Both the position numbers and the translations under genes were made by a program. Shown here in pieces: positions 1 through 64,000 of a stretch of DNA of 64,000 nucleotides (positions are counted from its first letter, which is position 1; every line of letters starts with the position of its first letter). The stretch comes from Sporichthya brevicatena (GTDB lineage Bacteria; Actinomycetota; Actinomycetes; Sporichthyales; Sporichthyaceae), in NCBI RefSeq assembly GCF_039525035.1, contig NZ_BAAAHE010000007.1, positions 186,001 through 250,000 on the forward strand. Reading direction: 5' to 3'. The notes below the pieces were generated by a model that made no database searches, was not told the origin of the DNA, and was given only the letters and a program-made list of their open reading frames with translations.

Positions 1-1
1 C

Positions 2-397
2 GGCAACTTCGGTCAGGCCAACTACGGAGCCGCCAAGGGCGGGATGATCGGCCTGATCAACACCCTCGCGATCGAGGGTCGCAAGGCGAACATCCTCGCC
101 AACGCCGTCGCCCCGATGGCCGCGACGCGCATGACCGAGGACGTCGCCCCGCCGGAGGTCCTCGCTGCGCTCGACCCCAAGCACGTCGCGCCGGTGGTCG
201 GGCACCTGTGCACCGACGAGCTCACCGAGTCCGGCAGCGTCTTCGTGGTCGGCGGTGGCCGGGTCTACCGGGTCGCGCAGTTCCAGAGCAAGGGCGTCAC
301 GTTCTCCGACGTCCCGACCATCGACGAGGTCGGCCGGCGCTGGAACGAGATCTCCGACCTCGACGGTGCGGAGGTCGGCGTCAACCCGGTGGGCTGA
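2..397 (+). CDS. SDR-family oxidoreductase, C-terminal part (5' end outside window)
   Basis: The reading frame is open from the window edge. It contains the end of a short-chain dehydrogenase: the Tyr-x3-Lys catalytic pair appears as YGAAK in the first 12 residues, followed by the usual 'NAVAP' segment after the active-site helix. The tail after the Rossmann core is longer than in minimal SDRs and resembles the 3-hydroxyacyl-CoA dehydrogenase domain of peroxisomal multifunctional enzyme type 2 (HSD17B4). I infer a 3-hydroxyacyl-CoA or hydroxysteroid substrate, but the NAD-binding half is not in the window, so the substrate is not proved. The convergent thioesterase gene ends 7 bases away. Confidence 0.85.
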   Translation, partial: GNFGQANYGAAKGGMIGLINTLAIEGRKANILANAVAPMAATRMTEDVAPPEVLAALDPKHVAPVVGHLCTDELTESGSVFVVGGGRVYRVAQFQSKGVTFSDVPTIDEVGRRWNEISDLDGAEVGVNPVG

Positions 398-404
398 CCC
401 GCAA

Positions 405-830
405 TCAGGATTCCTGCTCGACGAGCAGGTGAGCAGCGAAGGCCTCGCGGACCTCGGTCGGCGGGGCCTTCGGCTTGTGGGTCTCGGTGTCGACCCAGAC
501 GTAGCGCGTCGTCACCTGGGTGATCAACTCGTCGTTCTTCGTGATGTCGAACCGCAGCACCATCGAGGTGTTCCCGAGCCGCTGCGTCCACACCGCGACG
601 ATCAGCTCGTCGTCGAACCCCGCCGACCCGAGGTACCGAACGTTCGCCTCCGCCACCACGACGTCGGACCCGGTCGCCTCCAGCGCCCCGTAGCTCCCGA
701 ACAGCTCCCGCGCCGCCTCGGTCAGCGCGATGTCGGCGTACGCGAGGTACCACGCGTTGAAGACGATCTTCTGTCCGTCGCACTCGTGGTACCGGACGCG
801 GATCGGGGTCCGGACGATCGGTTCGCTCAT
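405..830 (-). CDS. acyl-CoA thioesterase, hotdog fold (4HBT/YbgC type)
   Basis: The 141-residue protein has the single-hotdog thioesterase signature near its N-terminus: RVRYHECDGQ, then VFNAWYL, where the Asp of 'ECD' is the usual catalytic or positioning residue of 4HBT enzymes. Such enzymes hydrolyse acyl-CoA thioesters in the cytoplasm. I chose the ATG at 830 because a TAAGGT -10 element lies 7 bases upstream, giving a leaderless transcript; an in-frame GTG at 851 would sit upstream of that promoter. It converges on the SDR gene, which also fits acyl-CoA metabolism. The natural acyl chain cannot be read from the sequence. Confidence 0.85.
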   Translation of the reverse strand: MSEPIVRTPIRVRYHECDGQKIVFNAWYLAYADIALTEAARELFGSYGALEATGSDVVVAEANVRYLGSAGFDDELIVAVWTQRLGNTSMVLRFDITKNDELITQVTTRYVWVDTETHKPKAPPTEVREAFAAHLLVEQES

Positions 831-837
831 GCGCCCG

Positions 838-843
838 ACCTTA
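838..843 (-). promoter_or_regulatory. leaderless -10 element (TAAGGT) for the thioesterase gene
   Basis: TAAGGT on the minus strand ends 7 bases before the ATG at 830. This is the spacing expected if transcription starts at the start codon. Confidence 0.5.
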
Positions 844-875
844 ACCGCCACCGCCGTGCGTTCATCGTGACAACC

Positions 876-906
876 CCTGCATTGGAGATGTCATCTCTGG
901 TGCAGG
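876..906. repeat. dispersed palindrome, solitary copy (GAGATG-T-CATCTC core)
   Basis: The arms CCTGCATTGGAGATG and CATCTCTGGTGCAGG flank a single T and pair at 12 of 15 positions. The same core with the same TGCA-containing flanks is amplified in tandem at 22624-22735. It lies between two divergent genes, so it is not an ordinary terminator. Its function is unknown. Confidence 0.6.
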
Positions 907-1016
907 GTCGAGCGCGACTCTGCCCGCCGCGGCGCCCGCATGCGAAGCGGAATCCCGGGCAGGGAATGGCCACAGTTCCCGGAGTCGCCCGCTCCGTACC
1001 GGAAGGACAGAGGCCC

Positions 1017-1613
1017 ATGTCGACCGATGCGATCGTCGTGCTGCGTGAGGAGCACAAGGAGATCAAGCGGTTGTTCCGTCGCTTCGAGAAGGCGGAGAAG
1101 CCGGCGGAGAAGCAGAAGATCGTCGGGCAGATCCTGGAGATGCTCGCGGTGCACACCTACATCGAGAACGAGGGGCTCTACCCGAAGGTCCGCGAGATGG
1201 TGCCGGACATCGAGTCGGACATCCTCGAGTCCTACGAGGAGCACCACGTCGCCGACCTGCTCTGCGCCGAGCTGGCGGAGATGGATCCCGACGACGAGCG
1301 GTACACGGCGAAGGTGACCGTGCTCATCGAGAGCGTCGAGCATCACATTGACGAGGAGGAGTCCTCCTGGTTCCCCGACGTCCGCGAGGCCCTCGGACGC
1401 AAGCAGTTGCAGGAGATCGGGGCCGAGATGATCGAGCTCCGCAAGACTGCGCCGCGGGAGCCGAAGATGATCGCCCCGCGCCTGGTGGACCGGGCAAACG
1501 CGCAGGTCCCGGGCCAGCGGCCGGCTCCGGCGAAGGTCCGCAGTACCCGCCGTCCGACCCGCACCCGAGTCGTCGCCGCGGCCCACGGGGCGAGGACCAC
1601 GCCGCGCGGTTAG
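1017..1613 (+). CDS. hemerythrin HHE domain protein
   Basis: The 198-residue protein starts with a hemerythrin four-helix domain over about the first 140 residues. The expected di-iron ligands are visible: 'EEHKEIKRLF' (His), 'VHTYIENEGLYP' (His-x3-Glu), 'YEEHHVADL' (His) and 'EHHIDEEESSWFP' (His-x3-Glu). Hemerythrins bind O2 or NO, or sense redox state, through a non-haem di-iron centre. The C-terminal 50 residues are basic, Pro/Arg-rich and probably disordered. The start is supported by GGAAGGA about 10 bases upstream. No partner gene is adjacent; it is probably a single-gene unit ended by the inverted repeat at 1636-1667. Confidence 0.9.
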   Translation: MSTDAIVVLREEHKEIKRLFRRFEKAEKPAEKQKIVGQILEMLAVHTYIENEGLYPKVREMVPDIESDILESYEEHHVADLLCAELAEMDPDDERYTAKVTVLIESVEHHIDEEESSWFPDVREALGRKQLQEIGAEMIELRKTAPREPKMIAPRLVDRANAQVPGQRPAPAKVRSTRRPTRTRVVAAAHGARTTPRG

Positions 1614-1635
1614 GCCCCGTCAGGTCGGTTACGCC

Positions 1636-1667
1636 GTTCGGGTCAGTGTGCGAGCACTGACCCGAAC
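1636..1667 (+). terminator. 13-bp perfect inverted repeat after the hemerythrin gene
   Basis: GTTCGGGTCAGTG and CACTGACCCGAAC flank the six-base loop TGCGAG, 22 bases after the hemerythrin stop. There is no T-tract, so it may be an actinobacterial-type terminator. It could also be a second operator, because it is only 7 bases from the 26-bp palindrome upstream of the P450. Confidence 0.55.
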
Positions 1668-1674
1668 TGTTCAC

Positions 1675-1700
1675 TTGACACTTTTGTCCGAAAGTGTCAA
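1675..1700. promoter_or_regulatory. 26-bp operator copy 1 (TTGACACT-N10-AGTGTCAA)
   Basis: This palindrome has 10-bp perfect arms here (TTGACACTTT/AAAGTGTCAA) and ends 10 bases before the P450 ATG. It begins with a consensus -35 hexamer TTGACA, so a bound repressor would cover the promoter. Identical outer arms and length recur at 3699-3724 and 8302-8327. The likely ligand is the TetR protein encoded at 3129-3683 (inference). Confidence 0.75.
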
Positions 1701-1710
1701 CCATGTCGGC

Positions 1711-3099
1711 ATGACCCTCACCTCGCCGCGGGCCACCACCCCCGCGACCCGGCCGATTCCGCGGCCGGACCTGAAGTCGGCCCTGCGTTGGTCGCTGCGT
1801 CAGGCCGCCCCTGCCGTCAGCATGAAGCTCGGCGCCCGGACGGGCGACACCTTCGCCCGCTTCAACGTGGACCGGGCCCTGCAGCGCAATCCCCTCCCGG
1901 TCTACGACCAGCTCCGCGCGCAGGGGCCGATCGTCCCCGGCCGCTACATGATGACCACCGCCCGGCACGACGTGTCGTACCAGTTGCTGCGGCACGAGTC
2001 GTTCCGCTCCGGCATCCCCGACGAGATGCTGCCGAAGCCGCTGCGGCGCCTGCTCGCGTGGGCCGAGGACCCGCTCGCGGTCCCGTTCACCGAGCGGCCG
2101 ACCATGATCATGGAGAACGGCCAGACGCACCTGCGGATCCGCCGCGTCGCCAGCCGCGCCTTCACGCCGAAGGCGATCGACGCCCTTCGTGCGCGCACCG
2201 AGGAGATCGCCGACGAACTGCTCGACCGCATGGAGCACAAGCACCGTGACGGCAGCGTCGCCGACATCGTCGAGGAGTACGCCGGCACGCTGCCGGTGCT
2301 CGTCATCGCCGACATCCTCGGCGTTCCGGCCGACCTGCAGCCGACGTTCATGACCTGGGGCGACCGCATTCTGCAGATCGCCGCGCTCGGTGTTCCCTAC
2401 CGCACCTACCGCGACATCGAGGGTGCACTGCGGGAGATGAACGGCTGGTTCCTCGAGCACTTCGCCGAGCTCCGCCGCAACCCGGGTGACAACCTGCTCA
2501 GCCGCATGGTCGCCGCGTCCGACGACGAGGGTCGCTCCGGTGCGGGCCTGAGCGAGCAGGAGCTCATGCAGACCGCCGGCCTGCTCCTGTTCGCCGGCTT
2601 CGAGACGACGGTGAACCTGATCGGCTCGGGCACCCTGCGCCTGCTCGCGCACCCGGACCAGCTCGAGATCCTCCGCGCCCAGCCCGAGTACTGGCGCACC
2701 GCGATCGACGAGATGCTCCGCCTCGACGGTCCGGTGCAGATCACCGCCCGGTACCCGGTCGAGGACGTCGTCATCCAGGGGGTCAAGGTCCCGCGAGGGC
2801 GCATGGTGGCGACGCTGCTCGCCGGCGCGAACCGCGACCCCGCGGCCTTCCCGGACCCGAACCGCTTCGACGTCACCCGCGCGAACGCCAAGGAGCACCT
2901 CGCGCTCGGTGCCGGCGTCCACATCTGCCTCGGCGCCTCCCTGGCGCGGATGGAGGGCGAGGTCGGCCTCGGCCGGCTGTTCGAGCGCTTCCCGAACCTG
3001 GCCAAGGCCGGCGAGCCGACGCTCGGGCCGAACGCGCTGCTCCGGGGCTACGTCCACGTCCCGGCCCGACTCGGCGAGGTGACGGCGCGTCAGCTTTGA
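1711..3099 (+). CDS. cytochrome P450
   Basis: The 462-residue protein has the P450 landmarks: the I-helix oxygen-activation motif 'FAGFETT' at about residues 294-300, the K-helix ExxR in 'DEMLRLDGP', and the haem loop 'LGAGVHICLGA' with axial Cys406. The loop has Leu where Phe is usual. It is a soluble bacterial class I enzyme that needs a ferredoxin and a reductase; neither is adjacent, and the only ferredoxin in the window is at 58994. I chose the ATG at 1711 because it lies just past the operator/promoter; upstream in-frame codons fall inside that palindrome. The TetR gene follows after 29 bases and is probably co-transcribed. Confidence 0.93.
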   Translation: MTLTSPRATTPATRPIPRPDLKSALRWSLRQAAPAVSMKLGARTGDTFARFNVDRALQRNPLPVYDQLRAQGPIVPGRYMMTTARHDVSYQLLRHESFRSGIPDEMLPKPLRRLLAWAEDPLAVPFTERPTMIMENGQTHLRIRRVASRAFTPKAIDALRARTEEIADELLDRMEHKHRDGSVADIVEEYAGTLPVLVIADILGVPADLQPTFMTWGDRILQIAALGVPYRTYRDIEGALREMNGWFLEHFAELRRNPGDNLLSRMVAASDDEGRSGAGLSEQELMQTAGLLLFAGFETTVNLIGSGTLRLLAHPDQLEILRAQPEYWRTAIDEMLRLDGPVQITARYPVEDVVIQGVKVPRGRMVATLLAGANRDPAAFPDPNRFDVTRANAKEHLALGAGVHICLGASLARMEGEVGLGRLFERFPNLAKAGEPTLGPNALLRGYVHVPARLGEVTARQL

Positions 3100-3128
3100 T
3101 CTTGGCGCCGGCTGGTAGAAATGTGCCG

Positions 3129-3683
3129 GTGAGTGCACGGGAACGGGTTCTGGAAGCGGTCGAAGGCCTCATCGCCGAGGGTGGGCTGCGGGCCGTGAAC
3201 ATCGCGTCCGTGGCGGCGGCCGCGGGCGTGTCACGGCAGACGGTCTACGCGCAGTTCGGCACGCGCGAGGAGATGATCTCCGAGTCGATCGCCGTGATGA
3301 GCTCGCGGGCGCTCGGGGAGATCATCGAGCACCTGGAGTCGATCGAGGACCCGGGCGAGTACGTCGTCGAGCTCCTCGTCGCGGGCCGCGCCGCCTTTCG
3401 GGACACGCCGGCCCTGGCCGTGCTGCTCTTCCCGGACACGGACAACCCGATCTTCGACTCGGAGGTCCTGGCCGGGGCCGTCCCGTTCGCGGAGGCGTTC
3501 GTCGGCCCGTTGTTCGAGCGGGCGCCGCACCTGCAGGAGCGGCGGGCCGACGTCATGGAGACGCTGCTGCGCTTCGGGCTCTCCGTCCTGACCCTGGACA
3601 GCGACCTGATCCGCACCGACGAGGACCTGCGGGGCTACCTGAATCGGGTCCTCCGCCCGGCCCTGGGCCTTTCGTCCGTGTGA
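3129..3683 (+). CDS. TetR-family transcriptional regulator
   Basis: The 184-residue protein has an N-terminal TetR HTH (about residues 10-55): 'NIASVAAAAGVSRQTVYAQF' followed by 'GTREEM'. The C-terminal ligand domain is not assignable. I chose GTG 3129; a TAGAAA -10-like element ends 7 bases upstream. The gene lies between the P450 and the first GMC oxidoreductase, both preceded by the 26-bp palindrome, and a third copy precedes the second GMC gene. I infer that this protein binds that palindrome and represses the three promoters, released by a substrate or product of the oxidases. Binding is not shown by sequence alone. Confidence 0.88.
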   Translation: MSARERVLEAVEGLIAEGGLRAVNIASVAAAAGVSRQTVYAQFGTREEMISESIAVMSSRALGEIIEHLESIEDPGEYVVELLVAGRAAFRDTPALAVLLFPDTDNPIFDSEVLAGAVPFAEAFVGPLFERAPHLQERRADVMETLLRFGLSVLTLDSDLIRTDEDLRGYLNRVLRPALGLSSV

Positions 3684-3698
3684 GCTGCGCCGTTCCGC

Positions 3699-3724
3699 TT
3701 GACACTGTTCGACCAGAGTGTCAA
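3699..3724. promoter_or_regulatory. 26-bp operator copy 2 (TTGACACT-N10-AGTGTCAA)
   Basis: The outer arms are the same as at 1675-1700, with 10 unpaired central bases. It ends 9 bases before the ATG at 3734 and carries TTGACA as its left edge, which suits a repressor site over a leaderless promoter. Confidence 0.75.
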
Positions 3725-3733
3725 GTTCGGGGG

Positions 3734-5311
3734 ATGTCCGCCCTCTCTCGCCGCACGTTCCTCGCCGGCACCGCCGGCGTGGGCCTGGCGCTGGCCCAGG
3801 CCTCGTCCGCGTCCGCCGCGCGGATCCCCACGACCCGCGAGTCCCACCGCGTGATCGTCATCGGCTCCGGTTTCGGGGGCGGCATCGCCGCGCTCCGGCT
3901 GGCCCGGGCCGGGGTCCCGGTGACCGTTCTCGAGCGGGGCATCCGCTGGCCGGCCGCGCCGAACGTCGACACCTTTCCCCACACCGAGCCCGACCTCCGC
4001 AGCCTGGACCACCGCCTGTCCTGGCTCGGTTCGCCGACCTTCCTGCCGATCCCGCTCCCGCAGCGCCGGTACACCGGTCTGCTCGAGCGGGTGCAGGGCG
4101 ACCACATGGCGATCATGTGTGCCGCCGGCGTCGGTGGCGGATCGCTCGTGTACCAGGGCATGAGCCTGCAGCCGACGGCCGAGGTCTTCCACGCGACGTT
4201 CCCGGAAGCGCTCGACTACGACCGACTCGACCGCGTCCACTACCCGCGCGTCGCGCGGATGCTCCACCTCGCGACCGCGCCGGACGAGCTCATCGAGACC
4301 CCGAACTACACCGCGGCCCGGGTGTTCGCCTCCCGGGCCTGCAAGAACGGCTATGCGGTCTCCAAGGTGCCGATGCCGATCGATTGGAACTACGCGCTCG
4401 CCGAGCTGCGCGGGGAGATGAAGCCCTCCTACACCAACGGCGACTGCGCGATGGGCGTCAACAACGGGGGCAAGTTCTCCGTCGACGTCACCTACATCAA
4501 GAAGGCCGAGCAGACCGGTCGCGTCAAGGTCCTGACTCTGCATCAGGTCACCGACGTCGCGCAGGCGCGCGACGGCCGGTGGGAGGTGCACGTCGAGCGC
4601 ATCGACACCGAGGGCAACGTCCGTGAACGCAAGATCCTGACGGCGAAGACGCTCGTCATGGCCGCCGGCAGTGCGAACACCACGAAGCTGCTGATGCGTG
4701 CGGCCAACCACGGCACGATCCGCGACCTGCCGGACAAGCTCGGCACCAACTGGGGTTCGAACGCCGACCGCATCTACATGTGGACCGACCTGCACGACCG
4801 GTTCGGCTCCCCGCAGGGCGGTCCCGTGATCTACGCCAGCAAGGCGTGGGACGACCCGGCGACGGCGAACACGGTCATCCAGGCCTCGCTCCCGCCGGTC
4901 CCGGGCAACAACCGGGCGACGATGCTCGTGGGCTACGGCGTCAGCAGCGGCCGGGGCCGGTTCGTCTGGGACTCCCGCCGCGACGAGGCCGTCCTGCGCT
5001 GGCCGAAGGAGGCCGACGCCGGGATCCAGCAGCACATCCACGAGCGGGTCACGAGGATCGCCGGTGGTGCCTCGTTCCTGCTCGACACGACCGGGATGGA
5101 CACCACGACCTGGCACCCGCTCGGCGGGGCGTCGATGAACGAGGTGTGCGACCTGGAGGGCCGCGTCCTCGGCCACCGGGGGCTCTACGTTCTCGACGGG
5201 GCGTTGATGCCAGGCACCACCGCCGCCTGCAACCCCTCGCTCACGATCGCGGCCGTCGCCGAACGGGCGATGGACCACATCGTGGCGAAGGACGTCGGCA
5301 CGATCATCTGA
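3734..5311 (+). CDS. secreted GMC-type FAD oxidoreductase, class I cholesterol-oxidase-like (copy 1)
   Basis: The 525-residue protein starts with a Tat signal (SRRTFLAG at residues 5-12, ASA at 26-28), then the FAD-binding GSGFGGG at residues 44-50 and 'GVGGGSL'. It ends with 'WHPLGG' (His461) and 'CNPSLTI' (Asn500), which match the catalytic His447 and Asn485 of Streptomyces ChoA. At the position of ChoA Glu361, the base for steroid isomerisation, it has Ala384. I therefore expect an exported flavin alcohol oxidase or dehydrogenase acting on a 3-hydroxysteroid or similar alcohol, possibly without isomerase activity. The operator at 3699 suggests control by the preceding TetR protein. A near-duplicate lies at 8337. 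Confidence 0.88.
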   Translation: MSALSRRTFLAGTAGVGLALAQASSASAARIPTTRESHRVIVIGSGFGGGIAALRLARAGVPVTVLERGIRWPAAPNVDTFPHTEPDLRSLDHRLSWLGSPTFLPIPLPQRRYTGLLERVQGDHMAIMCAAGVGGGSLVYQGMSLQPTAEVFHATFPEALDYDRLDRVHYPRVARMLHLATAPDELIETPNYTAARVFASRACKNGYAVSKVPMPIDWNYALAELRGEMKPSYTNGDCAMGVNNGGKFSVDVTYIKKAEQTGRVKVLTLHQVTDVAQARDGRWEVHVERIDTEGNVRERKILTAKTLVMAAGSANTTKLLMRAANHGTIRDLPDKLGTNWGSNADRIYMWTDLHDRFGSPQGGPVIYASKAWDDPATANTVIQASLPPVPGNNRATMLVGYGVSSGRGRFVWDSRRDEAVLRWPKEADAGIQQHIHERVTRIAGGASFLLDTTGMDTTTWHPLGGASMNEVCDLEGRVLGHRGLYVLDGALMPGTTAACNPSLTIAAVAERAMDHIVAKDVGTII

Positions 5312-5358
5312 CGACCACTGCATCCGATGGCCAGGGGCGATCTGAGAGGGTGTCACCG

Positions 5359-6039
5359 ATGAGTTGGTCACGCCGTCGCAAGATCGCCACCTGGTCCGCG
5401 GTGGGTGTGTTCGCCGGGGCGCTCGGCCTGCTCGGCCTCGACCGCGGGGCCGAGATCGTGGTCGAGCGCATGGTCGCGAGTCGCGTCCAGGACTGCCTGC
5501 AGACGCCCGACAAGCCCGACGTCGAGATCTCCGGCTTCCCGCTGCTCACCGATCTGATCCGCGGCCGCCTGGACGGGATGCGGATGACCGCCCACGACGC
5601 CAACGCCGAGGGCGTCCGGGTCGCGGACCTGGCGGTCGAGGCCTCCGGCGTCGAGCGCAAGGGCGCCGGGGGTGAGATGGACTCCCTCCGTGGCTCGGGC
5701 CTCGTCACGTTCGAGGCGATGAGCGAGCGGGCGATGGGCATGACGATCTCGAACGGCGGGGACGGCCGGCTGAAGATCACCGGCGGCATCGGCCTGTTCT
5801 CCGGCTCCGCGACGACGACCCCGCGCATCGAGAACGGCGAGATCGTCCTGCAGCCCGGGCAGATCTCGACCCCGCTGTTCGGCGACCTGGACTTCTCCGA
5901 CTTCCCGGAGATCCGCATCCCGCTCCGCGAGCTCCCGACCGGGGTGAACGTCTCGCTCAACCCGACCGACCGGGGGCTGGAGTTCACCTTCGACGGCACG
6001 GACGTCAAGCTCCCCGACGACCCCTGCAAGGTCTCCTGA
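5359..6039 (+). CDS. DUF2993/LmeA-family lipid-binding protein
   Basis: The 226-residue protein has a basic start, one N-terminal hydrophobic segment (about residues 10-27), then the LmeA/DUF2993 pattern with 'DVEISGFPLLTDLIRGRLDGM' broken over residues about 52-72. LmeA is a periplasmic phospholipid-binding protein linked to mannan lengthening in mycobacteria. I infer an exported or membrane-anchored lipid-binding role. GAGAGGG upstream supports the start. It follows the GMC oxidoreductase after 47 bases and could share its transcript. Confidence 0.8.
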   Translation: MSWSRRRKIATWSAVGVFAGALGLLGLDRGAEIVVERMVASRVQDCLQTPDKPDVEISGFPLLTDLIRGRLDGMRMTAHDANAEGVRVADLAVEASGVERKGAGGEMDSLRGSGLVTFEAMSERAMGMTISNGGDGRLKITGGIGLFSGSATTTPRIENGEIVLQPGQISTPLFGDLDFSDFPEIRIPLRELPTGVNVSLNPTDRGLEFTFDGTDVKLPDDPCKVS

Positions 6040-6079
6040 CGCAGGTTTCCGGCCGGCGCGGCCCGGCAACATTCAGGGG

Positions 6080-6814
6080 ATGAACGCCGCGCTGGCCACC
6101 GCGAGCGCGGCCGGCCACGGCCAGGGCATGCGTCAGGTCGGCGAACTGCTGCTCGCCTTCGGTCTCTCCTCGCTGATCGGGCTCGAACGACAGCTCCGGG
6201 GCAAGGCCGCCGGCCTGCGCACCCAGACCATCGTCGGAACCACCGCGGCGCTCATGCTCCTGGTCAGCAAGTACGGCTTCGGCGACGTGCTGCCGGACGA
6301 GCACGTCTCCTTCGACCCGTCGCGCGTGGCGGCGCAGATCGTGTCCGGGGTCGGCTTCCTCGGCGCGGGCCTGATCCTCACCCGGCAGGGCGCGGTCCAG
6401 GGCCTCACGACCGCGGCCTCCGTCTGGGAGACCGCCGGGATCGGCATGGCCGCCGGGGCGGGCCTGCCCCTGCTCGCCTGCCTCGTGACGCTGCTGCACT
6501 TCGTCGTCGTGTTCGGGTACACGGCGCTCAGCCGTCAGCTGCCCGGAAGTCGATCCACGATCGTGCACCTGACGGTGCGTTATACCGATGGTCAGGGTGT
6601 GCTGCGCCGCGTCCTGGAGAACGCCACCGCGGCGGGCTGGACGGTGCGCCGCCTCAGTCACGCCCAGCCGTCCACCGACGAGAACTCCCGTTCCTGGGTC
6701 TCGGTCACGCTGGCCCTCGGGGGACGCGGGAACGATCAGGACCTGTTCGCCCGCGTCGCGGACGTCCCCGGCGTCGGATCGGTCACGCGGGAGCTCGCGG
6801 AGGACCTGGACTGA
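6080..6814 (+). CDS. MgtC/SapB-family membrane protein
   Basis: The 244-residue protein has four to five hydrophobic helices in its first 150 residues and the family hallmarks 'SSLIGLERQLRGKAAGLRT', 'GVGFLGAGLI' and 'VQGLTTAASVWETAGIGMA'. The C-terminal 80 residues form a small soluble ACT-like domain, as in full-length MgtC. Family members act in magnesium stress and in restraining the F-ATPase; the exact role here is not known. The neighbours are unrelated and the gene is probably expressed alone. Confidence 0.88.
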   Translation: MNAALATASAAGHGQGMRQVGELLLAFGLSSLIGLERQLRGKAAGLRTQTIVGTTAALMLLVSKYGFGDVLPDEHVSFDPSRVAAQIVSGVGFLGAGLILTRQGAVQGLTTAASVWETAGIGMAAGAGLPLLACLVTLLHFVVVFGYTALSRQLPGSRSTIVHLTVRYTDGQGVLRRVLENATAAGWTVRRLSHAQPSTDENSRSWVSVTLALGGRGNDQDLFARVADVPGVGSVTRELAEDLD

Positions 6815-6834
6815 CCGGCGCCGCGGCGCCCCGG

Positions 6835-6840
6835 TAGAAA
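6835..6840 (+). promoter_or_regulatory. leaderless -10 element (TAGAAA) for the lipocalin-like gene
   Basis: TAGAAA ends 6 bases before the ATG at 6847. There is no ribosome binding site between them. Confidence 0.5.
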
Positions 6841-6846
6841 CAACGC

Positions 6847-7254
6847 ATGGATCTGGTCGGGACGTGGACGCTCGAGGCGTTCGAGATGGTGGCCGGCGAC
6901 GGCACGGTGACGACGCCGTTCGGGGACGCGCCGATCGGACGCATCCAGTACTCCGCCGACGGGACGATGTCGGCGATGCTCGGCGCCCCGGACCGGCCGG
7001 CGCTCGGTACCCGGGCCGGCGAGGCCACCGACGCGGCGTGGGCCGCGATCGCGAAGCACTTCGTCTCCTACGCCGGATCCTGGACCCGTGAGGGTGACGT
7101 CGTCCGCCACGAGGTCGCGGTCGCGCTCATCCCGGACTGGATCGGCACCACCCTCGAGCGGACGATCGGCGAACGCGACGGCCGCCTGACGCTCACGGTC
7201 GAGCCGCGGGTGCCGGGCGGCCGGTCCCAGCGCCTGGTCTGGGCCCGCCTCTGA
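6847..7254 (+). CDS. lipocalin-like domain protein
   Basis: The 135-residue protein opens with 'LVGTWTLEAFE' and has alternating short strands such as 'GRIQYSADGTMSAML'. This is the pattern of the Lipocalin_5 family, whose members begin with a GTW motif. No signal peptide is seen, so it is probably cytoplasmic. The ligand is unknown. Its start is set by the -10 element 6 bases upstream, giving a leaderless mRNA. It converges on the HTH membrane protein gene 9 bases away. Confidence 0.75.
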   Translation: MDLVGTWTLEAFEMVAGDGTVTTPFGDAPIGRIQYSADGTMSAMLGAPDRPALGTRAGEATDAAWAAIAKHFVSYAGSWTREGDVVRHEVAVALIPDWIGTTLERTIGERDGRLTLTVEPRVPGGRSQRLVWARL

Positions 7255-7263
7255 CGAGGAGCG

Positions 7264-7785
7264 TCAGCTGCGCGCCGCCAGGTGTCGGGAGACGGTACTG
7301 CGGCTGACGCCGAGCTTGCGGGCGATCTGCTTCTGCGTCGCACCCGCGTCCGCCATCTCCTGCGCCTGCGCGATCTTGGCCGGCGTCATCGCGCGCCAGC
7401 GGTTGGCGCGACGCTTCGCGACCGCCGTCTGAGCCTCGTCCTCGACAATCTCCGCGTCCTGGATCTCCGCGTCGAGGTCGTCCCCGGGCGGGAGGGCCGG
7501 GGTGCCGACGGGGGCCGCGGTGCGGGTCCCGGCGTCCGCCGACTCGCGCACCCGGGCGGCGCGCTGCCGGGCCCGGGAGCTCAGCAGGTCGTCGAGGAAG
7601 CCGCGGAACGCGGCGACCAGCCGGACGTTGAAGCGCGACGTGGGGGTCTCCCGCGCCAGCCCCTCGCGCCACATGTGCAGCACGAGCAGGAGCGCGGCCG
7701 CGAGCAGGCCCAGCCAGAACACGTGGGCGAAGAAGCCCAGCCCGGCAAAGAGCAGGAACACCACCAGCGCCAGCAGCAGCAACAC
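7264..7785 (-). CDS. membrane-anchored protein with C-terminal HTH
   Basis: The 173-residue protein starts with two closely spaced hydrophobic segments (residues 1-40), continues with a charged, acidic linker (about 45-125) and ends in a Hin/resolvase-type helix-turn-helix (about 133-170): 'AGATQKQIARKLGVSRSTVSRHL'. Its GTG start has GGAGGGCA upstream. The layout suggests a DNA-binding domain tethered to the membrane, or a small membrane protein that recruited an HTH. I do not recognise the family and assign no pathway. Confidence 0.7.
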   Translation of the reverse strand: MLLLLALVVFLLFAGLGFFAHVFWLGLLAAALLLVLHMWREGLARETPTSRFNVRLVAAFRGFLDDLLSSRARQRAARVRESADAGTRTAAPVGTPALPPGDDLDAEIQDAEIVEDEAQTAVAKRRANRWRAMTPAKIAQAQEMADAGATQKQIARKLGVSRSTVSRHLAARS

Positions 7786-7899
7786 GGTGCCCTCCGGAAC
7801 TCATCGACGTCGCCACCGTGGCGACGTCGGTGCCCTACCCGGGTACGAATCGGCGCATACTGCGGACGGCGCAGATCACAACCTCCCGGAGGCCGCCCG

Positions 7900-8190
7900 A
7901 TGGCGACGTGCTCACACCTCGACACCATCGCCGACGTCGCGCCCAGCGACGACGGCTGCCACGAGTGCCTCGCGGAGGGCGGCCGCTGGGTCCACCTGCG
8001 GATGTGCCAGCAGTGCGGCCACGTCGGCTGCTGCGACAACTCACCCGGCAAGCACGCCACCGGCCACTGGCACGGCACCGGCCACCCGCTGATCCGCTCC
8101 TTCGAGCCCGGCGAGGACTGGTTCTGGTGCTACCCCGAGGACATGGGCTTCCTGCTCCCCGGCGCCGCCCCGGCTCCGTCCCACTCCTAG
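7900..8190 (+). CDS. UBP-type zinc finger protein
   Basis: The 96-residue protein is almost entirely one UBP-type (ZnF-UBP) zinc finger with the expected Cys/His ligands: 'CSHLD', 'CHECL', 'CQQCGHVGCCDNS', 'HATGHWHGTGHPLI' and 'WCY'. In eukaryotes this fold binds the ubiquitin C-terminus. Actinobacterial stand-alone copies are common but of unknown function. GGAGG lies about 9 bases upstream of the ATG. It is read in the same direction as the following GMC gene, which has its own operator. Confidence 0.88.
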   Translation: MATCSHLDTIADVAPSDDGCHECLAEGGRWVHLRMCQQCGHVGCCDNSPGKHATGHWHGTGHPLIRSFEPGEDWFWCYPEDMGFLLPGAAPAPSHS

Positions 8191-8301
8191 CTCGCGGCCC
8201 GCGGGTCCGAGACGACGCCGGGGGGACGTGTCGTCCGTCACCCGGCGGGCCCGGCGCCGCGGGGGTCTCCCCGCGCCCAGCTGTGAGCTGCGCCGTTCCG
8301 G

Positions 8302-8327
8302 TTGACACTAATTGGTCAGAGTGTCAA
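8302..8327. promoter_or_regulatory. 26-bp operator copy 3 (TTGACACT-N10-AGTGTCAA)
   Basis: Third copy of the palindrome, ending 9 bases before the ATG at 8337. The preceding 20 bases are nearly the same as those upstream of copy 2, so the promoter was duplicated together with the gene. Confidence 0.75.
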
Positions 8328-8336
8328 GTTCGCGGG

Positions 8337-9914
8337 ATGTCCGCCCTTTCCCGCCGCACCTTCCTCGCCGGCACCGCCGGTGTCGGCCTGGCTCTCGCCC
8401 AGGCCTCGTCCGCGTCCGCCGCGCGGATCCCCACCACTCGCGAGTCCCACCGCGTGATCGTCATCGGCTCCGGCTTCGGGGGCGGCATCGCCGCCCTCCG
8501 GTTGGCCCGGGCCGGCGTGCCCGTGACCGTTCTCGAACGGGGCATCCGCTGGCCGGCTGCGCCGAACGTCGACACGTTCCCGCACACCAGCCCCAACCCG
8601 GCGAGCCTGGACCACCGGCTCTCGTGGCTCGGGTCACCGACCTTCCTCCGCTTCCCGCTCCCGCAGCGCCGGTACACCGGTCTGCTCGAGCGGGTGCAGG
8701 GCGACCACATGGCGATCATGTGTGCCGCCGGCGTCGGCGGCGGGTCGCTGATCTACCACGGCATGAGCCTGCAGCCGACGGCCGAGACGTTTCACACGAC
8801 GTTCCCGGAGGCGCTCGACTACGACCGCCTCGACCGCGTGCACTTCCCGCGCGTGGCCCGGATGCTGAAGCTCGCCACGGCGCCGGACGAGCTGATCGAG
8901 ACCCGGAACTACTTCGCCGCCCGGGTGTTCGCGTCGCGGGCCCGTAAGCAGGGGTACGCCGTCTCCAAGGTCCCGATGCCGATCGACTGGAACTACCCCC
9001 TCGCCGAGCTGCGCGGCGAGATGAAGCCGGCCTACACCAACGGCGACTGCGCGATGGGGGTGAACAACGGCGGCAAGAACACCGTCGACGTCACCTACAT
9101 CAAGCAGGCCGAGCAGACCGGTCGCGTCCAGGTCCTGACGCTGCATCAGGTGACCGACGTCGCCCAGGCGCGGGACGGCCGGTGGGAGGTGCACGTCGAG
9201 CGCATCGACACCGAGGGCAACGTCCGCGAGCGCAAGGTCCTCACGACGAGGACGCTGATCATGTCCGCCGGCAGCGCGAACACCACCAAGCTGCTGCTGC
9301 GCGCCGCGAACACGGGAACGATCCGCGACCTGCCGGACAAGCTCGGCACCAACTGGGGCTCGAACGCGGACCGCATCTACGTCTGGACCGACACCGAGGA
9401 GCGCTTCGGTTCGCCGCAGGGCGGCCCGGTGATCTACGCGAGCAAGGACTGGGGCGACGCGGAGACGGCGAACACCGTCGTCCAGGCCGCCCTGCCGCCG
9501 CTTCCGGGCAACGAGCGCTCGACGATGATCTGCGGCTACGGCGTCAGCGCCGACCGCGGCCGGTTCGTGTGGGACTCCCGCCGCGAGGAGGCCGTGCTGC
9601 GCTTCCCGCGGACCGGCGACGCGCGCGTGGCCGACGCCATCCACGAACGCGTTCGGCGCATCACCGGTCCGCACGCGATGCTGCTGAACACGACGGAGCT
9701 CGACCCCGTCTCGTGGCACCCGCTCGGCGGCGCGGCGATGGGGGACGTCTGCGACCTCGAAGGCCGGGTCCTCGGTCAGCGTGGGCTCTACGTCCTCGAC
9801 GGCGCCCTGATCCCGGGCAGCACCGTGGGCTGCAACCCGTCGTGGACGATCGCCGCGATCGTCGAGCGGGCGATGGACCACATCGTCGCGAAGGACGTCG
9901 GCCGCCTGATCTAG
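8337..9914 (+). CDS. secreted GMC-type FAD oxidoreductase, class I cholesterol-oxidase-like (copy 2)
   Basis: The protein has 525 residues, exactly the length of copy 1, with the same Tat signal, FAD motif, 'WHPLGG' and 'CNPSWTI'. Most positions are identical to copy 1 by eye; differences cluster in the middle and C-terminal substrate part. The residue matching ChoA Glu361 is again Ala384. This is a duplication that includes the operator and promoter, with probable divergence of substrate. It is an exported flavoprotein acting on the cell surface or outside. The glgX gene follows after 31 bases but has its own leaderless promoter. Confidence 0.88.
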   Translation: MSALSRRTFLAGTAGVGLALAQASSASAARIPTTRESHRVIVIGSGFGGGIAALRLARAGVPVTVLERGIRWPAAPNVDTFPHTSPNPASLDHRLSWLGSPTFLRFPLPQRRYTGLLERVQGDHMAIMCAAGVGGGSLIYHGMSLQPTAETFHTTFPEALDYDRLDRVHFPRVARMLKLATAPDELIETRNYFAARVFASRARKQGYAVSKVPMPIDWNYPLAELRGEMKPAYTNGDCAMGVNNGGKNTVDVTYIKQAEQTGRVQVLTLHQVTDVAQARDGRWEVHVERIDTEGNVRERKVLTTRTLIMSAGSANTTKLLLRAANTGTIRDLPDKLGTNWGSNADRIYVWTDTEERFGSPQGGPVIYASKDWGDAETANTVVQAALPPLPGNERSTMICGYGVSADRGRFVWDSRREEAVLRFPRTGDARVADAIHERVRRITGPHAMLLNTTELDPVSWHPLGGAAMGDVCDLEGRVLGQRGLYVLDGALIPGSTVGCNPSWTIAAIVERAMDHIVAKDVGRLI

Positions 9915-9931
9915 GCGTCGCGGCGGCCCTT

Positions 9932-9937
9932 TACGGT
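9932..9937 (+). promoter_or_regulatory. leaderless -10 element (TACGGT) for glgX
   Basis: TACGGT ends 8 bases before the GTG at 9946. Confidence 0.45.
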
Positions 9938-9945
9938 GGAGCGCC

Positions 9946-12054
<2,109 letters not shown>

Positions 12055-12060
12055 CGAAAC

Positions 12061-12089
12061 TTGCGCCCATCGGCCTCATTGACTATAAG
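12061..12089 (+). promoter_or_regulatory. promoter candidate TTGCGC-N17-TATAAG
   Basis: A near-consensus -10 (TATAAG, 12084-12089) with a weak -35 17 bases upstream lies in the 92-base gap after glgX. It would give a leader of about 50 bases for the amylo-1,6-glucosidase-like gene. Confidence 0.45.
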
Positions 12090-12146
12090 AAACCTGTCGT
12101 CACGGCAGCAGGTAGTGGGTCGAGGCGGAAGGATGTTTCCCGGGCG

Positions 12147-14261
12147 ATGGTCGAAGGCTGGGCGTACGAGGGGGCGCCGCAGATCGGAGCTGCCTCCGGG
12201 ACCGTGACCCTGCTCGAAGGGGTGACGTTCTGCCTCGCCGGCACGGGCGGCGACATCGAGTCCGGCCGCGAGCACGGCCTGTTCTACCGGGACACGCGGT
12301 TCCTCTCGCGGTGGGTGCTCGAGGTCGACGGGGCACCCGTGAGCCCGCTGGGGCACCACACCCTGACGCCGTACTCGGTGTCGTTCGTCGGGCGTCGGCC
12401 CCCGGCGCCGCACCTGGCGGACAGCACCCTCGTCGTCACCCGGCGGCGGCACGTCGGCAACGGGATGGTCGAGGAGATCGGCGTCCGCAACCACGGCCGG
12501 GAGGCCGCGGCGGTCGACCTGCGCCTGGTGCTGGACAGCGACTTCGCCGGGCTCTTCGAGGTCAAGGAGGGCCGAGTCCAGCCGCGGCCGAACATCCGCT
12601 CGCAGGCCGGTGGGTCGGTCGTCTGGCTGCAGCACGAGGCGGGCGCGGACAGCCGTGGAGTCCGCGTCGAGGGCGACGGGGAGGCCCGGGCGTCCGGGCA
12701 GGAGTTGCGCTGGTCGCTCGTCGTCGGGCCGCACGAGACGCGGACCGTCACGGTGCGCGTCACCGTCTCGATCAACGGCGTCGACGTCGTGCCGCGGTTC
12801 GTCCCCGGCGCCGCGCTGGAGGAGTCGCAACCGGCGACGCGGCTCGCGGCCTGGCGCGACGCGGCTCCGGTCGTCACGAGCGCCGACGAGCGTCTCGAAC
12901 CGCTGCTCGTCCAGAGCCTGGCGAGCCTCGGAGCGCTGCGGATCTTCCACCCGACCGACCCGGAGCGGACGGTCGTCGCGGCCGGTGCACCGTGGTTCAT
13001 GACCCTGTTCGGTCGCGACTCGATCCTGACGAGCTGGATGATGCTGCCGGTCGACCCCGGGCTGGCGCTCGGCACCGCACTCACCCTCGCCGAGCTGCAG
13101 GGCGAGCGCGAGGACCCGCGCTCGGAGGAGCAGCCCGGGCGGATCCTGCACGAGGTCCGCTCCGGTCCCGAGGCCGAGTTCGCCCTCGGTCACGGCAACA
13201 TCTACTACGGCTCGGTCGACGCGACTCCGCTGTTCGTTCTGCTCGTCGACGAGCTCCACCGGTGGGGCGTCGACCCGGCGCGGCTCAGCGGTCTGACCCC
13301 GCACGTCTGGCGCGCACTGGACTGGCTCGAGAACTACGGCGACGCCGACGGTGACGGGTTCGTCGAGTACCGCCGGGCGACGACGCGCGGCCTGCGCCAC
13401 CAGGGCTGGAAGGACAGTTTCGACGCGATCAACTTCCGGTCCGGTGAGATGGCGGAGCCGCCGATCGCGCTCGCCGAGGTGCAGGGCTACGCCTACGCCG
13501 CCTACCTCGCCGGGGCCCGGCTCGCCGACCGCGTCGGCGACACCTGGCGCGCGCAGCGGTACCGCGCGAAGGCCGAGGAGCTGAAGGCCCGCTTCGCCGA
13601 GGTGTTCTGGCTTCCCGAGGTCGGTCACCTCGCGGCGGCGCTGGATGCGGCGAAACGCCCGGTCGACGCGCTGGTCTCCAACCTCGGCCACTGCCTGTGG
13701 ACGGGCATCGTCGCCGACGAGCACGCGGAGGAGACCGCGAAGGCGCTGGTGTCCCCGCCGCTGTTCAGTGGCTTCGGGGTCCGGACCCTCGCTGCGGGGA
13801 TGGGTGCCTTCAACCCCGTCAGCTACCACAACGGCTCGGTGTGGCCGCACGACTCGGCGATCGTTGCCGCCGGTCTGATGCGCTACGGCTTCGTCGACGC
13901 GGCGCACCGGGTGATCGACGGTCTGCTCGCCGCGTCCGACTGCTTCGCCGGGGCGCTGCCGGAGCTGTTCTGCGGCTTCGACCGGGCGGACTTCGACCCG
14001 CCCGTCGGTTACCCGACCTCGTGCTACCCGCAGGCGTGGGCGGCCGCCGCGCCGTTGCTCGTCCTGCGCACCCTGCTGCGGCTCGACCCGGACGTGCCGG
14101 CCGGCACCGTGCGCTGCGACCCGGCCGTGCCACCGCACCTCGCGCCGCTGCGCGTCGCCGGCTTCGTCGTCGCCGGGACCCCCGTGACGGTCGAGGTCGA
14201 CACCGACACCTGGACTCTCACCGGCCTCTCGCCGGAAATCCAACTCGTACAGACGAACTGA
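12147..14261 (+). CDS. amylo-alpha-1,6-glucosidase / glycogen debranching family protein
   Basis: The 704-residue protein has an N-terminal beta-sandwich of the GDE_N_bis type (about 15-210, with 'GREHGLFYRDTRFLSRW') and a C-terminal (alpha/alpha)6 barrel (about 260-690) with 'WFMTLFGRDSILTSW', 'GWKDSFDAI' and 'PVSYHNGSVWPHDSAI'. The Asp and His residues in these segments are where family catalytic acids lie. It probably trims alpha-glucan branches or processes a related polysaccharide. The start at ATG 12147 is the first in-frame ATG after glgX. An upstream start within the 92-base gap is possible. Confidence 0.85.
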   Translation: MVEGWAYEGAPQIGAASGTVTLLEGVTFCLAGTGGDIESGREHGLFYRDTRFLSRWVLEVDGAPVSPLGHHTLTPYSVSFVGRRPPAPHLADSTLVVTRRRHVGNGMVEEIGVRNHGREAAAVDLRLVLDSDFAGLFEVKEGRVQPRPNIRSQAGGSVVWLQHEAGADSRGVRVEGDGEARASGQELRWSLVVGPHETRTVTVRVTVSINGVDVVPRFVPGAALEESQPATRLAAWRDAAPVVTSADERLEPLLVQSLASLGALRIFHPTDPERTVVAAGAPWFMTLFGRDSILTSWMMLPVDPGLALGTALTLAELQGEREDPRSEEQPGRILHEVRSGPEAEFALGHGNIYYGSVDATPLFVLLVDELHRWGVDPARLSGLTPHVWRALDWLENYGDADGDGFVEYRRATTRGLRHQGWKDSFDAINFRSGEMAEPPIALAEVQGYAYAAYLAGARLADRVGDTWRAQRYRAKAEELKARFAEVFWLPEVGHLAAALDAAKRPVDALVSNLGHCLWTGIVADEHAEETAKALVSPPLFSGFGVRTLAAGMGAFNPVSYHNGSVWPHDSAIVAAGLMRYGFVDAAHRVIDGLLAASDCFAGALPELFCGFDRADFDPPVGYPTSCYPQAWAAAAPLLVLRTLLRLDPDVPAGTVRCDPAVPPHLAPLRVAGFVVAGTPVTVEVDTDTWTLTGLSPEIQLVQTN

Positions 14262-14309
14262 CCCACCATCAGGCATTGATCGGTGCCTGTACCCTCAGGA
14301 GGAAGGACC

Positions 14310-15428
14310 GTGCCCACGACGAGCACCTCCACCCGTGTGCTGCCGACACCATCACCGGACCGGCCCCTGCGCATCGCCATGGTCGCGCCGCCGTACTTCT
14401 CGATCCCGCCGAAAGGTTACGGCGGCATCGAGGCTGTCGTCGCCGACCTCGTCGACGAACTGGTGGCCGACGGACACCACGTGACGCTGATCGGCGCGGG
14501 CCCGCACGGCACCAAGGCGACCGAGTACGTCTCGACCTTCGACGAGCCCCCGAGCCGCAAGCTCGGCGAGCCGCTCCCCGAGGTCGTGCACGCGGCGCGG
14601 GTGGCGCAGATCGTCGAGCGGGGCAACTTCGACATCGTCCACGACCACACGCTCGCCGGGCCGCTGCTCGCCCGCGCAACGGTCGCGCCGACGGTCGTCA
14701 CCATGCACGGCCCGCTCGAGCCCGACCCGCTCGAGTACTACCGCGCGCTGGGCGGCACGGTGCACCTCATCGGCATCTCCGACGCGCAGCGTCGGCCCGC
14801 GCCGGACCTGCCCTGGCTCGGGACCGTGCACAACGGCATCCGCGTCGAGACCTTCCCCTTCCAGCCGAAGAAGGAGAACTTCGCCCTCTTCATGGGCCGC
14901 TTCCACCCGCAGAAGGCGCCGCACCTCGCGATCGACGCCGCCCGCGCCGCCGGGATGCCGATCACGCTCGCGGGCAAGTGCCAGGAGCCGGTGGAGAAGG
15001 CGTACTTCGAGGCCGAGATCGCGCCGCGGATCGGGCCGGACGTCTCGCTGTTCGGCGTCGCCGACGCCGTCGCGAAGCGTCAGCTGTACCGGCGGGCGGC
15101 GTGCCTGCTGTTCCCGATCTGCTGGGAGGAGCCGTTCGGTCTCGTCATGGTCGAGGCGATGGCGTGCGGCACCCCGGTGGTCGCCCTGCGCCGCGGGTCG
15201 GTGCCCGAGGTGGTGCGGGACGGCGTCACCGGCGTCGTCGTCGACAGCCCGGACGAACTCCCGGCCGCCATCGAGGCCGCGCGGGTGCTCAGCCCGCAGG
15301 CCTGCCGGGACCACGTCGCCACGTCGTTCTCCACCGAGCGCATGGCGCACGGGTACGTCGCCGCCTACCGCAAGCTCCTGGCCCCGATGCAGGAGCCGGC
15401 GGTCCCGGCCGTCCGGTCGGTCGCCTGA
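14310..15428 (+). CDS. glycosyltransferase family 4 protein
   Basis: The 372-residue protein has the two-Rossmann GT-B fold. 'PPYFSIPPKGYGGIEAVV' marks the N-terminal donor/acceptor loop, and 'EEPFGLVMVEAMACGTPVVAL' is the GT4 E-x7-E nucleotide-sugar motif in the C-terminal domain. It transfers a sugar from a nucleotide donor to an unknown acceptor. Its GTG start has AGGAGGAAGG directly upstream, the strongest Shine-Dalgarno of this module. It follows the debranching gene by 48 bases, suggesting linked alpha-glucan or trehalose-type metabolism. Confidence 0.9.
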   Translation: MPTTSTSTRVLPTPSPDRPLRIAMVAPPYFSIPPKGYGGIEAVVADLVDELVADGHHVTLIGAGPHGTKATEYVSTFDEPPSRKLGEPLPEVVHAARVAQIVERGNFDIVHDHTLAGPLLARATVAPTVVTMHGPLEPDPLEYYRALGGTVHLIGISDAQRRPAPDLPWLGTVHNGIRVETFPFQPKKENFALFMGRFHPQKAPHLAIDAARAAGMPITLAGKCQEPVEKAYFEAEIAPRIGPDVSLFGVADAVAKRQLYRRAACLLFPICWEEPFGLVMVEAMACGTPVVALRRGSVPEVVRDGVTGVVVDSPDELPAAIEAARVLSPQACRDHVATSFSTERMAHGYVAAYRKLLAPMQEPAVPAVRSVA

Positions 15429-15460
15429 GCAGCCATGAAATCCGCGGGCACGGCGGCCGC

Positions 15461-15466
15461 TACGGT
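15461..15466 (+). promoter_or_regulatory. leaderless -10 element (TACGGT) for the GNAT gene
   Basis: TACGGT ends 7 bases before the GTG at 15474. This favours that start over the in-frame ATG at 15435. Confidence 0.45.
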
Positions 15467-15473
15467 GGCCGCC

Positions 15474-16319
15474 GTGCTGCGTCCCGCGACCCCTGCCGAC
15501 ACCGACGCCGTCGTCGCCCTCGCCCACGCCGAGGAGGTCGCCTGGTTCGGGGTGGCCGAGAGCAGCCACGAGGAGATCGCGCACTACCTGCGCTTCAGCG
15601 GCGGGGTCGAGTCCGGGGTCGTCGTCGACGACGGGCGGGTACGCGCCTTCGCCCTCGTCACCTCGACCGCCGAGGGCGTCGTGATCCTCGACCCGGCCGA
15701 CCCCGCGCCCCCGCTCACCGCCGTCTACGCCTGGGTGCGGGAGAACGGGGCGCGGCACCTCGAGGTGCAGCCCCGCGACGCCGACCGCATCGCGTGGCTG
15801 GTCGCCGACGGCTGGACCCACACCCGCTCGGTCTTCGACCTGACGATGCCGACCGATGCGCCCCTGCTCGGAACCGAGCCCGTCTGGCCGGCCGGGGTCG
15901 CGCTGCGCCCCTACGACCGCGGGCCGGACGACGCCGCCGTGCACCACCTCATCTACGTCGAGGCCGACTACGCCTCGGTCCCCGGGCACCACGACCGCCC
16001 GCTGGAGATGTGGCAGCAGATGCACACTGCGGAGAACACCCGTGGCTGGGTCGTGCACCGCGACGGACGCCCCGTCGGCTGGATCGTCGGACGCGTCCAG
16101 GACGACGGGTACGGCTGGGTCCACCAGCTCGCCGTCGCGACCTCGGAGCGGGGGGCCGGCCTCGGTCGCGCACTGCTGCTGCACTCCTTCGCCGGGCTCG
16201 TCGCCGAGGGCGCCGAGCACCTCGGCCTCACCGTCCAGGCGTCCAACGACCGGGCGATCGGGCTCTACCGCTCCGTCGGCCTGACGGTGCAGAAGGAATG
16301 GCTCGTCCTCACCCGGTGA
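15474..16319 (+). CDS. tandem GNAT acetyltransferase, mycothiol-synthase-like
   Basis: The 281-residue protein has two GNAT-like halves. The N-terminal half (about 1-130) is degenerate. The C-terminal half (about 140-281) has the acetyl-CoA motif A 'LAVATSERGAGLGRALL' followed by 'NDRAIGLYRSVGL'. This tandem layout is that of mycothiol synthase MshD, though I see no MshD-specific residues and the name is tentative. It acetylates an amine in the cytoplasm. The ATG at 15435 is 6 bases after the glycosyltransferase stop and remains a possible start. Confidence 0.75.
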   Translation: MLRPATPADTDAVVALAHAEEVAWFGVAESSHEEIAHYLRFSGGVESGVVVDDGRVRAFALVTSTAEGVVILDPADPAPPLTAVYAWVRENGARHLEVQPRDADRIAWLVADGWTHTRSVFDLTMPTDAPLLGTEPVWPAGVALRPYDRGPDDAAVHHLIYVEADYASVPGHHDRPLEMWQQMHTAENTRGWVVHRDGRPVGWIVGRVQDDGYGWVHQLAVATSERGAGLGRALLLHSFAGLVAEGAEHLGLTVQASNDRAIGLYRSVGLTVQKEWLVLTR

Positions 16320-16383
16320 CCTTCGCCACCACTGCTAGAACTGAGGTAAGACCGGGGCGGCGACGCAGCACCAGGTAGGTGAG

Positions 16384-16809
16384 ATGAGCGGCGGACAGGG
16401 CACGGTGGCAGCGGCCACCTTCGTCTGGCTCGGCATGGTGCTCGCGATCTCGTTCCTCGAGGCGCCGCTGAAGTTCCGCGCCCCGGGCGTCGACCTGCGC
16501 CTCGGCCTCGGCATCGGGCGCATCGTCTTTCGCGCGCTGAACCTCGTCGAGCTCGTTCTCGCGGTCCTGATCGCCGGCGCGCTCGCCCTCGGCGACACCG
16601 CGGACGGCCTGCTGCCCGCCGCGTGCGTCCCGATCGGCGTGCTGATCGCCCAGCTCCTGCTCGTCCGGCCCGCGCTCACGAAGCGCTCGAACCGCGTGCT
16701 CGCCGGCGAGGATGCCGGCGGCTCCCGCGTGCACCTGGTCTACGTCGCGGCCGAGGTGGTCAAGGTCGTCGCGCTCGTCGTTCTCGGTGTCGCCGCGCTG
16801 CGCGGCTGA
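16384..16809 (+). CDS. small integral membrane protein of unknown function
   Basis: The 141-residue protein has four hydrophobic helices: about residues 8-28, 45-68, 75-93 and 115-138. The loop between helices 1 and 2 ('FLEAPLKFRAPGVDLRLGLGIGRIVF') is amphipathic and Pro/Arg-rich; I quote it as two blocks about positions 25-50. No catalytic motif is recognisable. AGGTGAG lies just before the ATG, and a TAGAAC -10-like hexamer at 16336 suggests a 35-base leader. No partner is evident. Confidence 0.7.
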   Translation: MSGGQGTVAAATFVWLGMVLAISFLEAPLKFRAPGVDLRLGLGIGRIVFRALNLVELVLAVLIAGALALGDTADGLLPAACVPIGVLIAQLLLVRPALTKRSNRVLAGEDAGGSRVHLVYVAAEVVKVVALVVLGVAALRG

Positions 16810-17089
16810 CCGTTCCCCGCCGCGCCACGCCGGGCTGACCTGCGCGTTCGCGCTCCCTGAGAAATTCTGCGGACAACCCTCTGGACATCGCGCGCCCGGT
16901 GGCGCATGCTGGCCGCACAATAAATCCGACATCGGGTAGCTTATGGGTCGTGAGGATGTCGCTCGGGGGCGGTTCCACATCCTCTGACCTGGGATTACGC
17001 GCAGGGTCGGCGATTCTCCGGACACCGGGGAAAAACCGATTCGGCGTAGACACCGCTCCGGAACGTCCCTCCCGCAGAACGGAGTTCCC
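16810..17089 (+). promoter_or_regulatory. 280-base intergenic region with a possible structured leader
   Basis: No gene is supported. It holds a hairpin with arms GAGGATGT (16952-16959) and ACATCCTC (16977-16984) around a G-rich 17-base loop, preceded by an AT-rich stretch near 16920 that could be a promoter. The segment 16985-17089 is G/C-rich and may fold further. I cannot match it to a named riboswitch. Confidence 0.35.
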
Positions 17090-17599
17090 ATGAAGGGCCT
17101 GATCGCCTTCGCCGGCGCGTCCGGCACCGCCGCGGTCCTCGCGGCTGCCGCCCTCATCCCGGCCGGCACGGCCTGGGCCTCGCCTGGCGGCGACCACGGC
17201 AACGCCTGCTCCGTCGCCGGCAGCCTCTCCAGCCCGCAGGGCGTCAAGTACCAGCCGACCGACGGCACGTACGACGTCAAGGGCGTCCTCGACTGCACGT
17301 CGGAGGAGTTCTCCCACGGCGTGCTCACCGGCAAGGGCAAGGGCCTGCTCGGCTGCTTCGGCGGCTTCAGCGAGGCCGTCTACAAGATCGAGTGGTCCAA
17401 CGGCAAGGTCAGCGAGATCGTCATGAAGTCCGGCGATTTCACGTACGGGACCGGGTCCTACGGCACCGTGACGAAGGGGGCCCTGACGGGCAGTCACGTT
17501 GGCATGGCGTGGGGGCGCTATGCCGCCGGCGCGGAGTACAAGTGCGCGAAGGACGCCGTTCACTCCGGGCAGTTCGCCGGAGGGATCGGGATCCACTAG
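17090..17599 (+). CDS. secreted protein of unknown function
   Basis: The 169-residue protein starts with a Sec signal peptide (hydrophobic core about 5-25, likely cleavage after 'GTAWA' at 26-30). The mature part is Gly-rich, with four Cys (in 'NACSV', 'LDCTS', 'LGCFG' and 'YKCAK') that could form two disulphides and a repetitive beta pattern. The whole resembles small actinobacterial secreted beta-barrel proteins, but I do not recognise a family. The preceding 280-base leader suggests regulated expression. A strong hairpin at 17761-17803 could end its transcript. Confidence 0.75.
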   Translation: MKGLIAFAGASGTAAVLAAAALIPAGTAWASPGGDHGNACSVAGSLSSPQGVKYQPTDGTYDVKGVLDCTSEEFSHGVLTGKGKGLLGCFGGFSEAVYKIEWSNGKVSEIVMKSGDFTYGTGSYGTVTKGALTGSHVGMAWGRYAAGAEYKCAKDAVHSGQFAGGIGIH

Positions 17600-17760
17600 T
17601 CCCACCCCCGGTCTGCGGGTCTCTTCGGGGGGAGAGACGGTGCACCGCAACGGCCGGGTCTGTCCGCGGGGCGGCGGTGAGGTCTTCGCTCCGACCTCAT
17701 CGCCCCCGCGGGCGCAGCAGAACACCAGATGTGTCCGGCGTCCTCCCTCGCCGGAAGCAC

Positions 17761-17803
17761 CGGAACCGCCGTGCCCCACCCGTGAAGGGGCACGGCGGTT
17801 CCG
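17761..17803 (+). terminator. 17-bp perfect hairpin terminator
   Basis: CGGAACCGCCGTGCCCC pairs perfectly with its complement at 17787-17803 around a 9-base loop; the tail is CATTTCGG. It lies 161 bases after the secreted-protein gene; that stretch holds no supported gene. It ends 15 bases before the promoter of the enoyl-CoA hydratase gene. Confidence 0.75.
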
Positions 17804-17818
17804 CATTTCGGGCGCGCA

Positions 17819-17824
17819 TACGAT
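17819..17824 (+). promoter_or_regulatory. leaderless -10 element (TACGAT) for the enoyl-CoA hydratase gene
   Basis: TACGAT ends 6 bases before the GTG at 17831, with no ribosome binding site between. Confidence 0.5.
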
Positions 17825-17830
17825 GCGCCG

Positions 17831-18631
17831 GTGACTGACGACGTGACTGCCCAGCCCGAACTGCTGGTGACCCGCGACGCCGGTGTGCTCACGCTCACGC
17901 TGAACCGCCCCGACGTCCTCAACGCGCTCTCCGTCGACCTCGGCAACGCCCTGGTTGCCGAACTGGTCGCCGCGGGCAAGGACCCCGAGGTCCGGGCCGT
18001 CGTGGTCACCGGCGCGGGCCGCGGGTTCTGCGCCGGGGCCGACTTCACCGGCCAGACGATCGCCGAGGGCCAGGCCCCCGACTACCGGACGCGCCTGCTC
18101 GAGACCTTCAACCCGATCATCGCCGCGCTCCGCGAGATGCCGAAGCCGGCGGTCGCCGCGGTCAACGGCGTTGCCGCCGGCATCGGGCTGAGCACGGTGC
18201 TCGCCTGCGACGTGATCCTGGCCGCCGAGTCCGCGAAGTTCGTCAGCGCGTTCTCCGGCGTCGCCCTGAGCCCGGACGGTGGCCTCGTCGCCCACTGCGC
18301 CGCGCGGATCGGCATCACCCGCACCGCGCAGCTGGTCTACCTGGGCGAGCGCCTGACCGCCGACCGCGCCCTGGACTGGGGTCTGATCAACGCCGTCCAC
18401 CCCGACGCGGAGCTGATGCCGACGGCGCTGGCCCTCGCGGCGCAGCTCGCGGCCGGCCCGACGGTCGCGCACGCCGGCGCCAAGGAGCAGTTCAACGCGG
18501 TGATCTCCGACCTCGCCGCCCAGCTCGACCATGAGGCCGACCTCCAGCAGCGCAACGCCGAGACGGCGGACCACGTCGAGGGCGTCAACGCGTTCATGGA
18601 GAAGCGCGCCCCGAACTTCCGCGGGCGCTGA
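17831..18631 (+). CDS. enoyl-CoA hydratase/isomerase family protein
   Basis: The 266-residue crotonase-fold protein has the oxyanion-hole segments 'GRGFCAGADFTG' (about 60-71) and 'AAVNGVAAGIGLSTVLACD' (about 114-132). The second conserved Glu of true hydratases is replaced in 'FSGVALSPDGGL', where an Asp is present. That pattern is seen in PaaG-like delta isomerases, so an isomerase role is as likely as hydration. It acts on acyl-CoA esters in the cytoplasm. A hypothetical gene follows after one base and is probably co-transcribed. Confidence 0.88.
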   Translation: MTDDVTAQPELLVTRDAGVLTLTLNRPDVLNALSVDLGNALVAELVAAGKDPEVRAVVVTGAGRGFCAGADFTGQTIAEGQAPDYRTRLLETFNPIIAALREMPKPAVAAVNGVAAGIGLSTVLACDVILAAESAKFVSAFSGVALSPDGGLVAHCAARIGITRTAQLVYLGERLTADRALDWGLINAVHPDAELMPTALALAAQLAAGPTVAHAGAKEQFNAVISDLAAQLDHEADLQQRNAETADHVEGVNAFMEKRAPNFRGR

Positions 18632-18632
18632 C

Positions 18633-19130
18633 ATGGCGTGGAAGATCTTCCGGCCCAAGCCGGCCGACCCGTCCGCGAGGCCGGACAAGCTGACGCTCGC
18701 GATCCGGATGCGCCGCATGGTCGCGGCGCAGCAGAAGATCGACGCCCGCCCCGGGTTCCAGCGCCTCCAACGCCGCTGGTGCGAGCCGCCCACCGCGGAC
18801 GAGCTCGACCAGCGGATCGCCGATCTCGCCGGTGGGGCGGAGCAGCGGTTCGACGGGGCGGACGCCCTCGCGGCCGCCCTGCGTGCGGCGAGCGAGTCCG
18901 CGCCCGCCGGGACCGCCACCGCGACCTTCCGCGACGAGCCCGAGGCCCGGTGGATCGAGGCCGGTTCCGCCGGGGTCCTGCTGAGCGCGGTCGCGACGGC
19001 GCTGCCGACGCTCGCGGCGGAGGTGGTCCTGGTCGCCGGGGACGGGGTGCTCGTGGTCGACCCCGCCGCCACCCGGGTCACGGTCCACGGGGACTGGCCA
19101 GCCGAGGTGCACGCCGCGCTCGCCCCCTGA
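18633..19130 (+). CDS. hypothetical protein
   Basis: The 165-residue protein has a basic N-terminal half rich in Arg/Gln helices ('RMRRMVAAQQKID') and a C-terminal half with short hydrophobic strands ('VVLVAGDGVLVVD'). There is no signal peptide or clear membrane segment. I do not recognise a family. The gene begins one base after the enoyl-CoA hydratase stop, so it is probably in the same operon. It converges on the MmcQ/YjbR gene. Confidence 0.6.
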   Translation: MAWKIFRPKPADPSARPDKLTLAIRMRRMVAAQQKIDARPGFQRLQRRWCEPPTADELDQRIADLAGGAEQRFDGADALAAALRAASESAPAGTATATFRDEPEARWIEAGSAGVLLSAVATALPTLAAEVVLVAGDGVLVVDPAATRVTVHGDWPAEVHAALAP

Positions 19131-19136
19131 ACCGGG

Positions 19137-19499
19137 TCACTCCGCGTCGGCGAGCAGTTCCGCCGGCGCGCGCATGCGCCAGGCGTCGGTGACGAGCTCG
19201 GTGAGCCGGCGCTTGCCGACCTTCGGCAGCCGGAGCATCACCAGCGGCCACCCGTCGTAGGCGGGGGTCGTGAAGAACAGCTCGGGCTCGCCGAGGAGCA
19301 GGGCCTGTTTCTCCGCCTCGTCGCCGACGTAGAGCACCGCGATGTCGTCGCGGATCACGCGCCGCTTCCCCGGCACGCTCTCCGGGTACGACCAGACGAA
19401 GCCCTTGTTCGCGACCCGGAAGTCGAACCCGTCGCTCGGGATCTCCACCACGTGCGGGAGCTGCAGCGCGATCGCCCGCACATCCTCCGCGCTCGCCAC
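19137..19499 (-). CDS. MmcQ/YjbR-family protein
   Basis: The 120-residue protein has the MmcQ/YjbR 'double-wing' pattern: 'VRAIALQLPHVVEIPSDGFDFRV', then 'FVWSY', 'YVGDEAEKQALL' and 'TTPAYDGWPLVMLRL'. Such proteins are small and often annotated as DNA-binding, with no settled function. I chose GTG 19499 because a TAGCCT -10 element lies 7 bases upstream; the upstream GTG 19550 would add 17 low-complexity residues. A long palindrome (19551-19596) lies upstream. Confidence 0.8.
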   Translation of the reverse strand: MASAEDVRAIALQLPHVVEIPSDGFDFRVANKGFVWSYPESVPGKRRVIRDDIAVLYVGDEAEKQALLLGEPELFFTTPAYDGWPLVMLRLPKVGKRRLTELVTDAWRMRAPAELLADAE

Positions 19500-19506
19500 G
19501 GCGGGC

Positions 19507-19512
19507 AGGCTA
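19507..19512 (-). promoter_or_regulatory. leaderless -10 element (TAGCCT) for the MmcQ/YjbR gene
   Basis: TAGCCT on the minus strand ends 7 bases before GTG 19499. Confidence 0.45.
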
Positions 19513-19550
19513 GCCCGCCCCACCGACACCCCGCCAAGCCGCGGCGTCAC

Positions 19551-19596
19551 AAAAGGGTGACACCCCTTACTGCGCAGTAAGGGGTGTCACCCTTTT
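19551..19596. terminator. 46-bp perfect palindrome, copy A of a repeated element
   Basis: The two 23-base arms are perfectly complementary with no loop. Each arm contains GGGTGACACCC, itself a palindrome around one base, then CTTACTGC. The ends are AAAA and TTTT, so it can terminate transcription both ways; it lies just after the thiolase-DUF4267 operon. The inner 38 bases are identical to 44856-44893. Confidence 0.8.
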
Positions 19597-19620
19597 TTCA
19601 CGAGAGCGGGGCCGCGGCGG

Positions 19621-19983
19621 TCAGTCGGCGTCGCGGAGGGCGGTGTAGCCGAGGGCCGCGAAGGCGACGGCGCCGCCGACGAGGACGGCGGAGCCGACGG
19701 GGGTGAGCTTGCCGCGCTTGGTCTCCAGAATTCCGGCGACGGCGTCGCAGCTGTCGACGATCAGGCCGAGGCGGAGGGTGTTGCGCCGGACGGCGGAGTT
19801 GCCCGAGAGCAGCGCGAGCCCGAGGACGAGGTCGCGGCTGCCGAAGAGGCGAGCGAGGTACGCCGAGGAGTTCTCCGCGTCGCGGATGCCGAACATCTTC
19901 GCCGCGGTCTCCGGCGCGGCGTAGGTGAGGATGCCGGCGCCGATGCGGGTCGCGGCAAGGGTGAGGGGGATCGGGAACGCCAT
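19621..19983 (-). CDS. small membrane protein, DUF4267-like
   Basis: The 120-residue protein has three to four hydrophobic segments (about 3-22, 45-62, 72-85, 93-112) and the conserved block 'SSAYLARLFGSRDLVLGLAL', as in DUF4267 proteins (tentative). Function is unknown. Its ATG shares a base with the thiolase stop (TGATG), so translation is coupled to the thiolase. The transcript should end at the palindrome 25 bases downstream. Confidence 0.75.
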   Translation of the reverse strand: MAFPIPLTLAATRIGAGILTYAAPETAAKMFGIRDAENSSAYLARLFGSRDLVLGLALLSGNSAVRRNTLRLGLIVDSCDAVAGILETKRGKLTPVGSAVLVGGAVAFAALGYTALRDAD

Positions 19984-21209
19984 CAGCTGAGCCTCTCGAG
20001 AATCATTGCCATGCCCATCCCGCCGCCGACGCACATCGTCTCCAGCCCGAACTGCTTGTCGCGGGTCTGCAGGCCGTTGATCAGCGTGGCGGTGATGCGG
20101 GCACCGGTCATACCGAAGGGATGCCCGACGGCAATGGCGCCGCCGTGCACGTTGAGCTGGTCACCGAACGGGTCGATGCCGAGTTCGCGCGCGGAGGGGA
20201 TCACCTGCGCGGCGAAGGCCTCGTTGATCTCCACGAGGTCGATGTCCGAGACCGACATCCCCGCGCGGGCGAGGGCCTGCTTGGACGCCTCCACCGGGCC
20301 GAGGCCCATGATCTCCGGCGACAGCCCGGAGACACCGGTGGCGACGACGCGCGCGAGCGGCGTAATCCCGAGCTCGCGGGCCTTGGTGTCGGACATGACG
20401 ACCACCGCGGCCGCGCCGTCGTTCAGCGGACAGCAGTTGGCGGCGGTGACGCGGCCGTCGGGGCGGAACACCGGCTTGAGCTCACGCACGGCCTCCAGCG
20501 TCACGCCGGGGCGCGGGCCGTCGTCGGTCGAGACGACCGACCCGTCGGGCAGCGTGACCGGCACGATCTCGCGCGCGAAGAACCCGTCGGCGATCGCCTT
20601 CTCCGCGAGGTTCTGCGAGCGCACACCGAAGGCGTCCATGTCCTCGCGGGAGACGTTCGCGTGCCGGGCGACGTTCTCGGCGGTCTGCCCCATCGCGATG
20701 TAGACGTCGGGGACGTCGCCGCCGGCGCGCGGGTCGTCCCAGGACGCGGCGCCGGTCTCGGCGGTTTTCGCGGTCCGCTGCTGCGCGGCGTCGAAGACCG
20801 GGTTCATCGTGTCCGGCAGCGAGTCGCTGTTGCCCTTGGCGAACCGGGAGACGGTCTCGACGCCGGCGGAGATGAACACGTCGCCCTCGCCCGCGCGGAT
20901 GGCGTGCATCGCCATGCGGGTCGTCTGCAGCGAGGACGAGCAGTACCGCGTGATCGTCGTGCCCGGCAGTTGGTCCTGCCCGAGGAGCACGGCGACGACG
21001 CGGGCCATGTTGAAGCCCTGCTCGCCGCCGGGGAGACCGCAGCCGAGCATCAGGTCGTTGACGTCGTCGTAGGAGAGCTGGGGGACCTTGGCCATCGCGG
21101 CCTGGATCATCTGGACGGTCAGGTCGTCGGGACGGATGTCCTTCAGCGACCCTTTGAACGCGCGCCCGATCGGGCTGCGGGCGGTGGCAACGATGACGGC
21201 CTCAGGCAT
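19983..21209 (-). CDS. thiolase family protein (acetyl-CoA C-acyltransferase)
   Basis: The 408-residue protein shows all thiolase II signatures: acylation Cys in 'TRYCSSSLQ' (about residue 90), 'INEAFAAQ', the His loop 'AVGHPFGMTGAR' and the second Cys in 'ETMCVGGGMG'. It cleaves 3-ketoacyl-CoA with CoA in the last step of beta-oxidation. The insert 'SLPDTMNPVFDAAQQRT' is typical of FadA-type degradative thiolases. The gene heads a two-gene operon with the DUF4267-like protein. The TetR gene upstream reads the same way after 111 bases and may regulate it (inference). Confidence 0.93.
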   Translation of the reverse strand: MPEAVIVATARSPIGRAFKGSLKDIRPDDLTVQMIQAAMAKVPQLSYDDVNDLMLGCGLPGGEQGFNMARVVAVLLGQDQLPGTTITRYCSSSLQTTRMAMHAIRAGEGDVFISAGVETVSRFAKGNSDSLPDTMNPVFDAAQQRTAKTAETGAASWDDPRAGGDVPDVYIAMGQTAENVARHANVSREDMDAFGVRSQNLAEKAIADGFFAREIVPVTLPDGSVVSTDDGPRPGVTLEAVRELKPVFRPDGRVTAANCCPLNDGAAAVVVMSDTKARELGITPLARVVATGVSGLSPEIMGLGPVEASKQALARAGMSVSDIDLVEINEAFAAQVIPSARELGIDPFGDQLNVHGGAIAVGHPFGMTGARITATLINGLQTRDKQFGLETMCVGGGMGMAMILERLS

Positions 21210-21320
21210 TGCTCCTCCTCGGAAGCGGGGGACCGACTCCGCCTCAGCCTAGGAGGCTGCTCCTGGCCCGTCGGGGCCAGCCGTCCGAACGAGGGTCGTG
21301 ACGGGGCGTCAGGACGATCG

Positions 21321-21914
21321 TCAGGCCGCGATGGCGCGGTAGACGAGGTCGGTGATCGCGTCGGCGGTCTCCTCGACCGACGGGGCGTCCTCGCCGCGCA
21401 GGTAACCCCAGGACTGGTACTCGATCGCGCCGAAGACGAGGTCGCGGAGCAGACGCAGGTCCACGTCGGCCCGGAAGTGACCGGCGGCGATGCCCTCGCT
21501 CACGGCCTGGCCGAGGATGCCGGTGAACCGGCGGTTGAGTTCGTACGCGCGGGTCTCGCGGTAGTCCGACGACGGCCGCAGTTCCAGGTAGACGAAGCGC
21601 GTCAGCTTCGGTTCCTTGCGCACCACGCCGAGGGAGTAGGCGATGACGTACCGCAGCCGGGCCCGTGGACCCTCGACGCTCTCCAGCTCCGGTTCCAGCG
21701 TCAGGATCTCGGCGAACCAGTCCTCGGCGACGCGGGTGAGCAGCGACCGCTTGGTCGGGAAGTAGCGGTAGACGAGGCCCTCGGAGATCCCGCAGCGGCG
21801 GGCGACCTCGGCCGGCAGGAAGTGCTCGTACCCGACTTCGCGCAACAACTCTCGCGCGACGGCCAGGATCGAGGCCGTGCGCGTCTCCGGGTCCTGCCTC
21901 AACTGCGAACTCAC
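21321..21914 (-). CDS. TetR-family transcriptional regulator
   Basis: The 197-residue protein has an N-terminal HTH (about 10-56) with 'VARRCGISEGLVYRYFPTKR'. The C-terminal domain is helical with 'GILGQAVSEGIAAGHFRADVD', common in TetR regulators of fatty-acid and lipid genes. GTG 21914 is preceded by TAACCT 8 bases upstream. It lies upstream of the thiolase operon in the same direction and divergent from the PAP2 gene; either could be its target. Confidence 0.88.
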   Translation of the reverse strand: MSSQLRQDPETRTASILAVARELLREVGYEHFLPAEVARRCGISEGLVYRYFPTKRSLLTRVAEDWFAEILTLEPELESVEGPRARLRYVIAYSLGVVRKEPKLTRFVYLELRPSSDYRETRAYELNRRFTGILGQAVSEGIAAGHFRADVDLRLLRDLVFGAIEYQSWGYLRGEDAPSVEETADAITDLVYRAIAA

Positions 21915-21922
21915 TGGGAGTC

Positions 21923-21928
21923 AGGTTA
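21923..21928 (-). promoter_or_regulatory. leaderless -10 element (TAACCT) for the TetR gene
   Basis: TAACCT on the minus strand ends 8 bases before GTG 21914. Confidence 0.45.
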
Positions 21929-21976
21929 GCCCTGTCGTCGCGCAGGTCAACGGGCTGCGAACACAGTCCTTGCCTC

Positions 21977-21982
21977 TACGGT
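21977..21982 (+). promoter_or_regulatory. leaderless -10 element (TACGGT) for the PAP2 gene
   Basis: TACGGT ends 6 bases before GTG 21989. Confidence 0.5.
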
Positions 21983-21988
21983 GACCCC

Positions 21989-22630
21989 GTGCGTGCGCGG
22001 CGGGTGGCCCTCGGAACCGGTGTCTGCTTCGCCGTCATCGCAGTACTGGTTCGTACCGAGTTCTCGCCCCTGCTGGATCTGGACCGGGACGTCACCCGAT
22101 CGGCTGTGGACCTCGCCCGCGACCACGAGACCTACCGGGACGCGATGAAGACCGCGACGTGGTTGCTGCACTCCCAGCTGGTCCTGCTCTACGCCGCCGT
22201 CGTCGCGCTCGGGCTCGCGGACGCGCGCCGCCCGGCCGCCGCTGTGTGGCTCGCCGCGGTGGTCGGTGTCGGCACGGTGGTCAACCCCGTGCTCAAGGTG
22301 CTGTTCGACCGTGAGCGCCCGGTCGTGCCCGAGCCGGTCGACACGTTCTCCGGCTTGAGCTTTCCGTCCGGCCACGCCGCCAGCGCGGGCCTGATCTGCG
22401 CGGCCCTCGCGGTGCTGCTGTGGCCCCGGCCGGGCCGGGTCGGCCACGTCGCACTGGTCACCGGCGTCGCGGTGATCCCGCTGCTCTCGGGCTGGACGCG
22501 CCTGACCCTCGGCGCCCACTTCCTGTCCGACGTGGTCGCCGGGGTGCTGTGGTCCGTCGCCTGGGTCGCCGCGTGGCAGCCCGCCCTCCCCGCCCTCGAG
22601 CGCCGCCTCGCCCCTCCCCGGTGGAGATGA
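21989..22630 (+). CDS. PAP2-family membrane phosphatase
   Basis: The 213-residue protein has about five membrane helices and the three-part PAP2 signature: 'KVLFDRERP', 'SFPSGHAAS' and 'TRLTLGAHFLSDVVAG'. It dephosphorylates a lipid phosphate such as phosphatidate or undecaprenyl diphosphate at the outer face of the membrane. GTG 21989 fits the leaderless -10. The stop codon lies inside the first unit of the 18-bp tandem repeat, so the array has replaced the normal downstream sequence. Confidence 0.9.
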   Translation: MRARRVALGTGVCFAVIAVLVRTEFSPLLDLDRDVTRSAVDLARDHETYRDAMKTATWLLHSQLVLLYAAVVALGLADARRPAAAVWLAAVVGVGTVVNPVLKVLFDRERPVVPEPVDTFSGLSFPSGHAASAGLICAALAVLLWPRPGRVGHVALVTGVAVIPLLSGWTRLTLGAHFLSDVVAGVLWSVAWVAAWQPALPALERRLAPPRWR

Positions 22631-22735
22631 CATCTGCACAAGAGATGACATCTGCACAAGAGATGACATCTGCACTGGAGATGACATCTGCACTGGAGAT
22701 GACATCTGCACTGGAGATGACATCTCTTGTGCAGG
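22624..22735. repeat. 18-bp tandem array ending in an inverted unit
   Basis: Five perfect head-to-tail units: two GAGATGACATCTGCACAA then three GAGATGACATCTGCACTG, with no spacers. A sixth, GAGATGACATCTC, continues with TTGTGCAGG. That end is the reverse complement of the start of the array, so it can fold as a 14-bp stem CTGCACAAGAGATG/CATCTCTTGTGCAG. The same palindrome occurs once at 876-906. The rest of the gap to 22863 holds no supported gene. Confidence 0.85.
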
Positions 22736-22863
22736 CGGGTCGGGGGTGCGCCGGCCCGGGTGGGACCCGGGCTGAAGAGGTCTTTGGTCCCTGGTCCGAG
22801 GGCCCGGGGGTGAGCACAGTGTTGGGGATGGGCGGACTTGTCCGACCGGGCGGAGGGGAAGCC

Positions 22864-23571
22864 GTGACGGTCGCGAATCTTCGGCGTCAATCGGGCGACG
22901 TGCCGCGACCGCGGTCGGTCGGGGACGTCATGACGCGGGAGGTCGTCTCGGTGGGCCCGCATGCGGGTTACACCGAGATCCGGGCCGCGATGCTCAAACA
23001 CGACGTGGGTGGACTGCCCGTCGTCGGCGCCGACGGGGTGTTGCTCGGGATGGTGACCGAGGCCGACCTCATCGCGAAGGAGGCCTACCGGGCGTCCGGC
23101 CGCGGCCGCCGGATGTTCGACCGGTTCCGCCGGCGCGAGACGAACTGGACCGCGAAGGCCGCGGGCCGCACCGCTGCGGATCTGATGACCCCCCAGGTCG
23201 AGGCGGTGGCGCCCAGCGACGACCTGCGCGCCGTCGCCCGCCGGATGCTGCAGCGCCGGCTCAAACGCATGCCCGTCCTCGACGGGGGACGGGTGGTCGG
23301 CATCGTCGCGCGCCAGGACCTGCTGCGCCCGTTCGAGCGCAGTGACGCCGACCTCGCCGTCGACGTCGAGGCGGCGCTCGCCGACCCGGACCTGCCGACC
23401 GAGCTCGCGGTGCTCTGCCAGGTCACCGACGGCGTGGTCCACCTGTGGGGCTCGGTGCGCGTGCCGGCCGACCTGCCGCCGGTGCTCACCGCCGTCGCGC
23501 GGATCCCGGGCGTCGTCGCGGTCGACGCGCAGCTGTTCCCGCGGGACCCGAACCCGGGCGGCCGGCTGTAG
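22864..23571 (+). CDS. CBS-pair and BON domain protein
   Basis: The 235-residue protein has two CBS motifs, 'VGDVMTREVVSVGPHAGY' to 'EADLI' (about 17-77) and 'AADLMTPQVEAVAPSDDL' to 'RQDLL' (about 101-158), then a BON domain (about 165-225, 'DGVVHLWGSV'). CBS pairs bind adenine nucleotides; BON domains bind membranes or phospholipids. The combination is common in actinobacterial dormancy or universal-stress regulons, and a sensing role is inferred. GGAGGGGA lies just before GTG 22864. It converges on the DUF2461 gene with only 3 bases between. Confidence 0.9.
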   Translation: MTVANLRRQSGDVPRPRSVGDVMTREVVSVGPHAGYTEIRAAMLKHDVGGLPVVGADGVLLGMVTEADLIAKEAYRASGRGRRMFDRFRRRETNWTAKAAGRTAADLMTPQVEAVAPSDDLRAVARRMLQRRLKRMPVLDGGRVVGIVARQDLLRPFERSDADLAVDVEAALADPDLPTELAVLCQVTDGVVHLWGSVRVPADLPPVLTAVARIPGVVAVDAQLFPRDPNPGGRL

Positions 23572-23574
23572 CTC

Positions 23575-24201
23575 TCAGGCCGGCCCCACGTGCCGGTCCA
23601 GCCACTCGACGAGAGGCGCCATCGCGCGCCACTCCTTCGCGACCTGGGTCTTGGCCTTCGGGGTCGAGAGCCAGTCCGGGAAGCCGAGATCCTTCGCGGC
23701 GGTCAGCGTCTTGTGCCGGAGCAGGTCCGCGCGCGGGTGCTCGCGGTCGTAGCCCTTCGGGACGCGCGCGAGCTGGTTCCCGCCGATCCGGAAGCCTTTC
23801 TTCGTCACCTTCGCGATCGCGGCCTCGAGCGCCGACCCGTGCAGGTCGTGGTCGACAGCGCGGCGCAACCGCTCGACCTGGGACGTCTCGGTCCGCCAGT
23901 AGCCGGCGGCGACGAACAGCCCGGCCGCGGAGACCTGCACGTAGACCCGCGTCTCCTCGAACCAGACGCCCTGGTGGGTCTTGTACGGCGTCTTGTCCTT
24001 GGAGAACCGGACGTCCCGGTACGGGCGGAACAGCTTGCCCTCGCCGAACTCCTTCGCCAGCGCCGCGGCCAGGGCCTCCATCGGCGCCCGGACCGACTGC
24101 TCGTACACGTGCTTGTGCGCGGTCCAGAACGTCTTGGAGTTGTCGGCCTCCAGGTCGTCGTAGAAGTCCAGTGCTGCAGTCGGAATGCCCTCGAACGTCA
24201 C
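23575..24201 (-). CDS. DUF2461 (TIGR02453) family protein
   Basis: The 208-residue protein shows the family pattern from start to end: 'FYDDLEADNSKTFWTAHK', 'FRPYRDVRFSKDKTPYKTH' and 'YVQVSAAGLFVAAGYW'. The family is widespread in bacteria and fungi and its function is unknown. There is no signal peptide. GTG 24201 is the only sensible start. Lactate permease ends 5 bases upstream on the same strand, so this gene may be in its transcript. Confidence 0.88.
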   Translation of the reverse strand: MTFEGIPTAALDFYDDLEADNSKTFWTAHKHVYEQSVRAPMEALAAALAKEFGEGKLFRPYRDVRFSKDKTPYKTHQGVWFEETRVYVQVSAAGLFVAAGYWRTETSQVERLRRAVDHDLHGSALEAAIAKVTKKGFRIGGNQLARVPKGYDREHPRADLLRHKTLTAAKDLGFPDWLSTPKAKTQVAKEWRAMAPLVEWLDRHVGPA

Positions 24202-24206
24202 GCGTC

Positions 24207-25916
24207 CTAGCCTGCCTCAGGCAACATCCACTCGAGCACGTTGGTCTGGAGGAAGACGAGCAGGCACATCCCGGCGAGCAGGACGAGACTCCAGCCGACG
24301 ACCTTGCGGAAGATGTCGCCCTCGCGGCCGGTGAGGCCGACGGCGCCGGCGGCGATCGCGAGGTTCTGGGGCGAGATCATCTTGCCCAGGACGCCGCCGG
24401 ACGAGTTCGAGGCGGCCATCAGCGCCGGGTCGAGGCCGGCTCCCTGACCCGCCGTCACCTGAAGAGCGCCGAACAGCGAGTTCGACGACGTGTCCGAGCC
24501 GGTGACCGCGACGCCGAGCCAGCCGAGGATCGGGGAGATCAGTGCGAAGGCGTCCCCGGTGTCCGCGAGCCAGTTGCCGAGTGCGCCGGTCTGGCCCGAG
24601 TTGTTCATGATGTAGGCGAGCGCGAGGACGGCCATGACGGTGACGATCGCGCGCCACAGCTGCTGGTAGGTCTTTACGTAGGCGCGCAGCGCGGCTCCGG
24701 GCTTGATGCCGATGATCGGCATCGTGATCAGGCCGGCGATGATCGTCAGCGTCCCGGCCGCGGTGAACCAGTTGAGGGTGAAGTCGGCCGGCGGCTTGCC
24801 GCTCGCGGTGACGAGGTCGAGACCTGGCCACTGGAACAGGTACGTCCAGGGCTCCTTCGCCATCTCCTTCTTCACGCCGTCGATCTGGAAGATCGAGAAG
24901 ATCGCGATGATGACGAGGTAGGGCGCGTACGCCCGGGCGATCTCGACGCGGGTGTCCTCGAGGGTGATCGTCCCGCCGCCCGTCGGTTCGGGCTTCGCCG
25001 CCCGCGTGCCGCCGGACCCGCCGGTCGGCTGGTCGTCCGCAGCCTCGCTGTAGGTCTCGGCCGGCCGCCACACCCGCAGCAGGATGACGATGGCGAGGGC
25101 GCTCACGAGGGCGGCGACGACGTCGGTCAGCTGCACGGAGAAGTACGTCGACGTCAGCCACTGCGCGACCGCGAACGCGAGACCGCCGACCGCCGCCGGC
25201 AGCCAGCACTGCCGCACGCCGCGCTTGCCGTCGACGATCGCGACGAGCACGAGCGGGACGAACACCGCGAGCACCGGTGTCTGGTGCCCGACGAGCGCTC
25301 CGAGGTGATCCTCGGTGAAGTGGTCGGCGAGCTCGGGGTCCGCGTTCGCGGGGGCGGTGACCTTCGCCAGCGTCACGACCGGGGTGGCCAGGGCGCCGAA
25401 CGCGACCGGGGCGGTGTTCGCGACCAGGGCGAGCACCGCCGCCTTCATCGGCGGGAAGCCCAGCGCGATGAGCATGACCGCGCTGATCGCGACCGGCGTC
25501 CCGAACCCGGCCAGCGCCTCCATCAGCGCGCCGAAGCAGAAGGCGATGACGATCGCCTGGATGCGCATGTCGTCGCTGATCGTCGCGAACGACCGGCGCA
25601 GGACGTCGAAGTGCCCGGTCTCGACGGTCATGTTGTAGACCCAGATCGCGCTGATGACGATCCACATGATCGGGAAGAAGCCGAACGCCGCGCCCCAGGT
25701 CGACACCGCGGCCGCCTGGTCGACGGGCATGTCGAAGCCGCCGATGGCGACGACCCACGCCACCGCCAGCGCGGCCAGGCCGGAGACCCACGCGGTGATC
25801 CGCAGGACGCCGAGGAGGAAGAACAGAGTCGCCAGCGGCAGTGCCGCGATCAGCGCCGAGGCCGTGAGGGAGTCGTTGATCGACCGGATGTCGGGTTGGT
25901 AGGTCGCCAGCAGCAT
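24207..25916 (-). CDS. lctP: L-lactate permease (LctP family)
   Basis: The 569-residue protein has about 12-14 membrane helices and the LctP blocks 'GFGTPVAISAVMLIALGFPP', 'GWLGVAVTGSDTSSNSLFGALQ' and 'NSSGGVLGKMISPQNLAIA'. It imports lactate or glycolate with protons. A 40-residue hydrophilic insert (about 300-340, Gly/Thr-rich) lies in a central loop. GGAG lies upstream of the ATG. No lactate dehydrogenase gene is adjacent; the next upstream gene on this strand is the deacetylase-like lipoprotein. Confidence 0.93.
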   Translation of the reverse strand: MLLATYQPDIRSINDSLTASALIAALPLATLFFLLGVLRITAWVSGLAALAVAWVVAIGGFDMPVDQAAAVSTWGAAFGFFPIMWIVISAIWVYNMTVETGHFDVLRRSFATISDDMRIQAIVIAFCFGALMEALAGFGTPVAISAVMLIALGFPPMKAAVLALVANTAPVAFGALATPVVTLAKVTAPANADPELADHFTEDHLGALVGHQTPVLAVFVPLVLVAIVDGKRGVRQCWLPAAVGGLAFAVAQWLTSTYFSVQLTDVVAALVSALAIVILLRVWRPAETYSEAADDQPTGGSGGTRAAKPEPTGGGTITLEDTRVEIARAYAPYLVIIAIFSIFQIDGVKKEMAKEPWTYLFQWPGLDLVTASGKPPADFTLNWFTAAGTLTIIAGLITMPIIGIKPGAALRAYVKTYQQLWRAIVTVMAVLALAYIMNNSGQTGALGNWLADTGDAFALISPILGWLGVAVTGSDTSSNSLFGALQVTAGQGAGLDPALMAASNSSGGVLGKMISPQNLAIAAGAVGLTGREGDIFRKVVGWSLVLLAGMCLLVFLQTNVLEWMLPEAG

Positions 25917-25992
25917 GCTGAGCTCCAGGAGCGCCGAGAGTCCCCGGGACGGGTGGGATGGCGCGGAACTTACCTGCCGTTACCCCGAAATG

Positions 25993-27327
25993 TCAGCCCT
26001 CGGCGGCCTGCGGACGCGGCGCGTTCGGCACCGGTTGGCCGTACGCCGGCGGGTTCGGGTCCACGTACTTGTCGAACTCGCCAAGGCGCCAGGACTTCAG
26101 CTGGTCCTCGGGCGTCGCATTCAGCCACTCCGCGAGCTCGCGATAACTGACGCACCGTACTTCCGGCTTGCGGCAGGTCTCGGTAACGAAGTCGGCCAGG
26201 GCGTTGGAGTACGCGCCGTTGTGCCACATCGCGAAGTGGTTGCCGAGGATCACCGGCGCGCGGTTGCCCGTGTAGTTGCGCTGGAAGTACTGCCGATAGG
26301 TGTCGAGGGCCTGCTGGCCCCAGGCGTCGGTCGTCGACGTCGGGTACGCCGCCTTGGTGTTGCAGCGGTCGTGCTGGAAGCAGAAGTTGTAGTCCATCGC
26401 GAGGATCCGCCGGCCCGTCCCGTAGGAGGGGACGTAGGGCAGGGGGAACACCCACATCGACGTCGGGCCGGTTTCGGGCCACCCGCGCTGCGGCCACGCC
26501 GTCGGCGAGGACGCGTCCGGCGTCGGGCTGGTCTCGTAGAGGAAGCCCGCCTTCTCCAGCACCGGGTACAGGGCCTTGTAGTTCCCCTCCAGGCACGGGG
26601 TGCGCGAGCCGACGACGTCGGCCCCGGTGAACCCGAGCTCGACGGGCGGGTCGATCCCGTTGTTGGAGTTGGCGTTGTCGATCATCGACCGGAACTGGTC
26701 GAGCTCGAGCTGCCAGTCCTCCGCGCTGAACCGGGCGACGGAACCCTTCTGGTCACCGCAGATGTGCCCATTCCAGTGGGTCCCGATCTCGCTGCCCTCG
26801 GCGTGCGCGTCGCGCAGCTGCTCGAGTTCGTAGCGGACGGCGTCGGTCTCGGTCTGGCCCGGCAGCGGCAGGACGCCGGAGACCTGGAACGGCATCGACT
26901 GCCGCGCGGTCCCGAGCTGCGGGGCCGTGTACTTGTCGATGTTGTCGTGGGTCAGCAGGTAGGGCCCGGACAGGAAGTACGTGAAGCGCGCGTTCGCGTC
27001 CCGGCTGACGTCCCGCCAGAACTGGAACTGCGGGTACTTGCCCCCGACCGCGACGCCGGCCCCGTCGAACGCCACCGCGACCACCTGCGGCGGCCGCTCG
27101 CCCGGGGCGACCGGGCCGAGGGCCTCAGGCCCGACGCGGGTGATCCCGGACGGCGTCGGGTTGCCGGTGGGTTCCGCCGACGCCCCGCCGATCGGTCCGC
27201 CGACGGGCCCGCCGCCGACGGGTTCGAGGCCGACGGGGGAGTCGGTGTCGGAGGAGCACGCCGCGAGGGCGAGCAGGGCCGCGACCGCGCCCAGCGCGCG
27301 GCGACGCCGAGCCCCCCGGATGATCAT
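25993..27327 (-). CDS. lipoprotein with polysaccharide-deacetylase-like (NodB-fold) domain
   Basis: The 444-residue protein has a lipoprotein signal with lipobox 'LAAC' (about residue 25), a Gly/Pro-rich linker to about 80, then a deacetylase-like barrel: 'VAVAFDGAG' (motif 1 Asp), 'EIGTHWNGHICG' (motif 2 His-x3-His) and 'ILGNHFAMWHNGAY' near the end. NodB-fold enzymes remove acetyl groups from sugars using a divalent metal. The usual 'TFDDG' is altered to 'AFDGAG', so activity is uncertain. I chose the ATG at 27327 because the signal begins there. Confidence 0.75.
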   Translation of the reverse strand: MIIRGARRRRALGAVAALLALAACSSDTDSPVGLEPVGGGPVGGPIGGASAEPTGNPTPSGITRVGPEALGPVAPGERPPQVVAVAFDGAGVAVGGKYPQFQFWRDVSRDANARFTYFLSGPYLLTHDNIDKYTAPQLGTARQSMPFQVSGVLPLPGQTETDAVRYELEQLRDAHAEGSEIGTHWNGHICGDQKGSVARFSAEDWQLELDQFRSMIDNANSNNGIDPPVELGFTGADVVGSRTPCLEGNYKALYPVLEKAGFLYETSPTPDASSPTAWPQRGWPETGPTSMWVFPLPYVPSYGTGRRILAMDYNFCFQHDRCNTKAAYPTSTTDAWGQQALDTYRQYFQRNYTGNRAPVILGNHFAMWHNGAYSNALADFVTETCRKPEVRCVSYRELAEWLNATPEDQLKSWRLGEFDKYVDPNPPAYGQPVPNAPRPQAAEG

Positions 27328-27380
27328 GAGCTCAGCGTGCCACGCCCCGGCGCGCGGACCGGGCCACTTTCGGTCAACCG

Positions 27381-29603
27381 TTACGGATTCAGCTTCTCCA
27401 CAGCAACCCACGAGGAGCTGAGGGCCGGGGTCTGCGACAGCGGGTCGAGCTTGGAGCCGTCGACGAGCTTGTTCCGGTTCGCGCCGAAGGCGATCGGCTC
27501 GGCCCCACCGCGGGGGTCGAAGACGCGCGAGCCCCACCCGTGGTCGACGATCACCAGGCCCCGGCGGGGTTCGTCGCTGACCACCGCGGGCACCTCGATC
27601 GAACCCGTCGGCGAGTACACCCGCACGAGGTCGCCGGTGGCGACCCCGAGGGCTTCCGCGTCCTCGGGGTGGATCACGGCCTCGTTGCGCTTGCCCGAGC
27701 GGTGCAGGCTCGGCAGCTCGTTGAGCCACGAGTTCATCGCGTGCCGGTTGCGGCGGTTGCCGAGCTGGAACGGGTAACCGGCCGGTGCCTCGTCACGCTG
27801 ACTGGTCATCAGTTCGCGCGTGCGGGCGAAGAACTCCGGCGGTGCCGCGTGGATCTTCTTGTCCGGAGTCTTCAGTGCCTTCTGCAGGTTGCCGAACTCG
27901 CGCTTGCCGAAGACGTGGCCGTGCGGGTGGGCGACGATGTCCTTCCACTTGACCTTGCGACCGCTGGCGACCAGCAGCCGGTCGATCCAGTGCGGGGAGA
28001 ACTCGATCCCGGGCTTGCCCGTGCGCTTCGCGAGCTTGCGGGAGGCCTTGACGAAGGTGTTCACGCCCCGGTAGCCGAACAGCGGCTTGCCCATCGCGAG
28101 GGTCAGGTCGGTCCAGAACCGCCACTCCTCGCGCACGCCGGGCGGCGGGTCGACCGCGCGGCGTCCGAGCTGGAAGTAGGGCTCGTCCTGCAGCTGCGAG
28201 GTCAGCGCGTGCAGGTCGTCGCGCTCCAGCCAGTGCGGCACGGGCAGGAGCCAGTGTGCGTGCCGGTGGCTCTCGCGCTGGACGAGGTCGAGGACGACGA
28301 GCAGGTCGAGTTGCGCGAGCGCCTCGTCGAGCTGGTCGCCGTTCGGACCCGAGACCACCGGGTTGCCGGCGTTGATGATCATCGCCCGCACGCGGCCCTT
28401 GCCGGGGGTCGTGATCTCACCCGGCAGCTCGTCGAGGCCGTGGTGGCCGGCGACCATGTCGCGACCCTGGACCCGCGACCGGTGGGTCATCGGCTTGGCC
28501 ATCATGTCGAAGAGCCGGATGCTGTCGACGTAGCCGGCCTCGAACCGGCGGCCGCCCGGGCGGTCCATCCGGCCGGTGAGGATGTTCAGGACCTGACCGA
28601 GCCACTCGCCGATCGTTCCGGCCTCGTGGAGAGCCACGCCGGTCCGGGTGATCGCCATCGCGGTGCGGGCGCCGGCGAACTCGCGGGCGATGCGCTCGAT
28701 GTCCGCGCGCGGGATCTCGCAGCGCGCCGCCAGGTCGTCGAGGTCCGCGGTCCGCACGAAGCGGCGGAGGTCCTCGATGCCGGTGGCGATGCCGGACGTG
28801 GGGTCGCAGTCCCCCCGGTGCTCCAGCCCTTCGTCGAGGATGACCTTCACCAGCCCGAGCAGCAGCGCCCAGTCCTGACCGGGGCGCACCCGCAGGTGCT
28901 CGTCGGCCTTGCGGGCCGACTCGGTCGCGACCGGGTCGACGATGACGAGCTTCGCGCCCGCCTTCTGCCGGTCCAGGCACCGCCGCCACCCGGCGGGGAC
29001 GGTCTCGATCCACCCCCAGGTACTGACCGCGGGGTTCGCGCCGAACAGCAGGAAGTAGTCGCAGTTGTCGATGTCGGACACCGCCGCAAACAGCTGCGAG
29101 CCGAACATCGCCGTCGCGACGACGTGCATCGCGTTCTGGTCGACGGACCCGACGAAGTACCGGCTGTGCGATTTGATGGCGTCCAGGAACGCCAGCTGGA
29201 ACATGACGTTCGACGACGAGAACCCGGCGGGGTTGCCCCAGTAGGTGGCGATCGCGTCCGGCCCGTCCTCGGCGATCAGCTTCTTCATCCGCGACGAGAT
29301 GTCGGCGATCGCCTCCTCCCACGTCGCCTCGACGTAGCCGTCGCCGACCCGGCGCATCGGCTGAAGGATGCGTCGCGGGTGCTCGACGATCTCCCCGGCC
29401 GTACGACCCTTCGCGCAGAAGTCGTGCCAGGTGTGCGGGTTCTGCTTGTCCGGCGCGATCTTCAGCACGCGGTTGTCGGCGACCGTCACCTCGAGGCCGC
29501 AGCCGGCCAGGCAGTAGCGGCAGAAGGTGTGGACGGTCCGGGCCGGGCTCACGTCGGTGAGGCCGAGATCGGGCGCGGTCTCCGGGCGGTCGACAGTGGT
29601 CAT
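27381..29603 (-). CDS. molybdopterin-dependent oxidoreductase (DMSO reductase superfamily)
   Basis: The 740-residue protein begins with a [4Fe-4S] site 'CRYCLAGCGLEV' plus 'FCAKG' (about 28-65), then the molybdopterin domains with 'YWGNPAGFSSSN', 'VIVDPVATESARKADEHLRVRPG' and the C-terminal dinucleotide-binding barrel ('GDLVRVYSPTGSIEVPAVV'). No Tat signal is seen, so it is probably cytoplasmic. It belongs with formate dehydrogenase/assimilatory nitrate reductase-like BisC proteins. I cannot see a Cys or Sec metal ligand at the usual place, so the substrate is open. No electron-transfer subunit gene is adjacent. Confidence 0.85.
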   Translation of the reverse strand: MTTVDRPETAPDLGLTDVSPARTVHTFCRYCLAGCGLEVTVADNRVLKIAPDKQNPHTWHDFCAKGRTAGEIVEHPRRILQPMRRVGDGYVEATWEEAIADISSRMKKLIAEDGPDAIATYWGNPAGFSSSNVMFQLAFLDAIKSHSRYFVGSVDQNAMHVVATAMFGSQLFAAVSDIDNCDYFLLFGANPAVSTWGWIETVPAGWRRCLDRQKAGAKLVIVDPVATESARKADEHLRVRPGQDWALLLGLVKVILDEGLEHRGDCDPTSGIATGIEDLRRFVRTADLDDLAARCEIPRADIERIAREFAGARTAMAITRTGVALHEAGTIGEWLGQVLNILTGRMDRPGGRRFEAGYVDSIRLFDMMAKPMTHRSRVQGRDMVAGHHGLDELPGEITTPGKGRVRAMIINAGNPVVSGPNGDQLDEALAQLDLLVVLDLVQRESHRHAHWLLPVPHWLERDDLHALTSQLQDEPYFQLGRRAVDPPPGVREEWRFWTDLTLAMGKPLFGYRGVNTFVKASRKLAKRTGKPGIEFSPHWIDRLLVASGRKVKWKDIVAHPHGHVFGKREFGNLQKALKTPDKKIHAAPPEFFARTRELMTSQRDEAPAGYPFQLGNRRNRHAMNSWLNELPSLHRSGKRNEAVIHPEDAEALGVATGDLVRVYSPTGSIEVPAVVSDEPRRGLVIVDHGWGSRVFDPRGGAEPIAFGANRNKLVDGSKLDPLSQTPALSSSWVAVEKLNP

Positions 29604-29704
29604 GGGGGATCCCTACGCAGCAATTGGGCGATCCGACAAACCTAATGGAGACAGGGGTGGCGGCCCAGACCCGAATCTCGCGCCCCCCGGCGCTCCGCCG
29701 CTGG
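29604..29704. other. short intergenic region, nothing recognised
   Basis: It lies between two minus-strand genes. It is AT-richer near 29620-29645, which could hold the promoter of the molybdopterin gene. No hairpin stands out. Confidence 0.3.
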
Positions 29705-30136
29705 TCAGCCGAGCTTGCCGGTGCTGACGTACGCAGCCTCGGTCTTGACGATCGCGAGCCCGCCGACCCGGCCTTGCTCGGGGGTGACGCCGTTGGCCAT
29801 CACGATCCCGAATGCGTGGCGGAACGCCTCGTTGGCGGTCACGAAGGAGACTCCACCGTCGACGAACGCGACCGGGACGGCGTCGGCGAACGCGTCGCCC
29901 TGGCCGGAGTCGACGGCGATCACCCCGCCGTCGTAGATGATCTCCGCGAGGGTCTCGGGGTCCGCGGCGGCGTTCGCGTCCCGGATCGCGGCGGCCGCGG
30001 CGGCGCCGTCGCCCCGGCCGAGGGCCTCGGAGGCCGCGGCCTTGGGATCGGACGCCGCGCCCGCCGGAGCGGCGGAGAGCGTGAGGGCGGCCGCGGTCAG
30101 GACGGCGGCGGCGCTGCGGCGAAGTCCACGGGTCAT
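29705..30136 (-). CDS. small secreted protein of unknown function
   Basis: The 143-residue protein has a Sec-type signal (Arg at 3-7, hydrophobic core about 8-24, likely cleavage after 'AGAA' near 28). The mature part is Ala-rich with a pattern 'DGGVIAVDSGQGDAF' and 'GGLAIVKTEAAYV'. It vaguely resembles heme-binding GlcG/HbpS proteins, which I do not trust. GGAGGACC lies before ATG 30136. It follows the F420-type oxidoreductase gene by 17 bases and may share its transcript. Confidence 0.65.
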   Translation of the reverse strand: MTRGLRRSAAAVLTAAALTLSAAPAGAASDPKAAASEALGRGDGAAAAAAIRDANAAADPETLAEIIYDGGVIAVDSGQGDAFADAVPVAFVDGGVSFVTANEAFRHAFGIVMANGVTPEQGRVGGLAIVKTEAAYVSTGKLG

Positions 30137-30153
30137 GTCGGTCCTCCGGGGAA

Positions 30154-31050
30154 TCAGGATCGGGCGGCCTTGAGCACGGGCTCGAGGCCGGAGAGCAGGG
30201 ACATCCACGCGGCGGGCGAGTCGATCTCGGAGCAGAAGTTGGTCTCGACGATGACGCCTTCGAGGCCGGCCTCCCGGACCTCGGCGGTGCGTTCGGCGAC
30301 CTCGTCCACGGTCAGGCGCTTGCCGGCGGTGTTCTCCAGCGCGACGCGGTAGATGACGTCGACCGGTGGCCGGCCCTCGGCGCGCTGCGCGTTGACGGTC
30401 GCGAGCATCTCCAGCACGGCGGGGATCGGGAGCGACCCGGGATTCCACAGGTCGAACTGCGCGGCGGTGCGGGCGAGGCCCGGGCCGGACCACATGCCCG
30501 ACATCAGCCGGAACTCGCTCACCGGCTTGGGCTGCATCAGGCAGGGCCCGACCTCGAAGAACGGTCCCGCGTACACGACGGGGTCGGGGCCCCAGCACGC
30601 GCGCAACGTCGGGACGAAGTCGTCCATGCGCTTGCCGCGGGTGCTCGGGTCGACCCCCATCGCGCGGTGCTCCTCGACCGACCAGCCGACGGAGAGCCCG
30701 ATGACGTCGAGCCGGCCGCCCGCGAGCTGGTCGATCGTGGCGAGCCGCTGCGCCAGCTGCACGGGGTAGTGGTTGCCGCCGACCAGGACCGAGGTGCCGA
30801 GCTTGATCGTCGACGTCCACGCCGCGACCGCGCCGAGCAGTTCGGTCGGCGCCCACACCGACTGGTAGCGCTCGGGCTGCGCCTGCGCGCTCCCGCCGTA
30901 CTCGCCCTCCTGCACGAGCGCGTAGAGGAAGTGGTCCTGCACCCAGAGGTGGTCGAACCCCATCCCCTCCGCGGTCTGCGCGAAGTCCCGGACCAGCCCG
31001 GCGTCCACCGCCGGCCCCAGCTGCGGCAGGCACAGCCCGACCGTCGTCAT
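30154..31050 (-). CDS. luciferase-like (LLM class) F420-dependent oxidoreductase
   Basis: The 298-residue TIM-barrel protein begins 'VGLCLPQLGP' and contains 'AEGMGFDHLWVQDHF', 'IKLGTSVLVGGNHYPVQLAQ' and 'RLDVIGLSVGW', all typical of LLM proteins. Actinobacterial members use F420 or FMN for hydride transfer or monooxygenation. ATG 31050 is preceded by GAAGGGAG. The gene is downstream of two NTF2-fold genes read the same way, though a large hairpin separates them. A role in degrading the same compound is inferred from the neighbourhood. Confidence 0.88.
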   Translation of the reverse strand: MTTVGLCLPQLGPAVDAGLVRDFAQTAEGMGFDHLWVQDHFLYALVQEGEYGGSAQAQPERYQSVWAPTELLGAVAAWTSTIKLGTSVLVGGNHYPVQLAQRLATIDQLAGGRLDVIGLSVGWSVEEHRAMGVDPSTRGKRMDDFVPTLRACWGPDPVVYAGPFFEVGPCLMQPKPVSEFRLMSGMWSGPGLARTAAQFDLWNPGSLPIPAVLEMLATVNAQRAEGRPPVDVIYRVALENTAGKRLTVDEVAERTAEVREAGLEGVIVETNFCSEIDSPAAWMSLLSGLEPVLKAARS

Positions 31051-31070
31051 CTGCGCGCTCCCTTCTCTGC

Positions 31071-31142
31071 GGGATGACGTCCCTGGCGCGCCCTTGTCAG
31101 CCCTCCTGCGGGCCGACAAGCTTCGCTGCGGGACGTCATCCC
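31071..31142. terminator. 72-base nested hairpin between SnoaL-like and LLM genes
   Basis: The outer 13-bp perfect arms GGGATGACGTCCC and GGGACGTCATCCC enclose an inner hairpin (CTTGTC-A-GCCC/GGGC-C-GACAAG). The right arm overlaps the SnoaL-like stop codon. It could terminate the upstream mRNA or stabilise its 3' end. Confidence 0.6.
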
Positions 31143-31579
31143 TTGGGCAGTTCGACGTACTTGATCCGGGTCAGCCGGGTGGACGCGATCAGCCAGCGGC
31201 CGTCGACCTTGCGGTAGGTCTCGGCGTAGTGGCCCCAACCGGTGTGGTTGCGGTACCCGGAGTCGTCGGGGGACTCGACGAGGTCGTACATCGGCCACAG
31301 ACCCTGCGCGTTCGTCTCGTCGAGGATGTCGATCTCGGGCTCGTGCCCGTGGTGGATCGAGATCCCGGACGCGAAGTGCCGCGCGACCGACGCCACGAAG
31401 GTCGCCTTGTCCACCGGACCTGACGTCGACTCACCGAAGTCCGGGACGAAGTCCTCGGTGAAGAGGGTCGCGAACTCGTCCCACTCCCGCAGGTCGACGC
31501 ACCGGAAGTAGCGCGCCTTCAGCCGGCGGATCTCCTCGATCGCCTCGAGGCGCGCGATGCGTTCCTCCAGCGTGGCCAT
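31136..31579 (-). CDS. SnoaL-like (NTF2-fold) protein
   Basis: The 147-residue protein begins with the N-terminal NTF2 helix 'RIARLEAIEEIRRLKARYFR' broken at residue 20, then 'LFTEDFVPDFGESTSGP' and 'GHYAETYRKVDGRWLIAST'. This is the SnoaL_4 pattern with the conserved 'YxxxxD/VDGxW' end. Proteins of this fold act as small isomerases, cyclases or dehydratases, or lack known activity. Its ATG shares a base with the preceding stop (TGATG), so it is translated with the epoxide-hydrolase-like gene. Confidence 0.85.
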   Translation of the reverse strand: MATLEERIARLEAIEEIRRLKARYFRCVDLREWDEFATLFTEDFVPDFGESTSGPVDKATFVASVARHFASGISIHHGHEPEIDILDETNAQGLWPMYDLVESPDDSGYRNHTGWGHYAETYRKVDGRWLIASTRLTRIKYVELPKG

Positions 31580-32028
31580 CAGTGCCGATGCCGCGGGAAA
31601 CGCTCCCGGATGGGGGAGTCCGCGTTGTAGTCGGCGTAGCGGGCGATCTTCCCGTCCCGGACGGTGAAGCAGCCCATGATCGGGATCGCGATCGCCTCGG
31701 TCCCGTCGGCGAGGAAGATGCGGTCGACGCGCTCGGTGAGGACGATGCCGTCGCCGTTCGCGGCCCGGCGTGAGGCCATGTTCCGCAGCTCGGCCGTGCA
31801 CCACTCCATCTCGAGGGTGTCGTGGAGCTTCGAGAGGAACTCCATCGCCGCGACCTTCCCGTGGGTCGGCGGGGACCCGGTGTTCTCCCAGAGGAAGTCG
31901 TCGGTCAGCCACCGGTCGTAGCAGTCGAGCATGTGCGGCCACGCGCCCGGACCCCAGTCGTCGAGGAAACCGACGACCGCCTTCTCGTCGTCGTTCTGCG
32001 GTTCCGCGCCCGGATGAATGAGCACCAC
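31579..32028 (-). CDS. limonene-1,2-epoxide hydrolase-like (NTF2-fold) protein
   Basis: The 149-residue protein has the limonene-epoxide hydrolase pattern: 'ERVDRIFL' contains the Arg-x-Asp pair and 'RDGKIARYADYNAD' the partner Asp of the LEH Asp-Arg-Asp triad. LEH enzymes open epoxides with a water molecule. Mycobacterial EphG, a relative, acts on cholesterol epoxide, so a terpenoid or steroid epoxide is plausible (inference). GGGAGG lies before GTG 32028. It is first in the operon with the SnoaL-like gene and is divergent from the lipocalin-like gene at 32120. Confidence 0.8.
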   Translation of the reverse strand: MVLIHPGAEPQNDDEKAVVGFLDDWGPGAWPHMLDCYDRWLTDDFLWENTGSPPTHGKVAAMEFLSKLHDTLEMEWCTAELRNMASRRAANGDGIVLTERVDRIFLADGTEAIAIPIMGCFTVRDGKIARYADYNADSPIRERFPRHRH

Positions 32029-32050
32029 GCCTCCCAGGGGTTGCGTCGGA

Positions 32051-32072
32051 AATAGTCGCAGTACAAACTATT
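32051..32072. promoter_or_regulatory. palindrome AATAGT-N10-ACTATT in divergent promoter
   Basis: Perfect 6-bp arms; the inner part reads AGTC-N8-AACT, one base from the AGTC-N8-GACT palindrome found at three other promoters in this window. It sits in the 91-base gap between the epoxide-hydrolase-like gene and the gene at 32120. Confidence 0.5.
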
Positions 32073-32119
32073 GAGTGGCAACATATTCCGGGCCCCGACT
32101 TTGTGCCAGGAAGGTCCGC

Positions 32120-33139
32120 ATGGACTCGTACACCTACGGCGACTTCAACTACCGGACCGTGGTCAGCGGCTTCGTGAACGACCTGTCGCAGCTGCATCCG
32201 GGTGCGGTGCACTTCGGTCTGGAGCAACAGATCGAGTACGTCTACGGGTTCTTCGTGGGCGAGGACGGGACGATCATCTGCCTGGAGCAGAAGTTCGTCG
32301 GCTCGGTCTCGACGGGCACGTTCGTCATGCGGACCGACGGGCACGGGGGGATGAACGTCCAGCCGGAGACCACGCGCAGCTACCGCGGCGAGGTCCGGCG
32401 CACGATCGAGGACAAGTACCGCAAGTGGTCGGACCCGGTGATGCTGCGGCTCCCGGAGTCCGCGCGGCGCGAGGGTGACCTGCCCTATCTGCTCGAGCTC
32501 GACGGCGACAAGTTCCTCTGGGACCAGGGCGAGCTGTGCCACCTCGAGGGCGAGATCAAGACGCTTGGCGTGCAGTTCTACGCGGCGTCCGCGGAGGAGC
32601 CCCTGTTCTTCACCTCGATCCCGTACTGGGTGACCGGCACCGTGCTCGGTCGCCCCACCACCGGGCTCGTCTACTTCGACCGGGTGCACCTCAAGCCGGG
32701 CACGGAGTGGAAGGAGACGAAGATGTTCACCGACATCCAGTACTCCTGGAACATCTTCGGCAACCTCTACGCCGACGGCTCGATCGAGTACGGGAAGATC
32801 GTGATCGGCAAGGACGGCTTCCAGGCCGCGATGGTCGTCGACGACCACCGCCTCACCGCCGGCAGCAACATCGTCTCCGGCCGTTACGTCCTCAACGACA
32901 ACGGGTTCATCCGCCACGCGCAGTACGACGTGGGTGGTGGCAACGTGTACGAGTTCCGCGGCAAGGACGAGAACAACATGGTGGAGTTCTCCGCCTCCCG
33001 CTGGAACGGCTACCACGCCCAGTTCGGCGTCACCCGTCGACTCGGCGACGAGCGGGAGCTGGTCTCCGGCATCACCTGGCTGGAGTCGTTCGACCACCGC
33101 ATCCGCGACGCCGGGCTGGCGTTCGACTCTCTCGACTGA
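32120..33139 (+). CDS. lipocalin/AttH-like protein of unknown function (paralogue 1)
   Basis: The 339-residue protein is made mainly of beta-strands with repeated 'Y.YGFF.GEDG' and 'W...GTVLGRP' segments, suggesting a two-lipocalin AttH/CrtC-like fold. It may belong to the DUF7065/DUF7064 families (tentative). It shares long stretches with the protein at 57550: 'EQKFVG', 'RGEVRR', 'GTVLGRP', 'DGS.E.G' and a C-terminal 'TWLESF'. CrtC-like folds hydrate isoprenoid double bonds, which would suit a hydrophobic substrate. AGGAAGG lies 4 bases before ATG 32120. The FAD monooxygenase follows. Confidence 0.75.
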   Translation: MDSYTYGDFNYRTVVSGFVNDLSQLHPGAVHFGLEQQIEYVYGFFVGEDGTIICLEQKFVGSVSTGTFVMRTDGHGGMNVQPETTRSYRGEVRRTIEDKYRKWSDPVMLRLPESARREGDLPYLLELDGDKFLWDQGELCHLEGEIKTLGVQFYAASAEEPLFFTSIPYWVTGTVLGRPTTGLVYFDRVHLKPGTEWKETKMFTDIQYSWNIFGNLYADGSIEYGKIVIGKDGFQAAMVVDDHRLTAGSNIVSGRYVLNDNGFIRHAQYDVGGGNVYEFRGKDENNMVEFSASRWNGYHAQFGVTRRLGDERELVSGITWLESFDHRIRDAGLAFDSLD

Positions 33140-33155
33140 CGGGACGTCAACTTCG

Positions 33156-34526
33156 TTGAACGGCTCTGCCCTCGTCCTGGGTGGCAGCATCGCCGGCCTG
33201 CTCGCGGCTGCGGCGCTGTCCCCCCACGTCGAGACGGTCACGCTCGTCGAGCGGGAGGACCTGCTCGACCCGAACCGCCGCGGCGTCCCGCAGGGGACGC
33301 AGGTGCACGCGCTGCTCGGTGCCGGCCAGCGGGCGATGGCGGCGCTGCTGCCCGGCATCGTCGACGACCTCGTCACCGCGGGTGGCCGGCTCGTGGACTC
33401 CCCGCACGAGGTCGCGATCTACGGCGCCCAGGGCTGGGCCGGCCGGGTCCCGAGTGAGGCCCACGTCGTGTTCATGCGGCGGCCGGTGCTCGAGACCGTG
33501 GTGCGGCGTCGGGTGCTCGCCCTGCCGAACGTGCGGGTCGTGACCGGCGTCGTCTCCGGCCTGACGGGCGGCTCCGACCGCATCACCGGCGCAACCCTGC
33601 AGGGCGGCGAGACCCTGACCGCGGACCTCGTCGTCGACGCCACCGGCCGTAACTCCAAGGCCACCGACTGGCTCGCCGACTTCGGCTTCCCCGCGCCCGC
33701 GACCAAGGAACTGCGCTCCTACGTCGGGTACGCGACGGCCACCGTGCGCCTGCCCGACGGCGTCTTCCCGCCCGGCGTGGTCGGGATCCTCAGCCACCCG
33801 CACCCCGGCGCGCTGCGCGGTTCCGCGGTCGTGCCCTGCGACAACGGGCTCTACCAGGTCGCGGCGCTCGGGATGATGAAGGCCGACCCACCCAAGGACC
33901 GCGAGGGCTTCCAGGCACACCTGGAGGCGGCGCCGAGCCGGCTCGTCGCCGAGGTCGCGGCGAAGGCCGAGTTCGTCGAGGAGCCGACGGTCTACAAGGT
34001 CCGCGGCAGCCTGCGCCGGATGTGGGAGGAGCTGCCGGCACACCCGCCGGGCTTCCTCGCGATCGGTGACGCGGTGATGTCTTTCAACCCGCTCTACGGC
34101 CAGGGCATGTCGGTGGCGGCGAGCGAGGCGCGCATCCTGCACGACATCCTGCGTGAGAACGACGCGCGGGCCGGCGTCGCCGACCACGGCCTCGCCGCGC
34201 GGGCGCAGGCGGCGTTCACGCCGGTGGTCGACACGGTCTTCGGAATGGTCGTGAGCACTGACGCCCACTACCCGGGCGCCGAGCTCGAGGGCGTCACGGC
34301 GCCCGACCCCGAGGCGGTCAGGTTCGGTCGCGCCCTGAGCCAACTGGCCACCGAGGACCCCGAGGTTGCGCTCGCGCTGAAGACCGCCGGCCACTTCTTC
34401 GACACCGCCCCGCTGCGGTCCCCGGGGATCGCCGAGAAGGTCGCGGCCTGGCTCGCCGACGGACGCACACCGGCCGCCCAGGATCCCACGGTCATTCCCC
34501 CTGCTCTGATCGAAACGACCAGGTGA
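33156..34526 (+). CDS. FAD-dependent monooxygenase (epoxidase-like)
   Basis: The 456-residue protein has an N-terminal dinucleotide fold ('VLGGSIAGLLAAAAL', first Gly of GxGxxG shifted), the motif 'RRGVPQGTQVHALLGAG' seen in polyether epoxidases and geranylgeranyl-reductase-like enzymes, and the FAD-ribityl motif 'GDAVMSFNPLYGQGMSV'. It probably inserts one oxygen into a double bond or ring. Together with the epoxide-hydrolase-like gene next door this suggests epoxidation followed by hydrolysis (inference). TTG 33156 is the only start before the FAD strand. It lies 16 bases after the lipocalin-like gene, likely in one operon. Confidence 0.85.
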   Translation: MNGSALVLGGSIAGLLAAAALSPHVETVTLVEREDLLDPNRRGVPQGTQVHALLGAGQRAMAALLPGIVDDLVTAGGRLVDSPHEVAIYGAQGWAGRVPSEAHVVFMRRPVLETVVRRRVLALPNVRVVTGVVSGLTGGSDRITGATLQGGETLTADLVVDATGRNSKATDWLADFGFPAPATKELRSYVGYATATVRLPDGVFPPGVVGILSHPHPGALRGSAVVPCDNGLYQVAALGMMKADPPKDREGFQAHLEAAPSRLVAEVAAKAEFVEEPTVYKVRGSLRRMWEELPAHPPGFLAIGDAVMSFNPLYGQGMSVAASEARILHDILRENDARAGVADHGLAARAQAAFTPVVDTVFGMVVSTDAHYPGAELEGVTAPDPEAVRFGRALSQLATEDPEVALALKTAGHFFDTAPLRSPGIAEKVAAWLADGRTPAAQDPTVIPPALIETTR

Positions 34527-34663
34527 GAGGGGGTTTTCGGCCCGTGTCGTCGCTAGCCAGTGATCGCTTGCGTCACGTCGTCCGGACAGGACGTCCAGAT
34601 CACGTTTGCGCCGCCCGTTCTGCCCGGGTTCGTCAATCCCTGTCCGGCACCCGAGTCCTGTGC
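34527..34663. other. intergenic region upstream of the importer operon
   Basis: No gene is supported. A 6-bp repeat GTGATC/GATCAC brackets bases near 34560-34610, and GGACGTCC-like segments occur between them. The promoter proper starts at 34664. Confidence 0.3.
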
Positions 34664-34685
34664 TACAAAAGTCGTGAACTTGACT
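34664..34685 (+). promoter_or_regulatory. promoter with AGTC-N8-GACT palindrome for the importer operon
   Basis: A -10-like TACAAA (34664-34669) is followed at once by AGTC-N8-GACT (34670-34685). A protein bound there would cover the transcription start. The leader would be about 66 bases, with GAAGG before ATG 34742. The same palindrome occurs at 46795 and 58618. Confidence 0.5.
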
Positions 34686-34741
34686 AATTGGTGATGTGGC
34701 TCACCGCCCGATCACCCTCCGTCCCCCTTCGGAAGGTCTGT

Positions 34742-36109
34742 ATGAACCTTCGGCGCTACTCGATCCCCCTCGGGGTGGCCGCTCTGGTCACCACCGGTGG
34801 GATGGTCGTGCTGCCGGCCGGCTCGGCGGGGGCCGAGGCCAGCTACGACGCGATCGCCCGGACCGAGACCTTCACGCTCAACATCGCCAACCCGTCGATC
34901 CCCACGGGCATCGACATCGAGGGCGGTGGCCCGGCCGCGAGCGTCCGGCAGGACAGCGTCGGGATCTCCGACGCGAGCGCTCAGCTGCCGTACGCCGGCG
35001 ACACCGTCCCGGGTCTGCCGGGCATCGGGGCCGGCCTGTTCGGCTTCACCGCGCCGCCGTACCCGTTCATCGCGTCGTCCAACGCCGGGTCGCCCCCGCA
35101 GTCGGTCTCGTACCCCGGCGTCTCGCTGCATGCCGAGAGCGGCGACTTCACGACGCAGGCGTCCTCGGTTCTCGGCCAGGCCGGGTCGGGCGCGAGCGCG
35201 AACGCGCGCATCGACGAGGCGCGCTCCGGTGACGTCGTCGCCACCGCGACGACCGGTGCGGACACGGTGAAGATCGGCCCGTACGGCACGCTCTCGGACG
35301 TCAAGAGCGTCGCGACGGTGCGGGCGGACGGTTTCACCGGCAAGCTCACCCGGACGACGTCGAGCTCGATCGGGAAGATCTCGTTCCCCGGCCTGAGCTT
35401 CACGGTGCCGAAGGAGAGCCCGGGTCAGATCCCGATCCCCGTGCCGATCCCCGGCATCCCGAACCAGGCTCCGATCGAGGTCCCGCCGTTCCCGTTCCCG
35501 GGTGGTGGTCAGACCTTCCACAACCCGGAGCTCGGGATCCAGGACGGGTTCTTCGTGGTGACGCAGCCTCAGGACGGCACCGTGCAGAAGTACGCGGTCC
35601 CGGCCGGGCCGGTGCTGGAGGGCCTCAAGGCGCTCGGCGTGACGATGCGGTTCCAGGCTCCGCAGGAGACGGCGACCGGCGTCATCGCGGGCGCGTACAT
35701 CTTCCAGTACAAGATCGCCGAGCCCCCGCCGAACGGCTACTACAACGGCGCCACGGACATCACGCAGAGCACGGCCTACGCGCTCGCGAGCGTGAACCTG
35801 CAGCCCGTCGTCACCGACGGCACCGGCTCGACGCCGGTGGGGCCGAGCGACGCGGTCGACGGCGTCGCGGCCCCGGACTCGTTGGCGCCGATCGACCAGG
35901 CCGGCCTGCCGAGCCTCGGGGACGCCGGCGCGGTCCCGACCGTGCCGCTGTCGCCGGTCGCCGGCGCCGGTGGGGCGCCGAGCATCTCGCTGGCCGGGTT
36001 CAAGATCGGCCTCGGTCTGGACAGCATCTATCTCTCCGTCGCGGCACTCGGCCTGCTGGGCCTGCTGTCGGTCGGCGGTCTCTCCTGGTTGGGAGTGCGT
36101 TCGCGATGA
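34742..36109 (+). CDS. secreted, C-terminally membrane-anchored protein of unknown function
   Basis: The 455-residue protein has a signal peptide (about 1-32, cleavage near 'AGAEA'), a large extracytoplasmic part rich in Pro, Gly and Ser with a Pro-rich stretch 'PIPVPIPGIPNQAP' (about 235-250), and a C-terminal hydrophobic helix (about 425-450) ended by 'RSR'. It is first in an operon with a Liv-type ABC importer, and its stop overlaps the next gene (ATGA). A surface accessory role, such as delivering substrate to the importer, is inferred. I do not recognise the family. Confidence 0.7.
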   Translation: MNLRRYSIPLGVAALVTTGGMVVLPAGSAGAEASYDAIARTETFTLNIANPSIPTGIDIEGGGPAASVRQDSVGISDASAQLPYAGDTVPGLPGIGAGLFGFTAPPYPFIASSNAGSPPQSVSYPGVSLHAESGDFTTQASSVLGQAGSGASANARIDEARSGDVVATATTGADTVKIGPYGTLSDVKSVATVRADGFTGKLTRTTSSSIGKISFPGLSFTVPKESPGQIPIPVPIPGIPNQAPIEVPPFPFPGGGQTFHNPELGIQDGFFVVTQPQDGTVQKYAVPAGPVLEGLKALGVTMRFQAPQETATGVIAGAYIFQYKIAEPPPNGYYNGATDITQSTAYALASVNLQPVVTDGTGSTPVGPSDAVDGVAAPDSLAPIDQAGLPSLGDAGAVPTVPLSPVAGAGGAPSISLAGFKIGLGLDSIYLSVAALGLLGLLSVGGLSWLGVRSR

Positions 36110-36420
36110 ACCTCCTGAAGTACGCCCGCGTCCAGTGGGACCGCGCCGGCGCCGTCGTGGCGGCTGTCCTCGGCCTGATCGTGCTGATCTTCGGCTACCT
36201 CGGCACGTCCGACACCGAGTACATCGCCGAGCAGATCCCGTACGTGATCTCCGGCGGCCTGACCGCCGTGATCCTGTTCGTGGTCGCCGGCGTGCTCTGG
36301 CTGTCCGCCGACCTGCGCGACGAGTGGCGTGAGCTCGCGGCGCAGGGCGACGACCTACGCGCGTTCCTCGAGAGCGAGGCCGCCAAGTCGGGTCAGGCGC
36401 CCGGGCGGCGGAACGGCTGA
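36106..36420 (+). CDS. small two-helix membrane protein
   Basis: The 104-residue protein has two hydrophobic helices (about 14-32 and 46-67) followed by an acidic/amphipathic cytoplasmic tail ('LRDEWRELAAQGDDLRAFLE'). It overlaps the previous gene by 4 bases and is 7 bases from the next, so it is translated as part of the importer operon. No known family; an accessory subunit of the transporter is possible. Confidence 0.65.
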   Translation: MNLLKYARVQWDRAGAVVAAVLGLIVLIFGYLGTSDTEYIAEQIPYVISGGLTAVILFVVAGVLWLSADLRDEWRELAAQGDDLRAFLESEAAKSGQAPGRRNG

Positions 36421-36427
36421 GACGACC

Positions 36428-36985
36428 TTGACCGCCACGATCGACCAGACGGAGATTCCCGAGGTCCCGGAGAAGGCTGCGACGCCGCCGGACACCCCGG
36501 CCCGTCACGTCTCCTACCGCCGCGACCCGTCGCCCTGGCGCCGGCGCGACATGCTGATCTGCGGGCTGCTCGCGCTGCTCGGGATCGTCGGTGTCGCCGT
36601 GTGCTGGTTCGGCGCCACGGAGGAAGCGGTCTGGCGGCAGCAGAGCGGCTGGCTCGTCGGGGCGATCTTCTCCACCGGGCTCGTCGGCGTCGCCGGCGTC
36701 CTGTGGGTGCTCATCGGCCTGCGCCGCGTCCGGCACGGCTTCCGTGACCTGCGCCGTGACCAACGCGCCGCCCTCGGCCTGAGCCGGGTGCGGGGGAGCG
36801 CGGACCACCGCGCGACCGACCGGGCCGACGAGACCGGCCCGATCGCCACCGGCGACCTGGTGACGTCCGGTCAGATGACACGGGTCCACCGGCCCAGTTG
36901 CCTGCTCCTGCGGGGCAAGCAGACGACGACGGTGCCGGCCGATCAGATCGAGAACTACGGCCGTTGCGGGGTGTGCAACTCGTGA
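36428..36985 (+). CDS. two-helix membrane protein with C-terminal Cys motif
   Basis: The 185-residue protein has two hydrophobic helices (about 40-60 and 75-100), a basic stretch, then a C-terminal 'MTRVHRPSCLLLRGK' and 'YGRCGVCNS'. The His/Cys pattern (H-x3-C and C-x2-C) looks like a small metal-binding or redox site facing the cytoplasm. TTG 36428 is the first in-frame start after the previous gene. Its stop overlaps the permease start (GTGA). Function is unknown. Confidence 0.65.
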   Translation: MTATIDQTEIPEVPEKAATPPDTPARHVSYRRDPSPWRRRDMLICGLLALLGIVGVAVCWFGATEEAVWRQQSGWLVGAIFSTGLVGVAGVLWVLIGLRRVRHGFRDLRRDQRAALGLSRVRGSADHRATDRADETGPIATGDLVTSGQMTRVHRPSCLLLRGKQTTTVPADQIENYGRCGVCNS

Positions 36986-38874
36986 GTGACTACTCCCCGT
37001 TCATCGTCTTCGGCATCATCACCGGCGCGATCTACGGCCTGTCCGCGATGGGTCTCGTGCTCACCTACAAGACCTCCGGCGTGTTCAACGTCGGGCACGG
37101 CGCGGTGTGCGCCGCCGCGGCCTACGGCTTCTACGAGCTGCGGCAGAACCAGGGCATGCCCTGGCAGCTCGCGTTCCTCATCGTCGTCTTCGTCCTCGGC
37201 CCGATCGCCGGTCTGGTCCTCGAACGCCTGGCCGTCGTGCTGGCGCCGGTGTCGACGGCGATGCGCATCGTCGGCACCGTGGGTCTGCTCGTCGCGATCC
37301 GAGCGCTGCTGGACCTGAGCTTCGGTGACGTCGGTCTGGTCTTCAATCCGTTCCTGTCGCAGGACGAGGCGTTCACGATCTTCGACGCCACGGTCTCGAT
37401 CGACGACCTCTACACCTTCGGTCTCGGCACGATCGCCGCCGTCGCGCTGTTCCTGTTCTTCCGGGTGTCGCGGCTCGGCGTCGCGATGCGCGGCGTGGTC
37501 GACGACCCGCAGTTGCTCTCGATGTCGGGCACCGCGCCGGCGCGGGTCCGTCGGGCGTCGTGGATGATCGGCTCCTCCTTCGCGGCGGTGTCCGGCATCC
37601 TGTTCGCCCAGAACCAGTCGCAGCTCGACATCAACGTGCTCTCGCTGCTGGTCGTCCAGGCCTTCGGTGCCGCGACGATCGCCCGGTTCACCAACCTCCC
37701 GATGGCCTTCGTCGGCGGCATCATCGTCGGTGTCCTGCAGGCCGTGATCGGCAAGGCCACCGGTAGCAACGAGCAGCTGCAGGGCCTCGGCCTGACGGTG
37801 CCGTTCCTCGTCCTGTTCGTCGGTCTGCTGGTCATCCCGCGCAAGAAACTGGTCGAGGTCGGCCGCATGGTGCGGGCCCGTCCGCCGGCGGCGAGCATCC
37901 TGCCGCCCCAGGCCCGGATCGGCGTGCTGTGCGTGGGCCTCGCCGTCCTGCTCGTCATCCCGCACGTGGTCGGCGCGAAGCTCCCCGGCTACAACGTGGC
38001 GCTGACGCAGGTCCTGCTGTTCGTCTCGCTCCACCTCCTGGTGCGGACCTCGGGCCAGATCTCGCTGTGCCACTTCGGTTTCGCCGCCGTCGGCGCCGCC
38101 GGCTTCGGGCACTCCGCGAACAGCGGGGCGCCGTTCTTCCTCGCGCTGCTGATCGGCGGGCTGTGGTGCATCCCGCTCGCGCTGATCGTCTCGGTGCCCG
38201 CGATCCGTCTGTCCGGGCTGTACCTCGCGCTCGCGACGCTCGGCTTCGGCATCGTGCTCAGCCAGTTCGCGTACTCGAAGTCGTACATGTTCGGTGGCGG
38301 TCAGCTGCTGACCCGCCGTCCGGACGGATTCTCCGACGACAAGGACTACTACTACCTGCTGCTCGCGATGGCGATCGCCGGTGTGCTCGTGGTCCTCGCG
38401 GTCGAACGTTCCCGCCTCGGCCGACTGCTGCGCGCGATGTCGGACTCCCCGCTCGCGCTCACCACGCTCGGCACGTCGGTGAACATCTCCCGCGTCATCG
38501 TGTTCTGCATCTCCGGCTTCCTCGCCGGCATCTCCGGTGGCCTGTACGCCTCGCTGTTCGGCGGCGTCACCCAGGACACCTTCAACTACGTCCAGTCGCT
38601 GCTCGCGCTCGCGGTCCTCGCCATCGCCGGCAGCCGCACCATCACCGCGGCGTTCGTCGCCCCGGCCCTGCTGTACGTCGTCCCCCTCTACTTCACCCAG
38701 GAGAACGCAGCCGCCTGGCTGCAGCTCGGGTTCGGTCTCGGCGCGATCTTCGCCGCCGCGGCGTCCCAGGGCGGGGTCGACGACTGGCTCGCTCGCGGCG
38801 CTCAGCGGAATGCCGCCCGCGCGGAAGGCCCCGCCGGGCGCCGGATGCGCCTGTCCCTCGGAGGTACCGCCTGA
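36982..38874 (+). CDS. ABC importer permease, LivH-LivM fusion
   Basis: The 630-residue protein joins two branched-chain-type permeases that are usually separate. The first half (about 1-290) begins 'GIITGAIYGLSAMGLVLTY' with 'NVGHGA', a LivH mark. The second half (about 310-610) has 'GQISLCHFGFAAVGAAG' and 'VPAIRLSGLYLALATLGFG', LivM marks. Together they give about 16-18 membrane helices, so one polypeptide makes the whole channel. GTG 36982 overlaps the previous stop by 4 bases, and the next ATG shares a base with this stop. Substrate unknown; Liv-type importers also carry amides, urea and aromatic or steroid acids. Confidence 0.9.
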   Translation: MSDYSPFIVFGIITGAIYGLSAMGLVLTYKTSGVFNVGHGAVCAAAAYGFYELRQNQGMPWQLAFLIVVFVLGPIAGLVLERLAVVLAPVSTAMRIVGTVGLLVAIRALLDLSFGDVGLVFNPFLSQDEAFTIFDATVSIDDLYTFGLGTIAAVALFLFFRVSRLGVAMRGVVDDPQLLSMSGTAPARVRRASWMIGSSFAAVSGILFAQNQSQLDINVLSLLVVQAFGAATIARFTNLPMAFVGGIIVGVLQAVIGKATGSNEQLQGLGLTVPFLVLFVGLLVIPRKKLVEVGRMVRARPPAASILPPQARIGVLCVGLAVLLVIPHVVGAKLPGYNVALTQVLLFVSLHLLVRTSGQISLCHFGFAAVGAAGFGHSANSGAPFFLALLIGGLWCIPLALIVSVPAIRLSGLYLALATLGFGIVLSQFAYSKSYMFGGGQLLTRRPDGFSDDKDYYYLLLAMAIAGVLVVLAVERSRLGRLLRAMSDSPLALTTLGTSVNISRVIVFCISGFLAGISGGLYASLFGGVTQDTFNYVQSLLALAVLAIAGSRTITAAFVAPALLYVVPLYFTQENAAAWLQLGFGLGAIFAAAASQGGVDDWLARGAQRNAARAEGPAGRRMRLSLGGTA

Positions 38875-40547
38875 TGTCTCGCCTGTCGTCCCGTCAGAAG
38901 TCCACGCGCGCCGCGCTCGTCGCCGGCGCCGTGGCGCTGGCGCTCGTCGCCGGATGCGGCAACCGCATCGACCACGAACAGGTCGCCGCGGTGGGCAACG
39001 GATACGGGCCGGTCGACGCCGCTCGCGACAACCAAGGCGCCGCCGTGGCTCCCGGTGCGCTGGACCCGGGCGCCGTCGCGCCCGGCGCCGACCCGGGCAC
39101 GGTCGCTCCGGGTGCGGACCCCGCCGCGCCGGGTGTGCAGGTGCCCGGCGCCAACGCGGGCGCCACGACCGCTCCGGGCACGACCGCGGGGACCGGGGCC
39201 AAGCCCGGTGCCAACGCGGGCGCCACCGGCGGCAAGGGTTCCGGCGGTACCGCCGGAACCGCGTCGACGGCGTGCACGCAGCAACTCGCTCCGGTCGTCC
39301 TCGGTCAGACGCTCGCGTCGTCCGGACTCGTAGGTGCGGCGATCGCGGGCCTGCGCACCGGGCTCGCGGTGTGGGCGAAGGACATCAACGCCCGCGGTGG
39401 CCTGCAGTGCCACCCGGTGCAACTGATCCAGCTCGACGACGCGTCCGACCCGGCGCGTGTCTCCGCGAACTGGAACCAGATCATGAAGGACCGCGGCGCG
39501 GTCGCGATGGTCGGCGGCGGTGTGCCGATCGCCATCGCGGCGCTGCGGACCGCGGCCGAGCGCGACAAGGTCCCGGTGGTCGGCGGTGACGTCACGGCCG
39601 TCGACTGGGTGCAGAGTCCGTTCCTGTTCCCGACCGGTGGCACGCCGCTCACCTCCTACGACGGCGGCGTGGTCGACGCGGCGAAGGTGACGTCGGGCTC
39701 GCTGAAGGCCGGCATCTTCTACTGCGTCGAGGCCTCGATCTGCACTGCGCTGAAGAACAACTACCCCAAGAGCGCCGAGCGCGCGGGGGCGGCGCTGGGT
39801 CCGATCCAGGCCGTGTCGCTGACGCAGCCGGACTTCACCTCCGAGTGCCAGACGATGAAGTCGGCCGGCGTCAACGTCCTGTTCTTCGGCCTCGACGGTT
39901 CGGCCAGCATCCGCGCCGCCCGGTCCTGCGCGTCGCTGAACTACTTCCCGACGGTTGCCACCGGCGCCATCGCGGTCAGTGCCGCGGCCGCCGCCGACGC
40001 GGGCCTGCGGCGCAACAAGACCTTCCTCGGCAGTGGCGTCGTGCCCTACATGACGACCGACACCCCGGGCATCAAGGAGTTCCACGCCGCCACGAAGCGC
40101 TGGGCGCCGTCGGCGCCCGAGGACCAGCAGACCCTGCTCGGCTGGGCCGCCGGCAAGCTCCTCGAGGCCGCGCTCGAGAAGGTCTCGGCCAAGGCCCGCG
40201 GCGGGAACATCACCACCGAGATGATCCTCGACGGACTCTGGCAACTGAAGAACGAGAAGCTCGGCGGTCTCTCGCCGGGCGCCACGTTCACGAAGGGTTC
40301 GCCGGCGAAGTCGATCGACTGTTACTACGGTCTGCGGCTCGACGACAAGGGCTTCGGCGCCCCGAACGGCAGCAAGCCGGTCTGCTACGGCGCGGACAAG
40401 AAGCTGGAGAACGCCGCCGCGGCGCTGATCGCCGGGGCCTCGGTCCCCGCGCAACGCTCGGACACGCGGACGGACGCCGCCCAGCAGTTCGCCGTCCTGA
40501 CCGGTGGAGTGAGTACGCGTCAGACCGCAGGTCGACGGAGGCGCTGA
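38874..40547 (+). CDS. ABC importer solute-binding lipoprotein (paralogue 1)
   Basis: The 557-residue protein has a lipobox 'LVAGCGN' (Cys about 29), then a conserved segment 'AVGNGYGPVDAARDNQGA', a low-complexity linker rich in Pro-Gly-Ala (about 60-130), and a Leu/Ile/Val-type periplasmic-binding domain (about 140-500) with 'GQTLASSGLVGAA' and 'INARGG'. The paralogue at 54635 keeps the post-lipobox segment while the linker differs. It captures the importer's substrate outside the membrane. Start and stop overlap both neighbours (TGATG). Confidence 0.9.
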   Translation: MSRLSSRQKSTRAALVAGAVALALVAGCGNRIDHEQVAAVGNGYGPVDAARDNQGAAVAPGALDPGAVAPGADPGTVAPGADPAAPGVQVPGANAGATTAPGTTAGTGAKPGANAGATGGKGSGGTAGTASTACTQQLAPVVLGQTLASSGLVGAAIAGLRTGLAVWAKDINARGGLQCHPVQLIQLDDASDPARVSANWNQIMKDRGAVAMVGGGVPIAIAALRTAAERDKVPVVGGDVTAVDWVQSPFLFPTGGTPLTSYDGGVVDAAKVTSGSLKAGIFYCVEASICTALKNNYPKSAERAGAALGPIQAVSLTQPDFTSECQTMKSAGVNVLFFGLDGSASIRAARSCASLNYFPTVATGAIAVSAAAAADAGLRRNKTFLGSGVVPYMTTDTPGIKEFHAATKRWAPSAPEDQQTLLGWAAGKLLEAALEKVSAKARGGNITTEMILDGLWQLKNEKLGGLSPGATFTKGSPAKSIDCYYGLRLDDKGFGAPNGSKPVCYGADKKLENAAAALIAGASVPAQRSDTRTDAAQQFAVLTGGVSTRQTAGRRRR

Positions 40548-41242
40548 TGCTCGAACTTCGCGGGCTCGACGCCGGCTACGGCGGCACCCAGGTCCTGCGC
40601 GGGGTCGACCTGATCGTCCCCGACGGGTCGATCGTCGCGCTGCTCGGGCCGAACGGCGCGGGCAAGACCACGCTCCTGCGCGCCGCGTCCGGGCTGATCC
40701 GTCCGATGGGCGGGGACATCGTGCTCGGCGGTGAGTCGGTGCTCGGGATGCCGCCGCACGACCTGTGCGCGCGGGGTCTGTGCCACGTGCCCGAGGGTCG
40801 CGGCATCTTCCCGAGCCTGACGGTGCGGGACAACCTGATCCTGCAGAGCAAGGCCGGCAAGGAGAAGGAGTCGATCGAGCGCGCGGTCTCCGCGTTCCCG
40901 CGACTCGGGGAGCGGCTCGCACAGCTCGCCGGGACCATGTCCGGCGGTGAGCAGCAGATGCTCGCCCTCGCCCGCACCTACATCCAGAAGCCGCGGTTCG
41001 TGCTGCTCGACGAGGTCTCGATGGGCCTCGCGCCCAAGATCGTCGACGAGATCTTCGAGTTCCTCGGTCGACTGGCTGCGGAGGGTTCCGCCCTGCTGCT
41101 CGTCGAGCAGTACGTCACCCGCGCGCTCGACGTCGCCGACTACGTCTATCTGCTCAACCGTGGCCGCGTTTCGTTCGCCGGCGAGGTGTCCGAGGTGGAT
41201 GCGGACGCGATTGCGGCGGAGTACGTCGGAGGCGGGCATTAG
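40547..41242 (+). CDS. ABC importer ATPase, LivF type
   Basis: The 231-residue protein has Walker A 'GPNGAGKTTLL' (about 36-46), the signature 'TMSGGEQQMLALA' (about 131-143) and Walker B 'FVLLDEVSMGLAP' (about 152-164). The signature 'MSGGEQQ' and short C-terminus are LivF hallmarks. It powers the fused permease with the LivG-type protein encoded at 43390. A histidine phosphatase gene overlaps its 3' end, and the same pairing is seen after the LivG-type gene. Confidence 0.93.
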   Translation: MLELRGLDAGYGGTQVLRGVDLIVPDGSIVALLGPNGAGKTTLLRAASGLIRPMGGDIVLGGESVLGMPPHDLCARGLCHVPEGRGIFPSLTVRDNLILQSKAGKEKESIERAVSAFPRLGERLAQLAGTMSGGEQQMLALARTYIQKPRFVLLDEVSMGLAPKIVDEIFEFLGRLAAEGSALLLVEQYVTRALDVADYVYLLNRGRVSFAGEVSEVDADAIAAEYVGGGH

Positions 41243-41879
41243 CGACGAGCCCAAGCCCGGAGGTCTCGAGGTCGCCCCGCAGGGCGAGCTGGTGCTGGTC
41301 CGTCACGGCCTGCCCGAGCGCGGACTGACTGGTTCCGACCGCAGCGACCCCGGCCTCTCCGAGCGGGGCCGCGCCGAGGCGCGCGCCGTCGCCGACTTCC
41401 TGGCCGCCGAGCATTTCGACGCCATCTACTCCTCGCCGCTGCGGCGCGCGATGGAGACGGCCGCGCCGTTCGCCGCCGACCGCGGTATGGAGATCGTCCC
41501 GCTCGACGGTCTGGCCGAGTTCGACAAGCACTCGGACGAGTACCTGTTCTTCGAGGACCTCCAGAAGGCGGGCGACCCGCGCTACAAGGCCTGTCTGCGC
41601 GGTGACCTCTCCGCCTGGAACACCGACTACCCGACGTTCAAGGCCGAGGTGATGGAGGCGATCACCGAGATCACCACCAAGCACGCCGGCCAGCGTGTCC
41701 TCGCCTTCTCGCACGGCGGGGCGCTGAACACAATTCTCGGTGCGGTCCTCGGCCTCGACCGGATGTGGTTCTTCTACCCGAAGCACACGGGCATCTGCCG
41801 CGTCGCCGTCGACCACCAGCGCAACCGGATGCGCATCGTCACCCTCAACGAGTTCAGCCACCTCCGCGCGCTGGACTGA
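41199..41879 (+). CDS. histidine phosphatase family protein (paralogue 1)
   Basis: The protein has up to 226 residues with a phosphoglycerate-mutase-like fold: 'LVLVRHGLPE' (phospho-acceptor His), 'YSSPLRRAMETA' and 'FSHGGALNT' (second His). Members hydrolyse phosphomonoesters. The start is uncertain: ATG 41199 and TTG 41211 lie inside the LivF gene, and an in-frame ATT at 41238 has an ideal GGAGGCGGG upstream. It is very like the protein at 44190 (shared 'PGGLEV' and 'DRMWFF.P...GI.R'). Both follow Liv-type ATPase genes, suggesting a phosphorylated substrate or signal. Confidence 0.85.
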   Translation: MRTRLRRSTSEAGISDEPKPGGLEVAPQGELVLVRHGLPERGLTGSDRSDPGLSERGRAEARAVADFLAAEHFDAIYSSPLRRAMETAAPFAADRGMEIVPLDGLAEFDKHSDEYLFFEDLQKAGDPRYKACLRGDLSAWNTDYPTFKAEVMEAITEITTKHAGQRVLAFSHGGALNTILGAVLGLDRMWFFYPKHTGICRVAVDHQRNRMRIVTLNEFSHLRALD

Positions 41880-41887
41880 CGCTCGCC

Positions 41888-42826
41888 TCAGAGCGCCAGC
41901 GCTCGGCGCAGGGCGGCAGTGACGGCGTCGGCCTCCCCGGGGACGACGGCAGCGACGTGGCCGTCGGGGCGGATCACCCACGCCTCGCCGGGCTTCGCGC
42001 CGAGAGCGGCGAGGACGTCGTCGCCCCCGGTGAGGTCCGCGGCGGCGAGAACGCGGACGGGAGCCTGCACGGCAGCCGAGACCGCGGCGGCATCGACGTC
42101 CTGATCCACCGTCAGGACGAGGAAGCCGTCCCGGACCAACTGGCGGAACCGCGTCACCGCCGGCCGGGCCGGGTCGCCCACCGGCGCGTCGGGGACGAGA
42201 GTCTCCGGACGGGGTGCGTGGCGTTCGTCGTGGTAGGTCTCCAACAGCTCGAGGGGCGCCCACTCGTGGAGGACCGCGGCGAGCTTCCACGCCGCGTTCT
42301 CGGCGTCGGCGACGCCGGCGTCCAGTCCGGGCGCCCGGGACGGTGCGCCGAGGTCGGCGGCGTCGCCGGCCAGCAGGACGCGGCCCACACACATGCGGAG
42401 CGCGTCGTCCGGGGTCTCGCCGAGGGCCTCGCGCAGCGCGGTCAGGCACGGCTCGGTGGCGATGACCACGTGCTCGACCTCGATCTCGCTGCGGCCGAGT
42501 TCGCTGGCGCAGGTGAGCACCACGCTGCCGGCGTCCTGCCGGATTCCGGTGACCTGGTACCCGGGACGGACCTCGATGCGTTCCTCGCGGTCGAGCAGCG
42601 CGTCGAGGACCGCCTCAGGCCGGTCCGCGGGGATCCCCTCCCCGCCGACGCAGGCCCAGATGTCGAGGGTGTCGGGGTGGGGGCGGATCGGGCCGGAGCC
42701 CGCGGCGGCGCACTGCGGGTCGGCGTCGAGCAGCAGCACCGGGATGCCCCACCGCGCGAGCAGCAGCGCCGTCGTCCGGCCGACCGGGTTGATGCCGACG
42801 ACCACCACCCCGCCGGGGGAGTTCAC
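41888..42826 (-). CDS. short FAD-dependent monooxygenase (PHBH type), possibly degenerate
   Basis: The 312-residue protein has the ends of an aromatic-hydroxylase-type flavoprotein but not its middle. The N-terminal FAD motif is degenerate ('VVVVGINPVGRTTAL'). 'GRVLLAGDAADLGAPSRAPGLDAGVADAENAAWKL' (about 147-181) is the GD motif and its helix, and the C-terminal thioredoxin-like end has 'AWVIRPDGHVA'. Normal relatives have about 500 residues; the substrate-binding sheet is largely absent, so it may be inactive or a remodelled scaffold. It converges on the phosphatase gene 9 bases away. Confidence 0.7.
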   Translation of the reverse strand: MNSPGGVVVVGINPVGRTTALLLARWGIPVLLLDADPQCAAAGSGPIRPHPDTLDIWACVGGEGIPADRPEAVLDALLDREERIEVRPGYQVTGIRQDAGSVVLTCASELGRSEIEVEHVVIATEPCLTALREALGETPDDALRMCVGRVLLAGDAADLGAPSRAPGLDAGVADAENAAWKLAAVLHEWAPLELLETYHDERHAPRPETLVPDAPVGDPARPAVTRFRQLVRDGFLVLTVDQDVDAAAVSAAVQAPVRVLAAADLTGGDDVLAALGAKPGEAWVIRPDGHVAAVVPGEADAVTAALRRALAL

Positions 42827-42895
42827 GCCTGGTGGTCCCTTCGGTCGAGTGCGGTGAGCCCAACCTCGGCCGGGGGCCGCCGCCGTGTCAAGGAT

Positions 42896-42937
42896 GGCTC
42901 CGCGGGGACGGCTCCGCGGGGACGGCTCCTCGCGGAC
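42896..42937. repeat. three tandem 14-bp units
   Basis: GGCTCCGCGGGGAC occurs twice exactly and once with two changes. It lies between two minus-strand genes; the function is unknown. Confidence 0.6.
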
Positions 42938-42943
42938 GGCGCG

Positions 42944-43225
42944 TCAGGCCGTGTCCCTCCCGAGGTCGTCACTCCCGAGGTCGCGGCGGCCGACGGCGTC
43001 GCCGAGCAGGTGCCGGATCGCGCGCGGGGTGACGTTGAGGAGGCGGGCGAGATCCTCGATGTCCTCGCCGTTGCGCAGGGCCTCCAGCAGCCACACCCGC
43101 TCACGGGCGACGGTCTGCAGCGAGGCCGCGTGGTCCCGGGCGAGCAGGGCGCCGATCACCCCGGGTTCGGGGGCGGCCGGGACCTCCGGGGTCTCAGGTC
43201 GGTCCTCGGGGTGCGGGGAGCTCAC
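42944..43225 (-). CDS. small HTH-like protein
   Basis: The 93-residue protein has an acidic, Pro-rich N-terminus (about 1-28) and a helical C-terminus with 'GEDIEDLARLLNVTPRAIRHLL', a plausible helix-turn-helix. GGAGGGAC lies before GTG 43225. It lies upstream of the short flavoprotein gene on the same strand and divergent from the LivG-type gene. A local regulator is possible, but the family is not recognised. Confidence 0.55.
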   Translation of the reverse strand: MSSPHPEDRPETPEVPAAPEPGVIGALLARDHAASLQTVARERVWLLEALRNGEDIEDLARLLNVTPRAIRHLLGDAVGRRDLGSDDLGRDTA

Positions 43226-43253
43226 GTCCCTCCTTCCGCTCAGTCTTCACGTC

Positions 43254-43271
43254 GTTCAGAAAATTGTGAAC
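43254..43271. promoter_or_regulatory. palindrome GTTCA-N8-TGAAC in divergent promoter
   Basis: This 18-bp palindrome with an AT-rich centre lies between the divergent HTH gene and the LivG-type gene. ATTCGG/CCGAAT follows at 43275-43297. It could be bound by the small HTH protein (inference). Confidence 0.45.
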
Positions 43272-43323
43272 AATATTCGGGCCCGGCGCAGCCGAATCGG
43301 TCCACCCCGTCAGGACTGACCGT

Positions 43324-43351
43324 TGCCAGGGCCGGAGGATTACTCTAGGAA
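43324..43351 (+). promoter_or_regulatory. promoter candidate TTGCCA-N16-TAGGAA
   Basis: It gives a start near 43358 and a leader of about 32 bases with GGAGGTCGG before ATG 43390. Confidence 0.4.
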
Positions 43352-43389
43352 TAGACAATTGCGCTCGTACCCCAATCGTGGAGGTCGGT

Positions 43390-44193
43390 ATGGTCGAGGG
43401 AACCGTCGACGGTCTGCATGTGGAGAACCTCACGGTCCGGTACGGCGGTCTGACCGCCGTCGACGGCCAGACCCTCACCGCCCCTCGTGGCCGGATCACC
43501 GGCCTGATCGGCCCGAACGGTGCCGGTAAGACGACGACCTTCAACGCGATCACCGGTGTCGTCCGCCCGGCGGCGGGCAAGGTCGTGCTGTTCGGTGAGG
43601 ACGTCACCTCCGCCCCGCCGCAGGCCCGCGCGCTCAAGGGCCTGGGCCGCACGTTCCAGCGGATGGAGCTGTTCGAGACGCTCTCGGTGCGCGAGAACGT
43701 GCGCATGGGCCGCGAGGCCGCGATGGCCGGCCGGAACCCGCTGCGGCACCTCGCCGCGCGTCCGGCCGAGCGCCGCGCAACCAAGCAGGCCGCCGCCGAG
43801 GCGATGGAGCTCTGCGGCATCTCCCACCTCGCCGACCGGCGTCCGGCCGACCTCTCCACGGGTCAGCGCCGGCTGGTCGAGCTCGCCCGCGTCTCCGCCG
43901 GTGACTTCCGGCTGCTGCTGCTCGACGAGCCCTCGTCCGGTCTGGACGGCTCCGAGACCGAGCGCTTCGGCGAGATCCTGCGGACGCTGGTCGCCGAGCG
44001 CGGCCTCGGCATCCTCATCGTCGAGCACGACATGGCGCTGGTCATGAGCACCTGCGAGTACATCCACGTCCTCGACTTCGGCAAGCCGATCTTCGAGGGC
44101 ACCCCGCGCGAGGTGCAGACGTCCGAGCTGGTCCGCAGCGCCTACCTCGGCTCCGAGGCGCCCGAGCTCGAGACCGACGAGCTCGCGAGTTGA
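43390..44193 (+). CDS. ABC importer ATPase, LivG type
   Basis: The 267-residue protein has Walker A 'GPNGAGKTTTF' (about 41-51), the LivG insert with 'GLGRTFQRMELFETLSVREN' (about 83-102), a signature of the form 'LSTGQRRLVELAR' (about 157-169; Gly-Gly changed to Thr-Gly) and Walker B 'LLLLDEPSSGLDG'. It is the partner of the LivF-type ATPase at 40547. GGAGGTCGG supports ATG 43390. The next gene, a histidine phosphatase, starts within its stop codon (TTGA overlap). Confidence 0.93.
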   Translation: MVEGTVDGLHVENLTVRYGGLTAVDGQTLTAPRGRITGLIGPNGAGKTTTFNAITGVVRPAAGKVVLFGEDVTSAPPQARALKGLGRTFQRMELFETLSVRENVRMGREAAMAGRNPLRHLAARPAERRATKQAAAEAMELCGISHLADRRPADLSTGQRRLVELARVSAGDFRLLLLDEPSSGLDGSETERFGEILRTLVAERGLGILIVEHDMALVMSTCEYIHVLDFGKPIFEGTPREVQTSELVRSAYLGSEAPELETDELAS

Positions 44194-44810
44194 GGCCCGG
44201 CGGCCTCGAGGTCGTCGCCCACACCACGGTCGTCCTGGTCCGCCACGCTCAGGCGGAACGCGGGACGACCGATCCCGGGCTGTCGGCACGCGGCCGCGAC
44301 GAGGCGAACGCCGTTGCCAAGGCGCTCGCCGGTGAACCCCTCGCGGCGGTGTACTGCTCGCCCCAGCGGCGGGCGCGGGAGACCGCGGCGCCGGTGTGCG
44401 CCGAGCTCAGGCTCGAGCCGAAGATCCGCGACGGTCTCGCCGAGTTCGACCGGCGCGCGACCGAGTACGTCCTGCTGAGCGAGCTCCGCGCCGCCGGTGA
44501 CCCGCGCTTCGACGCCTGCATGGCCGGCGACCTCACGCCGTGGGGCATCGACCTGCCGACCTTCCGGGCCGAGGCCACCGAGGTCCTCGCCGAGATCCTG
44601 GCGACCCACGCCGGCGGCCGTGCTCTCGTCGTCACCCACGGCGGGGTGCTGAACGTCCTGCTCGGCGCCGCGGTCGGGATCGACCGGATGTGGTTCTTCC
44701 ACCCCGACAACTGCGGGATCAGCCGCCTCGTCGCCGACACCGCCGGCGGCGTCCGCGTCGCCTCGGTCAACGAGACCCCGCACCTGCCGCCCCCGCCCCC
44801 GGCCGCCTGA
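44190..44810 (+). CDS. histidine phosphatase family protein (paralogue 2)
   Basis: The 206-residue protein has 'VVLVRHAQAE' with the phospho-acceptor His, 'YCSPQRRARETA' and 'VVTHGGVLNVLLG' with the second His. It is a full-length paralogue of the protein at 41199. TTG 44190 overlaps the ATPase stop by 4 bases, so it is translationally coupled. The bases after the stop contain the repeated palindrome that ends the transcript. Substrate unknown; coupling to a transporter ATPase is the main clue. Confidence 0.88.
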   Translation: MRPGGLEVVAHTTVVLVRHAQAERGTTDPGLSARGRDEANAVAKALAGEPLAAVYCSPQRRARETAAPVCAELRLEPKIRDGLAEFDRRATEYVLLSELRAAGDPRFDACMAGDLTPWGIDLPTFRAEATEVLAEILATHAGGRALVVTHGGVLNVLLGAAVGIDRMWFFHPDNCGISRLVADTAGGVRVASVNETPHLPPPPPAA

Positions 44811-44828
44811 TCACTTCTGCCCCAGTGG

Positions 44829-44893
44829 GGGTGACACCCCTTTTGGCGCCAGAAAGGGTGACACCCCTTACTGCGCAGTAAGGGGTGTCACCC
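44829..44893. terminator. palindromic repeat, copy B, with an extra half unit
   Basis: The 38 bases 44856-44893 are identical to the core of the palindrome at 19555-19592 (GGGTGACACCCCTTACTGC and its complement). An additional GGGTGACACCC at 44829-44839 precedes it. It lies between the convergent phosphatase and MarR genes and can end transcription from both sides. Confidence 0.8.
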
Positions 44894-44913
44894 CTTGTTC
44901 AACGAGGGAGGCG

Positions 44914-45435
44914 TCAGTCGCCGGCGGCGGCGCGGACGGCGTCGATCGCGTCGACCAGGGCGGCGCGCTCCGCGGGGGAGGCGCCGGGGAGGCCGTACTC
45001 GACGGCGTCGAGGACGGCGGACGCCCGCTGGAGCAGGTCGCGGCCCTCCTCGGTGATCGTCACCAGCGTCGCGCGGCGGTCGCTCGGGTGCGGGGTGCGG
45101 ACGAGGAGTCCGCGGGCCTCGAGGCGGTCGGTCGCGACGGTCGCCGTCGTCGGGTGGACCAGGAGCGACTTCGCGAGCCGGGACACCGAGCGGGTGTGGT
45201 TGTCGGACATCTCCAGCGTCACCAGCAGCATGAAGTCGGTGAGCTTGATGTCGTGCCGCTTGAGCTCGGCCTCGATGTTCGTCGTCATCAGCCGGTGCAG
45301 CCGCAGGACCGAGGTCATCGCGATGAACGAGTCCTCGTCGATGCCGAGGTGCTCGCCGCGCCAGTACTTGTGCGCCCGGGTGAGCGGATCCGACCGCTGG
45401 CCCGCTTTCGCGGTCTTCGAGGTCGGCGACGGCAT
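44914..45435 (-). CDS. MarR-family transcriptional regulator
   Basis: The 173-residue protein has the winged-HTH pattern of MarR in its centre: 'KLTDFMLLVTLEMSDNHTRSVSRLAKSLLVHPTTATVATDRLEARGLLVR' spans about residues 64-113, with the wing 'PSDRRATLVTITEEG' next. MarR proteins bind palindromes of about 16-20 bp and respond to phenolic or aromatic ligands. A TAGAGT -10 ends 6 bases before ATG 45435. It lies in the middle of the 30-62 kb region and is one candidate for the AGTC-N8-GACT sites (inference). Confidence 0.9.
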   Translation of the reverse strand: MPSPTSKTAKAGQRSDPLTRAHKYWRGEHLGIDEDSFIAMTSVLRLHRLMTTNIEAELKRHDIKLTDFMLLVTLEMSDNHTRSVSRLAKSLLVHPTTATVATDRLEARGLLVRTPHPSDRRATLVTITEEGRDLLQRASAVLDAVEYGLPGASPAERAALVDAIDAVRAAAGD

Positions 45436-45441
45436 GCCCGA

Positions 45442-45447
45442 ACTCTA
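45442..45447 (-). promoter_or_regulatory. leaderless -10 element (TAGAGT) for the MarR gene
   Basis: TAGAGT on the minus strand ends 6 bases before ATG 45435. Confidence 0.5.
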
Positions 45448-45482
45448 ACGGCGGGCGTGCGCCGCCGATCCGGGTGGCGCGC

Positions 45483-46763
45483 TCAGCGGGCGGTGAAGGT
45501 GAGCAGGAGGCGCGCGGGACCGCGCAGGACGAAGCTGCGGTGGTACGGGACCTCCGCCGGGTCGCAGGCGAGGCGGATGTCCGCGAGCCGGTCGAGCAGG
45601 CGCTCGGCGGCGATGCGGAGCTCGAGCCGGGCGATGTTCGCGCCGAGGCAGAAGTGCTCGAAGCGGGCGAACGTCAGGTGGGGCGCACGGTCGCCGTCGA
45701 GGTCGAGGTTGCCGGGCTCGGGGAAGGTCTGGGGGTCCAGGTTGGCCGAGCCGTAGACCAGCCACACGACCGAACCGGCGGGGACGGCGACGTCGCCGAT
45801 CGTCGCGTCGGTCGTCGCGACGCGGAACATGCCCTGCACGGGGGCCTCGACGCGCAGCATCTCCTCGACCAGCGTCGGGATCAGCGCGTGGTTCTCGCGG
45901 ACGCGGTCGGCGAGGCCGGGCTCCTGTGCGAGCCGGTTCACCAGCATCCCGGCCGAGTTCGTCGTCGTCTCGTTCCCGGCGACGAGGAACTGGACGAGCA
46001 TGTTGAGCATCTCGTCGAGCGTGAGCGGCTCCTCGCCGGCCATGCGAGCCTCGACGAGGTCGGTGAGCAGGTCGTCCTGCGGCTCGACGCGGCGGCGCTC
46101 GATCTCGGCGGTGAAGTAGTCGTAGAAGGTGTCGACCTCGTCGAAGATCTCGGCGATCCCCTCGCCGGTCTGCTCGACCGCGCCGACGCCGGCGGTGAAC
46201 GCGTTCGACCAGCGCTTGAACTGGTCCATGTTCTCCGGCGGGACGCCGAGCATCGTCGCGATGACCGTCATCGGCAGCGGGATCGCGAACTGCGGGACGA
46301 GGTCGACCTTGCCGTCGCCGATGAAGCCGTCGATGAGTTCGTCGACCAGGCGCCGGACCTCCGGCTCCAGCTGCTTGATGCGTTTCGGGCTGAAGGCGGC
46401 CGACACCAGCTGGCGCTGCCGCTTGTGCAGCGGTGGGTCGGTGAAGAGCAGGACGGGCGACTCGGCGAGCTTGAGCCGACGCTCGGCCTGCGCGCGCAGG
46501 CGCTCCGGCGTCGCGGGGTCGGCGATCAACTGCTTCGCGAGCCCGGTCACCGAGCTCGGGCCGCTCGCCATCGCGGAGGAGAAGGTCGCGGTGTCCTTGA
46601 GGACCTCGATGACGTCGGCGTACCGCGTCACGACGAACGCCTTGAGCGTCTCGTCGAACGTCACCGGCGCCTCGGTGCGCAGCACGTCGTACAGCGGCCA
46701 CGGGCACCGCACGAGCCCGGGGTCGTTGGCGATCAGGCGCGTCAGATCAGACTTCTCGACCAC
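45483..46763 (-). CDS. cytochrome P450 (paralogue of the 56218 gene)
   Basis: The 426-residue protein has 'FLVAGNETTTNS' (I helix, about 240-251), ExxR in 'EEMLRVEAPVQGMFR' and the haem loop 'FARFEHFCLGANIAR'. In the usual F-x-x-G-x-H-x-C-x-G, the first Gly position is Phe, which is shared with the paralogue at 56218. The region before 'DPPLHKRQR' seems longer than usual. The gene is divergent from the E1-alpha gene over a 58-base gap that holds both promoters and the AGTC-N8-GACT site. Electron donors are not adjacent. Confidence 0.93.
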   Translation of the reverse strand: MVEKSDLTRLIANDPGLVRCPWPLYDVLRTEAPVTFDETLKAFVVTRYADVIEVLKDTATFSSAMASGPSSVTGLAKQLIADPATPERLRAQAERRLKLAESPVLLFTDPPLHKRQRQLVSAAFSPKRIKQLEPEVRRLVDELIDGFIGDGKVDLVPQFAIPLPMTVIATMLGVPPENMDQFKRWSNAFTAGVGAVEQTGEGIAEIFDEVDTFYDYFTAEIERRRVEPQDDLLTDLVEARMAGEEPLTLDEMLNMLVQFLVAGNETTTNSAGMLVNRLAQEPGLADRVRENHALIPTLVEEMLRVEAPVQGMFRVATTDATIGDVAVPAGSVVWLVYGSANLDPQTFPEPGNLDLDGDRAPHLTFARFEHFCLGANIARLELRIAAERLLDRLADIRLACDPAEVPYHRSFVLRGPARLLLTFTAR

Positions 46764-46770
46764 GGTGTCG

Positions 46771-46776
46771 ACGTTA
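46771..46776 (-). promoter_or_regulatory. leaderless -10 candidate (TAACGT) for the P450 gene
   Basis: TAACGT on the minus strand ends 7 bases before GTG 46763. Confidence 0.4.
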
Positions 46777-46794
46777 AACCGTAGATTGCCAAAA

Positions 46795-46810
46795 AGTCTA
46801 GTACGCGACT
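46795..46810. promoter_or_regulatory. AGTC-N8-GACT palindrome in P450/E1-alpha divergent promoter
   Basis: The exact AGTC-N8-GACT core touches the TAAATT -10 of the E1-alpha gene. Its left flank AAAGTCTAGT (46793-46802) recurs at 58601-58610 upstream of the mutase operon. Confidence 0.5.
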
Positions 46811-46815
46811 AAATT
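46810..46815 (+). promoter_or_regulatory. leaderless -10 element (TAAATT) for the E1-alpha gene
   Basis: TAAATT ends 6 bases before GTG 46822. Confidence 0.5.
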
Positions 46816-46821
46816 GGCCGG

Positions 46822-47814
46822 GTGCTGACGACGGCCGAGATGTTGCAGATGTACCGGACGATGGCCCTGATCACGGCCACCAGCGATCGCGCGTCCGCGG
46901 AGGTGAAGTCCGGCTCGCTGCAGTCGGCGTTCTACCCCGTGCGCGGACTGGAGGGCGTCTGCGGCGCGCTCTCGATCGCGGTGACGACGGAGGACCAGCT
47001 CGTCTCCACCTACCGCTCCCTGGGCGACGCGCTCGCGAAGGGCTCGAACCTGCGAGGCGTGATCGCCGAGATCTACGGTCGATCTGACGGGGTGTGTGGC
47101 GGCAAGGGCGGGCCGATGCACCTGCACGACACCTCGGTCGGGTTCATGACGAGCACCGGCATCGTCGGCTCCGGCATCCCGATCGCGGTCGGGCTCGGGA
47201 TCGCGGCGCAGCTCGACGGCGCGCAGCGTGCAGTGGTCACGACCTTCGGCGACGGCGCCACCTCGATCGGTGCCTTCCACGAGGGCATGAACATGGCCGG
47301 GCTCTGGAAGCTGCCCGTCGTCTTCCTCTGTCAGAACAACCAGTGGGGCGAGCACACGCCGATCGCCGAGTACGCCGCGAACACCGACCTCGCCGGTCGC
47401 GCGCAGGCGTACGGGATGCGCACCGTCCGCGTCGACGGGTTCGACCCGGTCGCCACGGCCGAGGTGCTGCGCGACGCCCTTGCCCGCGCCCGCAACGGCG
47501 AGGGCCCGACGTTCGTCGAGGCCGTCACCTACCGGCTCACCGGGCACAGCGGGTCCGCCGACTACAGCTACATGCCGGCCGACGAGCTCGCCGCCGCGCT
47601 CGAGCGCGACCCGGTGCCGTCGTTCCGGCGCCGTCTCCTCGAGTCCGGGGCCGCGAGCGAGTCCGACCTCGCGGCGATCGACGCGGAGGTGGTCGCGCAG
47701 GTCGACGACGCCTTCGCCTTCGCCCAGGCCAGTGCGCCGCCGGAGCAGGACCTGCGCTACCGGGACGTCTTCGCCGACACCGCCGCGCTGGCGGGGACGG
47801 GGGTGGCGCTGTGA
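46822..47814 (+). CDS. 2-oxoacid (pyruvate/acetoin-type) dehydrogenase E1 alpha subunit
   Basis: The 330-residue protein has the thiamine-diphosphate motif 'FGDGATSIGAFHEGMNMA' closing with 'VVFLCQNNQWGEH' (GDG...NN, about 137-174), and 'GGKGGPMHLHD', typical of E1 alpha. With E1 beta it decarboxylates a 2-oxoacid and transfers the acyl group to lipoyl-E2. No E2 or E3 gene is in the window, so it either uses a housekeeping E2 or acts as a TPP-dependent dehydrogenase alone. Its start overlaps a leaderless promoter, and E1 beta overlaps its stop by 4 bases. Confidence 0.9.
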   Translation: MLTTAEMLQMYRTMALITATSDRASAEVKSGSLQSAFYPVRGLEGVCGALSIAVTTEDQLVSTYRSLGDALAKGSNLRGVIAEIYGRSDGVCGGKGGPMHLHDTSVGFMTSTGIVGSGIPIAVGLGIAAQLDGAQRAVVTTFGDGATSIGAFHEGMNMAGLWKLPVVFLCQNNQWGEHTPIAEYAANTDLAGRAQAYGMRTVRVDGFDPVATAEVLRDALARARNGEGPTFVEAVTYRLTGHSGSADYSYMPADELAAALERDPVPSFRRRLLESGAASESDLAAIDAEVVAQVDDAFAFAQASAPPEQDLRYRDVFADTAALAGTGVAL

Positions 47815-48833
47815 CCACCGCTGCCTTCCTCTCCGACGACGCCGCGGGCGCCGCGCAGACCGAGGTCATGACGATGGCGCAGGCGCTGAACTCCGCCCTG
47901 CACCTCGCGATGGACGCCGACTCCAAGGTCCTGCTGCTCGGTGAGGACGTGGCCGACCCGATCGGCGGCGTCCTCAAGATCTCGAAGGGCCTGTCGACGA
48001 AGTACGGCCGCGACCGCGTGCGCCCGACGCCGATCGCCGAGACCGGCATCATCGGCGCGGCCGTGGGGCTCGCGATGGGTGGCTACAAGCCGATCGCCGA
48101 GATCATGTTCATGGATTTCACGACGGTCTGCATCGACCAGATCGTCAACCACGCCGCGAAGCTGCGCTACATGTCCGGCGGGCACACGCCGGTGCCGCTG
48201 ACGGTGCGGACGGGCGTCGGCACCCGGCGCTTCGGCGCGCAGCACGCGCAGAACCTCGAGGCGTGGTTCATGCACACGCCCGGCATCAAGGTCGTCGTCC
48301 CGTCGACGGCGGCCGACGCCAAGGGTCTGCTCGCCTCGTGCATCGACGACCCGGACCCGTGCCTGTTCGTCGAGCACTTCGACCTCGTCTTCACGCAGAA
48401 GGATGAGGTCCCGGTCGGGCTGCACAAGGTCCCGCTGGGGAAGGCGGCGGTGCGGCGTCCCGGCGAGCACGTCACCGTCATCACCTACGGCACGCAGGTG
48501 CGCAACGCGGTCGCGGCCGCGGAGACCCTGGCGGAGCAGGGGATCTCGGCCGAGGTGATCGACCTGCGCACGCTCGTCCCGCTCGACATGGAGACGGTGC
48601 TGGAGTCCGTCGAGCGCACCCGGCGCGCGGTCGTGCTTCACGACGCCCACACGTTCTGCGGCCCCGGCGCCGAGCTCGCGGCCCAGATCACCGAGACGCT
48701 GTGGGCCGACCTGTTGGCACCCGTCCTGCGCCTCGGCGCGGGGTACTCGCCCGTCCCGTTCGCGGCGGGCCTCGACTTCCACCCGACCTCCGACGACCTC
48801 GTCGCGGCGGTCCACCAACTGATGGGACGTTGA
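47811..48833 (+). CDS. 2-oxoacid dehydrogenase E1 beta subunit
   Basis: The 340-residue protein has the transketolase-like fold with 'LLLGEDVADPIGGV', 'TPIAETGIIGAAVGLAMGG' and the C-terminal 'VTVITYGTQVRNAV' and 'EVIDLRTLVPLD'. It forms the alpha2beta2 E1 with the preceding gene, with which it overlaps by 4 bases (GTGA). The SDR gene follows after one base. The three genes form one operon. Confidence 0.92.
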   Translation: MTTAAFLSDDAAGAAQTEVMTMAQALNSALHLAMDADSKVLLLGEDVADPIGGVLKISKGLSTKYGRDRVRPTPIAETGIIGAAVGLAMGGYKPIAEIMFMDFTTVCIDQIVNHAAKLRYMSGGHTPVPLTVRTGVGTRRFGAQHAQNLEAWFMHTPGIKVVVPSTAADAKGLLASCIDDPDPCLFVEHFDLVFTQKDEVPVGLHKVPLGKAAVRRPGEHVTVITYGTQVRNAVAAAETLAEQGISAEVIDLRTLVPLDMETVLESVERTRRAVVLHDAHTFCGPGAELAAQITETLWADLLAPVLRLGAGYSPVPFAAGLDFHPTSDDLVAAVHQLMGR

Positions 48834-48834
48834 C

Positions 48835-49581
48835 GTGGCTCTTGCACTCGTGACCGGCGCGGCCCGGGGGATCGGCCGCGCGACCGCGGCCCGGCTGGTC
48901 TCCGCCGGCTACGAGGTGATCGTGGCGGACCTCGACGGCGCAGCCGCCGAGACCACCGCCTCCGAGATCGGCGCCAAGGCCGCGCAGGTCGACGTCGCCG
49001 ACGAGGCGTCGGTCGCGGCCGTCGCGGCCGGCATCTCCGACCTCGCGGTGCTGGTGAACAACGCCGGTATGTACCTGCCGGGCAAGCTCGCCGACGTCAC
49101 CACCGAGCACTTCCACAAGGTCTTCGACGTCAACGTGCTCGGGCCGTTGCTGATGACGCGTCACCTTGCCGACGCGCTCGCCGCCAACGGTGGCGGGGCC
49201 GTCGTCAACGTCGCCTCGATGTCGGCGTTCATGCCGGTCCCGGGCACCGGCGTGTACTCGATGGCGAAGGCCGCCGTCGCGTCGTACACCGAGGCCGCGG
49301 CGCTGGAGTATGCCCCCCGCGGGATCCGCGTCAACGCCGTCGCCCCCGGCCGCATCAGCACCGAGATGACCGCCGACCGGCAGGGCGACCCCGCCCGCGA
49401 GGCCCGCACCAACGCCCTGATCCCGCTCGGCCGCTCCGGCCTGGCCGAGGACGTCGCCGAGGCGATCTGCGCCCTCGCCACCGGCGCCGCCTACGTCACC
49501 GGCCAGGTCCTCCGCGTCGACGGCGGCCTGACCATCAACACCGTCCCCCTCCTCCAGGCGGCCCAGTCCGGCGGCATCTGA
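48835..49581 (+). CDS. SDR-family oxidoreductase
   Basis: The 248-residue classical SDR has 'VTGAARGIG' (NAD-binding, about 6-14), 'NNAGMY' (about 77-82) and the catalytic 'YSMAK' (about 139-143), then 'INAVAPG'-like 'VNAVAPGRI'. It interconverts an alcohol and a ketone with NAD(P). It lies one base after E1 beta, so it is the third gene of that operon and likely feeds the 2-oxoacid or diketone to it (inference). Confidence 0.92.
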   Translation: MALALVTGAARGIGRATAARLVSAGYEVIVADLDGAAAETTASEIGAKAAQVDVADEASVAAVAAGISDLAVLVNNAGMYLPGKLADVTTEHFHKVFDVNVLGPLLMTRHLADALAANGGGAVVNVASMSAFMPVPGTGVYSMAKAAVASYTEAAALEYAPRGIRVNAVAPGRISTEMTADRQGDPAREARTNALIPLGRSGLAEDVAEAICALATGAAYVTGQVLRVDGGLTINTVPLLQAAQSGGI

Positions 49582-49646
49582 CCCCGTTCCCCCGATACAC
49601 CGCTCCGCCCGCCGTATCGCGCCGGCCCTGCCCGCGCCCTCGGGAT
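49582..49646. other. intergenic, nothing else recognised
   Basis: Apart from the hairpin that starts at 49647, this G/C-rich stretch shows no promoter or gene. Confidence 0.3.
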
Positions 49647-49722
49647 CGCGCTTCACTCGCCACCGACAGCCCTTACTCGCCCGACCGGGCGAGTAAGGCC
49701 TGGCGCCGACGAGTGAAGCGCG
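49647..49722. terminator. 76-base nested inverted repeat
   Basis: The outer 13-bp arms CGCGCTTCACTCG/CGAGTGAAGCGCG and the inner 12-bp arms CTTACTCGCCCG/CGGGCGAGTAAG are perfect and separated by 12 bases on each side. It ends the SDR operon. The inner CTTACT...AGTAAG recalls the repeated palindromes at 19551 and 44856. Confidence 0.7.
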
Positions 49723-49741
49723 TCCACGCGGCGCGGGTATT

Positions 49742-49766
49742 GATACAACTACGGCAGATGTGTATC
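49742..49766. promoter_or_regulatory. TetR operator candidate GATACA-N13-TGTATC
   Basis: This inverted repeat overlaps the TATCGT -10 (49763-49768) of the TetR gene at 49776, so it is likely an autoregulatory site. Confidence 0.45.
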
Positions 49767-49768
49767 GT
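49763..49768 (+). promoter_or_regulatory. leaderless -10 element (TATCGT) for the TetR gene
   Basis: TATCGT ends 7 bases before ATG 49776. Confidence 0.45.
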
Positions 49769-49775
49769 CGGGTCC

Positions 49776-50372
49776 ATGACGAAGGCGTCGGTGGAAGCGG
49801 CCCCGCGGACGGCGCGGGAGCGGATCCTCGACGCGGCGCGGACGTTGTTCCGGCAGAACGGGATCGCGGCGACGCCGCTGGACGAGGTCGCGGCGCTCGC
49901 GGGGGTCGCCCGGCCGAACCTGTACCGGTACTTCGCGAGCCGCGAGGAGCTCGTGCGGCAGGTGATGATCGCCGAGGTGCGTGCGGTCAACGCGGAACGC
50001 TGGAGCCGCATCACGCTGTCCGGCCCGGTCGCGCCGCTGATCCTCGACTCGCTCGTCGCCGGCCACGACCTGGCCCACGACTGGATGGCGAACGTGACGC
50101 TGGTGGCCGAGGCGACGGCGATCACCGCCGAGCTGATGAGTCACGACGAGGCGCTCGCCGCGGCGCAGTACGAGTACTGGGGGCCGCTGTTGGAGTACGG
50201 CCGCGCTCGTGGGGAGATCGCGGCCCACCTGTCGAACGAGCGCATCGTCCGCTGGTTCCTCACCCAACACGTCCTCGTCTCCGAACGAGGAGAGCTCGTC
50301 CCTGACGGTGACGTCCGCGCCTGGTTCGCCGACTTCGTCGTCCCGCCCGTCCTCGCTGGAGGCGCCGTATGA
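49776..50372 (+). CDS. TetR-family transcriptional regulator
   Basis: The 198-residue protein has an HTH at about 20-62 with 'LDEVAALAGVARPNLYRYF'. The C-terminal domain is uncharacterised. Its stop overlaps the start of the Rieske oxygenase gene by 4 bases (ATGA), so both are expressed together. The inverted repeat at 49742-49766 probably lets it control its own operon, and an aromatic or hydrophobic inducer would be expected. Confidence 0.9.
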   Translation: MTKASVEAAPRTARERILDAARTLFRQNGIAATPLDEVAALAGVARPNLYRYFASREELVRQVMIAEVRAVNAERWSRITLSGPVAPLILDSLVAGHDLAHDWMANVTLVAEATAITAELMSHDEALAAAQYEYWGPLLEYGRARGEIAAHLSNERIVRWFLTQHVLVSERGELVPDGDVRAWFADFVVPPVLAGGAV

Positions 50373-51793
50373 CCACCACCGAACGGCCGGGCACCGAACG
50401 GCCCAGCACCGACCGCCCCCGGTCGCCGGGCCCGAGCGTCCAGGAGTACCTGGACCGCGACAGCCGGCCGGTGCCGGCCTCGTTGCGCTACAACCGCAAC
50501 GACCAGATCGACCCGACCGACATCCCGATCGAGCGCTACACCTCGCCCGAGTTCGCGAAGCTCGAGATGGAGAAACTCTGGTACCGCGTGTGGCAGATGG
50601 TCTGCCTGGAGGACGAGATCCCGAACGTCGGGGACCACGTGCTCTACGAGATCGGCGACCTCTCCTACATCGTGATGCGGACGGAGGACGGGATCCGTGC
50701 GTACGTCAACGCCTGCCTGCACCGCGCGCGGATGCTGCGCGACCGCGGGGGCAACGTGCCGGAGCTCCGCTGCACGTTCCACGGGTTCACCTGGAACCTC
50801 GACGGCAGCCTGAAGAACATCCCGTGCGAGTGGGACTTCCCGCACGTCGACAAGTCGAGGATGCAGCTCCCCGAGGCCCGCGTGGACACCTGGCGCGGCT
50901 GGGTCTTTCTCAACCCGGACGAGTCCTCGACCCAGACGTTGGCGGAGTTCCTCGGCACGTTCGACGAGCTCTGGATCTGGCCGATCGAGGAGCGCTACAA
51001 GGCGGTCCACACCGCGAAGATCCTGCCGCTGAACTGGAAGGCCGCGCAGGAGGCCTTCATGGAGACCTATCACGTCATCGCGACGCACCCTCAGATCCTG
51101 ACGTGGACGGCCGACGCCAACACCCAGTACGACGCGACCTCGGACGAGCCGCACTGGAACCGGATGATCAACGTCCAGGGCGCGCCGAGCCCGCACGTCG
51201 CGGACTTCGTCGACGAGGAGGACGTCCTCGAGTCGTTCTACGCCGCGCGGACGTTCTACTCCGCCGACACCGGCCGCGACCTGCAGCCGGGGGAGAACGG
51301 GCTGCCGGAGATCCCGCCCGGCAAGACGGCTCGTGAGGTCCTCGCCGAGGAGACCCGCAAGCAGTTCTCGAAGATCTCCGGCCGCGACTTCTCGCAGCTC
51401 TCGGACTCCGAACTGCTCGACACCGTGCAGCACACGGTCTTCCCGAACTTCCACCCGTGGGGCGGGATGAAGTCGAACATCTGCTACCGCTGGCGGCCCA
51501 ACGGCTTCGACCCGGACACCTGCATCTTCGAGACGTTCATCCTGGCCGACCCGCCCGCCGGCGGCCCGAAGCCGCCGCCGGCGAAGGTGATCTGGGTGCC
51601 GGAGGACACGGCCTTCACCGACGTCCCCGAGCTCGGTCTGCTCGGCCCGGTCTTCGACCAGGACATCGACAACATGGTGTCGGTCCAGCGGGGGATGAAG
51701 ACGACCCGCAAGTCCGGTCTGACGCTCGGTCAGTACCAGGAGAGCCGGATCCGCCAGTTCCACCAGACCCTGACCAGCTATGTGGAGCGCTGA
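50369..51793 (+). CDS. Rieske non-haem iron oxygenase, alpha subunit
   Basis: The 474-residue protein has the Rieske [2Fe-2S] site Cys116-x-His118 and Cys135-x2-His138 ('ACLHRA', 'CTFHGF') and the mononuclear iron site 'EAFMETYHVIATHPQ' with Asp in 'FDQDIDNM'. It hydroxylates an aromatic or alicyclic ring using electrons from a ferredoxin and reductase, which are not adjacent. No beta subunit follows, so it is probably a homotrimeric type. A 77-residue protein gene follows after 3 bases. Confidence 0.93.
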   Translation: MTTTERPGTERPSTDRPRSPGPSVQEYLDRDSRPVPASLRYNRNDQIDPTDIPIERYTSPEFAKLEMEKLWYRVWQMVCLEDEIPNVGDHVLYEIGDLSYIVMRTEDGIRAYVNACLHRARMLRDRGGNVPELRCTFHGFTWNLDGSLKNIPCEWDFPHVDKSRMQLPEARVDTWRGWVFLNPDESSTQTLAEFLGTFDELWIWPIEERYKAVHTAKILPLNWKAAQEAFMETYHVIATHPQILTWTADANTQYDATSDEPHWNRMINVQGAPSPHVADFVDEEDVLESFYAARTFYSADTGRDLQPGENGLPEIPPGKTAREVLAEETRKQFSKISGRDFSQLSDSELLDTVQHTVFPNFHPWGGMKSNICYRWRPNGFDPDTCIFETFILADPPAGGPKPPPAKVIWVPEDTAFTDVPELGLLGPVFDQDIDNMVSVQRGMKTTRKSGLTLGQYQESRIRQFHQTLTSYVER

Positions 51794-51796
51794 GGC

Positions 51797-52030
51797 ATGG
51801 CTGCGGAACAGAAGAAGCTCGTCGACCCCATCAACGGGTACGTCTACACCGCCCGCCCCGACGGCCGCGTGGACGTCACCGACCCGGCCACCGGGAAGAC
51901 CGGGATCTTCGACGACCTCGGCCAGTGGCACGAGGGAGATCTGACCTACGCCAACCGCCAGTTGCTCGGCTGGATCGGCCGCCTCGCCGTCCGTCGCGCG
52001 AACTCAGCGGCTCAGGTTCGGCCGGTCTGA
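51797..52030 (+). CDS. small protein downstream of the Rieske oxygenase
   Basis: The 77-residue protein has a beta-rich central part: 'INGYVYTARPDGRVDVTDPATGKTG' across about 13-37. It has no membrane segment and no Cys, so it is not a ferredoxin. It begins 3 bases after the oxygenase stop, so it is probably co-expressed, perhaps as an accessory subunit. Its 3' end overlaps the convergent TetR gene by 19 bases. Not recognised. Confidence 0.65.
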   Translation: MAAEQKKLVDPINGYVYTARPDGRVDVTDPATGKTGIFDDLGQWHEGDLTYANRQLLGWIGRLAVRRANSAAQVRPV

Positions 52031-52686
52031 GCGTCGAGTGCTCGTTCGAGACCGTCCAGCATCGCGCCGAGACCGGTGGAGAACGCGCGGTCGCTGAGGT
52101 GGCCGGGATAGGACGTCGCCGCCTCGATCAGGTGCGGGAACTCCTCCGTGGGGAGGCTCTTCAGCCGACGAGCCTCCTCCTCGCGGTCGACCCCGCCGCG
52201 GATTCGCTCCACGTGGGAGAATCCGAGGGTGTAGCAGATCAGTGACGTGAGGGCGTCCACGGCGGACTCCACCGAGAACCCGGCCTCGCGAAGGACGGCG
52301 AGCACGATCTCGCGGTGCCGGTCGAAGGCCGGCGTCGGGACGCGCCGGGTCAGGATGATCTCGGTGATGCCCGGGTGGGCACGCAGTTCGTTGTGGAGGC
52401 CGGTGAGGACCTCCTCCAGCTGCGCCCGCCAGGGGGCGTCGGGTGCCGGGTCGGACGCGAGGTCACCCAGGACGAGGGTGACGAGCTCGTCGTAGAGCGT
52501 GTCCTTGGTCGCGACGTAGCGGTAGAGCGTCATCGCGCCGATGCCGAGGTCGTCGGCGAGCCGACGCATGCTCAGCGCCTCGACGCCCTCGGCGTCGACG
52601 ATGCGCAGCGCCGCGTCCAGTACCGCCGGCAACGACGTGGACCGGGGCGGTCTGTAACGACGGGAGACCGCACGCTCCGCCGACAT
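52012..52686 (-). CDS. TetR-family transcriptional regulator (TetR_C type)
   Basis: The 224-residue protein has a basic extension before the HTH (about 12-65; 'MRRLADDLGIGAMTLYRYV'), matching TetR/AcrR proteins with the large TetR_C_1 ligand domain. GGGGGTGG lies before ATG 52686. The 146-base gap to the divergent membrane-protein gene is crowded with GTAC-centred inverted repeats, which are probably its operators. Targets would be itself and the genes at 52833-54470. Confidence 0.9.
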   Translation of the reverse strand: MSAERAVSRRYRPPRSTSLPAVLDAALRIVDAEGVEALSMRRLADDLGIGAMTLYRYVATKDTLYDELVTLVLGDLASDPAPDAPWRAQLEEVLTGLHNELRAHPGITEIILTRRVPTPAFDRHREIVLAVLREAGFSVESAVDALTSLICYTLGFSHVERIRGGVDREEEARRLKSLPTEEFPHLIEAATSYPGHLSDRAFSTGLGAMLDGLERALDAQTGRT

Positions 52687-52703
52687 GTTCCACCCCCTTG
52701 ACT

Positions 52704-52762
52704 CTGTACGGAACAAGAGTAACGTACAGCCGTAGCGTACAGCTCTATCGTACGACGTACGT
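52704..52762. promoter_or_regulatory. cluster of GTAC-centred operator-like repeats
   Basis: CTGTACG (52704-52710) pairs with CGTACAG (52723-52729). CGTACAG recurs at 52736-52742, and TCGTACGA and ACGTACGT lie at 52748-52762. Such spacing suggests several TetR dimers bind between the TetR gene and the divergent gene at 52833. Confidence 0.6.
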
Positions 52763-52832
52763 CTCTCGGAGCGAGCGGGGAATCACCGCAAGACGCCCGT
52801 TCGCGCGCCTCGGAACGCAGGAGGGCTGTGCC

Positions 52833-53588
52833 GTGGAAGCACGGGTGCATCGGGTTCTGATCTGGGCCGGACCGGCCATGGTGGTGCTGTGGGTCGGCGC
52901 ATTCGTGCTGGTCGCGGGGTTCATCCCGCCGCACGACCCGGGCCTGGACCCCGATCAGATCGTCGGCAAGTACGCCGACCACACCGGAGCCATCAAGCTC
53001 GGCATGGTCGTGTCCATGGCCGGCTCGGCCCTGCTCGTGCCGTGGGCGATCGCCATCTCGGGCCAGCTCAAGCGGATCGACGGCGCCCGCGGACTGGCGG
53101 ACGTGCAGATGGCGTCCTGTGCGCTGCTCTCGCTGGAGTTCATCACGCCCATCGGTGTCTGGATGGCGACCGCGTTCCGTTTCGACGGCCGCGCCCCCGA
53201 CGTCACCCGGGCCATGAACGACCTCGGCTGGATCCTGTTCATGACCGTCATCTGGTCGGCCTGGGTGCAGATCCTCGCCATCGGAGCGGCGATTCTGATT
53301 GACCGTCGGGACGAGCCGATCCTGCCGCGCTGGCTGGGCTACCTGAACCTGTGGGTCGCCGTCCTGATCCTGCCGGCCGGCACCGTTCTGTACTTCAAGG
53401 ACGGTCCGTTCGCCTGGAACGGACTGCTCGGGTTCTACCTGCCGCTGGCCGCCTTCTGCGCCTGGATCGCTGCCACGACCTGGTGCGTGCACGAGGCGCT
53501 GAACCGCCAGATCGCCGAGGGCAGTGAGCCGGGTGTCCGCGCGGAGCTGGTCCCGGTCCGGCCACGGGTCGATGCCGTCAACTACTGA
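52833..53588 (+). CDS. six-helix membrane protein of unknown function
   Basis: The 251-residue protein has about six hydrophobic helices (about 8-28, 50-70, 88-108, 128-148, 160-180, 195-215). A conserved-looking external loop 'GFIPPHDPGLDPDQIVGKYADH' lies between helices 1 and 2 (about 28-50). AGGAGGG lies before GTG 52833. The operator cluster links it to the divergent TetR gene. It may be an exporter-like or sensor protein; the family is not recognised. Confidence 0.7.
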   Translation: MEARVHRVLIWAGPAMVVLWVGAFVLVAGFIPPHDPGLDPDQIVGKYADHTGAIKLGMVVSMAGSALLVPWAIAISGQLKRIDGARGLADVQMASCALLSLEFITPIGVWMATAFRFDGRAPDVTRAMNDLGWILFMTVIWSAWVQILAIGAAILIDRRDEPILPRWLGYLNLWVAVLILPAGTVLYFKDGPFAWNGLLGFYLPLAAFCAWIAATTWCVHEALNRQIAEGSEPGVRAELVPVRPRVDAVNY

Positions 53589-53639
53589 CGGCACCTCAGA
53601 TTGCTTAGTTGAAGATTCCCTACTCCCAGGAAGTCGGCC

Positions 53640-54470
53640 ATGATCGTTGCTGCCCTACCTCTAGAACGGGACATCACCCAGATACCGACGATCTCGCCCG
53701 AGCGGGCGGAGGCTTTCACCACCGGTGGAGTGATCGTCTCCGCGTTGATCGTGCTCTTCGCGTTCGTCGAACTCGCGCGCCGTCGTTCTCCGCTCCTCCT
53801 GCTCTGCCTGGTCGGCAGTCTGGGATGCAGTCTCAGCGAACCGATCTGGGACGCCCTCGGCGGCGTTCGCTTCTTCCACGGGAACCACACCGCGTGGACG
53901 CAGTTCCCCGACCTGGCCCAGCCGATCCACTACCCGTGGTGGACGATGTGCACCTACACCGCGTTCGGTGGTCTCGCCTGCTACGCGTTCTACAAGGCCT
54001 TCGCCACGCGGAGCTGGCGGATCTTCGTCGGTGCGTTGATCGGCCAGGCCGTCTTCAACATCTTCCTCGAGGGCTTCCTCCTCACCAGCCTGTACGACTA
54101 CTACGGCGAGCAGCCCTGGCGCGTCGGCACCGACTTCCCGCTGTGGTGGGTGCCGGTGAACTACGGCGAGATGCTGGCCGGCTTCCTGCTCTTCCTCGCG
54201 ATCCAGTACTGGGGCCCCGCCAAGGGTGGGCTCGCGGCCATCCCGCTCGTCGTGTGCAGCTTCTCGGCCTGGGAACTGTGGGCCGGCTGGCCGACCTACG
54301 CGGCCATCAACCTGGACATCCCCGGTGGCTGGCGTGTGCTGGCGGCCTTCACCAGCACCACGATCGCGGCGAGCAGTGCCTACCTCATGGGCAAGTACCT
54401 GTTCGGCCCGGTGACGCGCGAAGCGCTCGTCGCGGTTCCGCGACCTGAGCGGGAGGCCGTTCCGGCCTGA
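53640..54470 (+). CDS. multi-helix membrane protein of unknown function
   Basis: The 276-residue protein has about seven hydrophobic helices with many Trp/Tyr residues and conserved-looking polar positions ('FLEGFLLTSLYDYYG', 'NYGEMLAGFLLFL', 'SFSAWELWAGWP'). It resembles a carotenoid- or steroid-binding type of membrane protein only loosely. It is read in the same direction as 52833 after a 51-base gap. A strong hairpin at 54493-54533 ends the unit. Confidence 0.65.
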   Translation: MIVAALPLERDITQIPTISPERAEAFTTGGVIVSALIVLFAFVELARRRSPLLLLCLVGSLGCSLSEPIWDALGGVRFFHGNHTAWTQFPDLAQPIHYPWWTMCTYTAFGGLACYAFYKAFATRSWRIFVGALIGQAVFNIFLEGFLLTSLYDYYGEQPWRVGTDFPLWWVPVNYGEMLAGFLLFLAIQYWGPAKGGLAAIPLVVCSFSAWELWAGWPTYAAINLDIPGGWRVLAAFTSTTIAASSAYLMGKYLFGPVTREALVAVPRPEREAVPA

Positions 54471-54492
54471 GGCCTCTTCTGGCCCGAGGAGT

Positions 54493-54533
54493 AGTGGAGC
54501 GGCGACTGCCGCCGGCGTCGTCGCCGCTCCACT
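54493..54533 (+). terminator. 14-bp perfect hairpin
   Basis: AGTGGAGCGGCGAC and its complement enclose a 13-base loop in the 164-base gap before the solute-binding gene. There is no T-tract. The remaining bases 54534-54634 hold GGAAGAAGGA before ATG 54635 and no clear promoter. Confidence 0.65.
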
Positions 54534-54634
54534 GCGGGGGCACTGATGGCTCGCCTGCGGCGCGCTGCCGTGCGCCGCCCACGCAAGCACGACGTCAGGC
54601 GCCCCCGCGCGCCCTTTTCCGGAAGAAGGATCGG

Positions 54635-56209
54635 ATGTCTCGAGTGCTGTCGACCCGCCGCGCGTCGACTCGCGCCGCTCTCGTCGCGTGCGGCGTCTGC
54701 CTGGCCCTGGTGGCCGGGTGCGGGAACCGGGTGGATCACGAACGGGTCGTTGCGGTCGGCAACGGGTACGGCCCCGTGGACGCGGCCCGGAACAACCAGG
54801 GTGCAGTCGTGCCGGGGGCCGCCGCGCCCGGGACCGGCGCGGTGGCGGCCGACGTCCCCGCTCCGGGGGCCCTCGCTGCCGATGTCTCCGAGGCCACCGC
54901 GTCGGTGGTGACCGCGCCGGGAACGGCGGACCGCGTGGCCGCGCCCGCCGGGTCGAAGAGCGTGGCGGCCGCCGATCGGACGGTGGCCACGCAGGCGCAG
55001 GCGGCGACCTGCACGGCACCGCTGGCGCCGATCGTCCTGGGGCAGACGCTTGCCTCGTCCGGGCTCGTCGGTGCCGCGATCGCCGGCCTGCGTACCGGGC
55101 TCGCGGTCTGGGCGAAGGACGTCAACTCTCGAGGTGGCGTGCAGTGCCACCCCGTGCAGCTGATCCAGCTCGACGACGGCTCCGACGCGGCTCGGGTGTC
55201 GGCGAACTGGAACTCGATGGTCCACGACCGCGGCGCCGTGGCGATCGTCGCTTCCGGCGCTCCCGTCGCGAACGCAGCGCTGCGCACGGCGGCGGAGCGG
55301 GACAAGGTTCCCGTGGTCGGCGGCGACCTCACGACGGTGGACTGGCTGCAGAGTCCGTACCTGTTCTCCACGGGCGGCTCGCCGTTGACCGCCTACGACG
55401 GCAGCGTGATCGACGCGTCGAAAGCGATCGGCGGAGCGGTCAAGGCCGGCATGGTCTACTGCGTCGAGGCCTCGATCTGCACGAGCCTGCGGAACAACTT
55501 CCCGAAGAGTGTGGAACGAGCCGGCGTCGAGTTGGGTCCGGTCATCGCGACGTCGCTGACCCAACCGGACTTCACCGCCGAGTGCCAGCAGCTCAAGTCC
55601 GCGGGCGTCAACCTGTTGTGGGTCGGGCTGGACGGGTCGGCCGCGATCCGCGCCGTTCGATCCTGCTCGTCGTTGAACTACACGCCGGTCATCGCGACGG
55701 GGTCGATCGCGGTGAGCGCGGCGGCCGCGGCCGACAACGGCCTGCGACGGAACACCATGTATCTCGGCACGCAACTCGTTCCCTACACCGTCACCGATTC
55801 GCCGGCTGTCAAGGCGTTCACCGACGCGATGCGTCGCTACGCGCCCAGTGCCGTCCTGGAGCAGAACGCGCTGTTCGGGTGGGCGGCCGGCAAGTTGTTC
55901 GAGGCTTCCCTGGCCAACGTCGCCGACAAGGCGCGGGCGGGTACCGTGACCACGGCGATGATCCTCGAAGGCCTCTGGAAGGTGAAGACGGAGAGGCTCG
56001 ACGGACTCAGCCCCGGAGTGACCTTCAGCGAGGGCAAGCCCGCGGCGAACGTGGACTGCTACTACGGGCTCAAGCTCGACGTGAACGGATTCTCCGCGGT
56101 GAGCGGCAGCAAGCCGACCTGTTTCGGTGCCAGCAAGCGGCTGGAGAAACCTGCGGCGCAGGCCCCGGTGCCGGACACCGCGCTCGGGCGTCAGGAACAA
56201 CCCACATGA
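54635..56209 (+). CDS. ABC importer solute-binding lipoprotein (paralogue 2)
   Basis: The 524-residue protein has the same design as the protein at 38874: lipobox 'LVAGCGN', the conserved post-lipobox segment 'AVGNGYGPVDAARNNQGA', a shorter Ala-rich linker (about 60-125) and a Leu/Ile/Val-binding domain with 'GQTLASSGLVGAA' and 'VNSRGG'. It has no own permease or ATPase genes here, so it probably feeds the importer at 36982-44193 with a different substrate. The P450 gene follows after 8 bases. Confidence 0.9.
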   Translation: MSRVLSTRRASTRAALVACGVCLALVAGCGNRVDHERVVAVGNGYGPVDAARNNQGAVVPGAAAPGTGAVAADVPAPGALAADVSEATASVVTAPGTADRVAAPAGSKSVAAADRTVATQAQAATCTAPLAPIVLGQTLASSGLVGAAIAGLRTGLAVWAKDVNSRGGVQCHPVQLIQLDDGSDAARVSANWNSMVHDRGAVAIVASGAPVANAALRTAAERDKVPVVGGDLTTVDWLQSPYLFSTGGSPLTAYDGSVIDASKAIGGAVKAGMVYCVEASICTSLRNNFPKSVERAGVELGPVIATSLTQPDFTAECQQLKSAGVNLLWVGLDGSAAIRAVRSCSSLNYTPVIATGSIAVSAAAAADNGLRRNTMYLGTQLVPYTVTDSPAVKAFTDAMRRYAPSAVLEQNALFGWAAGKLFEASLANVADKARAGTVTTAMILEGLWKVKTERLDGLSPGVTFSEGKPAANVDCYYGLKLDVNGFSAVSGSKPTCFGASKRLEKPAAQAPVPDTALGRQEQPT

Positions 56210-56217
56210 GGAGTCGA

Positions 56218-57537
56218 ATGAGTGCAGGAGAGCAGTTGGCGGCACCGACGTGTCCGTACGCTCCGACCGACTTCGGTCGCTTGTACGAGTTGGAGCCGGA
56301 GCTGGTCCGATGCCCCTTCCCGCTCTACGACGTGCTCCGCGACCGGGAACCTGTCTGGTTCGACGCTCGTCTTGACGCCTACGTGGTGACTCGGTACGCG
56401 GACGTGATGGAGATCCTGCGGGACCCTCTGACCTTCTCCTCGGCGATGGCCAGTGGGCCGACGTCGATCACGGGTCTGGCGCAGCGGATCGTGGACGACC
56501 CCGCCCGTCCGGAGCGATTGCGGAACCAGGCGGCCCGACGGCTGCGGATGGCCGAGACGCCGGTGCTGCTGCTGGCCGACCCGCCGCAGCACAAACGACA
56601 GCGCGCCCTGGTGGCCTCGGCGTTCAGTCCCCGCCGGATCGCGGCGTTGGAACCTGAGGTCCGCGAGCTCGCCGCCACGATGATCGACGGGTTCGCCGCG
56701 CGCGGCGAGGTCGAGTTGGTGCGGGAGTTCGCGCTCCCGCTGCCGATGACGGTGATCGCCACCATGCTCGGTGTCCCGCCCTCGGACCTGGCCGACTTCA
56801 AGCGGTGGGCCAATGCGTTCACGGCCGGAGTCGGGTCGGCCGACAAGCCGGCCGCGGAGGTCGCGCAGATGTTCGCGGACATCGACGCGTTCTACGACTA
56901 CTTCACCGAGCAGATCGCCCGTCGGCGGGCGCGTGGGCAGGACGACCTGCTCACCGACCTGGTGCACGCGCGAATGGACGGCGTCGAGCCGCTGACCGAC
57001 GACGAGATCCTTCTGATGCTGGCTCAGTTCCTGGTCGGCGGACACGAGACGACCACGTTGATGATCACGTCGATGATGCATCGCTTCGCGACCGAGCCGT
57101 ACCTGGCGGCGCGGGTGCGCCGCGAGCCGGAGCTGCTCCCGGCCCTGCTGGAGGAAATGCTTCGGCTCGAGGCGCCGGTGCAGGGCATGTTCCGCTCCGC
57201 CACCCGCGCAACGCGGATCGGTGACGTGGACGTGCCCGCGGGGGCATTGCTGTGGCTGGTGTTCGGCTCGGCGAATCGCGACCCCGAGGCCTTCCCCGAC
57301 CCTGACTTCCTGTCGTCGGAGGCTCGGCGCACGCCGCACCTCACGTTCGGCCGGTTCGAGCACTTCTGCCTGGGCTCGAGCGTCGCGCGGCTGGAGCTGC
57401 GAGTCGCGGGTGAACTGCTGCTCGATCGGCTTCGCGAGATCCGCCTGGCCTGTGAACCCCATGAGCTGGAACGGCACCGCAGCTTCGTACTGCACGGCTA
57501 CCCGGAGCTACCGCTCCGTTTCACCGCCGCACCGTGA
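56218..57537 (+). CDS. cytochrome P450 (paralogue of the 45483 gene)
   Basis: The 439-residue protein has 'FLVGGHETTTLM' (I helix, with His in the Gly-x position), ExxR in 'EEMLRLEAPVQGMFR', 'DPPQHKRQR' and the haem loop 'FGRFEHFCLGSSVAR' with Phe replacing Gly at the fourth position. The shared loop and long 'FSSAMASGP' region group it with the 45483 protein. GAGGAG lies 5 bases before ATG 56218. It lies between the binding-protein and lipocalin-like genes, probably in one operon. Confidence 0.93.
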   Translation: MSAGEQLAAPTCPYAPTDFGRLYELEPELVRCPFPLYDVLRDREPVWFDARLDAYVVTRYADVMEILRDPLTFSSAMASGPTSITGLAQRIVDDPARPERLRNQAARRLRMAETPVLLLADPPQHKRQRALVASAFSPRRIAALEPEVRELAATMIDGFAARGEVELVREFALPLPMTVIATMLGVPPSDLADFKRWANAFTAGVGSADKPAAEVAQMFADIDAFYDYFTEQIARRRARGQDDLLTDLVHARMDGVEPLTDDEILLMLAQFLVGGHETTTLMITSMMHRFATEPYLAARVRREPELLPALLEEMLRLEAPVQGMFRSATRATRIGDVDVPAGALLWLVFGSANRDPEAFPDPDFLSSEARRTPHLTFGRFEHFCLGSSVARLELRVAGELLLDRLREIRLACEPHELERHRSFVLHGYPELPLRFTAAP

Positions 57538-57549
57538 TCTGGAGGCACC

Positions 57550-58554
57550 ATGGCACGGCACCTGTTCGGCGACTTCGATCATCAAGCCGTGGTCGGAGCG
57601 TTCCGGCCCGACCCGGAGACGATGCGGGTCGAGGACCCGCAGTTCGGGCTACCCCTGCAGGCCACGTACATCTACGGCTTCTTCTCGGACGACCACGGCG
57701 CCACCTTCGGTGTCGAGCGCAAGTTCGTCGGCGGTCTCACGAGCGGCTGCTTCGTCCTGCGGGAGGACTACGAGACCGGCGAGCTGGGTCTGTCGCCGGC
57801 GACCGGGCGCAGCGCCCGGGGAGAGGTCCGTCGGAAGCTCGACGGTCCGGAACGGGTCTGGTCCGACCCGGTGTTCTCCCGGCTGCCCGAGGGGATCGGC
57901 AACGAGGACGAGCAGTCGATGGAGCTGCGCTGGCGGCACGAGTCCATCAGCTACTCGGAGGGCGACATCCTGACGCTCGCGGGTCCCAGTGCCGGGCTGG
58001 GTATCCAGGTCTTCTCGGCGTCGCGGGCGCACCCGATGCTCTACACCGTCATCTGTCACTGGGCGTCCGGCACCGTCCTCGGCCGACCGGTGTCCGGCCC
58101 GCTGTGGATGGACAACGCCTACTGGGCGCACGGTCGGGACTACAAGGACGACGTCTACTGGAAGTCGGTGGAGGTCTCCTGGCAGATCTTCTGCAACCGG
58201 TTCACGGACGGCAGTCTCGAATGGGGCCACTTCGTCACCGGGCGGGACGGATTCACGACCGGTGCGGTGGTCAACGGCGATCGACTGGTGGCCTCGACCT
58301 CAGGACTTAGGACCAAGTACGCCCTCGACGACGCCGGGTGGCCCACCTCGGTGGCGTACGACGTGGGTGACCTGCAGTACGAGTTCAGTGGCCCGGTGAG
58401 CGGGCGGATGACGCAGTTCTCCGCGGCCCGCGGCCCGGAGTACCGGGCGCAGACCGGGCAGACCCGTCGCCTCAACGACCGGCGCGAGATCGCCGACGGT
58501 CACACGTGGCTGGAGAGCTTCGCCGACCGTATCGCGGCGGACGGCCTCGCCTGA
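57550..58554 (+). CDS. lipocalin/AttH-like protein of unknown function (paralogue 2)
   Basis: The 334-residue protein is a paralogue of the protein at 32120: shared 'YGFF.D', 'ERKFVG', 'RGEVRRK', 'GTVLGRP', 'W.HFVTG.DGF' and 'TWLESFADRIA'. It is mainly beta, with no signal peptide, and possibly two lipocalin-like halves (DUF7065/DUF7064-like; tentative). It lies 12 bases after the P450 stop, with GGAGG before ATG. If CrtC-like, it could hydrate a double bond next to the P450 step. Confidence 0.75.
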   Translation: MARHLFGDFDHQAVVGAFRPDPETMRVEDPQFGLPLQATYIYGFFSDDHGATFGVERKFVGGLTSGCFVLREDYETGELGLSPATGRSARGEVRRKLDGPERVWSDPVFSRLPEGIGNEDEQSMELRWRHESISYSEGDILTLAGPSAGLGIQVFSASRAHPMLYTVICHWASGTVLGRPVSGPLWMDNAYWAHGRDYKDDVYWKSVEVSWQIFCNRFTDGSLEWGHFVTGRDGFTTGAVVNGDRLVASTSGLRTKYALDDAGWPTSVAYDVGDLQYEFSGPVSGRMTQFSAARGPEYRAQTGQTRRLNDRREIADGHTWLESFADRIAADGLA

Positions 58555-58600
58555 CTGCTCGAATCTGATGTCTCGTCAGGTCGAGATCCGCCCTGGCAGG

Positions 58601-58633
58601 AAAGTCTAGTTCTCAGTAGTCTGGTGGTCGACT
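58601..58633 (+). promoter_or_regulatory. promoter and AGTC-N8-GACT palindrome for the mutase operon
   Basis: A TAGTCT -10 lies at 58617-58622. It overlaps AGTC-N8-GACT (58618-58633). The 10 bases AAAGTCTAGT at 58601 are identical to 46793-46802. The leader would be about 25 bases with GGAGGCGG before ATG 58654. Confidence 0.5.
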
Positions 58634-58653
58634 TTCTAGCGCGCGGAGGCGGA

Positions 58654-58989
58654 ATGGCGAAGGGCCTGCTCATCGTTCTCAGCGAGCCTACGGCGGGGGC
58701 GGACGAGGACGAGTTCAACCGGTGGTACAGCGAGGAGCACGCTCCCGAGATGATCGACCGCGGCGCGGCGGTGTCCTTCCGGCGCCTGCGTGCGAGCGGG
58801 ATCCCGCTGGCGGCGGGAATTCCGGAGCCGGCCACCTACGTCGCCGTCTACGAGATCGAGGCCGAGACGGCCGAGGACGTCGAGGCGATCAAGGCGCAGT
58901 TGGGGCGGACGAAGCACCTGAGTCGTGGCATGAGCTCCACCCTGGACCTCGCGTCGATCCGGGCCGCGTTCTATCTCCCGGTGGACTGA
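58654..58989 (+). CDS. EthD/dimeric alpha-beta barrel protein
   Basis: The 111-residue protein has the ferredoxin-like pattern of EthD-type proteins: 'LLIVLSEPTAGADEDEFNRWYSEEHAPEMIDR' spans about residues 4-37, and 'ATYVAVYEIEAET' begins the second strand pair. The 'W...EH.P' motif is shared by this family, whose members bind or cyclise hydrophobic intermediates and assist P450s. It starts the operon of ferredoxin, B12 subunit, mutase and CoA ligase; the ferredoxin starts 4 bases later. Confidence 0.8.
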   Translation: MAKGLLIVLSEPTAGADEDEFNRWYSEEHAPEMIDRGAAVSFRRLRASGIPLAAGIPEPATYVAVYEIEAETAEDVEAIKAQLGRTKHLSRGMSSTLDLASIRAAFYLPVD

Positions 58990-58993
58990 GTTC

Positions 58994-59311
58994 GTGACGG
59001 TGACGGTGCGTCCGTCCGGGATCCGGCTGGAGCCGAACCCCGACGAGACGGTCTTTCGTGCCGCTGCTCGGCAGGGCTACCGCTGGCCGACGATCTGCGG
59101 GGGCAACGGGACGTGCCGGACCTGCGTCATGACCGTCGAGTCCGGCCGCGAGAACTGCGGCCCGATCGGTGACCTCGAGGCCGAAGGTCTCGACGCGCTC
59201 AAGGAGGCCAAGGACGGCGGACTACGGCTCGCGTGCCAGACCACCGTGACCGGCGACGTCGTCGTCACCAAGCGGGGCGTCAAGAAGTGGCCGAACGAGG
59301 CGGCGTCATGA
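58994..59311 (+). CDS. [2Fe-2S] ferredoxin, vertebrate/adrenodoxin type
   Basis: The 105-residue protein has Cys35-x5-Cys41-x2-Cys44 and Cys81, spacing like adrenodoxin and putidaredoxin rather than plant-type C-x4-C-x2-C. Such ferredoxins carry electrons to P450s and some Rieske oxygenases. It is the only ferredoxin gene in the window, and no reductase is adjacent. Its stop overlaps the B12-subunit start by 4 bases, so it is translated with a mutase; electron use by the mutase itself is not expected, which makes the pairing odd. Confidence 0.9.
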   Translation: MTVTVRPSGIRLEPNPDETVFRAAARQGYRWPTICGGNGTCRTCVMTVESGRENCGPIGDLEAEGLDALKEAKDGGLRLACQTTVTGDVVVTKRGVKKWPNEAAS

Positions 59312-59700
59312 GGGTGCGGGTGCTTCTGGGAATGCTCGGGGTCGACGTGCACTCGCGCGGTCTGCGTACGGTGTCGCGGATCCTGCGCGACGCCGGGGTC
59401 GAGGTCATCTACCTGGGCGAGCACAACAGCGCAGCGGGCATGGCGGCGGCCGCGGTCGCCGAGGACGTCGACGCGATCGGGGTCAGCTTCAGCGTCAGCA
59501 CCTACACGCACTACGTCGCGGACCTGACGGCCGAGTTGCGCCGCGTCGGGGCGCAGGACATCCCGGTGATGGTGGGCGGGCTGATCCACCCCGAGGACGT
59601 CGAGCACCTACGCTCGCTCGGCGTCGCGGTGGTGTTCGGCCCGGACTCGACCCCAGACGCGATCCTGGACTACGTCGGCGGACTGGCGAGGGCGCTGTGA
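59308..59700 (+). CDS. cobalamin-binding small subunit of an acyl-CoA mutase
   Basis: The 130-residue protein is a stand-alone B12-binding fold. The base-off motif D-x-H-x2-G is present as 'VDVHSRG' (Asp13, His15, Gly18). The next family motif, usually S-x-L, reads 'SFS'. 'VMVGGLI' is the third loop (GG). It has the size of HcmB/IcmB-type subunits and pairs with the large subunit in the next gene, which it overlaps (GTGA). Confidence 0.9.
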   Translation: MRVRVLLGMLGVDVHSRGLRTVSRILRDAGVEVIYLGEHNSAAGMAAAAVAEDVDAIGVSFSVSTYTHYVADLTAELRRVGAQDIPVMVGGLIHPEDVEHLRSLGVAVVFGPDSTPDAILDYVGGLARAL

Positions 59701-61349
59701 GCGGCCCCGACGAGCGCCGGCCGTTCCCCGAGGTCGACGACGCCCACCTGCGGCTCTCGCGCACGCGCACCTGGGGCGGGTTGGAGACCGACGGGGCGTA
59801 CGGGCCGGCGGAGCCGGACGAGATTTACGTCGAGAACCTCGGCGACCCGGGCCAGTTCCCGTTCGCGCGCGGGTCGTACCCGCAGATGTACCGCAGCCGG
59901 ATGTGGACCCAGCGCACGATCGTCGGGTACGGGACTCCCGCCGACACCCGCGCCGGGCTGGAGGCCGCCCGCGCCCAGGGCGCGACTGGCCTCGACGTCG
60001 TCCTCGACACGCTGAGCCAGGAGGCGCTCGACCCGGACCACCCGATGTTCGGGCCCGAGGTCGGCAGTGAGGGCTGCTCGCTGACCTGGCTGCCGGACCT
60101 GGAGGTCCTGCTCGACGGCATCGACCTGACGACGACCGACATCGCGTGGCACGCCACCGTCGGGCTGTACCCGTTGGTTCTGGCTTACGCCGAGCAGCAG
60201 GGCTACGACCTGACGCGGCTTCAGGGGTCGCACATGCCCGACCACGTGACGCTCACCCTGTCCGGGTACGGCGAGAAGCTGCTGCCCGTCGATCTGGCGC
60301 AGCGGGCGACCGTGGACGTGTTGGAGCACGTCGCCCGGTACACGCCGCGGTGGGCGACGGGGTTCCCGCAGTGCTACAACCTGCGCGAGCGGGGCCTGAC
60401 GCCGGTCTCGGAGATCGCGGTCGGGATGGCGATCGTCAACCAGACCCTCGCTGACCTCGCGGTGCGTGGCATCGACGTCGATCAGATCGCGCCGTCGATG
60501 GCGTGGGTCTCGACAGCGGACGTGGACCTGTTCGAGGAGGTCGCGAAGTTCCGCGCGCTGCGCCGGGTGTGGGCGCGCACGATGCGGGACCGGTTCGGTT
60601 CGCAGGACGTCCGCAGCCAGCGGTTGCGCATCGCGTGCCACACCTCGGGTCGTTCGCTGCCGTACCAGCAGCCGCTGAACAACCTGGCGCGGGCGACGGT
60701 CCAGACGCTCGCCGCGATCCTCGGTGGGGTGCAGTCGGTCGAGACGTGCACCTACGACGAGCCGGTGTCCATCCCGACCCCGGAGGCGCGTGAGCTCGCG
60801 ATCCGCACCCAGCAGATCCTCGCCCACGAGGTCGGGGCCGCGCGGACCGCGGACCCGCTCGGCGGCAGCTGGTACGTCGAGGCGCTGACCGACGAGCTCG
60901 AGGCCGCGGCGCTCAAGCTGCTCGGCGAGATCGAGGCGCAGGGCCTGCTGCCGGCGGTCGGGTCGGGCCGGCTCGAGGAGCTGATCGACGATCACAACCA
61001 CCGCGTCGAGCGGGAGATGCAGGCCGGGGAGCGGCTCAAGGTCGGGGTCAACGCGTTCCGCCCGACGCACTTCACCCCGCCGCCGCGGTTCCAGGTCGAT
61101 CACGCCGCGGTCGCTGCCCACCTCGCGGCGTTCCGCGAGCGCAAGGCGGCGCGGGACCTCGAACCGGTGCGAACCGCGCTGCGCGACGTCCGCGGCGCGA
61201 CCGCGGCCGGGGAGAACGCCGTCCCCGCGATGGTGCGCGCCTTCGCCGCCCTCGCCACCACCGGAGAGGTGTGGGGCGCGTTCCGGCTCGGCCTCGGCCA
61301 CCCCTACGACCCGTTCGGCGCGACGGAACCGCCCGTCCCGCTTGATTGA
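59697..61349 (+). CDS. acyl-CoA mutase large subunit, atypical active site
   Basis: The 550-residue protein has the TIM-barrel catalytic domain of the methylmalonyl-CoA mutase family, with strong matches such as 'CHTSGRSLPYQQPLNNLAR', 'GGVQSVETCTYDE' and 'ADPLGGSWYVE'. The equivalent of Tyr89 is kept (Tyr78), but the carboxylate-binding Arg207 is Thr187 and the active-site His244 is Asn228 in my alignment. It therefore should not be a methylmalonyl-CoA mutase. It moves a carbon group in another acyl-CoA, with adenosylcobalamin from the preceding subunit. The CoA-ligase gene shares a base with its stop. Confidence 0.88.
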   Translation: MSGPDERRPFPEVDDAHLRLSRTRTWGGLETDGAYGPAEPDEIYVENLGDPGQFPFARGSYPQMYRSRMWTQRTIVGYGTPADTRAGLEAARAQGATGLDVVLDTLSQEALDPDHPMFGPEVGSEGCSLTWLPDLEVLLDGIDLTTTDIAWHATVGLYPLVLAYAEQQGYDLTRLQGSHMPDHVTLTLSGYGEKLLPVDLAQRATVDVLEHVARYTPRWATGFPQCYNLRERGLTPVSEIAVGMAIVNQTLADLAVRGIDVDQIAPSMAWVSTADVDLFEEVAKFRALRRVWARTMRDRFGSQDVRSQRLRIACHTSGRSLPYQQPLNNLARATVQTLAAILGGVQSVETCTYDEPVSIPTPEARELAIRTQQILAHEVGAARTADPLGGSWYVEALTDELEAAALKLLGEIEAQGLLPAVGSGRLEELIDDHNHRVEREMQAGERLKVGVNAFRPTHFTPPPRFQVDHAAVAAHLAAFRERKAARDLEPVRTALRDVRGATAAGENAVPAMVRAFAALATTGEVWGAFRLGLGHPYDPFGATEPPVPLD

Positions 61350-62974
61350 TGGAGCCTCAGATGCCGTTGTCGTACGTCGAGGCCGACCGGTCGGTGGAGC
61401 TGCGCGACATCACCGTCGGCGGGGTGCTGCGGGAGGCCGCGGCCGAGGTGCCGGACGCCCCGGCGTTGCTGAACGGGGCCGCGGACCCGGCCGAACGGCG
61501 GCGCTGGACCTATGCCGAGCTCCTCGCGGCGGCGGAGAACGTGGCCGCCCGCCTGCTGGAACACCTGGAACCGGGGGAGCGGCTCGCGATCTGGTCGGTG
61601 AACCTCGCCGAGTGGGAGCTGGTCCAGTTCGGGGCGGCGCTGGCCGGGATCCCCGTCGTCGCGATCAACCCCGCCTACACCGCCGCGGAACTGGAGTACG
61701 TGCTCGGCCAGTCCGGGTCCGTCGCGATCGTCCTCGGGCCGCCGCACCGGGGGACCGACCCCGCCGTCGAGCTCGCGAAGGTGCGCGACCGCCTGCCCGC
61801 ACTGCGCGCGACGTTCACGCTCGACGCCGGCAGCGACCTGTTCGCGTCGGGGCCCCCGGCGACGCTCCCGGACGTCGACCCGTCGAGCCTGGCGATGATG
61901 CAGTACACCTCCGGCACCACCGGCCGGCCCAAGGGCGCGATGCTGTCCCATCGTTCGCTCTGCAACAACTCGCGGCTGTTCAACCGCCGCCTCGGCCTCG
62001 ACGGCGCGGGATCGTGGGTGAACGCGATGCCGATGTTCCACATCGGCGGCTCGTCGTTCGGGGCCATCGGGTCGATGTGGAGCCGGGCCGCGCACATCAT
62101 CACGACCTTCGACCCCGCGCTCATGCTCGAGCTGATCGAGACCGAGCGGCCGGCGTTCCTCCCCAGCGTCCCGACGATGCTGCTCGCGATGTCCGAGCAC
62201 CCCGATTTCGCCAAGCGCGACCACTCCTCGATCCAGGTGATCATGGCCGGCTCGACGACGATCCCGGCCGAGCTGATCCGCCGGGTGGAGAAGGAGTGGG
62301 GCGCGAACTTCGTCCCCTGCTACGGCCAGACCGAGTGCAGCGGCGTCATCGTGCAGGGGATGCCGACCGACAGCCCCGAGGACAAGTCCGCGTGGGCAGG
62401 CCGGCCGCTGGAGCAGGTCGAGGTCCGCGTCGTCGAGCCCGCGACCGGGCAGGTCGTCCCGCACGGTGAGGTCGGGGAGTTCCACGTCCGCGGCTACACG
62501 ACGATGGACGGCTACTTCGGGATGCCGGCCGAGACCGCGGCGACGCTCGACGCCGACGGGTGGCTGCACACCGGCGACCTCGGCGTCATGGATCCCCGTG
62601 GCTACTGTCAGGTGACGGGGCGTCTGAAGGACATGATCATCCGTGGTGGGGAGAACATCTATCCCCGCGAGATCGAGGACCGACTCGTCGAGCACCCCGC
62701 GATCAGCGAGGTCGCCGTGATCGGCGTCCCCGACGAACGCATGGGCGAGGAGGTCGCCGCCGTCGTCCGCCTCGCCCCCGGCGCCGAGCCCGACCCCGAG
62801 GCCTGGCGCGCCTTCGCCCGGGAGGCCCTCGCCGGCCCGAAGGTCCCCCGCCGCTGGTTCGTCGTCGACGCGATGCCGACGACCCCGTCGGGGAAGATCC
62901 AGAAGTTCCGGCTCCCCGATCTCCTCTCGGACCCCGCCGCCGCCCGCGACGTCACACCTCCGAGGCCCGCGTAG
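61349..62974 (+). CDS. AMP-binding acyl-CoA ligase
   Basis: The 541-residue protein has the adenylation core 'YTSGTTGRPKGAMLSH' (about 190-205), 'CYGQTECSG' (about 329-337), 'GWLHTGDLG' and 'RLKDMIIRGGENIYPREIE', and the C-terminal Lys motif 'TPSGKIQKF'. It activates a carboxylic acid to its CoA thioester with ATP. ATG 61349 shares a base with the mutase stop; ATG 61361 is an alternative. It ends the EthD-ferredoxin-B12-mutase-ligase operon. It presumably makes the CoA ester that the mutase rearranges. Confidence 0.92.
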   Translation: MEPQMPLSYVEADRSVELRDITVGGVLREAAAEVPDAPALLNGAADPAERRRWTYAELLAAAENVAARLLEHLEPGERLAIWSVNLAEWELVQFGAALAGIPVVAINPAYTAAELEYVLGQSGSVAIVLGPPHRGTDPAVELAKVRDRLPALRATFTLDAGSDLFASGPPATLPDVDPSSLAMMQYTSGTTGRPKGAMLSHRSLCNNSRLFNRRLGLDGAGSWVNAMPMFHIGGSSFGAIGSMWSRAAHIITTFDPALMLELIETERPAFLPSVPTMLLAMSEHPDFAKRDHSSIQVIMAGSTTIPAELIRRVEKEWGANFVPCYGQTECSGVIVQGMPTDSPEDKSAWAGRPLEQVEVRVVEPATGQVVPHGEVGEFHVRGYTTMDGYFGMPAETAATLDADGWLHTGDLGVMDPRGYCQVTGRLKDMIIRGGENIYPREIEDRLVEHPAISEVAVIGVPDERMGEEVAAVVRLAPGAEPDPEAWRAFAREALAGPKVPRRWFVVDAMPTTPSGKIQKFRLPDLLSDPAAARDVTPPRPA

Positions 62975-62978
62975 GGCA

Positions 62979-62993
62979 GCAGCAAAGTGCTGC
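62979..62993. promoter_or_regulatory. toxin-antitoxin operator candidate GCAGCA-N3-TGCTGC
   Basis: This short palindrome lies just upstream of the antitoxin -10, where antitoxins of this type usually bind to regulate themselves. Confidence 0.45.
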
Positions 62994-63002
62994 AACTGTC
63001 GC

Positions 63003-63008
63003 TAGAAT
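63003..63008 (+). promoter_or_regulatory. leaderless -10 element (TAGAAT) for the antitoxin gene
   Basis: TAGAAT ends 6 bases before ATG 63015. Confidence 0.55.
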
Positions 63009-63014
63009 GCTGAC

Positions 63015-63248
63015 ATGGCCTCGATCACCGTCCGCGACCTTCCCGACGACGCGCGGGACGAGCTGGCAGCGCGCGCAGCTCGCAGCGGGCGTTCTCTGCA
63101 GGAGTATCTGCGCCTTCAGCTGATCGCGCTCAGTCGACGCCCCGACCCGGAGACCTTCGCCGCTTCGGTTCGTGAGCGGAAGCGGCGCACCGGAAGCACC
63201 GTGTCCACGGAGGACATCCTCGCGGCGCGAGATGCCGATCGCCGGTGA
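63015..63248 (+). CDS. vapB: VapB/FitA-type antitoxin
   Basis: The 77-residue protein has an N-terminal ribbon-helix-helix DNA-binding domain: 'ASITVRDLPDDARDEL' then 'RSLQEYLRLQL', the FitA pattern. The C-terminal part wraps the toxin. The start is set by a leaderless -10. The toxin gene overlaps the stop by 4 bases (GTGA), the usual type II arrangement. Confidence 0.9.
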   Translation: MASITVRDLPDDARDELAARAARSGRSLQEYLRLQLIALSRRPDPETFAASVRERKRRTGSTVSTEDILAARDADRR

Positions 63249-63646
63249 CGGTGGTCGTCGATGCGTCCGTGGTCGTTGCCGCGCTGATCGACAGCGGTCC
63301 AACCGGGACGTGGGCGGACGCGCTGCTGGACGGGGACGACCTCGCCGCGCCTCACCTGATGCAGGTCGAGGCCGCGAACATTCTTCGCCGTTGTGAGATC
63401 ACCGGTGCCGTCGAGAAGGACACAGCGGTGCTGGCTCACGCCGACCTGCTTGCGCTGCGGGTCGCCCGATTCCCCTACGACCCCTTCGCGGATCGCGTTT
63501 GGGAACTCCGGCACAACCTGACTGCCTACGACGCGCTGTACGTCGCCGTCGCGGAGGCGCTCGGCGCCGATCTCGCGACACTTGACCGACGTCTGGCCTC
63601 AGCCACCGGACCGCGGTGCGGTTTCCTCGTGCCGCCCACGGCCTGA
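63245..63646 (+). CDS. vapC: VapC-type PIN-domain toxin ribonuclease
   Basis: The 133-residue protein has the PIN active-site acids: Asp6 in 'VVVDASVV', Glu42 in 'LMQVEAANIL' and Asp in 'TAYDALYVA' near residue 97. VapC toxins cleave tRNA or rRNA with magnesium when free of antitoxin. The length is normal and no frameshift is seen, so the pair looks intact. It marks the end of the catabolic block. Confidence 0.92.
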   Translation: MTVVVDASVVVAALIDSGPTGTWADALLDGDDLAAPHLMQVEAANILRRCEITGAVEKDTAVLAHADLLALRVARFPYDPFADRVWELRHNLTAYDALYVAVAEALGADLATLDRRLASATGPRCGFLVPPTA

Positions 63647-63654
63647 CGTAAGTC

Positions 63655-64000
63655 TCAGCGGGAGGCGCGGCCCAGGTGGGGGAGTTCGTCCGGGGAGATC
63701 TCGCGGACGACGGTGTGCTCCTCGCCGAGGTGGACCTCCTCGCCGGTGAGGAGGCCGGTGTCCGGGTCGATCGGCCAGACGATCAGCGACTGGTACGTGA
63801 CGTGGTACCAGCGGCCCGGCTCGACGGGGGTGGAGACGCGACCGAGGAGGTCGGCCCCGTCGAGGACGTGGTGGATGACGCCGTCGGTGACGACGGTCGA
63901 CGCGTCCGCCACGACGCGGGAGAGCACGTAGTCGAGCCGGTTCTTCCCGCTGCCGCACAGGGCGTCGTAGAACCCGCGGACCTGACCGGTGCCGTCGAGC
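63655..64000 (-). CDS. SnoaL-like (NTF2-fold) protein, C-terminal part (5' end outside window)
   Basis: The frame is open to the window edge. The visible 114 residues have the NTF2 pattern 'RGFYDALCGSGKNRLDYVL' then 'VTDGVIHHVLDGADLLGRV' and 'YHVTYQSLIVWPIDPDTGLLTGE'. It is the third NTF2-fold gene in the window. Function is not assignable without the start. Confidence 0.7.
   Translation of the reverse strand, partial: LDGTGQVRGFYDALCGSGKNRLDYVLSRVVADASTVVTDGVIHHVLDGADLLGRVSTPVEPGRWYHVTYQSLIVWPIDPDTGLLTGEEVHLGEEHTVVREISPDELPHLGRASR

Follow-up and report, generated by a model that had tools for sequence, protein, structure and literature searches.

What is an 18-bp tandem repeat, built from overlapping palindromes, doing at the very end of a bacterial gene? 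The question arises at a locus in the 64,000-nucleotide stretch of DNA analysed here (the window), where a PAP2 superfamily gene (21989-22630, + strand) runs into the repeat (22622-22734, no strand assigned) and is followed by a gene for a CBS-domain protein (22930-23571, + strand). The start of the latter comes from our home-made gene caller; its reading frame is already open from 22420 in the ORF list.

Structure of the array

Tandem Repeats Finder confirms the array at 22622-22725 (period 18, 5.8 copies, 95% matches) with a score of 180, the highest among its 10 rows in the window. Five spacerless units at 22624-22735 had originally been predicted. The array itself holds, but there are six cores AGATGACATCT instead of five, at exact 18-bp steps (22625, 22643, 22661, 22679, 22697 and 22715), and the end is corrected to 22734. 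As predicted, the core is palindromic: each copy is itself a palindrome, and the last one is contained in a 29-bp palindrome, CTGCACTGGAGATGACATCTCTTGTGCAG (22706-22734, no strand assigned), the only complete one of the array. Because each core is already palindromic, what was described as an inverted copy closing the array is simply the right arm of the final palindrome, left complete. Elsewhere in the array, the last bases of an arm (GTGC-AG) also serve as the first bases of the core that follows (AG-ATG). On the opposite strand the sequence reads (AGATGTCATCTCCAGTGC)n, where the arm also occurs in CTT variants.

Two further points of the original prediction were reproduced. The stop codon of the PAP2 gene (TGA, 22628-22630, + strand) lies inside the first unit, in the reading frame AGA TGA CAT, and both RNA and DNA folds yield the 14-bp stem, pairing CTGCACAAGAGATG with CATCTCTTGTGCAG (z -7.2 and -7.6, respectively, compared to shuffles). 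A second copy of the same family, referred to as family 1, is found in the window as a single 31-bp palindrome, CCTGCATTGGAGATGTCATCTCTGGTGCAGG, at 876-906 (no strand assigned).

A high-copy family within one genus

The window belongs to contig C7 of genome G000; G001 and G002 denote a second and third species of the genus. The unit turns out to recur throughout the genome, in about 200 copies. In G000 there are 209 matches to AGATGWCATCT and 170 to GAGATGWCATCTC, with 77 occurrences of the latter in G001 and 1 in G002, and the reversed control gives 0 for both. No copy of GAGATGWCATCTC is seen in G003 and G004 (another genus of the same family) and a single one across the remaining 55 genomes of that search. 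The tandem pair is seen in G000 only, with none in the 395 further genomes of a 396-genome sample of the phylum (G001 lies outside this sample). Among the genomes searched, the family is restricted to one genus. Within the window the core has 14 matches at up to one mismatch against 0.29 expected, a number reached in 0 of 100 shuffles; this excess and the empty reversed control rule out a chance repeat. When k-mers were scanned over 0.79 Mb of G000, family 1 came out on top and a second palindromic family emerged.

Phage and plasmid collections gave no match with the array, and six viral contigs with the 17-mer carry one copy each and no array. The pattern TGCANNN-core-NNNTGCA is absent from a genome contig collection that may omit records of G000 or its close kin, and among the titles returned by an exact-sequence literature search none concerns a bacterial genome repeat.

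A near-perfect short tandem repeat on a draft contig might be a local minisatellite or an assembly artefact, and the original prediction named assembly error as what would overturn it. Since two genomes, one of them assembled as a single 5.5-Mb contig, carry the family at numerous sites, assembly error is excluded as the main explanation; the array is also present at the orthologous place in G001. We give a minisatellite or artefact a negligible probability and regard this account as refuted in general, the precise number of copies at the window array resting on the draft assembly.

The 55 places in G001 are dispersed along the chromosome (chi-square p 0.31 over 11 bins; the circular Kuiper test is marginal at p 0.03), and on these grounds we rejected the idea that they mark a chromosomal position, for instance as a signal confined to the terminus.

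Anatomy of units and arrays

In the fetched sequence we find 50 arrays with 118 units in 1.63 Mb of G000 and 44 arrays with 71 units in 1.12 Mb of G001, each array having 1-6 units. Tandem spacing is quantised: 43 of 68 spacings in G000 and 13 of 27 in G001 are 36 or 37 bp, and the rest are mostly 17-18 or 27-30 bp. The 18-bp form of the window, where neighbouring palindromes overlap, is a minority. As for the unit, it reads C-N-N-TGGAGATGWCATCTCCA-N-N-G (23 bp, two-fold symmetry about the A/T), with CNNTGGAGATGWCATCTCCANNG as the consensus of 188 units. From position -5 to +5, ten of the 11 positions have one base (A or T at the centre) in at least 186 of these units and the other in 184, a constancy that is partly by construction, since units were chosen for their resemblance to the core. 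The arms are of two types, GCACTG...CAGTGC or TTGTGC on the one hand and GGTGG...CCACC on the other. Mixed arms (TG with TT) are common and leave the stem broken near the core.

In the 14 arrays having at least two spacings of 35-38 bp, spacers are 76% alike within an array, 53% between arrays and 46% when shuffled. With an average of 76% likeness, the spacers are not the unrelated, unique ones of a CRISPR array. Cores of these 14 arrays differ by 2.2% within an array (12 positions), against 24% for their spacers. The palindrome would have multiplied through tandem duplication. Judged from its sequence, the 18-bp array may have grown via repeated duplication of half a palindrome, so that the end of an arm (GTGCAG) passes into the start of the next core (AGATG).

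Placement relative to genes

Arrays sit immediately behind stop codons, and gaps between convergent genes are favoured. Based on gene positions from a home-made codon-score caller rather than a published one, the 94 arrays divide into 26 in predicted genes, 37 in co-directional, 24 in convergent and 4 in divergent gaps, with 3 unclassified (65 of the 91 classifiable arrays are intergenic). Intergenic length alone predicts 35.4 co-directional, 9.2 convergent and 20.4 divergent cases (p 8e-9; p 3e-6 for G000 alone). A distance of at most 24 nt to a gene 3' end is seen in 51 of 85 cases against 4 of 45 for a 5' end. Arrays are depleted in coding sequence, which holds 14 of the 48 classified G000 arrays where 91% is coding. 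Inside genes, units are read in only two frames, as G-D-D/V-I-S (29 units) or E-M-T/S-S (11 units), and never in the third, which contains TGA; judged by eye, these copies seem to lie within linker-like stretches.

Given this placement, it might be argued that the arrays act as RNA hairpins at mRNA 3' ends, either as U-less terminators or as stability or processing elements. The strong folding of the window array would agree with such a role, as would the lone G002 copy, a nested palindrome between convergent reading frames. Nonetheless, no terminator-like site (a G+C stem followed by a T run) is called in 22400-23100, more than a quarter of the arrays are inside predicted genes, and the common mixed arms disrupt the stem near a core whose sequence nevertheless stays fixed, beyond what pairing alone would ask for. 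We consider the hairpin explanation improbable. Rfam families gave no match above the gathering score in the window.

Comparison between two species

Where a 400-kb stretch could be aligned, the identity between G000 and G001 is 92%. At the window locus G000 has 6 units of the 18-bp type and G001 has 3 of the 37-bp type, and another 18-bp array has 2 against 3 units. Two array-free alleles retain only a CCACTG stub, which suggests loss. Of the functions originally proposed, an expandable 3' structure is partly borne out by these changes in unit number at orthologous places and by the 3'-end preference; for a recombination hot spot we see the gain and loss of units and nothing beyond it.

The same locus differs in another respect: in G001 (C1, 1070195-1071301) the interval from PAP2 to the CBS gene also contains a 368-aa gene and a 54-aa reading frame, both missing at the G000 array. 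A tblastn search of the G002 locus (L058) recovered neither of them.

A core is present at the same place in G001 for 7 of the 10 arrays on contig C7 of G000, and in G000 for 22 of the 25 usable G001 rows. Retention from G000 to G001 is fairly estimated only for C7, as palindromes or DUF222 genes guided the choice of the G001 stretches outside 868-1268 kb, and the G000 contigs were selected partly for palindromes. The 25 rows remain after dropping one of 26 resolved rows (898375), paired with a probable paralogue on C6. The 3 rows without a G000 core, two of which come from one region, indicate that no single site is indispensable. Since most places are common to two species that are about 92% identical, the copies are old enough for their arms to have diverged, with the cores unchanged.

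The core is conserved above controls. All 12 core positions are kept in 28 of 38 orthologous units against 27 of 127 control 13-mers, which were taken 12 nt past stops without palindromes and mapped by BLAST, with unmapped ones scored as non-conserved; if only the 80 that mapped gap-free are considered, 34% are conserved. The 38 aligned units, drawn from 23 of the 26 rows (898375 was skipped and two exceeded the 700-bp length limit), show an identity of 95.4% in the core (12 positions), 76% at the centre, 73-74% in the arms at 3-8 bp and 90% in the flanks, a profile that is somewhat flattering because the alignment tends to anchor on cores. Of nine changes at the centre, seven exchange A and T, and G takes part in the other two.

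The same tendency is observed inside genes. The core codons GGA and GAT are rare (5.3% and 5.8% of their families) and elsewhere are kept between the two species only 40% and 33% of the time, whereas 7 of 8 aligned frame-1 units keep GAT by the count of one of us. The persistence of these rare codons in genes points to selection on DNA, and the DNA sequence rather than the peptide seems to be constrained.

Our best reading is that of a genus-specific, tandem-expanding, putative protein-binding palindromic element. We hold it to be somewhat probable that the array belongs to a REP-like, high-copy family confined to the genus, and that a dedicated dimeric DNA-binding protein, docking where genes end, would keep its 12 fixed positions constant. 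By analogy, this inferred protein might use the palindromes as gyrase and IHF use the BIMEs of E. coli, to which both bind according to PMC2817692. A binding array also appears the best of the three functions originally suggested, with a core that is constant between species while arms and spacers change. We identified no binding protein for the palindrome. Against docking, the centre-to-centre distances (18, 27-30 and 36-37) do not keep to one helical phase. Furthermore, the 26 of 94 arrays in predicted genes are not explained by a pure 3'-end role, and homogenisation between copies could be an alternative cause of the likeness of the cores.

The latter possibility is part of a different explanation, in which some enzyme amplifies a selfish, REP-like repeat that does nothing for the host, and the cores are alike as they are young or homogenised. 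Units of 25-29 bp are indeed near-identical amid unrelated flanks, the TT-arm subtype lies almost always on one side of the centre A, as if one lineage had spread, and the depletion of arrays in coding sequence fits as well. REP families are, moreover, considered miniature mobile elements (PMC2817692, PMC3733652). The retention of 22 of 25 rows between the two species, with diverged arms and undiverged cores, argues against it, as does the lack of a Y1 or RAYT transposase among our matches (see below). A selfish repeat is possible, though on the unlikely side.

Relation to known repeat systems

In PMC3733652 and PMC2817692, REPs are described as palindromes of 20-40 bp, often in more than 100 copies, single or clustered, with a preference for convergent and co-directional gaps and in some cases within genes. 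Our family resembles REP/BIME elements in size, copy number (170-209), clustering, its mostly intergenic location, the preference for convergent gaps and the presence of intragenic members. It differs in that its units follow one another as direct tandems with a step of 36/37 or 18 bp, where REPs form mainly head-head or tail-tail pairs, and in its symmetric, odd-centred core. Unlike GTAG and CGTC REPs, the family carries neither tetranucleotide at one end; the 188-unit table is free of such a tag up to 20 bp from the centre. CGTC REPs likewise have no dedicated transposase, though they do carry the CGTC tag (PMC3733652). The Y1 (IS200/IS605-type) transposase profile PF01797 matched in 0 of 5 genomes, against 5 of 14 controls, and a RAYT query from Bacteroidota had 0 matches in G000-G002. 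A RAYT-driven REP in G000 was rejected as far as PF01797 and this one query reach. With neither a RAYT/Y1 transposase nor a GTAG/CGTC tag found, the family works in a REP/BIME-like manner and does not show two of the marks of membership. A further mark of REP/BIME elements is the binding of gyrase, IHF or Pol I. RAYT transposases are the usual explanation for REP-like repeats, yet the roughly 200 copies here come without a detectable one. Confined to one genus among the genomes searched, and with a core conserved as DNA even in genes, the family offers a compact system on how repeats spread and are maintained.

The identical 11-bp AGATGWCATCT occurs, often clustered, in two Bacteroidota, Rudanella paleaurantiibacter (97 copies) and a Chitinophagaceae MAG (45 copies). 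Among four tandem stretches that had seemed due to chance, those in these two are real arrays. The clusters flank REP-associated transposase genes (L050, 338-1114; L206), with pairs often about 20 bp apart; the L050 transposase matches NF047646 at E 2e-11, below the cut-off of that model. A Spirochaetes MAG has only 3 copies of the 11-mer. As there are many REP families in nature, the core shared with the Bacteroidota repeats is probably a coincidence.

Rickettsia palindromic elements are palindromes inside genes, in frame (PMC3733652). Compared by description only, our family is similar in having in-frame palindromes in genes and different in its units of 17-29 bp and its mainly intergenic location.

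Family 2, AAAGGGTGACACCCCTTACTGCGCAGTAAGGGGTGTCACCCTTT, has 219 core matches in G000, 188 in G001 and 1 in G002. It is present in the same genomes as family 1 and shares its odd-centred TGWCA core, but adds flanking A/T runs that give it the look of a two-way terminator. The window contains one copy at 44829-44896, bracketed by A/T runs. At about 94643 of contig C14 of G000 (in L109), where G001 has family 1, we see a third palindromic family (GCGGGATGACGTCCCGC).

Association with DUF222 genes

DUF222, the '13E12 repeat' that is often combined with HNH, has 31 matches in G001 and 16 in G000. Of the G001 places 20 were tested; 7 gave a resolvable G000 counterpart, and at one (5453010) the gene is common to both. 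At the other six the gene is absent from G000, and four of these places (961282, 1086476, 4341868 and 897523) carry family-1 palindromes instead. The remaining two have family-2 cores (3385887) or neither family (2893783). The p of about 2e-5 for this swap applies to 4 of 5 places and not to 4 of 6, having been computed before 2893783 was counted as lacking the gene.

The palindromes might accordingly be putative landing or recognition sites of DUF222 genes that swap with them, and several other DUF222 genes have a family-1 palindrome within 700 bp. Still, 3' intergenic gaps may tolerate any insertion, one of the two other gene-less places has family-2 palindromes, and DUF222 genes are also present in genomes nearly or wholly without palindromes (G002-G004). 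We rate such landing sites as doubtful. A closely related version has a similarly low probability: the palindrome would be the recognition site of a dedicated protein, possibly that of DUF222, with genes inserting at or exchanging with 3'-end palindromes. Dispersal would then be RAYT-free, a fixed 23-bp operator-like word being copied and amplified rather than a mobile gene. The swap supplies a specific candidate protein for the palindrome.

At about 4341517-4343300 of G001 contig C1 (L147), a class-A DUF222 gene lies between near-copies of a long palindrome, GCGTCCGACGATGTGG...CGGACGC.
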